Part shown: positions 1 through 24,650 of the stretch, piece by piece | Layout of the letters: each line of letters starts with the position of its first letter | Numbering within the stretch: the first letter of the stretch is position 1 | DNA from: a virus | DNA length: 24,650 nucleotides | Strand: one strand, 5' to 3' | IMG/VR virus record: IMGVR_UViG_3300008517_000730 | Span: 1 to 24,650 of that record | Program-made: the position numbers and the translations under genes | The notes under the pieces: model-generated | Told to the model about the DNA's origin: nothing | What the model saw: only the letters and a program-made list of their open reading frames with translations | The model's database searches: none

Positions 1-591
1 TTGCGTGTTTGCCAGTAATAAGTCTCACAGTTTTTGCAATCTTTACAAAGATTACCGCAATTCGACACTAAACGATTACCATAGAGTCCGAGTCTTAAAT
101 GCTTCTGTCGGGCACCAGTAACTGTGAATGAACCTCTTTTTCCACTCATAGAGATGTCTATTGCTTGGTTCACAATCATAATATGCCATGAACGTCAAAA
201 CAAGGTACGAAGTATAATAATCAATAGCTTGCCTAATATACTCCAAATTTGTACTACTTACCCTCAAACATTAAATTCTTAGGCGTTATCATCAAGAGTA
301 CTGCTTTTCTTTCTTCTTGAGGATTAGCAGTAAACACCACAGGAGCGGGAAAATCGAATTGGGGAATTGTAGAATCTGTGTTCACATTGTGCAGTAGAAT
401 CAAGCACCAATTTTCTCATGATATTAGAATCATGTCCTGCGTTGACTCTAACAATCTTTTTATCAGCGTATGGAATCATCACAATATTTTTTATTGCGAT
501 TATAATAACACTGATTACAGTCATTCGGACACTTGCCAAGTTGCGGCTTACATTCAACAATTCCGCTTCCCACCATTTTCGAATTAATCAT
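1..591 (-). pseudogene. Radical SAM protein gene, broken by several frameshifts, 3' end beyond window
   Basis: No single frame is open, but consecutive minus-strand segments in changing frames read as one protein. Frame 1 (591 to about 470) starts MINSKMVGSG and carries CPNDCNQCYYN, a CX3CX2C cluster as in radical SAM enzymes. Frame 2 (about 479-375) reads IPYADKKIVRVNAGHDSN. Frame 3 (about 374-266) reads IPQFDFPAPVVFTANPQEE and KNLMF. Frame 4 (about 264-90) reads RVSSTNLEYIRQAIDYYTS and LVLTFMAYYD. Frame 5 (about 100-1) reads YGNRLVSNCGNLCKDCKNC, a C-terminal Cys cluster. The order and spacing match, from memory, a radical SAM family seen in phage and environmental genomes; its substrate is unknown to me. 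The start ATG (589-591) overlaps the end of the upstream small gene, so it was once part of the operon. At least four net frame changes in under 600 nt mean decay or locally poor sequence. Confidence 0.72.
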
Positions 592-712
592 TTAACAATT
601 CCAGTCCAAGACATAAAATACCGGACACAACCGTAAGACACAAAATACAATCGTAAGATGCAAATGCAAACCACAGAATAAAAAATATTATGGTAATCCC
701 GTTTCCTATCAT
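584..712 (-). CDS. Tiny membrane protein (42 aa)
   Basis: The reading frame begins MIGNGITIIFFILWFAFAS and continues through a second hydrophobic stretch (VVSGILCLGLELL), so it is probably one long or two short membrane spans with a Cys pair (CILC) between. Its ATG overlaps the TGA of the zinc-ribbon gene upstream (ATGA), and its TAA overlaps the start of the broken radical SAM gene downstream. That is the spacing used by nearly all genes here and is the main reason to call it real. No family recognised. It could be a holin-like or host-membrane modulating peptide, but nothing in the sequence shows this. Confidence 0.5.
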   Translation of the reverse strand: MIGNGITIIFFILWFAFASYDCILCLTVVSGILCLGLELLND

Positions 713-888
713 TCGTATTCACCCATAATTAAAAGTTCTTCGGCACCAAATACTTCAAAAGCACCACAGACATCACATTCATATTCATGAGCATCCGGCT
801 CAACGCCATACGCTTCAGCGCCACAATGTCGACAAAAACCCAAATTATTACCAACAGCCGTCATTATTGCGCTTAATGCTATTTTCAT
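709..888 (-). CDS. Small zinc-ribbon protein (59 aa)
   Basis: A 59-aa protein with two CxxC knuckles, CRHC (residues 19-22) and CDVC (38-41), separated by 15 residues: a compact zinc ribbon. The C-terminal third is acidic and hydrophobic (FEVFGAEELLIMGEYE). The start ATG overlaps the TGA of the acetyltransferase gene (ATGA) and is preceded by AAAGGAAA as ribosome-binding site. The next gene overlaps its stop in the same way. Likely a nucleic-acid or protein-binding adaptor; no named family is recognised. Confidence 0.7.
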   Translation of the reverse strand: MKIALSAIMTAVGNNLGFCRHCGAEAYGVEPDAHEYECDVCGAFEVFGAEELLIMGEYE

Positions 889-1307
889 GATATTTCCTTT
901 ACAAAAAGGTAACCGTCAGTAGAATCAGGAAACAATTCACCTGAAACTGAAACTGCTCGCCATCCGCGCCTGATTATAAAATTACGATATTCATTATCTT
1001 GATGTAACATCATCACAATTTTCTTCTTATTGTACTTCTTAGCCATTCTAATTAAATCATTATACAATTTACTACCTACACCTTGTTCTCTGTAATCAGG
1101 ATGTACGCACAATTTACTAATCCTAATACTATTCTCTTCAGGCCGAAAACTGCAAAAACCAATAACTCTATCTTCTTTTATGAATACTCTGATAATGTAA
1201 CCCTGAATTTTTCCCCAACCTTCATCGAGCCAAGGCCAAAGATACGATTTTATATCAATATCTTTACAGGCCAATAAATGACGCGTATTGAAATTAACTA
1301 TAGACAT
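885..1307 (-). CDS. GNAT-family N-acetyltransferase
   Basis: A 140-aa GCN5-related N-acetyltransferase. The acetyl-CoA signature is CVHPDYREQGVGSKLYNDL (about residues 67-85), with the Q/RxxGxG loop at 73-78 (REQGVG). The preceding strand (DRVIGFCSF) and the C-terminal MLHQDNEYRNFIIRRGW segment, with the usual late aromatic/Arg-Gly, fit the fold. The start is ATG at 1307: AGGA lies 7 nt upstream, whereas the longer frame begins at a TTG without an RBS and overlaps the zinc-ribbon remnant more heavily. Substrate unknown; phage GNATs can act on host proteins or small molecules. It sits between two zinc-ribbon genes in a tightly overlapping operon. Confidence 0.85.
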   Translation of the reverse strand: MSIVNFNTRHLLACKDIDIKSYLWPWLDEGWGKIQGYIIRVFIKEDRVIGFCSFRPEENSIRISKLCVHPDYREQGVGSKLYNDLIRMAKKYNKKKIVMMLHQDNEYRNFIIRRGWRAVSVSGELFPDSTDGYLFVKEIS

Positions 1308-1482
1308 GGCTCTATCCTGTAGTAACTTAGTCCAAGTGTCACAGTGTTTTTCAATTGTCCCTCCCAAAGAATTCTTGAACAGTCAGCACAAAACTTGACT
1401 GTGTGTGTAAATCGTAACCAAATAAACCGTAAGTAATCTCTTGTGTGGCCTCATTTGTGCAATTTTCACAGGTCACAGACAT
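1298..1482 (-). pseudogene. Zinc-ribbon protein gene with a single frameshift
   Basis: The start (ATG at 1482) overlaps the end of the nuclease gene by 10 nt. The first frame gives MSVTCENCTNEATQEI and YGLFGYDL and would stop at 1351. In a shifted frame the sequence continues as KFCADCSRILWEGQLKN and runs to a TAG at 1298, giving the expected CxxC (CENC) plus CxxC (CADC) pair of a zinc ribbon. The shift point coincides with the repeat ACACACACA (about 1396-1404 on the plus strand as tgtgtgtgt), a classical slippage site. The shifted frame ends just inside the acetyltransferase start, the normal overlap for this operon. Either a real frameshift mutation, programmed slippage, or a sequence error. 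As read without a shift it would be a 43-aa protein with one CxxC. Confidence 0.6.
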
Positions 1483-2378
1483 GCTTCAAAATCCTCATCA
1501 TACGTATTATCGTCAAGCAATTTACACCTTGCTTGACTGTCCTCTTTAGTTAAATCATCAAAAATATGATCTTTAGTAATACATTTCCAAGCATTTTCTA
1601 CTAACATTATAAGATCAAATTGATGTTCCGGACTAATTCTCAAACGGTGAGTAGCAAATCGTAATCTATCTCTGGGCCCACAAATTTGATCAATACCAAC
1701 AATCATTTCACTACTTCCCACACCCTCACCAAGTAACCAAGAATAAATACTCAATTGATCGGCCCAATCCTTATTACCGTCCTCCAAAAACATACCTATA
1801 TTTATCATTAAGCCATTTACCATCATCAATGTACAATCCCTATGCACTTTATTTCCTGGCATCAATCTAACGTATCCTTTCATTGGGCTCTTTAGTCTCG
1901 TGCCATAGTATCCATTAACTTTCCAATCCAAAATTACTCGCGCGCCATAGCTATTGATAAAGAAAATATCCGGTTTACCCAAGAGCGGCACACCTTGGAT
2001 GTCATCATTGATTGTAAACTCAAAACGTGGTTCTCCGACCGCCTGTCCTAAATCTAACATCATTGAAGCTAGACAACCAGCTTCTCTGTACTCTTCAAAA
2101 ATGTGACTACCGTCTTTCAAAGCCACATCCCTATTGTGTGGTTCAACTTGATCTTGAAAGAGAGTATCAAAACTGTATCTCGGATCAGCACCCTTACCAA
2201 AGAGTTTTTCGTGTAGATAACTTTTACAAAAAGCATCAAAACTACTTCCTATGGCCATGTGATGATTTTGTGGTTCTCTTGGTGCTCGCTCATCGGCTAA
2301 ATATCTTGAATAAAACGCCTCTCTATCATTATAAAACAATTTAATGGAAGTTGGCGAAAGATAATTAGGTATTCTCAT
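1473..2378 (-). CDS. PD-(D/E)XK nuclease, RecB/Cas4-like exonuclease
   Basis: A 301-aa protein resembling the PD-(D/E)XK nuclease domain of RecB/AddB/Cas4 proteins. The N-terminus LSPTSIKLFYND (8-19) is the common 'S-x-S/T-x-L/F' helix. Catalytic motif: GKPDIFFINS (134-143, Asp137) followed by DWKV (151-154, Asp151 and Lys153). Later QLSIYSWLLG (208-217) is the QxxxY motif of the same superfamily. The short distance between the two acidic residues is typical. No iron-sulphur Cys set is evident, so it is closer to RecB-type phage exonucleases. Its ATG overlaps the preceding gene's stop (ATGA). Likely role: 5'-3' or end-dependent DNA degradation in recombination, replication or host-DNA breakdown. 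Confidence 0.82.
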   Translation of the reverse strand: MRIPNYLSPTSIKLFYNDREAFYSRYLADERAPREPQNHHMAIGSSFDAFCKSYLHEKLFGKGADPRYSFDTLFQDQVEPHNRDVALKDGSHIFEEYREAGCLASMMLDLGQAVGEPRFEFTINDDIQGVPLLGKPDIFFINSYGARVILDWKVNGYYGTRLKSPMKGYVRLMPGNKVHRDCTLMMVNGLMINIGMFLEDGNKDWADQLSIYSWLLGEGVGSSEMIVGIDQICGPRDRLRFATHRLRISPEHQFDLIMLVENAWKCITKDHIFDDLTKEDSQARCKLLDDNTYDEDFEACL

Positions 2379-2608
2379 AGTGGATCACCGTAGTAATTAA
2401 TTTCTAATACTCCCAAACAATCAGTTATTGCAACATGCCCACCCTCCACATCCCAGACTCCTACTTCCAATTTATCAATATTTCTTATCATTAAAAGATC
2501 GCGTTGAGCAACCAAATTGTTATACACTCCTTGAGCCGATATACAATCAACACGCGCACTATTCATACGCTTTGAAAGTGATGCAAACGCAGCAATAAAA
2601 TTATTCAT
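2375..2608 (-). CDS. Hypothetical protein (77 aa)
   Basis: Unrecognised. The first half (residues 1-45) is predicted helical, with an arginine/glutamine-rich amphipathic stretch (NLVAQRDLLMIRNIDK). The second half reads as beta strands (KLEVGVWDVEGGHVAITDC). It overlaps both neighbours by ATGA, so it is translationally coupled between the 129-aa unknown and the PD-(D/E)XK nuclease. It may be a partner of one of them, but that is only position. Confidence 0.65.
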   Translation of the reverse strand: MNNFIAAFASLSKRMNSARVDCISAQGVYNNLVAQRDLLMIRNIDKLEVGVWDVEGGHVAITDCLGVLEINYYGDPL

Positions 2609-2994
2609 GTCATTTTCTCTGCTTCGGCTTGTGATTCTAAAAGTCGGTAAACAACCAAACCAGTCAAACCAACAATTTCGCCATGTTGCTCACTATTCAA
2701 TTTCAAATATTCAAAAATAATAGGCTGATTTAGACTGAGTAGAGTGGATTGATTTTCAAACCAATTCTCACTCAATAAATCTTTCTCCAAAGCAAATAAC
2801 ACTTCACTTCTTACTTCAGGAAGAACGGATCCATGATAATTAACAACCCTCATCGTTATTTTGCCCACTTCATTGCCAGTTTCATCATGAAACACTTTTA
2901 ACACCGCATTATCACCTAATTCACTATCAAACACACCGTACCAAGGCAGTCCATGTATTGGTACTATAATATAGAGATAAGCTCTAGTTTTCAA
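2605..2994 (-). CDS. Hypothetical protein (129 aa)
   Basis: Unrecognised, mostly beta in appearance: YLYIIVPIHGLPWYGVFDS, then KVFHDETGNEVGKITMRVV, then a more helical C-terminal half. I place the start at TTG 2994 because AGGGAGAG lies 5-6 nt upstream and this start falls just inside the end of the 51-aa membrane protein gene, matching the overlap habit of the operon. A longer frame to TTG 3021 has no RBS. The stop overlaps the next start (ATGA). Confidence 0.62.
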   Translation of the reverse strand: MKTRAYLYIIVPIHGLPWYGVFDSELGDNAVLKVFHDETGNEVGKITMRVVNYHGSVLPEVRSEVLFALEKDLLSENWFENQSTLLSLNQPIIFEYLKLNSEQHGEIVGLTGLVVYRLLESQAEAEKMT

Positions 2995-3139
2995 AATATC
3001 TCTCCCTAATCCAACCAACAATCACAAAAGGAAAAATAATAATACAAATGAAAATAGTAAAAACACGCTTCAGTATTGCCATTATCCATAGAAACAAAAA
3101 CATAAATCCGCGGTATCCAAGTTCGTCATATCTTTCCAT
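2984..3139 (-). CDS. Small membrane protein (51 aa)
   Basis: The frame begins MERYDELGYRG and then holds an almost unbroken hydrophobic stretch (FMFLFLWIMAIL, a KR pair, then FTIFICIIIFPFVIVGW), ending in a charged tail RERYFEN. This looks like two membrane spans with a basic turn. AAGGAG sits 10 nt before the ATG. Its end overlaps the TTG start of the 129-aa gene by 11 nt, which supports both starts. No family recognised; size and topology would allow a holin- or superinfection-type role, but there is no further support. Confidence 0.6.
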   Translation of the reverse strand: MERYDELGYRGFMFLFLWIMAILKRVFTIFICIIIFPFVIVGWIRERYFEN

Positions 3140-3171
3140 AACGTCTTTTCTCCTTAGGTAAGTTTCACACT

Positions 3172-4128
3172 CTAATTTTGAAATTTTCTCAAATACCTTG
3201 CTTCTTTCGGAATTCCATCATCACTAAGTTCACGGTACTTGAATGTCACCACATCACCAATCTTAAAGTATTTATTATCAAATTGTCTTTCTCGATCCGT
3301 CAATCCAGATAATTCTAATTGTTTACCATTAAAATCAAGAACTAAAGCACCAATCATCCCAATATATTTTCCTTTACCTTCTGTAAAACCAGTTACGATG
3401 CCTTCGGCGTCATTACTCGGCTTATACTTCAATAAATCATGACTACGCTCCGGAGTCCAGACGCAAGACGGCTTACGCAACATCACACCCTCTCCGCCTT
3501 TGGCTACAATCGAATTCAACTTTTTATCAATAACCTCCCCGTAATATTTTCCAGGTAGTTTGATTTGTTTCAGTGGCTTACAACAATCATGACACCTTGA
3601 GTCAAGATATTCTAATATACAATCGAATGGCAAATTTGGACTAATCTGTATCGACGACACTCGATTTTGGATCCAAAGGAACACATCATTAACAGAAAAA
3701 CTATACTCATTTCTGATTTTAATATCCCTGGGTCGTCCAAAAGCGTGCCATGATGGAGAGTCAAAAACGTAGTACGTAACTTTACTCCAATCACCATCCG
3801 CTTTACCTATTATTGTTCGTAGTTTTTGGAAACATTTCAACTTCAAGTACAACTCACCATCTAAAGGAAATCGCGGTAATTGATCAAGCCACCAATCAGG
3901 AGCCTGAATCACTTTCCCCGACCGACTCCATAATCCCGTGGCTATTGGCGGTGCCTTGAGACGATAATCTTTTATACAATTTGCGTAGGGTACATCACTA
4001 GCCATCTCACCTCTTGAAATCCCACCATCCCAAAACGCTCTACAACCATCCAGTTTCTCTGAAATATACCAATGACCTACAAACTGATCTTTGTATGTTT
4101 GAGCCAACATTAAATATTCATTTTTCAT
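3172..4128 (-). CDS. ATP-dependent DNA ligase
   Basis: A 318-aa ATP-dependent DNA ligase. Motif I is SEKLDG (23-28) with the adenylated Lys25 and the K-x-D-G signature. DGELYL is motif III, GGEGVMLRKP motif IV and LLKYKP motif V. The C-terminal third (AEGIVTGFTEGKGKYIGMIG onward to GDVVTFKYREL and ARYLRKF) is the OB-fold domain with the usual E/GxGKY turn. The length fits the compact phage ligases that have only the nucleotidyltransferase and OB domains. The start is ATG 4128, overlapping the previous stop (ATGA); an in-frame GTG slightly upstream is less likely. Role: sealing nicks during phage replication and recombination, next to PolA and primase functions encoded in the same window. Confidence 0.95.
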   Translation of the reverse strand: MKNEYLMLAQTYKDQFVGHWYISEKLDGCRAFWDGGISRGEMASDVPYANCIKDYRLKAPPIATGLWSRSGKVIQAPDWWLDQLPRFPLDGELYLKLKCFQKLRTIIGKADGDWSKVTYYVFDSPSWHAFGRPRDIKIRNEYSFSVNDVFLWIQNRVSSIQISPNLPFDCILEYLDSRCHDCCKPLKQIKLPGKYYGEVIDKKLNSIVAKGGEGVMLRKPSCVWTPERSHDLLKYKPSNDAEGIVTGFTEGKGKYIGMIGALVLDFNGKQLELSGLTDRERQFDNKYFKIGDVVTFKYRELSDDGIPKEARYLRKFQN

Positions 4129-4436
4129 TGGACACACTCCGCAATATCAGTTTGTTCAGTGACTTCACAATCATCCAAACAACCATGAATACCAGTACAT
4201 TCACCCATAAATAGTTCACAATTACCAGCCAAACCGCCAACATCACCCATCAAATTACCTACTGGACCCCAAAGATTCGTAACATTACCACTAAGTTCAC
4301 GGCAATCACCAATTATCCCCGAACAGTTTCCCCAGATATTGTCACAATTGTACACTCTTGCGTGTGGACCTAAAACTTTTTTGCTACCTCTATAGTGATA
4401 TAATACGTTTTTTGTTTTACTCAGTTTCTTCTTCAT
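4125..4436 (-). CDS. Heptapeptide-repeat protein (103 aa)
   Basis: After a basic N-terminus (MKKKLSKTKN) the protein is built of about eight 7-residue repeats with consensus x-[L/I]-x-G-[D/N]-[C/V]-x: NIWGNCS, GIIGDCR, ELSGNVT, NLWGPVG, NLMGDVG, GLAGNCE, LFMGECT, GIHGCLD. It ends in an acidic tail, DDCEVTEQTDIAECVQ. The regular Gly and alternating hydrophobics suggest a solenoid or beta-helix. From memory, similar 'SGLxGDV' repeat proteins ending in DDCE are frequent in phage genomes, with unknown role. Start ATG 4436 has AAGGAG 5 nt upstream and overlaps the previous stop (ATGA). Many Cys replace Val at the sixth position, which could give a disulphide or metal ladder. Confidence 0.75.
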   Translation of the reverse strand: MKKKLSKTKNVLYHYRGSKKVLGPHARVYNCDNIWGNCSGIIGDCRELSGNVTNLWGPVGNLMGDVGGLAGNCELFMGECTGIHGCLDDCEVTEQTDIAECVQ

Positions 4437-4966
4437 CGCCACTCCTTAATTTCGGGTATATCTCTGTACATTCTGAACATTTGTTCAGAAGTAAAATACT
4501 TGAACCATTGCTTCTTATTAGGCGTTACTCCAATTTGTGTAAGTGGCGGTATATTTACTACATCAGCCCATCGCAAAAGTTCGTTCAAGTCATCCCATCT
4601 CGAATATCTGATTGTAAAATCGCAATTATTATGCAAAAAGAAATTCTCTTGTTCACAGGCCCACTTTACGTGTCTCGCCACTACGACTTTTTCAGATAGT
4701 GGTGGTCTGGAACTTTCGGCAGCGCGGTTTTGCGCATTCAAAAATAAAGCGATCTTTGTCGCAATAATCTCTCGTGGATCACGAACCACCCTAAAAGAAA
4801 AGCACCCTCCGGGGATCAAATTGCGTTCCAAACCATACTCACGTGTCATATGATGATGACCCACATCTTCACTACCGGGTATCTCCATAAGCATTGCAGA
4901 AATAGCCCTAGATCCAGTGTGTACTTCTGCGTAAAATTGAAAATTGTATTTATGATTGATTATCAT
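4433..4966 (-). CDS. Sulfotransferase-like protein, copy 2 (177 aa)
   Basis: Paralogue of the gene immediately upstream. It shares EVHTGSRAISAML near the N-terminus (compare EPHTASRAVTKAL), FSFRVVRDPREIIATKIA (compare FSVIRDPREIIATMIA), then CDFTIRYSRWDDLNELLRW and KKQWFKYFTSEQMFRMYRDI. The early Ser/Arg loop and the later RDPRE segment resemble the PAPS-binding 5' and 3' phosphate loops of sulfotransferases, so a sulfotransferase-type P-loop fold is likely. Catalysis is unproven and the protein is short for the family. Start ATG 4966 has AGGAG upstream and overlaps the first copy's stop (ATGA). Confidence 0.55.
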   Translation of the reverse strand: MIINHKYNFQFYAEVHTGSRAISAMLMEIPGSEDVGHHHMTREYGLERNLIPGGCFSFRVVRDPREIIATKIALFLNAQNRAAESSRPPLSEKVVVARHVKWACEQENFFLHNNCDFTIRYSRWDDLNELLRWADVVNIPPLTQIGVTPNKKQWFKYFTSEQMFRMYRDIPEIKEWR

Positions 4967-5484
4967 CCCCAACTCCTAAAAAGGTCAATTTCCGGGATAT
5001 TTGCGTGCATTCTGCGTATTTGTTCAGGTGTAAAATACTTGAACCATGGCTTTTTACCTTTGGTTACACCTACCAACGGTAGTGTAATAGGATTTTCTAC
5101 ACCTAACCACCTCAAGAGACCATTCAAATCATTCCATCTTGGGTATCTGATTGTATAATCGCAATCATTGTGTCTAAAGAACTTTTCTTGTTTACAACCC
5201 CATTTCACAAAACGTTCTACAATCCTCCCTTGATCGTACTTTTGAGCAAAACGCAATTCATTGATTTTACATGCGATCATTGTTGCAATAATCTCACGTG
5301 GATCACGAATCACACTGAAAGAAACATATCCGGCTGTAGACAATTCAGACTTCTCTAAAGTCAAGTGTTGATGATCACCAACTATCTCACTGTTTCTGAG
5401 TGTTTTAAGTGCCTTAGTAACAGCACGTGAAGCCGTATGTGGTTCGGCACAAAAAATGAATTTATACTGTGTGTTTTTTAACAT
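4963..5484 (-). CDS. Sulfotransferase-like protein, copy 1 (173 aa)
   Basis: Begins MLKNTQYKFIFCAEPHTASRA: a beta strand followed by a small-residue/Arg loop where sulfotransferases bind the PAPS 5' phosphate. About 60 residues in, FSVIRDPREIIATMIA matches the 'RDPxE' 3' phosphate-binding helix of that superfamily. The C-terminal part (CDYTIRYPRWNDLNGLLRW, then KPWFKYFTPEQIRRM) is conserved with the downstream copy and with host sulfotransferases only in general pattern. Candidate substrates are unknown; phage examples could modify surface glycans. Overlaps the end of the 92-aa gene by 23 nt, with GGAAGAG just upstream of the ATG. Confidence 0.55.
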   Translation of the reverse strand: MLKNTQYKFIFCAEPHTASRAVTKALKTLRNSEIVGDHQHLTLEKSELSTAGYVSFSVIRDPREIIATMIACKINELRFAQKYDQGRIVERFVKWGCKQEKFFRHNDCDYTIRYPRWNDLNGLLRWLGVENPITLPLVGVTKGKKPWFKYFTPEQIRRMHANIPEIDLFRSWG

Positions 5485-5740
5485 ACTCTTCCAATTCTTC
5501 GAGGGTCGTTGCGTGTGCTACTCGTTCCGTATCAATACACATACTATTATATTCTGCTTCCCAATATTCACTGATACGTTCAGCAACCTTATAAAATAAT
5601 TCATAATAATCAATATCTACAGATAACTCGATATCAAAATGTTTTTCTAATTCGTTGATATAGTCATCACGAACATAATTTTCCCAAGCATCATCTGCCA
5701 ATTCTATTTCGATTACACTTAAAATGTCGTCATCAATCAA
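5462..5740 (-). CDS. Acidic hypothetical protein (92 aa)
   Basis: A very acidic, helical protein (ELADDAWENYVRDDYINEL and WEAEYNSMCIDTERVA, ending LEELEEYVKKHTV). Strong net negative charge and small size would suit a DNA-mimic or inhibitor, but that is only a guess from composition. The start is TTG 5740, which overlaps the previous TGA (TTGA); GAGGAC lies upstream and no in-frame ATG fits. Confidence 0.62.
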   Translation of the reverse strand: MIDDDILSVIEIELADDAWENYVRDDYINELEKHFDIELSVDIDYYELFYKVAERISEYWEAEYNSMCIDTERVAHATTLEELEEYVKKHTV

Positions 5741-6078
5741 AAATAGTCCTCTAGTGCTATTAGTAATTCCATTACTTCTTGTGCCATTTTGCTATTTTTC
5801 ATCAACCAATTAACAGAAATTGCAATACCATAACTATTGTATATACCACTTAGTATTACGCAATAATCTTCAAATTCTTCAACAAAAACACGATAATTTG
5901 CCATTGCCGCTGTGCTACCACCATAATCACTTCCTTGCATATAATTTAAAACAATGTAGCAATTGTCTTGCTCCCAATCCTTTGTCGGTGACAAATCAGA
6001 AAAATGAGCAGAATCATCTAATTCATGATCAGCGACATAAAGATCAATAGATCGAAGCGTCTTGATTTTGTCAATCAT
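5737..6078 (-). CDS. Acidic hypothetical protein (113 aa)
   Basis: Unrecognised. Contains CYIVLNYMQGSDYGGSTAAM and a central VFVEEFEDYCVILSG strand-rich section, with an acidic helical end (QEVMELLIALEDYF). AAAAGGAGAAATAA precedes the ATG, a good ribosome-binding site. Its stop overlaps the start of the 92-aa acidic protein (TTGA), so the two are coupled and may work together. Confidence 0.68.
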   Translation of the reverse strand: MIDKIKTLRSIDLYVADHELDDSAHFSDLSPTKDWEQDNCYIVLNYMQGSDYGGSTAAMANYRVFVEEFEDYCVILSGIYNSYGIAISVNWLMKNSKMAQEVMELLIALEDYF

Positions 6079-6104
6079 TTATTTCTCCTTTTGTGATTTT
6101 AACA

Positions 6105-6404
6105 TCATAAAATTTGAGGACAACCAGAAATCTGAGCATTATCAGAAATTTCAACATAATCAAAGATCTGAGCATAACCAGAAATCTGAGCATGATCAAA
6201 AATCCGAGCATCACCAGAAATCTGAACATGACCAAAAATCCGAGCATCACCAGAAATCTGAACATAATCAAAAATCCGAGCATTCTTGCCAATATAGACA
6301 GTCTCTGCGACTGTTGCTGTGTCCGCAACCCAACCGCCCTCAGTACCCTCCAGGTTAATGTGACGATGTGCTGGTTCTAGACCGTTGCCAAAATCAAACT
6401 TCAT
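6105..6404 (-). CDS. Left-handed beta-helix (hexapeptide-like repeat) protein, copy 2
   Basis: A 99-aa protein: head MKFDFGNGLEPAHRHI, a linker GGWVADTATVAETVYIG, then tandem imperfect repeats of the type xARIFxxVQISGDA to the end. This hydrophobic-every-sixth pattern (…A-x-I-x-x…) is that of YdcK-like or hexapeptide left-handed beta-helices, common in phages and without a firm role. Start ATG 6404 has AAAAGGAAAAAC upstream; a longer leucine-rich N-terminal extension reads through the paralogue's repeats out of frame and is not credible. A tandem duplicate of the gene immediately upstream. Confidence 0.75.
   Translation of the reverse strand: MKFDFGNGLEPAHRHINLEGTEGGWVADTATVAETVYIGKNARIFDYVQISGDARIFGHVQISGDARIFDHAQISGYAQIFDYVEISDNAQISGCPQIL
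6117..6290. repeat. Degenerate 18-nt tandem repeats inside beta-helix copy 2
   Basis: Plus-strand units of the form ATCAGAAATCTGAGCATx recur about every 18 nt, with variants (aaaaatccgagcatcacc and others). The period is six codons, so these are the coding repeats of the beta-helix, not an array with spacers. The near identity makes this a likely place for slippage and copy-number change. Confidence 0.8.
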
Positions 6405-6735
6405 TTGTTTTTCCTTTTGTGATTTTAACATCAGAAATCCGAACACGATCAGAAATCCGAGCATGACCAGAAATCCGAGCATGACCAGAAATCTGAGTAT
6501 CACCAGAAATCAGAACATAATCAGAAATTCGAGCATGATCAGAAATCTGAGCAAAATCAAAAATCCAAACATGATCAGAAATCCAAACATGATCAGAAAT
6601 CTGAGCAAAATCAAAAACCTTAACATTTCTACCGATATGCACAGTCTCTGCGACCGTTGCTGTGTCCGCAACCCAACCACCACCAATAATATGTCGATGT
6701 GCTGGCACTGGACCGTTACCGAAATCAAACGTCAT
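6394..6735 (-). CDS. Left-handed beta-helix (hexapeptide-like repeat) protein, copy 1
   Basis: A 113-aa paralogue of the next gene: head MTFDFGNGPVPAHRHI, WVADTATVAETVHIG, then repeats such as FAQISDHVWIS and TQISGHARISGHARIS. The conserved head and adjacent position show a tandem gene duplication, while the repeat part has changed in number and sequence, as expected when near-identical 18-nt units recombine. It overlaps copy 2 by 11 nt. Start ATG 6735 overlaps the stop of the 57-aa gene (ATGA) and has AAAAGGAGAGAC upstream. Confidence 0.75.
   Translation of the reverse strand: MTFDFGNGPVPAHRHIIGGGWVADTATVAETVHIGRNVKVFDFAQISDHVWISDHVWIFDFAQISDHARISDYVLISGDTQISGHARISGHARISDRVRISDVKITKGKTNEV
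6425..6612. repeat. Degenerate 18-nt tandem repeats inside beta-helix copy 1
   Basis: The same 18-nt unit type as in the downstream paralogue (for example ATCAGAAATCCGAGCATG), repeated about ten times. The two repeat blocks are alike enough to recombine with each other. Confidence 0.8.
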
Positions 6736-6905
6736 TTGTCTCTCCTTTTATACAAGCCAACGATGCCTGCGTCACGTAACTCTTTCTCTGTTGCACCTTT
6801 GCACGCTTTTGGTTTGCCCATACAAACATCATCAAATACTTTCACAATAACAATTGCATCTATCTCCGATGTATTACTCAGAAAAGTAGATTCCTCTTTT
6901 GTCAT
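6732..6905 (-). CDS. Hypothetical protein (57 aa)
   Basis: Frame MTKEESTFLSNTSEIDAIV continues as VKVFDDVCMGKPKACKGAT and ends in a basic tail LYKRRDK. Only two Cys (VCM, ACK), so not a clear zinc finger. CTGGAGAAG precedes the ATG and the stop overlaps the next start (ATGA), which makes it credible despite its size. It begins only 14 nt after the intrinsic terminator, so it must be reached by read-through or an unseen start site. No family recognised. Confidence 0.6.
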   Translation of the reverse strand: MTKEESTFLSNTSEIDAIVIVKVFDDVCMGKPKACKGATEKELRDAGIVGLYKRRDK

Positions 6906-6918
6906 TTTCTTCTCCAGT

Positions 6919-6960
6919 TAAAAAGAAAAGGACACTTAGCCAATTATTGACTAAGTGTCC
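6919..6960 (-). terminator. Rho-independent terminator
   Basis: On the minus strand GGACACTTAG and CTAAGTGTCC form a perfect 10-bp stem (6930-6939 with 6951-6960) around an 11-nt loop, followed at once by TTTTCTTTTT. It lies directly downstream of the 145-aa gene that ends the sigma-factor unit. The next minus-strand gene starts 14 nt further on, so termination is probably partial or regulated. Confidence 0.88.
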
Positions 6961-6965
6961 TAAAA

Positions 6966-7403
6966 TCAACCTTCATCGTTTTCCGGCGCATCCTCCTCCG
7001 GCGCATCCTCCTCCGGCGCATCTACATACTCGTGGACTTCACACAAAATACTGTTTCCAGAGTACGAATATTTAATGATCTTCAGCGATTTAACGAGAAC
7101 ATAACTCGTATTATCCACGATATCACCGAGACCGGTTTTCTGGATAAGTTGAGTCCGTGCTCGCGGAAGCAAGACGCACTTGAATCCGTGGTGCGAATCA
7201 TTTTCTTCATCCTGAAGAAACCAACCAAGTTCTTCACCGAACAAATCAGGGACGTACGCGCGGCCAAAAATAAATGGCGACGCACCCTTTTTGACTTCGA
7301 TTGTGAGTTTGGCTGGCGAACCATCAAAAGTCGAGAGAATCGTACCGACTTCAGGTTGCGTTGAAGAAATTCTGGCGTAATCAGCGGCCCATTCAGTTGA
7401 CAT
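6966..7403 (-). CDS. Hypothetical protein with acidic repeat tail (145 aa)
   Basis: The body is strand-rich (GTILSTFDGSPAKLTIEVKK, then FIFGRAYVPDLFG and YVLVKSLKIIKYSYSG). The C-terminus is a tandem DAPEE repeat ending in NDEG. A small beta-rich body with a flexible acidic tail is the layout of single-stranded DNA-binding proteins and of some RNA-polymerase-binding phage proteins, but I cannot assign either. It overlaps the sigma-like gene by 11 nt and is the last gene before the terminator. Confidence 0.7.
   Translation of the reverse strand: MSTEWAADYARISSTQPEVGTILSTFDGSPAKLTIEVKKGASPFIFGRAYVPDLFGEELGWFLQDEENDSHHGFKCVLLPRARTQLIQKTGLGDIVDNTSYVLVKSLKIIKYSYSGNSILCEVHEYVDAPEEDAPEEDAPENDEG
6983..7022. 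repeat. 15-nt coding tandem repeat
   Basis: CCGGCGCATCCTCCT recurs with period 15 (units starting at 6983, 6998 and 7013), encoding the DAPEE repeats of the acidic tail on the minus strand. It is GC-richer than its surroundings. Confidence 0.85.
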
Positions 7404-7998
7404 GGTTCACAAACCTTTTGTAGAGAGTTAAACGAGTACGAGAAACTTTTGAACGACTCACATCTAAAATTGCAGCAATCTCCGCATCAGTATTACCAGC
7501 TCTTCGGTATAAATACACCTCGCTTTCAAATTCTGAATCAACAATCTTATCCATAATCTCGTCGAATTCAATGATGTCAAAATCAGCATCTCCGTCTAAT
7601 GCGTCTACTATAGTACACGTGAGAATTTTCTTTTTGGCGTATCGTGGTACGGGGATTAGGGTATTATTTTGTAGTGCTTCAAAACAATGCTGATGAATAA
7701 ATGACATAATGTAACCACGTGGGTTGTGATTATTAAAATCACCACTCTTCATTTTATCAACAGCCACACAAATACCCAACATCGCGGCACTCACCATTTC
7801 CTCAACATCACAACCTCTTTGGATATAATACCCAGCAATCAAAAGACCACAACGCCCCGATCTCAAAATCAATTCTTCCCACTTTTCAGCTTTGACTAGC
7901 TCTTTAGCTTCTTCAACGGTCAAAGGACCGGATGGAAAATTACTCCAAAGCGGATGTTTGTACGCGTTCCTTTGATGCACGAAATCACGTTTGAACAT
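7393..7998 (-). CDS. Sigma-70-like RNA polymerase sigma factor
   Basis: A 201-aa protein with two sigma-like parts. Region 2-like: residues about 43-110, including VEEMVSAAMLGICVAVDKM and RGYIMSFIHQHCFEAL, the helical core that binds the -10 element and core polymerase. PVPRYAKKK (116-124) is where region 3 starts in sporulation-type factors. Region 4-like: a helix-turn-helix at about 160-196 (RRAGNTDAEIAAILDVSRSKVSRTR). This is the size of group 3/4 factors and of phage sigma factors. It stands behind a strong host-type promoter, the expected arrangement for an early factor that redirects host polymerase to later phage promoters. It overlaps both neighbours (14 nt and 11 nt). Confidence 0.78.
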   Translation of the reverse strand: MFKRDFVHQRNAYKHPLWSNFPSGPLTVEEAKELVKAEKWEELILRSGRCGLLIAGYYIQRGCDVEEMVSAAMLGICVAVDKMKSGDFNNHNPRGYIMSFIHQHCFEALQNNTLIPVPRYAKKKILTCTIVDALDGDADFDIIEFDEIMDKIVDSEFESEVYLYRRAGNTDAEIAAILDVSRSKVSRTRLTLYKRFVNHVN

Positions 7999-8158
7999 TC
8001 TGCTCTACCCACTTAATTTGTGCAATAAGATCGTCCTTGTCTGCCCGTCGAACATCTTGTCGAATTGACCTTCTTGCGTTTGGACGATGCGATGTGTAAC
8101 TTTTCCGCATAGATATTGCCCGTCCTTCACGTTCGGCTTGTAAATCGATTTCATCCAT
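7985..8158 (-). CDS. Basic hypothetical protein (57 aa)
   Basis: Begins MDEIDLQAEREGRAISMRK and has an Arg-rich middle (RPNARRSIRQDVRRADKDD). This is the first gene after the promoter at 8236-8264 and has a strong AAGGAGAAAACA site before its ATG. A longer upstream frame runs through the leader and has no RBS. No family recognised; it could be a small nucleic-acid binding or sigma-partner protein, given its overlap with the sigma gene. Confidence 0.65.
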   Translation of the reverse strand: MDEIDLQAEREGRAISMRKSYTSHRPNARRSIRQDVRRADKDDLIAQIKWVEQNVQT

Positions 8159-8201
8159 TGTTTTCTCCTTGGGTGAAACTTGTGATTGCAAAATCAAAAT
8201 C

Positions 8202-8213
8202 AAAATCAAATCA
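8202..8213 (-). promoter_or_regulatory. Leader word TGATTTGATTTT (copy in sigma-unit leader)
   Basis: Lies in the 5' leader between promoter and first gene, extended by further TGATTTTG repeats to about 8187. The same 12-nt word occurs at 8289-8300, 22419-22430 and 22758-22769. Could be an operator or an RNA leader element. Confidence 0.4.
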
Positions 8214-8235
8214 TTGTGAATAGGGGCACAACTTT

Positions 8236-8264
8236 ATTATAGCATGAATCTAACGAAAATACAA
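8236..8264 (-). promoter_or_regulatory. Sigma-70-type promoter of the sigma-factor unit
   Basis: On the minus strand TTGTAT (8259-8264), a 17-nt spacer and a perfect TATAAT (8236-8241), with TG one base before the -10 box (TGCTATAAT), i.e. an extended -10. It stands about 78 nt upstream of the first start codon of the 57-aa/sigma/145-aa unit. The best host-type promoter seen in the window. Confidence 0.85.
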
Positions 8265-8288
8265 GCGAAAAACTAATTATTTTGCTAG

Positions 8289-8300
8289 TGATTTGATTTT
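8289..8300 (+). promoter_or_regulatory. Leader word TGATTTGATTTT (copy at end of C39-like gene)
   Basis: An exact copy in plus orientation, straddling the stop codon of the C39-like gene and followed by TAAAAATAATAATCAAAAC, so a weak hairpin can form with the downstream ATCAAA. It sits about 25 nt upstream of the -35 box of the sigma-unit promoter. Confidence 0.35.
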
Positions 8301-8769
8301 AAAAATAATAATCAAAACGCCAGAACGTGGCGATGTTGATTTTACAATCATCGTAATTATAGATTTGTCCCCTGGGGTCATATATCTTTGAACCGTTCCA
8401 AGCGACGGCGTGCCAGTACCGATTTAACTTACCCATCAAAATACCTCTACCCAGAATCAGGTGATGTTGCAATCTATTTTCGGAGGAATAATATTTTTTG
8501 ATTTTAACATCATACTCATCATCACCCAAAGCAGTCTGTACCGGCATTGCTTCAATCGGCGTGACAGCGTAACCAAGTTCTAAAGCAACTTCTATTAACT
8601 CTTGCATATGAAAACCTTTATAGCAACCTGGCGATCGCAATTCAGGATTAATCTTTTCAGAACCATCATGGTCAATCATTTTTATTACGTCATCAAAATC
8701 TATTTTCAGAACCATTGCCAAAGCGGCCGCACTACAAGACCATGCGTTAGGCGATGTGATCAATTTCAT
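8299..8769 (-). CDS. C39-like papain-fold peptidase domain protein (156 aa)
   Basis: A 156-aa protein with the layout of the peptidase C39-like family. There is a Cys near the N-terminus at the start of a helix (SPNAWSCSAAALAMVL, Cys12), a middle 'HMQELIEVALELGY' helix, and a His-strand-Asp block HAVAWNGSKIYDPRG (His120, Asp131). A Cys-His-Asp set suggests a working thiol peptidase or transamidase. No ABC transporter or bacteriocin genes are near, so it is a free-standing enzyme, perhaps acting on host or phage proteins. Start ATG 8769 follows GAGGAGGAAGAAG; it overlaps the NYN gene's acidic tail by 23 nt. Last gene of the long replication operon before the sigma promoter. Confidence 0.65.
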   Translation of the reverse strand: MKLITSPNAWSCSAAALAMVLKIDFDDVIKMIDHDGSEKINPELRSPGCYKGFHMQELIEVALELGYAVTPIEAMPVQTALGDDEYDVKIKKYYSSENRLQHHLILGRGILMGKLNRYWHAVAWNGSKIYDPRGQIYNYDDCKINIATFWRFDYYF

Positions 8770-9247
8770 CTTCTTCCTCCTCAAAAAGGGTATCTGAAAT
8801 TTCAATAACTTTGTCTGCGATCTTACTCAAAACCTTAGGCACACGCACGGCAAAAATAACAACCCTCACACCAAAACTCCGGAGATAAGAAATCAATGGA
8901 ATATAGTCTGTATTAGAGATACCGAGAATAATAGTATCGCCAGCTTTAATAGTACGAAGAACATCAATACTAATTTCTATACCCCACTCACACCGTTTGA
9001 TTTCACGATCACCAATCTTAAAAATATGCGGTCTCTTATATTTAGTCTCGAATCCAATGCTCTGCAAACACGTGATGAAACCTGTTGCTTCACCTTTGGA
9101 CTGCGAACCGTAAGCAGTAGCTTTGTCAATTTCTCCAAACAGTTCTTCAATACGATCGAGATAAAGACCATAGTCCAATTTTGTATCGTAATAACGTTGC
9201 ATCTTGTGGTAAATATCTCCAGTATCTACATACACTCTAAGACTCAT
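8747..9247 (-). CDS. NYN domain (LabA/DUF88-type PIN-like) nuclease
   Basis: A 166-aa NYN/PIN-like protein. N-terminal strand VYVDTGDIYH (5-14) carries the first acidic site. DKATAYGSQ follows, then CEWGIEISIDVLR (the usual 'KGVDVxLxxD' helix) and GDTIILGISNTDYIPLI, the form of the 'SGDSDFxPLI' motif with Ser-Asn-Thr-Asp. It ends in a strongly acidic tail, EEEEDEIDH. These proteins are metal-dependent ribonucleases; in phages they may act in RNA turnover or tRNA processing. AAAGGAGAGGATC precedes the ATG, and it overlaps the previous gene by 11 nt. Confidence 0.82.
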   Translation of the reverse strand: MSLRVYVDTGDIYHKMQRYYDTKLDYGLYLDRIEELFGEIDKATAYGSQSKGEATGFITCLQSIGFETKYKRPHIFKIGDREIKRCEWGIEISIDVLRTIKAGDTIILGISNTDYIPLISYLRSFGVRVVIFAVRVPKVLSKIADKVIEISDTLFEEEEDEIDHIA

Positions 9248-9464
9248 GATCCTCTCCTTTTATTCCTTGAATTACACCAAGCGCACTGATTAAACCTAAT
9301 TTAGCGGCTTCAATAGAATTAAGCTGTACAATCATTATAAAATTTACGTCGATGGGCTTTTCCATCTTTTGTTCACATAAAACCTTTGTACTCGATAACC
9401 AACGTACCGTTAAATGAAAAAATTTTATTGATTTTTCTAGTGACTGTGATTTCAAAATCTTCAT
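9237..9464 (-). CDS. Hypothetical protein (75 aa)
   Basis: Unrecognised. Reads MKILKSQSLEKSIKFFHLTV, then VNFIMIVQLNSIEAAKLGLI and ALGVIQGIKGEDHES. Two moderately hydrophobic helices are possible but no clear membrane span. The start overlaps the preceding stop (ATGA), and the end overlaps the NYN gene. Confidence 0.62.
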   Translation of the reverse strand: MKILKSQSLEKSIKFFHLTVRWLSSTKVLCEQKMEKPIDVNFIMIVQLNSIEAAKLGLISALGVIQGIKGEDHES

Positions 9465-9697
9465 TGCATTTGACCTGCAAATAATCCAAATGCTGATTCC
9501 ATTTTCAATGCTCTTGCTTCCTCTTCCGTGTATTCAACAAAAACAGAATAATCACAAATCTGTTTCTCACGTATAGTTGCTCGCAAATATATTAATTTTT
9601 TATTGTCACGGTAGTAAGTTACTATTAATGTATCACCCGGATCCACAGATATAGGAGAATTGAATCTCTTTTTTGTAATTTTAATAATTTTCTCCAA
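9461..9697 (-). CDS. Hypothetical protein (about 78 aa)
   Basis: Conserved-looking part: KRFNSPISVDPGDTLIVTYY, then strands LIYLRATIREKQI and YSVFVEYTEEEARALKM. The start is uncertain: the open frame runs into the NDK gene, and I choose TTG 9697 because it overlaps the NDK stop by a normal amount; an ATG much further upstream would overlap NDK by over 100 nt. No family recognised. The stop overlaps the next start (ATGA). Confidence 0.55.
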   Translation of the reverse strand: MEKIIKITKKRFNSPISVDPGDTLIVTYYRDNKKLIYLRATIREKQICDYSVFVEYTEEEARALKMESAFGLFAGQMQ

Positions 9698-10088
9698 AGA
9701 AAAGTGCAATTTCTTTATTAACAGCCACTTCGCTATCTGATGCGTGTATACAATTAAATCGCGTTGGGCACATACCGTAATCACCCCGTATTGTACCAGG
9801 ATTAGCTAAAGCACTAACTGTATTTCCTATCATTCTCCGTGTTCGATCAATTGCACGAACACCTTTAATAACTATACCAATAATAGGGGCGGATAACATA
9901 AATTTCTCATTTTGTTCGTATGGAATACGGGATAAGTGACAGTACATTCTGTTATACCAAATTTCATCCATTTGTTTCATTTCTATTTTTACAATACTAA
10001 ATTCAATATTCTCGAATCTCGAAATGATTTTACCAATCAATCCTCTTTGTATTGCGTCAGGCTTGATGATTACGAATGTTTTCTGCAT
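9681..10088 (-). CDS. ndk: Nucleoside diphosphate kinase
   Basis: A 135-aa nucleoside diphosphate kinase, which transfers the gamma phosphate from one NTP to another NDP through a phospho-His and so balances dNTP pools. The N-terminus MQKTFVIIKPDAIQRG has the conserved Lys9 and KPDA. RRMIGNTVSALANPGTIRGD is the nucleotide-binding RxxxG…PGTIRGD block. FNCIHASDSEVAV holds the catalytic His115 in the N-x-x-H-x-S-D-S signature, with all key residues kept. The length is close to the family norm, with a slightly short C-terminus ending FFGENY. ATG 10088 is chosen because AAGGAG lies 8 nt upstream and it overlaps the preceding TAA (TAATG). Confidence 0.95.
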   Translation of the reverse strand: MQKTFVIIKPDAIQRGLIGKIISRFENIEFSIVKIEMKQMDEIWYNRMYCHLSRIPYEQNEKFMLSAPIIGIVIKGVRAIDRTRRMIGNTVSALANPGTIRGDYGMCPTRFNCIHASDSEVAVNKEIALFFGENY

Positions 10089-10366
10089 TAGGTAACTCCT
10101 TTGATACATTCATGGCAGAATAGACCGTTAATTACCCCTGTTCTGTCATCGCGGTCGATATAAATTACAGCACCAAGTTTTTCACCACATGATTTGCACT
10201 TATAATTTTGCGATTGCAGTATCCTTTCCCATGATGCACAATTTCCTGCGACAAAACACTTCTCGCAGGTATAGCAATAATAACATCTGCCATGAAGAAC
10301 GTCAAGATACATTTCAAAATCCCAATCGGGTTTCTCTTCGCCACAGACTTTACAAACTCTCATCAT
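10088..10366 (-). CDS. Endonuclease VII-like zinc protein, catalytic residues altered
   Basis: A 92-aa protein rich in CxxC pairs: RVCKVCGEEKP, CYYCYTCEKC, and YKCKSCGEKLG…CHEC. The last part (YIDRDDRTGVINGLFCHECI) matches the layout of phage recombination endonuclease VII, in which the usual sequence is close to 'VDHxHxTGxVRGLLCxxCN'. Here Arg/Asp stand where the catalytic His residues should be, and Ile replaces the Asn after the last Cys. It is therefore probably a structural or regulatory derivative and not an active resolvase. ATG 10366 overlaps the VRR-NUC stop (ATGA), which suggests a joint role at branched DNA. Confidence 0.62.
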   Translation of the reverse strand: MMRVCKVCGEEKPDWDFEMYLDVLHGRCYYCYTCEKCFVAGNCASWERILQSQNYKCKSCGEKLGAVIYIDRDDRTGVINGLFCHECIKGVT

Positions 10367-10707
10367 GCCCTCGCTACAGAAAGGTACTGCCACCAATTTG
10401 CAGGCTTAAAGAGCTTCTGATATTCCAAATCCGTCGCAGCAACCATTATCCAGACGCCAACACCCTCAGCAGTCAAACGTGGGAAACACTCTATTTGAGC
10501 TGGTGTAAAGTGATAACTCTTTGGATTTTTAATCTCAATCCATCGAGACCCGTAGCGGCGCTTACAAGCGAAAAGATCAGGCCAACCTCGACTATAGAGA
10601 TTACCGTGTGTACGCATCACATACCACCCACGCTCTTCGAGATATTTGACTACAGCTTTTTGTATTATCGCTTCGGGTCCGCGGCCTTTGATATTACTCG
10701 TGATCAT
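10363..10707 (-). CDS. VRR-NUC domain nuclease
   Basis: A 114-aa stand-alone VRR-NUC protein of the PD-(D/E)XK superfamily, as found in many phages and related to the FAN1 nuclease domain. Motifs: EAIIQKAVVKYLEERGW (Glu12), SRGWPDLFA (Asp44) and RWIEIKNPKS (Glu58, Lys60), then the Q/P-rich FTPAQIECFPRLTAEGVGVWI helix-strand typical of the family. Phage members cut structured or junction DNA. The start is taken at ATG 10707, overlapping the 79-aa gene. The RBS is weak, so expression may depend on translational coupling. Confidence 0.9.
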   Translation of the reverse strand: MITSNIKGRGPEAIIQKAVVKYLEERGWYVMRTHGNLYSRGWPDLFACKRRYGSRWIEIKNPKSYHFTPAQIECFPRLTAEGVGVWIMVAATDLEYQKLFKPANWWQYLSVARA

Positions 10708-10933
10708 TGTAAATAATCGCAAGAGTCATAAGTTTGATGATCAAATTGACGTAGATAGCACGCTGTTCTTTTGTTGCGCAATGCTCTAAATGTGCCAAAT
10801 ATTCTTGTGCGCGTTTAACGTAATAAAGCCAATCACCATTACCAACATCCATAATAATACTCATAGTTGGATCAACAGTCGAAAGAGCCGCATCACGCAA
10901 TACTTTGTTGACTTGTCTTTTAGTAACCTTCAT
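10694..10933 (-). CDS. Hypothetical protein (79 aa)
   Basis: Unrecognised, mainly helical: MKVTKRQVNKVLRDAALST, a middle section MDVGNGDWLYYVKRAQEY, and a hydrophobic helix at the end (YVNLIIKLMTLAIIYNDHE). AAGGAATAG precedes the ATG, and the start overlaps the preceding stop (ATGA). Confidence 0.65.
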   Translation of the reverse strand: MKVTKRQVNKVLRDAALSTVDPTMSIIMDVGNGDWLYYVKRAQEYLAHLEHCATKEQRAIYVNLIIKLMTLAIIYNDHE

Positions 10934-11262
10934 TTTCTATTCCTTGTGCCAAAAATTGGGGGTCGTTTTGTTTTCCAAAGTGCGCGTACCGTTTGCGATG
11001 ATTCCTTTAACATTACCTGTTCGCGCAAACCTGTAATATGCATTGCAGTATAACGTTCCCATATTTTTGGCGGTCGAAGATTATATACATAGACATGATT
11101 CTTATAATCAAAATGCATATACAGATCATGTAGCCAATCAAATGCTTTGGCAAAAGTGCCTACCTTATGATTACCACCTCTGATACGTATTTGATTTTTT
11201 GGAATACCGGCGGCTACTAAATAAAATCGCATTTCATCCAATAAGTTGTTTAATTCGTCCAT
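10930..11262 (-). CDS. Hypothetical protein (110 aa)
   Basis: Unrecognised. Contains GIPKNQIRIRGGNHKVGTF and FDWLHDLYMHFDYKNHVYVY, followed by RPPKIWERYTAMH and a basic end (KTKRPPIFGTRNRK). GAGG precedes the ATG by about 8 nt, and it overlaps the SAP-like gene by 29 nt. Confidence 0.66.
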   Translation of the reverse strand: MDELNNLLDEMRFYLVAAGIPKNQIRIRGGNHKVGTFAKAFDWLHDLYMHFDYKNHVYVYNLRPPKIWERYTAMHITGLREQVMLKESSQTVRALWKTKRPPIFGTRNRK

Positions 11263-11560
11263 TTATAAGACCTCTTGATACTAGAGTTTGAAGTAATTCA
11301 TCTTTACTTAGATTGGAATAATTTCTAACGCAATGATTACTTGCTATTCGTCTTAAAACCATAATACTCTGCGTATTAGTCAATTTAGCAACCCATATCT
11401 TCAGTTCTTTTACTTTCAATTTTCTTAATAATTTATAACATTCTCTTTTCTGTTTATCATTAGCATTATTCCAAGCCTCAATAAAATCGTCACTCGCTAC
11501 AATTCTGTCTTGACAACGCATTTTCAATAATGCTAAATGATGTTGATGTTGTATGTCCAT
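11234..11560 (-). CDS. Hypothetical protein with SAP-like C-terminus (108 aa)
   Basis: Mostly helical and basic (KQKRECYKLLRKLKVKELKI). The last 30 residues, NYSNLSKDELLQTLVSRGLI, resemble a SAP/HeH helix-extended-helix motif (L-x-K-x-E-L-x-x-x-L…G-L), a short DNA-binding fold. This is a weak call from pattern only. ATG 11560 overlaps the PolA stop (TAATG), so it follows the polymerase by translational coupling and could bind DNA near it. Confidence 0.6.
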   Translation of the reverse strand: MDIQHQHHLALLKMRCQDRIVASDDFIEAWNNANDKQKRECYKLLRKLKVKELKIWVAKLTNTQSIMVLRRIASNHCVRNYSNLSKDELLQTLVSRGLINGRIKQLIG

Positions 11561-13791
11561 TATTTTTCTGCCCAACTTTTAGCACTTTGGTTCCATTCTA
11601 TTTTAATGAGAGGAATCTTCTCTCGAAATTCTTCTGTCGCTGCCATTACAACATCCTCCACTTTCTGTGCTAATTCAGGGACGCACGGTACAATAATTTC
11701 ATCATGTACGTTCATGCATGAAACTCTCCAAGAATGTACGCCACACGGTTGCAATTCCCATATCTTTTTCTGAACATATTTTGTTATATCAGCGCCAGTA
11801 GATTGAATTTCATGATTTGCGGCTGCTCGCATATTATTACCTTGAATACCAAATGCCGCACCAAATAAAGCACTTTGAACAGCACCTGACATCGTTTGCA
11901 TTCGATCACGTCTTTTTACTTTTAGTCTTAATCTCTTCCAAATTTCGGGTGGATTTTCAGCAAGATCAAATAATGTTTTGCAAATCCTATTCTCCAAAGT
12001 GAAGTAACGTTTGAAACCCAGTAATGATTCAATATAATCTGCTGGCTCTTTCCAAATAACTTGCGTTCCAATACCGGCCGGTTGCGTCATCGAACAAAAC
12101 TTATCAATAATTCTTTTTCTAGCTTTTGCGATACCAGGATAACGCTTTCCGAAAGAGGTGTATGCTTTTTCCGCGGTCTCTTTATCAATACCAAGTCTAC
12201 TGACTAAGGTATCAGCATCACCACCATAATTCATACCAAAAACACCACGTTTACCGTCTGTATAATAATCCCGTACTTTTGAATCCTTTGATGCCATAAC
12301 ATCGTCATAAGACATATCAAAAAGTTCCATTGCAAATAAAGCATGAATCTTTTTACCCGCCAAAAGATCAGCCCTAAGTTTTGGATCTTTGTAAACCGCT
12401 TCCGAAATGCAAACCTCAAAAGCGTCGAAATCTCCTACGCCTAAAACAAAACCATCTTCGGTGAACGGAAAACAACTTCTCACTTCAGTAGTTTTTCTAA
12501 TACCTTGTGGATTAAGACCGTCTGCTCCAGACATTCGAGAACTTTTTGTACCAATTATCTTGAAGGAAGCATGAAATCTTCCCGCAAGAAGCAACTTATC
12601 AAAGAGTTCAATTTCCTTTATCGCTTTGCGTGCATCAATTACTGCTTGTGCGCGTATTGCGGCTGGATGCGGTTCATTGTCTTTCATCCAACCCTCTTCA
12701 CCCGGCGCACCACAAATTGATTCTAAAATCAGTTTACCTGTGCCCTTCATTAAGATAATACTTTCTTTTGAAGACATTACTTCATGTAAATATCCCTTTA
12801 CACCATTTGGTGAAACGGGAGTATCTTCTTTAGTGACAATGGCTAAATCTCTTTGCACTTTCAATGCTTCTCTATCAATACGAAAACCTCGCCATCTTAC
12901 AGCACCAACCATACACGCTAGTTCTGAGTCCACATCACCCGGCTCAGGATCATCGAAATGGTGATATAGTGCTCTGGTGTAGTGAACGTCCTTCTCGGCA
13001 TATTTTCTTGCTAATTTATTATAAGCCCAGTGCAGAATATGGTGATGAATCACCTCGGGCCATGCGCCATTCCATCTTTCTGGGCGACCAACAGCTAATG
13101 CGTAGGGCGCGTAACCTAATTCCCTAGGAAATACCTTTTTATCGATTTCAATATCATGAAACTTCAAAATCTCTTTTTCACCTAAAACGTGTTCGGCAAG
13201 TGTTTTCAACGCACCACTGGGAGCAAAACTTAAAACTATGTCCTTGAAGGCGGGATCAATCTCACCTTCCTTATTCTTATTGTCGTGAATACCCCACTGT
13301 GGACGATTCTTATCTTTTCTTCGTGCGAAATAAATACCATTTAATTCTATACGCTTCTCAAGTTCCTCTTGGAGTAATTGAGCTAATTGATTTGGCACTC
13401 TTCTTATTCTGATGTCTTTTCGATTCATAAGACTCTGATAAGGCCCCTTTTTACTGTGTAACATCAGATCAATTACCGCTTTCGGCTTCAAACAAAGTGG
13501 ACAAAGACGCGCTTTCTCTTCTGCTACCGCTATTTCTTCAATATGGTCTTCAGGAATCCAATCAAGAGGAAGATTTACAAAGATAGAGTATAGTTTAAAA
13601 ATGTGGAACCAGTCGAAAGCTGCATTAAAAAAGCAAAGTTCATTATTTGCAAACCATTCCAATAATTCTACCGTCTCACTGACAGGTTCTTTCCACACGT
13701 CAAACAATTTGATTTCACCGTCATCTTCTGCGTATTGTATCAATACAGCTACACCGTGCAAACCTACTGATTCTACGTCGATGAAGATCAT
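11560..13791 (-). CDS. polA: DNA polymerase I family (family A) with 3'-5' exonuclease
   Basis: A 743-aa family-A DNA polymerase, the likely replicative enzyme. Exonuclease: Exo I FIDVESVG (Asp5, Glu7), Exo II FFNAAFDWF (Asp60), Exo III YAEKDVHYTRAL (Tyr264, Asp268), all kept. Polymerase: motif A GDFDAFEVCISE (Asp454, Glu459), motif B KRGVFGMNYGG (Lys514, Phe518, Tyr522) and motif C MNVHDEI (His696, Asp697, Glu698); RAAANHEIQSTGADITK fits the Q-helix. At the place of the usual motif B Arg (Lys minus 4) there is Tyr510. The exo domain carries an extra segment of about 150 residues starting CPLCLKPK. No 5'-3' exonuclease domain. The start overlaps the HNH stop (ATGA). Confidence 0.95.
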   Translation of the reverse strand: MIFIDVESVGLHGVAVLIQYAEDDGEIKLFDVWKEPVSETVELLEWFANNELCFFNAAFDWFHIFKLYSIFVNLPLDWIPEDHIEEIAVAEEKARLCPLCLKPKAVIDLMLHSKKGPYQSLMNRKDIRIRRVPNQLAQLLQEELEKRIELNGIYFARRKDKNRPQWGIHDNKNKEGEIDPAFKDIVLSFAPSGALKTLAEHVLGEKEILKFHDIEIDKKVFPRELGYAPYALAVGRPERWNGAWPEVIHHHILHWAYNKLARKYAEKDVHYTRALYHHFDDPEPGDVDSELACMVGAVRWRGFRIDREALKVQRDLAIVTKEDTPVSPNGVKGYLHEVMSSKESIILMKGTGKLILESICGAPGEEGWMKDNEPHPAAIRAQAVIDARKAIKEIELFDKLLLAGRFHASFKIIGTKSSRMSGADGLNPQGIRKTTEVRSCFPFTEDGFVLGVGDFDAFEVCISEAVYKDPKLRADLLAGKKIHALFAMELFDMSYDDVMASKDSKVRDYYTDGKRGVFGMNYGGDADTLVSRLGIDKETAEKAYTSFGKRYPGIAKARKRIIDKFCSMTQPAGIGTQVIWKEPADYIESLLGFKRYFTLENRICKTLFDLAENPPEIWKRLRLKVKRRDRMQTMSGAVQSALFGAAFGIQGNNMRAAANHEIQSTGADITKYVQKKIWELQPCGVHSWRVSCMNVHDEIIVPCVPELAQKVEDVVMAATEEFREKIPLIKIEWNQSAKSWAEK

Positions 13792-14252
13792 GCTTCATAT
13801 CCCCTAAAATGGTTAATAATCCGATTTATAGTTACTTGACTGACACCATATTCTTCAGCTAATTGACTTTGGGGATAAGCAAAAGGTACATATTTTCTAC
13901 GAATTTCGTCTACCTGTTCTTGTGGTAATACTTTTGGATTAGGCGTTAATCGTGCTGATCGATCTTTTTGACATCTGTCAATTATATTGTCTAAATTAGT
14001 TCCAAGAAAAAGATGATTCGGATTAACACACGAGGGACAATCACAATGATGACATACGCATAAATCATTTGGTACTGGGCCCGTATGAAGCTCATAAGAA
14101 TACCTATGTACGCGTAATTGCTGATAATTTATTTGCAATCTACCGTACCCATCCCCGTCTAAAGCCCCTAACCAAAACCAACAGTCCGGAGTAATTTCTA
14201 CCCGTGACCAAAATCTTATTTCAATTTCTTTGGGGGTGTATCTACCACTCAT
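13788..14252 (-). CDS. HNH homing-type endonuclease (154 aa)
   Basis: N-terminal SGRYTPKEIEIRFWSRVEI is the common head of HNH_3-type homing endonucleases. The nuclease core is CVCHHCDCPSCVNPNHLFLGT (about 65-85), with paired Cys for zinc, the His pair and the final N-x-x-H. A C-terminal helix-turn-helix (QSQLAEEYGVSQVTINRII, about 129-147) would recognise the target site. It is free-standing just upstream of PolA, a favoured position for selfish endonucleases. ATG 14252 overlaps the stop of the 51-aa gene (ATGA) and its own stop overlaps PolA, so it is neatly inserted in the operon. A host-adopted role is also possible. Confidence 0.9.
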   Translation of the reverse strand: MSGRYTPKEIEIRFWSRVEITPDCWFWLGALDGDGYGRLQINYQQLRVHRYSYELHTGPVPNDLCVCHHCDCPSCVNPNHLFLGTNLDNIIDRCQKDRSARLTPNPKVLPQEQVDEIRRKYVPFAYPQSQLAEEYGVSQVTINRIINHFRGYEA

Positions 14253-14404
14253 CGGTACAACCAACTATACTCTTTTGCCAACTCCGGAAAAGATTTTTTA
14301 ATAGCATCAAGAAGAAAATCAATGTTTCCTCTCTTATCCAAACTATAACAAAAATCTTCTGATATCAATAATTCTTTAGCTTGTTTTTCACTTTCAATAA
14401 TCAT
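14249..14404 (-). CDS. Hypothetical protein (51 aa)
   Basis: Frame MIIESEKQAKELLISEDF followed by LDKRGNIDFLLDAIKKSFP and AKEYSWLYR. Amphipathic helices with alternating charge. Start and stop both overlap neighbours by ATGA (ParB-like upstream, HNH downstream), the main support for its being a gene. No family recognised. Confidence 0.6.
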   Translation of the reverse strand: MIIESEKQAKELLISEDFCYSLDKRGNIDFLLDAIKKSFPELAKEYSWLYR

Positions 14405-15237
14405 ATAATATCTTTGACCGGATTGTTATATTCCAAATCATGTTCTCTTGCGTAGATTTCAATATCACAAAACAATTCTGCACTATTTATTACTCCATTA
14501 GCCCACGCTAATACTCTCGTGTGCAAACCAAAGCCGATAGTATTAGCCATGTGGTCTATCGCATCCTGAACAGCAGTTGTCGTTTGCCGCTTTTTTCTGT
14601 AAAGATCATCTTCTGGCTTCTTTCCGACGGAAATACTTTTTTCGCCTCGTAGACGTGCATCTTTGATTTTACGAACAGCAGCATAACGCTTCTCATCACT
14701 ATCAATTGCAAATAGCTCTCTAATTTGATATTGGTTCAACATTCCCGCCGCAGCTTCAGCCTGAATGTCTTTCGGCAATCTGAGAAGATGAAGTCGAATC
14801 TGTACCCATGTTCTGGATTTACTCAGTTCCGTAGCAATTGATTCTTGCGTCATCCCCAATAATCTCAGGGCATTAACTGCATCAGCCTCTTGAACGATAT
14901 TAAGTTCTTCTCGCTTCAAGTTTTCACTCAGATTTACTAATCTCGCCCTCAATTCAGTCAATCCAGATTTTACCATAGCTGGAATCACGGTTTCTTTATT
15001 TACCTTAAAAGCAATAAATCTGCGATGGCCAGCAACAATTCGATATTTCTTATCATCGGGCAAACGCTCACTGACATCACAAACAGGCTGTACCGCGATG
15101 GGAAATTGAAGTCCATTTGACGCAATATCTTTTGCAAGATCAACGACATCAAGAGGTAAAATCTTACCACGACAATTGAATTCATTATCTAAATAAATCT
15201 CATCCATCACGATATTTTTGACTTCATATTCACTCAT
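14401..15237 (-). CDS. ParB/Spo0J-like protein 2 (278 aa)
   Basis: ParB N-terminal domain with the AGHRRFIAFK box (69-78) that binds CTP in chromosomal ParB proteins, then ENLKREELNIVQEADAVNAL (about 105-124) and a helix-turn-helix MTQESIATELSKSRTWVQIRL (129-149). The C-terminal part is basic and helical. No ParA ATPase gene lies anywhere in the window, so a classical partition system is not supported; phage ParB-like proteins also serve as nucleases, regulators or packaging and replication partners. It is coupled to the metallophosphoesterase upstream (ATGA). Confidence 0.85.
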   Translation of the reverse strand: MSEYEVKNIVMDEIYLDNEFNCRGKILPLDVVDLAKDIASNGLQFPIAVQPVCDVSERLPDDKKYRIVAGHRRFIAFKVNKETVIPAMVKSGLTELRARLVNLSENLKREELNIVQEADAVNALRLLGMTQESIATELSKSRTWVQIRLHLLRLPKDIQAEAAAGMLNQYQIRELFAIDSDEKRYAAVRKIKDARLRGEKSISVGKKPEDDLYRKKRQTTTAVQDAIDHMANTIGFGLHTRVLAWANGVINSAELFCDIEIYAREHDLEYNNPVKDII

Positions 15238-16505
15238 TGTAGTGCTCCTAGAATATGTGAATATCGCTTAGGGCCAAGATGCTCACGCTCAGACCGCAGT
15301 TTAATATTCAATCGCCAAGAGACGCCGTGCCTGTGATGAACACCATGTATCCACTGGCTCGGCTCAGTGAACGCCGTGAGGCTATTAAAAACGTACGGAT
15401 CGCAAGCGACCCATGCTCCATTAAGAATAATTTCCCCATTCAAGGCGGCCTGTGTAGCCGCTTGATGAAAATGGCCGAAACAATAATAATTGATTTTACG
15501 ATCAACAGCGGCATTAAGTGCTGCCCATCTTCGCGTCTTGCGCTCAATGCCATACCAAGGAATCCCGTTCCAAGACCTAATGTCATCACCGTGTGATACG
15601 GCAAAACCATAACCATCAATATCAAGACAAGCACTGTAAGAATCTGGAATATTAAAATCAACATTACTAAGATCAGCACAATGAAGTCTTGCTACTTCAG
15701 CAACCAAATAATCCCAGTTGTTATGTGGTTGATGGTAGTCCTTTTTCACTGAGCGTCGGCCGTGATTACCAGAAAGATACAACACGTGTACTCGCGGAAA
15801 ATAAGCGCATAAATCTCGAAACATAAAAGCATGCATTTGGCCAACTATTAAAGCATTTTTGAAAGAATTTCGATAAAAACTGTGATCAGTTGCTTGATGA
15901 ATTTCTCCAGAAATGTGATCTCCATGCGCCAAGATATACAAATCGTTAAAAACATATTCGGAGAGGGTTTCTTGTGTGAATCGCAAAATTGTTTCTACGT
16001 ACACTTCCGCACGACGCAGTGCTATTCGCAAATCATACCGCTCCAATCCACCAACTTGATGCGGCAATACTACAGAATCAGCGTGCTCATCCGATAGATG
16101 CATAACTAATGATTCTCTAATCTTTTGGGAGTCCTTTTGCACCTTCGGCAATCTCGAAAACGGTTTAATCGGGTGAATAGTATTTTTCATCTCATCAACT
16201 AGGGCCTCAAAAACACCGTTTTCGCGTTGTGCGGCCTTGTATGCTTGTTGACTTCTCCTTGTTTCGTCTTGAAGGGAAATGACTTGGGCTTCTAATTTCA
16301 AAATCTTTTCATTAGTTGGATCAGCCTTCGGTTGGATGTTTTTAGGATCATTAATTAGAGCTTTAGCAACACCCCTTTTGACACTGCTGACAAAATCTCG
16401 ACCAACATTATGTTTCAATGCGATTTTACGTTGTGACAACTTACCGTCATCCAAATCTTTCTGTATGGCATCAATTACGCGCTGTGTCTTTTGTGTGTTA
16501 CTCAT
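15234..16505 (-). CDS. Calcineurin-like metallophosphoesterase with N-terminal HTH and coiled coil (423 aa)
   Basis: Metallophosphoesterase signature residues in order: LSDEHAD (Asp139, His141), HGDHISGEIH (Gly195-Asp196), LSGNHGR (Asn247, His248), VSHGDD (His305) and FGHFHQA (His345, His347). Ahead of the domain are a short helix-turn-helix-like region (LSQRKIALKHNVGRDFVSSV, residues about 23-43) and a coiled coil (KILKLEAQVISLQDETRRS and onward). This fits phage DNA-exonuclease-type (Mre11/SbcD-like) or DNA-bound phosphoesterases, not a sugar phosphatase. Start ATG 16505 overlaps the tiny membrane gene (ATGA); a TTG 3 codons upstream is less likely. Confidence 0.85.
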   Translation of the reverse strand: MSNTQKTQRVIDAIQKDLDDGKLSQRKIALKHNVGRDFVSSVKRGVAKALINDPKNIQPKADPTNEKILKLEAQVISLQDETRRSQQAYKAAQRENGVFEALVDEMKNTIHPIKPFSRLPKVQKDSQKIRESLVMHLSDEHADSVVLPHQVGGLERYDLRIALRRAEVYVETILRFTQETLSEYVFNDLYILAHGDHISGEIHQATDHSFYRNSFKNALIVGQMHAFMFRDLCAYFPRVHVLYLSGNHGRRSVKKDYHQPHNNWDYLVAEVARLHCADLSNVDFNIPDSYSACLDIDGYGFAVSHGDDIRSWNGIPWYGIERKTRRWAALNAAVDRKINYYCFGHFHQAATQAALNGEIILNGAWVACDPYVFNSLTAFTEPSQWIHGVHHRHGVSWRLNIKLRSEREHLGPKRYSHILGALQ

Positions 16506-16597
16506 TGTAGACAAAAGTACACAAAGAGGATTAGTATTGGTATAATCGTCAAGCCCAAAGCAAAATAAAACTCTTGGTTCGTAGGGCGGTTTTTCAT
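16502..16597 (-). CDS. Tiny membrane protein (31 aa)
   Basis: Reads MKNRPTNQEFYFALGLTIIP and then ILILFVYFCLQ: a charged N-terminus and one membrane span. CAAGGAAAAGCC is upstream of the ATG. Overlaps by ATGA on both sides (33-aa gene before, metallophosphoesterase after). No function can be assigned. Confidence 0.52.
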   Translation of the reverse strand: MKNRPTNQEFYFALGLTIIPILILFVYFCLQ

Positions 16598-16695
16598 GGC
16601 TTTTCCTTGAGGAGTTTGAGGAGCAATAAAATAAGAAGAATTAGCATAGACAATAACATGCTGATTTCGTAAGCATAAAGATTAAAAACATTCAT
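16594..16695 (-). CDS. Tiny membrane protein (33 aa)
   Basis: Reads MNVFNLYAYEISMLLSMLIL and then a pure Leu/Ile span ending KLLKEKP: one transmembrane helix with a basic end. The longer upstream frame overlaps the zinc-protein gene out of frame and is not credible. ATG overlaps the preceding stop and TGA overlaps the next start (both ATGA). Confidence 0.52.
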   Translation of the reverse strand: MNVFNLYAYEISMLLSMLILLILLLLKLLKEKP

Positions 16696-16892
16696 TCGCC
16701 TATACTGTTTAGATACTTCATAGCTTTCAGCAAGCGTGAATCTTCTTCTCGCATAACGGCAACTGCTCTTGCACATTTAGAACAAAAGACACCTGTTAAT
16801 TTTCCGTTAAAATTATCAACAAAACCTTGATCGGGTATGAATTGCCCACAAACAGTACAAACGAAAAGAGTGTCGTGTGTTTCACACTTCAA
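16692..16892 (-). CDS. Small zinc-binding protein (66 aa)
   Basis: Two CxxC pairs, CTVCG and CSKCA, about 25 residues apart, with the sequence DTLFVCTVCGQF and GVFCSKCARAVAVM: a zinc ribbon like those beside other phage replication genes here. I place the start at TTG 16892, because GGAGAG lies 5 nt upstream and the overlap with the helicase end is then 11 nt; a TTG at 16913 has no RBS. The stop overlaps the 33-aa membrane gene. Confidence 0.66.
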   Translation of the reverse strand: MKCETHDTLFVCTVCGQFIPDQGFVDNFNGKLTGVFCSKCARAVAVMREEDSRLLKAMKYLNSIGE

Positions 16893-19698
16893 AGCATCTC
16901 TCCACTTCTCCAAGTGTTAGTGATTGTAGTCTTCTTTTCTGTTGAAGATTCTTTAGAACTAGGTCATCCGTCGGAAGATGAATCAAATCTATAATCGTTG
17001 CACCACGATTAAGATCTAGCCCCGGTCGATGTATTCTATCTTCTGATTGAATCCTACTCGCCGCATTAAAATCATTACTGTAGTACACAATCGTTGGTGA
17101 AGCAGTTAGAGTCAAACCAATACCACCGGATTCAGGATGCGCAATAAAAGCAACTTTCGGATGTTCTATTAATTGGTCCTGGAACAGGGATAATGGATCA
17201 CATTCATCAATAGAGCAGTTCCATCCACGACCATCAACCCGAATTGTTGCCCACCCATGGTCGTGACAAATCTGGACGATTCGATCCACACTCCCGGTGA
17301 AACTAGCGTATACCACGATGCGACCACAATCGTCGTGCGCATCAAGCAAGTCCAATAATGCGGCGTCTTTCGGTGATCCAACATCTTCAATAGTCCTCTT
17401 GTACTTAGTGCATTGCCCACTACCACCACAACCATCACAATCACATTTTTCTTCCGGTTCGATAGGATTAATCATTCGCCCAAGGCCACCACATACCTTA
17501 CACGTCATTGTACCATCTTTGACTTCTTGATATTGAAATCCGTCTGATAATTCACGAACCAATGTCAAACCACCAATTACAGTGGGTGACGTTTGAACCA
17601 ATGATTTCGCAATCTGAAGTGTCTCTTGATCTGGTTTCAATACAATACGACGATAGATTTTATCTGGAAGATCGAGATGATCTTTTTTGAGTTGCACTAA
17701 AACCAAACCGTCCATTCGTCTGTAGAGTCGTGCAACTTCATTTTTTGATTCTATAAATGCATGATAATTATCAGCACACATATCTTTATCATGTACATCA
17801 TCATGTTCAAGTTCGCCACAAACAGCACATTTACATTCATCGTCTAACCATGTTTGAAGATGTGGATAGACACCACCACCTTGGAAAGTTTCGCGTTGAA
17901 TAACAACAGCAAGACTTCTTTTGAACTTATGGATGTCACCCTCTTTTAGAAAACCTGGACAACCTACTTCGCAATTATGTGCTAAAAAACCATTAGCAGC
18001 AAAAGCATGTACCTTGGGTACGTTGATATCAAAGACGTCATCTGTTTTTGAATAAGTAATATCTTTTACAGTTACAAATCTTCTTAGCCAGTTGTGTCTA
18101 TTTTCAATACGCTTGTGTAGCGTTTTAATTTTCTTTTGATGATGAAAACCTATTCGCTCCTCAAAGTGAATAGCGTCTATATTTGTGACGAAAAGAATAT
18201 AATTGATTTCAGCACTATTTATTTTACGCCCTTCGATACAAGAAGAACTTTTCTTTTTAACACAGATGTTAGATTGAATACCAAAATAAGTTAACATTCT
18301 TTGTACAGTGTAAATGCGATTTCTATCAGTTTGACTTAATGTTATACGCAAACGACTCTTTTCAGCGTGGCCATCAGCGTCAAAAAATCCTCTTAAAAAT
18401 CCCCGCATACAATCACTTGAAATCGAAGATTCGAAAAATGGAGTTATTTTCTTTTTATTATCAAAACCAAATTCACGAACAAGTTCTGTTATGTAATTGT
18501 CGTGTATTTGCCACGGATTATTACCAGTGATATTAAAGTCAGAAGGAAAATAATCTTTCAAAATTTCGATTAAATGATAATCTTCTTCAAAAAATTGTAA
18601 CCTTCCGTAATAATTATTTCCTTTTTTGTAAATGTTACCGTCACCAAATAATAATCCAAGAATATAACCGTCCCCAAAAGTACCACAACCGTCCCAATTA
18701 AAGTCACTGTAATTAGCTAACTGTAATGAATCTCCGAGTTTCAAATCTTTCAATTCACACCATTCGCCATTAGATTTTCGAAATTTATGGTCCGAAGTTG
18801 CTTCTACAGAGTATCCCTCTTTTGTTTTTAATTTGTATAGTTTTCTAGTTCCAGTTTTGAAAAATCCGTTCGTTTGATAGTTTTGACCTTGTACTCGAAT
18901 ACCAATTGGCTGTGAAATTAGTTCCCGAATTTGCTTCGGTCCATCTAAAGTAAGAGTCCAAGTGTCCTTAGAAAAACATTGATGCCACCAATCAGAGGGC
19001 GCTTTGGGAGCAGGTGAACCAGACATAAGAATCACAAACCCTGAATCACCCCAATCTTGACGTACCCCATTCGCTAGCATCATTGCAGCTTGACTTCGTT
19101 GAGTGGTAGGCGTCTTGATTTTTTGTGATTCATCGAAGACAACAAAATCAGGAGCTGTGTCACCGGCTTTCCAATTCTTTATTACATTAGTCATTTTCTC
19201 ATAAGTCATCATTTTGATGTCTAAATCAAAGTTCCAAACATCAAACTCGCGTTCAACGGCTCTGATTCCAGATTTTGGTGCAACATACCAAATATCTTTA
19301 CAACCAGAACGTTCCATTGTTTCGATAACACATAAAGTCTTTCCGACTCCCATTTCGCCCGCAAGAACACAATAATGACGACTCAACAAAAAGTCAGCAG
19401 CGTCCTTTTGATGTTCATAAAGAGGACGGACATATTGTTGCTTGATGATTTCTTTATCAAAAGGAGCATAGGGATCTTTACCTTGGAGATAATCAAGTTG
19501 AAAAGCATTATGTGCATTGTCAGTAATAGACCAAACCTTGCGCGGAGGATCTTCAAAGCCGTGCCATTTAGCACCCGACATAGCTTTGATTTCTGCAATC
19601 AAAGCTCTCGAGAATTTGAACTGTACAAAGATGCGGCCATCTTTATAAGTAAGAGAAGCAGGCAAACGATATTTGCCCGCACGTAGCTTGACTTCCAT
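16882..19698 (-). CDS. SNF2/SF2-type DNA helicase, intein-containing precursor (938 aa)
   Basis: A DEAD-like superfamily 2 ATPase of SNF2/HARP type, split by an intein. The N-terminal 80 residues (FKFSRALIAEIKAMSGAKW, KVWSITDN) resemble the HARP-like region of annealing helicases. Walker A is GEMGVGKT (114-121); motif II is VVFDESQK (187-193). Motif III MSGSPAPKAPSDWWHQ ends at residue 240, where the intein begins (241-575); extein resumes with CEVGCPGFLKEG. Motif V/VI: HPESGGIGLTLTASPT and SRIQSEDRIHRPG (881-893). Between the two helicase halves are extra Cys clusters: ECKCAVCG (621-628) and a DnaJ-like set CKVCGGLG…CDCDGCGGSGQC (733-763). The spliced protein would be about 603 aa. GAGGAG precedes the ATG. 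Confidence 0.92.
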   Translation of the reverse strand: MEVKLRAGKYRLPASLTYKDGRIFVQFKFSRALIAEIKAMSGAKWHGFEDPPRKVWSITDNAHNAFQLDYLQGKDPYAPFDKEIIKQQYVRPLYEHQKDAADFLLSRHYCVLAGEMGVGKTLCVIETMERSGCKDIWYVAPKSGIRAVEREFDVWNFDLDIKMMTYEKMTNVIKNWKAGDTAPDFVVFDESQKIKTPTTQRSQAAMMLANGVRQDWGDSGFVILMSGSPAPKAPSDWWHQCFSKDTWTLTLDGPKQIRELISQPIGIRVQGQNYQTNGFFKTGTRKLYKLKTKEGYSVEATSDHKFRKSNGEWCELKDLKLGDSLQLANYSDFNWDGCGTFGDGYILGLLFGDGNIYKKGNNYYGRLQFFEEDYHLIEILKDYFPSDFNITGNNPWQIHDNYITELVREFGFDNKKKITPFFESSISSDCMRGFLRGFFDADGHAEKSRLRITLSQTDRNRIYTVQRMLTYFGIQSNICVKKKSSSCIEGRKINSAEINYILFVTNIDAIHFEERIGFHHQKKIKTLHKRIENRHNWLRRFVTVKDITYSKTDDVFDINVPKVHAFAANGFLAHNCEVGCPGFLKEGDIHKFKRSLAVVIQRETFQGGGVYPHLQTWLDDECKCAVCGELEHDDVHDKDMCADNYHAFIESKNEVARLYRRMDGLVLVQLKKDHLDLPDKIYRRIVLKPDQETLQIAKSLVQTSPTVIGGLTLVRELSDGFQYQEVKDGTMTCKVCGGLGRMINPIEPEEKCDCDGCGGSGQCTKYKRTIEDVGSPKDAALLDLLDAHDDCGRIVVYASFTGSVDRIVQICHDHGWATIRVDGRGWNCSIDECDPLSLFQDQLIEHPKVAFIAHPESGGIGLTLTASPTIVYYSNDFNAASRIQSEDRIHRPGLDLNRGATIIDLIHLPTDDLVLKNLQQKRRLQSLTLGEVERCFEV
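17974..18978 (-). mobile_element. Intein with LAGLIDADG homing endonuclease (in helicase)
   Basis: A 335-aa intein, residues Cys241 to Asn575 of the helicase precursor. Block A starts CFSKDTWTLTLDG; block B is YSVEATSDHKF, with the catalytic TxxH; blocks F/G are DVFDINVPKVHAFAANGFLAHN, ending in His-Asn, followed by extein Cys576 (the +1 nucleophile). Two dodecapeptide motifs, YILGLLFGDGN (345-355) and FLRGFFDADG (434-443), mark an inserted LAGLIDADG endonuclease. All splicing residues are present, so it should splice and may still be mobile. It sits in motif III of the helicase, at a site that must be intact for ATPase function. Confidence 0.95.
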
Positions 19699-19835
19699 TT
19701 TTACTCCTCAATAAAACAGGTTACTGTGTCTTTTGCTGTCGCCGGTTATTTCTCCGCTACTAAACACACCCGTGGAATTATCCCGCCTTGGAGGAAGCTA
19801 CCGAAATACCGCCTCCGCCCTCACCTGTTTGTACT
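19699..19835. other. 137-nt gap, GC-richer, possible old coding tail
   Basis: Long for this operon, where genes normally overlap. It contains the helicase RBS (GAGGAG) at its left end. On the minus strand a frame other than that of the preceding gene reads NGSWILEAEVQTGEGGGGIS and VASSKAG before stopping, protein-like and in line with a possible frame break in the upstream gene. No promoter or terminator is clear. Confidence 0.35.
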
Positions 19836-20147
19836 TCAGCTTCCAAAATCCAGCTTCCATTGTATAGGATTATTACCGCGAGATGACAAAAAGACGATTA
19901 TATTATTTTTTTGACCGACATCAAGTCGATAAAATTCACCCTTGTCTTCTTCAGCTATGCTTTTTATTAAAGCTGCTATCGTCGGTTCAAAAAACATACA
20001 ATCAAAATCCTTTTTATTGTCAACATCCTGGATTTCAAAAGCACAATACAATACTGCATCAGTATCAATTGGTTCATTCAATTCTGTAAAACCAGCCGCA
20101 AGACATCGCTCTCTGAATTTGGTTCGATACTTACCAAGGTCGATCAT
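19836..20147 (-). CDS. Hypothetical protein (103 aa), perhaps truncated
   Basis: Begins MIDLGKYRTKFRERCLAAGF and continues with TELNEPIDTDAVLYCAFEIQ, EPTIAALIKSIAEEDKGEFY and GQKNNIIVFLSSRGNN. Unrecognised family, mixed alpha/beta. A run of seven A residues on the coding strand falls in the NNIIVF region, and after the stop another frame continues as protein-like sequence for about 25 codons. The end may therefore be a frame break and not the true C-terminus. The start has AAAGGAGTACAAAC upstream. Confidence 0.62.
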   Translation of the reverse strand: MIDLGKYRTKFRERCLAAGFTELNEPIDTDAVLYCAFEIQDVDNKKDFDCMFFEPTIAALIKSIAEEDKGEFYRLDVGQKNNIIVFLSSRGNNPIQWKLDFGS

Positions 20148-20163
20148 GTTTGTACTCCTTTTC

Positions 20164-20694
20164 TTATGCTTTGTACTCTAATAGTAATGTGCCGTCTTCT
20201 CTGATTTTACGATCATAATTCGCAAAAATATTTTTCAAACCCAATTGAAAAAAGAACTCCAGGAGAGTTTTTCCAATCCAACGTAGTTCTGCGTTCTTAA
20301 AACGGCAGATGTCTATCGTTGCAAGTTTCCACTCACCTAGAGTTCCTGTAAGTAAAACAACACGACCCACTTTTGCTTTTGCCGATACACCGTGTAAGTT
20401 CGTTGATTCCAGTAACTTAAAAATAGTCACAGCCGTACTTTTTACTAAAAAGCCAAACGTCAAGTGATTGAGTAACAAATTTGCATCACGCAATACGTCA
20501 ATGGGATTGGCGGTATCATTGGTATGAAACTCCTGTACAGTAGTCAAGAATCTTGCATAAATACTCAATTTTTGACCGCTCTCATCAATACTACGTGTAA
20601 AATTATGTCCAATGTAATCTGAGGCGTCTTTAAGAAAAACATCCCACGCTATGTGCGGAATTATCACTGGTGTCACGCTAGATTTATTGGACAT
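20164..20694 (-). CDS. Hypothetical protein (176 aa)
   Basis: Unrecognised. Starts MSNKSSVTPVIIPHIAWDVF, with long helices (FLTTVQEFH, DANLLLNHLTFGFLVKS) and a later VGRVVLLTGTLGEWKLATID section. The ATG has no recognisable RBS. The same frame is open upstream and reads EQVETPTLTTSNF before it, while an ATG in another frame (ATG AGC AAG TAG) stands just where a start would be expected. The true N-terminus may be longer, with a one-base frame problem near 20715. Confidence 0.62.
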   Translation of the reverse strand: MSNKSSVTPVIIPHIAWDVFLKDASDYIGHNFTRSIDESGQKLSIYARFLTTVQEFHTNDTANPIDVLRDANLLLNHLTFGFLVKSTAVTIFKLLESTNLHGVSAKAKVGRVVLLTGTLGEWKLATIDICRFKNAELRWIGKTLLEFFFQLGLKNIFANYDRKIREDGTLLLEYKA

Positions 20695-20746
20695 GAAGTT
20701 AGACGTAGTAAGAGTAGGAGTTTCTACTTGCTCATTTAAACACTAA

Positions 20747-21388
20747 TTAACGTTCACGTGTATCGTCATCAGCAATTTCGACCTCATTTGCTACTGGATG
20801 CTTGAATTTATTAATCATTTTCGCGATGATTTCCAAATCAGGGAGGTCCATTGGAGTTGAACACGGCACTACAACTGGGCCATGCCACTTATATTTGGAT
20901 GTCGGCGGATCAATCAACTTACACTTAAAAGTAGCAGCAGAACCAATAAGTAGCTTAATAGTACCTTTTGCTTCGCGTCGCGATGTCTTACTCGACGCAA
21001 AGTACGTAGCAAAAGTCTCATTACTAGGGATATATACCAAGAATTCAGGACCAAACATACAACCCGAATCTTGTACAAAAGATTGCTCACGGATTGTGTT
21101 AAAAGTTTCACTGCGCACATCATGATCGGTAATAATGCCATCATTATCAATTTGAAGAGCTTTTGCGCGATAAGCAAGAATAACAAGATCAACTTCTTCA
21201 CCCAAATCAATGATAGTATCATCGTTAACAAGACCCCAATGGCCGATGCTGATTTTACCCTCAGCACAAGCATCCGATTTACTACCAAATAACTGTAATC
21301 GCGTAAGATAAGCATCGCCACTAGATGTGACTTCATCAAAATCAACAAGTTCACCACCGGTAATGTCTTTAGGGATGAGTTCGTTCAT
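20747..21388 (-). CDS. Conserved phage-type hypothetical protein (213 aa)
   Basis: Contains YLTRLQLFGSKSDACAEG, KISIGHWGLVNDDTIIDLGE, VDLVILAYRAKALQ and CMFGPEFLVYIPSNETFATY, then KTSRREAKGTIKLLIGSAAT and YKWHGPVVVPCSTP. From memory, proteins with this 'RLQLxGSxSDA…GHWGLV…GPEFLVYIP…SRREA' pattern recur in phage replication regions next to helicase, primase and PolA genes, without a proven role; a DNA-binding or recombination-mediator role is a guess. AAAGGAAAAAC precedes the ATG. Confidence 0.72.
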   Translation of the reverse strand: MNELIPKDITGGELVDFDEVTSSGDAYLTRLQLFGSKSDACAEGKISIGHWGLVNDDTIIDLGEEVDLVILAYRAKALQIDNDGIITDHDVRSETFNTIREQSFVQDSGCMFGPEFLVYIPSNETFATYFASSKTSRREAKGTIKLLIGSAATFKCKLIDPPTSKYKWHGPVVVPCSTPMDLPDLEIIAKMINKFKHPVANEVEIADDDTRER

Positions 21389-21403
21389 GTTTTTCCTTTT
21401 GTG

Positions 21404-22372
21404 TTACGCAACAGCAGCGGCTGCTTCAGCAGCGGCTTGCTTTGCCTCTTCAGCCTTCGTTGCGGCGCGATCAGCAGCGCGCTTCTTTTTAAGCTCATTA
21501 ACCGCTTGCTTCTTTGCTTCAGCCTTAGTGCGCTGAACTTCAACACTATTAGGATCAAGATTCAACACCCAAGCGACACCAAGAGCAAAACCGTCGATCG
21601 CGGTTTTGACTTTACAAGATCGAATTAGCTCAGGACCAATCGTAGGATTTTCAAGCTCATTCTTAAGTTCACTCATCTTTTGAACACGTGCAATAGGAAT
21701 GAACTCGGCCGGCGCAGCCCTTTTACCAGCTCGCGCCGCGTCACGCAATTCCTTAGCTCGCGCATTAATAGTCGGAATAAATTCTTCAACACCCATTGTT
21801 ATTGCCTGATCGACAAAGTGAGGTTGCTCACCTTGCGGGAGCTTAGCCAAAGCAATAGCATTACTAACCTTGATTTTACCATCATCTACCATCTTCGCAA
21901 TCGGATCCGCCAACTTCAAAAGCCCAAGACGTGAAGATACCCACGCTCCACTCTTAGCCAATCGAGCAGCGAGATCAGCGATTGTCATAGTAGGATTAAC
22001 TGAAAGTACGCGATTCAACTGCTTAGTATATTCAACCGCGCGTGTTTCAGCCTTATGCACATTGGCCATAATCTGCGCTTCATAGACTTCCACATCACTA
22101 ATATCTTTGACAAGTACGGGAACCTCAACTAGACCCACATCAAGCGCCGCAGAATAACGATGAAGACCGTCGATTAGTTCATAATACGCAATGATTTCAC
22201 CATCAATATTTTCTTCACGTCTACGCACACTAAACGGATTCAATAGACCAACACTAGCAACCGAATCACGCAAACCAATGAACTTTTCGGATTCGCGATC
22301 AACTGCGCGTAAAGCAACAGGATTCTCACGAATATCTGCCACTTTTACAACTGATACAACAACCTTACTCAT
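21404..22372 (-). CDS. ParB/Spo0J-like protein 1 (322 aa)
   Basis: ParB N-terminal domain with IDGLHRYSAAL (67-77, in place of GHRR), then ANVHKAETRAVEYTKQLNRV and a helix-turn-helix MTIADLAARLAKSGAWVSSRL. The C-terminal 50 residues are Ala/Lys-rich (AKKQAVNELKKKRAADRAAT, ending AAAEAAAAVA), a basic low-complexity tail of the DNA-compacting kind. First gene leftward of the divergent palindromic region, so it is a natural candidate to bind the repeats there. Start ATG 22372 has AAGGAG 6 nt upstream. No ParA is present. GC is a little higher than in neighbours. Confidence 0.85.
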   Translation of the reverse strand: MSKVVVSVVKVADIRENPVALRAVDRESEKFIGLRDSVASVGLLNPFSVRRREENIDGEIIAYYELIDGLHRYSAALDVGLVEVPVLVKDISDVEVYEAQIMANVHKAETRAVEYTKQLNRVLSVNPTMTIADLAARLAKSGAWVSSRLGLLKLADPIAKMVDDGKIKVSNAIALAKLPQGEQPHFVDQAITMGVEEFIPTINARAKELRDAARAGKRAAPAEFIPIARVQKMSELKNELENPTIGPELIRSCKVKTAIDGFALGVAWVLNLDPNSVEVQRTKAEAKKQAVNELKKKRAADRAATKAEEAKQAAAEAAAAVA

Positions 22373-22404
22373 GTACAACTCCTTGGAAAATTGATGGCAA
22401 AATC

Positions 22405-22430
22405 ATTTGATTTAATTCAAAATCAAATCA
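22405..22430 (-). promoter_or_regulatory. Leader hairpin with word TGATTTGATTTT (ParB-1 leader)
   Basis: ATTTGATTT (22405-22413) and AAATCAAAT (22420-22428) form a 9-bp inverted repeat with a 6-nt loop, in the leader of ParB-like gene 1. It includes an exact minus-strand copy of TGATTTGATTTT (22419-22430). Confidence 0.45.
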
Positions 22431-22502
22431 AGTGATTGTAGGGAAACTCCCCACTAACATATATTACGTAAAATACAACTATATTGTGCAATAAAACTGT
22501 AT

Positions 22503-22534
22503 TATATAATGAACACGCGCGCGTTCATTATATA
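22503..22534. repeat. 12-bp palindromic hairpin and alternating purine-pyrimidine tract
   Basis: TATATAATGAAC (22503-22514) pairs with GTTCATTATATA (22523-22534) around ACGCGCGC. The following bases (22531-22553) continue as a strictly alternating purine-pyrimidine run, TATATGCGTGTGTGCGCGTATAC. Such sequence can extrude as a cruciform or turn left-handed when supercoiled. It lies inside the left half of the large inverted repeat and has no matching partner on the right. Confidence 0.75.
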
Positions 22535-22561
22535 TGCGTGTGTGCGCGTATACAGAAATAC

Positions 22562-22649
22562 AATACTACTTCTTTTCCAAGTCCCCCTATATATATACAC
22601 TCTCTTTTCTTTTTATTTTAATAGTAGCAAATAGAAAAGAAGTAGTATT
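22562..22649. repeat. Inner 16-bp inverted repeat
   Basis: AATACTACTTCTTTTC (22562-22577) and GAAAAGAAGTAGTATT (22634-22649) enclose a 56-nt centre with CCCCC, TATATATATA and a pyrimidine-rich TCTCTTTTCTTTTT run. Easy-melting, strand-biased sequence of this kind is common at origins. Confidence 0.8.
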
Positions 22650-22757
22650 TTATAGTTGTAACTCGTTATAATACAGTAACTTAGGAAAAAGATTGCACAA
22701 TATAGTTGTATTTTACGTAATATACATTGAACGGCACACTATTTGCACGGTGTACTT

Positions 22758-22792
22758 TGATTTGATTTTAAGACAATGATATTAAAATCAAA
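22758..22792 (+). promoter_or_regulatory. Leader hairpin with word TGATTTGATTTT (primase leader)
   Basis: TTTGATTTTAA (22761-22771) and TTAAAATCAAA (22782-22792) form a perfect 11-bp stem with a 10-nt loop, 18 nt before the primase start codon. It includes TGATTTGATTTT at 22758-22769. It could hide or expose the RBS, or be a protein-binding site. Confidence 0.5.
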
Positions 22793-22809
22793 CCACTTCA
22801 GGAATTTTG

Positions 22810-24650
22810 ATGGCAAAATCAAAACAGCCCACACCAACTGAAGCATTACGTTCTTTTTTGAACCAGCGCACACATCCCGATTTAGCGTGTATGTATAATT
22901 ACGGGATGGAAGTCCAAGTAAATGTAGCACAAGACGATGGCGAACAAATTCAACAAACAAGTGGTTATACGGGACGTATATGGAGTGGTTATACAGACGG
23001 TTTAACTACTTGGAAATCATTTCGTATTCCTTGGAACGCTGCTACTGAACCTGAATATAATGAAGAAAATAGAGAAATGCGTTTTGATTTGGCCGCGCAT
23101 GCTGAAGGTATAGGAATGACAGGATGGGATTGGCGAAATAAAACATCAAAATGGGTGGCTTTTGATTTTGACAGTATTATTGGACATTCCACTGGATTGA
23201 CTGCTGAAGAACTTGCCGCTGTTGAACATACAGCTTACGATATTCCTTGGATTACAGTAAGAAAATCAACCAGTGGTAGTGGGATTCATTTATATGTTTT
23301 CCTGGATGTATCTACAATTAATCATACAGAACATGCTGCACTCGCGCGTGCAATCCTTGGCAAAATGTCGGCAGAAGCAGGTTTTGATTTTGCCAGTAAA
23401 ATTGATGTTTGTGGCGGGAATATGTGGGTGTGGCACCGTAAAATGACAAAAGAAAATATGGGTTTGCAATTATTGAAACAAGGTGAAAAACTAATTGATA
23501 TTCCTATCAATTGGAGAAATCATCTTACAGTTATAAAAGGAAATAGACGCAAGACACAACCTGAATTCGTTAAAGAACCAGATTTATTCGACGAATTAAC
23601 AAGTCAACGTTCACAAGTCAAATTAGATGATGGACATAGTAGACTTATTGATTATTTGAAAAAAGAAAATTGTCAATGGTGGTGGGATCAAGATCATAAT
23701 ATGTTAGTATGTCATACGTCCGATCTTAAAAGGGCACATACTGAACTTAATTTGCGTGGCATCTTTGATACAATCGCAACAGGTAAAGATCAAAGTGACC
23801 ATAATTGTTTTAGTTTTCCTCGATCACACCCGAAAGGCGCATGGGAAATAAGACGTTATACACCCGGTGTTCAAGAGTCACCTTGTTGGGATGTCGACGC
23901 AAGTGGCTATACACGATGTTATTATAATAGTGAACCGACGCTTAAAATAGCCGCTAATGCGGTTGGTGGCGTGGAAGATGAAAAGGGAAGTTTTCATTTT
24001 AGTGAAGCCGAGGTTGCCTCAAACGTCGCTTTACAATTAGGTGTAGATTTAGCTGTTCCACCGTGGGCGTGTACGCGACCCACTGAATTGAAACAACATC
24101 GAGACGGACGTTTGATTGTAAATATCAAACGTGAATCTACAGATAGAACTCACGATATGTTGAATTGGCATGAGGATAAAAATCAATGGAAAAGAATTTT
24201 TAACGCCCGTATCTCACCCTCTAACACTTTGGAGATCGGTAATTTTGATAATATTGTACGTCATATAACTGATACTGACCATAATGATGTAGGCTGGGTT
24301 ATTAAAGCTAACGGAAAGTGGCAATCTGAACCGTTGAATCATGTCAAAATAGTTTTGAAAGCCAAAGATTTATCCGCTAGAGAAGCGGATTTAGTTCTAG
24401 GACGATGTATAGAAGAGAGTTGGATTTTAGTAAATGAACCGTTTCAAGATGAATACCCAGGTAATAGAACGTGGAATAGATACGCAGTGCAATTAAAGTA
24501 TGCACCGAAACAAGAGAAACCTTTCTTTTGTCCTACTTGGGATTCAGTTTTAGATCATGTAGGCGCTGGTCTTGATATTGCGATCAAAGAGGACGAATGG
24601 TGTAAAGTAAATGGTATTATCACAGGTGGAGATTATTTAAGATGTTGGGT
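22810..24650 (+). CDS. Archaeo-eukaryotic-type primase (AEP) protein, 3' end beyond window
   Basis: Open from ATG 22810 to the right edge with no stop (613 codons seen). AGGAA lies 6 nt before the ATG. The first 230 residues form an AEP-type primase/polymerase domain: FDFDSIIGH (Asp119, Asp121) is motif I, RKSTSGSGIHLYVF (His160) is motif II, and FASKIDVCGGNMWVWHRK (Asp199) is motif III. The next 380 residues (WWWDQDHNMLVCHTSDLKRA, VDLAVPPWACTRPTELKQH, CIEESWILVNEPFQDEY and others) are a long helical/linker region; a helicase (D5/SF3-type) part may lie beyond the window. From memory, similar proteins occur in environmental phages. It would start replication opposite PolA and helicase, reading away from the palindromic region. 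Confidence 0.86.
   Translation, partial: MAKSKQPTPTEALRSFLNQRTHPDLACMYNYGMEVQVNVAQDDGEQIQQTSGYTGRIWSGYTDGLTTWKSFRIPWNAATEPEYNEENREMRFDLAAHAEGIGMTGWDWRNKTSKWVAFDFDSIIGHSTGLTAEELAAVEHTAYDIPWITVRKSTSGSGIHLYVFLDVSTINHTEHAALARAILGKMSAEAGFDFASKIDVCGGNMWVWHRKMTKENMGLQLLKQGEKLIDIPINWRNHLTVIKGNRRKTQPEFVKEPDLFDELTSQRSQVKLDDGHSRLIDYLKKENCQWWWDQDHNMLVCHTSDLKRAHTELNLRGIFDTIATGKDQSDHNCFSFPRSHPKGAWEIRRYTPGVQESPCWDVDASGYTRCYYNSEPTLKIAANAVGGVEDEKGSFHFSEAEVASNVALQLGVDLAVPPWACTRPTELKQHRDGRLIVNIKRESTDRTHDMLNWHEDKNQWKRIFNARISPSNTLEIGNFDNIVRHITDTDHNDVGWVIKANGKWQSEPLNHVKIVLKAKDLSAREADLVLGRCIEESWILVNEPFQDEYPGNRTWNRYAVQLKYAPKQEKPFFCPTWDSVLDHVGAGLDIAIKEDEWCKVNGIITGGDYLRCW

Follow-up and report, generated by a model that had tools for sequence, protein, structure and literature searches.

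Organization of the gap between the ParB-like and primase-helicase genes

The window analyzed here is a whole IMG/VR virus record of 24,650 bp. Near its right end, a 437-bp gap divides two opposite-facing gene blocks: the gene for ParB-like protein 1 (21404 to 22372, minus strand; Pfam ParB_N, 1.4e-11, and HTH_ParB, 2e-8) is the first of a leftward replication operon, and a primase-helicase gene (22810 to 24650, plus strand, cut by the contig end) is the first of a rightward operon. The primase-helicase of one relative, L003, is a DUF5906 protein with a weak Prim-Pol match; in another, the frame as delimited (L026, 5974 to 7824) contains one in-frame stop codon, which could reflect recoding, a broken gene, a sequence error, or the choice of start. 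Elsewhere, the window carries an SNF2-like helicase split by an intein that contains a LAGLIDADG homing endonuclease domain (16882 to 19698), a phage-borne nucleoside diphosphate kinase (9681 to 10088; Pfam NDK, 3.5e-37), neighboring open reading frames with short imperfect ISDHARISG-like repeats that resemble, by eye, a left-handed beta-helix hexapeptide (6071 to 6735), and two adjacent related frames (RAVTKALK and RAISAMLM; 4433 to 5484) that look like a tandem duplication and, by eye, like sulfotransferases.

The gap is built of nested inverted pairs. Its outer arms (22460 to 22492 and 22692 to 22724) are 33 bp long and 100% complementary, with 33 of 33 positions identical; 150 dinucleotide shuffles of the 437-bp gap gave a longest perfect inverted match of at most 20 nt (mean, 10.5), so the 33-bp repeat of the preliminary description is real. 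Each arm reads outward as A-TTGCAC-19 nt-TAATAT-A, the span of a –35 to –10 promoter. In the left arm, a putative leftward promoter copy on the minus strand, TTGCAC lies at 22486 to 22491 and TAATAT at 22461 to 22466, the 19 nt between them ending in ACG; in the right arm, a putative rightward copy on the plus strand, the two boxes lie at 22693 to 22698 and 22718 to 22723, again 19 nt apart. The core between the two putative promoters (22493 to 22691) is probably untranscribed and is a candidate activator or origin region.

Both inner pairs described previously are also present. The 11-bp middle box TATAATACAGT occurs at 22496 to 22506 (minus strand), 3 bp inside the left arm, and at 22667 to 22677 (plus strand), 14 bp inside the right arm, so that its two offsets differ by about one helical turn. 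The 16-bp inner arms, AATACTACTTCTTTTC (22562 to 22577, minus strand) and GAAAAGAAGTAGTATT (22634 to 22649, plus strand), form a perfect pair within a longer 47-nt pair that is 72% complementary. The three pairs had been placed about one center, whereas their centers (22592, 22586.5, and 22605.5) are close but not identical and lie up to 19 bp apart. The alternating GC tract assigned to that center exists, but it belongs to a separate, near-perfect 32-nt palindrome (22503 to 22534, 94% complementary). An outermost pair had been missed: AAAATCAAATCAA (22419 to 22431) and TTGATTTGATTTT (22757 to 22769), which contains an operator-like word discussed below. Folded as DNA, the 265-nt repeat region is stable (–56.9 kcal/mol; z score, –10.5), which is attributable to the complementarity of the arms. 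No further copy of the arm sequence was found elsewhere in the 24,650-bp record, and Rfam gave no match within 22300 to 22900. A 21-nt direct repeat of 90% identity (22385 to 22405 and 22801 to 22821), possibly an operator variant, has its left copy just outside the ParB start and its right copy overlapping the primase start codon.

The symmetric architecture is conserved among uncultured relatives

Phage GenBank records contained no nucleotide match among annotated phages, nor did a tblastn search with the primase-helicase find one. In IMG/VR, a single-sequence query yielded one relative and a two-sequence alignment yielded 80 uncultured relatives, and ParB-based loci added more. The divergent order of the ParB and primase-helicase genes is retained in most relatives. 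When each gap was compared with its own reverse complement, inverted symmetry exceeded all 100 shuffles in 40 of the 54 testable gaps, and the median self-inverted score was 53.5, versus 24.0 in 1,310 control tiles from the same loci; 14 of the 54 gaps had no excess symmetry, and in several other gaps the score derives from a local palindrome. The gap sequences themselves differ from phage to phage. The architecture is therefore conserved and the sequence is not, and scans for sequence conservation would miss a conserved DNA architecture of this kind because internal symmetry alone is kept.

This comparison also bears on whether the 265 bp could be a MITE, a small element resembling a transposon and ending in 33-bp inverted repeats, as its bounding perfect repeats might suggest. 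The window has no second copy, no flanking target duplication was seen, and dozens of relatives have symmetric arms of other sequence in the corresponding gap. We rejected this reading, the chance of which we regard as negligible, on the single copy in the record and on the relatives' differing arms at the same gap.

A search of genome contigs matched mostly Planctomycetota metagenome-assembled genomes (MAGs), and these may be misbinned phage contigs. Two distant primase-helicase relatives, on a 444-kb Planctomycetota MAG contig (L158) and on L159, have inverted arms of 33 to 37 nt upstream; each could be a prophage or a megaphage.

The two arms of a gap resemble each other more than they resemble the arms of other phages. 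With operators masked, the left half of the same gap was the best match of the right half in 37 of 57 phages. The same result was obtained in 37 of 56 phages (about 0.5 expected) when, in addition, a near-duplicate was dropped and the central 60 bp were removed, each right half being ranked against 111 halves. In the phages at rank 1, the arms have a median length of 45 nt and an identity of 87% and lie 150 bp apart. These matches indicate that the arms change in concert. In the comparison of L016 with L102, 18 columns are altered in both arms and 5 follow orthology, whereas in L006 and L007, the arms of which are weaker, the balance is reversed (3 concerted, 23 orthologous); concerted change is therefore common but not universal.

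The arms resemble a phage-specific promoter that recurs before late genes

A de novo motif search on outward halves returned ...ATTTncCGTATAATATnATG and AGTnAGTaAG, and the –35-like boxes vary widely between phages. The recurring –10-like box lies in the outer arm. The middle arms had been credited with an outward TATAAT each; the outward TATAATACAGT is indeed found on both sides, but its TATAAT is not the recurring –10. No canonical, host-type sigma-70 promoter was found in the window gap.

When the arms of each long relative were used to scan its own sequence, a third arm-like copy appeared 32 to 36 kb to the right of the gap. Since the window fragment is without late genes, this copy is known from relatives: in six of the eight that have late genes, it lies no more than 150 bp before the terminase operon and points at it (strong in four, weaker in two). 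Its score was reached by none of 179 to 187 random stretches in G003, G006, G009, and G014, by 1 of 189 in G007, and by 3 of 188 in G001; no third copy was found in G020 or G016. Downstream follow a TerS-like gene of 152 to 190 amino acids and then terminase-large-like and portal-like genes, all named by their sequence appearance. The third copy follows the phage-specific sequence, mainly in the promoter core. From the span of the arms and the third copies before the terminase operon, the arms are best read as two copies of one phage-specific promoter. The mirror DNA between the opposite-facing gene blocks most likely represents matched promoters firing left and right, and with few exceptions the phages of this uncultured family most likely each possess a private form of the pair. 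The earlier idea of a two-way element agrees with this, in that the arms behave as matched outward promoters and the relatives keep both the symmetric arms and the gene order.

Identity of the arms might instead be imposed by recombination, or by template switching at the fork, between inverted copies, with the arms homogenized rather than selected by a reader and the middle perhaps able to flip. The identity in the window does extend over all 33 bp, including the 19-nt spacer, and aligned stretches in relatives reach 119 nt. However, the relatives' arms are typically 80 to 95% identical and not perfect, and the third copy, 32 to 36 kb away, is also phage specific, mainly in the promoter core. 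We consider homogenization rather unlikely. Recent copying had been offered as one explanation of the exact repeat; it can be dispensed with, since arm sequences vary from one phage to another, agree inside a single genome, and reappear before the late operon. A switch operating by inversion gained no support, with neither a recombinase nor an inverted version seen in the sequences examined.

Operator-like words and a phage sigma-70-like factor

The outermost pair brackets the arms with an operator-like word, GATTTGATT, at 22421 to 22429 (minus strand; variants at 22404 to 22417) and at 22759 to 22767 (plus strand; variant at 22786 to 22794). This word occurs 99 times in the 54 gaps, compared with 13 times across all flanks. 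When TGATTTTnnATCA was considered as a general start-associated element, 8 of 37 cases lay in leaders (3.8 expected), and this reading was set aside. Many genomes have a second GATTTGATT pair within the leftward operon, bracketing sigma-70-type promoters of the canonical TTGACA-17-TATAAT kind with 17-nt spacers (TTGACA-TATATT, TTGACC-TATACT, TTGCAA-TATAAT, TTGACT-TATACT, TTGACG-TAAAAT, and TTGACA-TAAGAT). In the window, the bracketed promoter is TTGTAT-17-TATAAT, with TGC before the –10 box (8236 to 8264, minus strand), and the words lie downstream at 8204 to 8212 (minus strand) and upstream at 8290 to 8298 (plus strand). G020 carries two nearly identical copies of such an operator-bracketed promoter, one 11.5 kb and the other 16.1 kb to the left of its gap, with 4.6 kb between them.

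The promoter at 8236 to 8264 lies upstream of a gene (7393 to 7998, minus strand) for a sigma-70-like factor, the proposed reader of the arms, which was recognized by a family profile and by Foldseek; in six of eight genomes, the sigma-like gene is at most about 700 bp downstream of the bracketed promoter. An iterated profile search found it in 11 of 11 genomes; later rounds drifted into ParB, and the early, syntenic set alone was used. The eight-member family profile matches sigma factors in the PDB (best, 5.3e-21), and the window protein alone gives weak matches in Pfam. Its AlphaFold model has a pLDDT of 72.7 and a pTM of 0.51, and nearly all top Foldseek matches are sigma factors (probability, 1.00; E value at least 0.002), with TM scores below 0.4 and large RMSD values, as expected from loosely joined domains. 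Mean pairwise identity is 25% for the sigma protein, compared with 50% for ParB, 55% for the helicase, and 54% for the polymerase, and judged by these identities the sigma-like gene is fast evolving. In an IMG/VR search, the window protein found no relative, and the other sigma proteins matched their own contig alone. When sigma similarity was compared with promoter similarity in a Mantel test, rho was 0.06 (P = 0.34), the promoter similarity between phages being saturated at noise level. We infer a link from the sigma factor to the arms; the promoter pair is probably read by the phage's own sigma factor.

Alternatively, the arms could be sites for another phage regulator, such as ParB-like protein 1 or 2, with host-type promoters nearby. 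ParB-like 1 is adjacent, every contig examined retains ParB-like 2, and palindromic arm elements recur at an operator cluster of G026. On the other hand, the window gap lacks a host-type promoter, the arm is as long as a promoter from –35 to –10, and copies of it are found a short way ahead of first genes. The ParB helix-turn-helix sequences show no visible change with the site word; for ParB-like 1, no covariation was visible between the recognition helix and the operator word, though operator words vary. With regard to a possible ParB/parS partition locus, in which the adjacent ParB would bind a parS-like palindrome, these are the observations, together with the ParB_N and HTH_ParB domains of ParB-like 1. 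A regulator of this kind is in our judgment unlikely to be what the arms serve.

The core as a candidate replication origin

The core, with or without the arms, may also be where phage replication begins, through melting by transcription, binding of the primase-helicase or DnaA, or both. The primase-helicase and the replication operon adjoin the gap, and outward AGTNAGTNAG arrays are largely confined to it (30 in gaps and 9 in flanks, about 79-fold per kb), being present in the cores of 16 of 50 relatives' gaps. Eight perfect DnaA boxes, TTATCCACA, occur in the gaps of L037, L038, and L043; with two or three per gap, they lie in the right half, share a single orientation, and are confined to one subclade. 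The DnaA box is absent from the window gap and from most relatives' gaps, and the recurrence of the arm before the terminase operon suits a promoter. An origin in the core had been proposed previously; the GC skew does change sign here, but over whole genomes it follows the coding strand. Among 10 long contigs, three of them with a terminal overlap of 114 to 127 bp, the skew is positive over the rightward operon of about 5 kb alone and mostly negative where genes run left; in three circular genomes it tracks the coding strand throughout, switching back about 5 kb rightward of the gap. The sign change at 22.5 kb thus reflects the coding strand, and GC skew was rejected as an origin signature. 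Given the DnaA boxes of the three relatives and the AGTNAGTNAG arrays, origin function of the core is possible, though in our judgment less likely than not.

Comparison with known systems and a proposed model

A literature search on divergent identical phage promoters, on concerted evolution, and on DUF5906 with ParB returned nothing relevant. In lambda-type divergent control regions and L5 stoperators, divergent promoters are flanked by operators and operator words are repeated. The gap is similar in that operator-like words flank putative divergent promoters, whereas here the putative promoters are matched, non-host-type copies. In Cluster K mycobacteriophages, start-associated and extended start-associated sequences precede the starts of conserved genes; these words are short, and some carry 17-bp imperfect inverted repeats with a phage-specific consensus (PMC3203893). 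There the sites are many and mostly in one orientation, whereas here GATTTGATT is found at few promoters and in mirrored pairs, and the arms are promoter sized.

The closest known kind is the sigma system of phages 7-11 and phiEco32. These phiEco32-like phages have phage sigma factors with their own promoters alongside early sigma-70 promoters, the bipartite promoter of 7-11 being GTAAtg-16-aCTA (PMC8948821). Members of this group share promoter positions but differ in promoter sequence and in sigma factor; their promoters precede late genes, and their sigma genes were judged to be independent acquisitions (PMC8948821). The phages described here likewise have a putative sigma-70-family factor and several putative promoters sharing a non-host consensus, and we infer sigma-directed transcription. 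Unlike in that group, all 11 genomes examined carry the sigma gene in syntenic position and alignable form, and one mirror-symmetric gap holds two putative promoter copies back to back in dozens of phages. The new element is this paired, mirror-imaged, concertedly evolving promoter gap, the architecture of which is kept across dozens of phages.

We propose, with a probability of roughly two in three, that the gap is a bidirectional hub in which two outward copies of a phage-specific promoter enclose an internal core, GATTTGATT operators lie outside them, and the phage sigma factor reads the arms. Transcription of the phage sigma gene would come first, by host sigma-70 RNA polymerase acting at the operator-controlled promoter. 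The resulting sigma factor would then bring RNA polymerase to both arms, the left arm driving the ParB/replication operon and the right arm the primase-helicase operon, and it would also direct RNA polymerase to the late promoter. According to this proposal, the arms match each other because one private, fast-evolving sigma factor must read them all. A stronger version, in which almost every lineage reinvents its promoter set, with a syntenic, fast-diverging sigma factor and three matching promoters changing together into orthogonal codes and the gap serving as an origin as well, seems to us quite unlikely. If the proposal is true, these gaps would supply dozens of naturally occurring sigma/promoter pairs, matched within each phage and diverging between phages, in which sigma-promoter coevolution would be directly testable and which would be a source of orthogonal expression parts.
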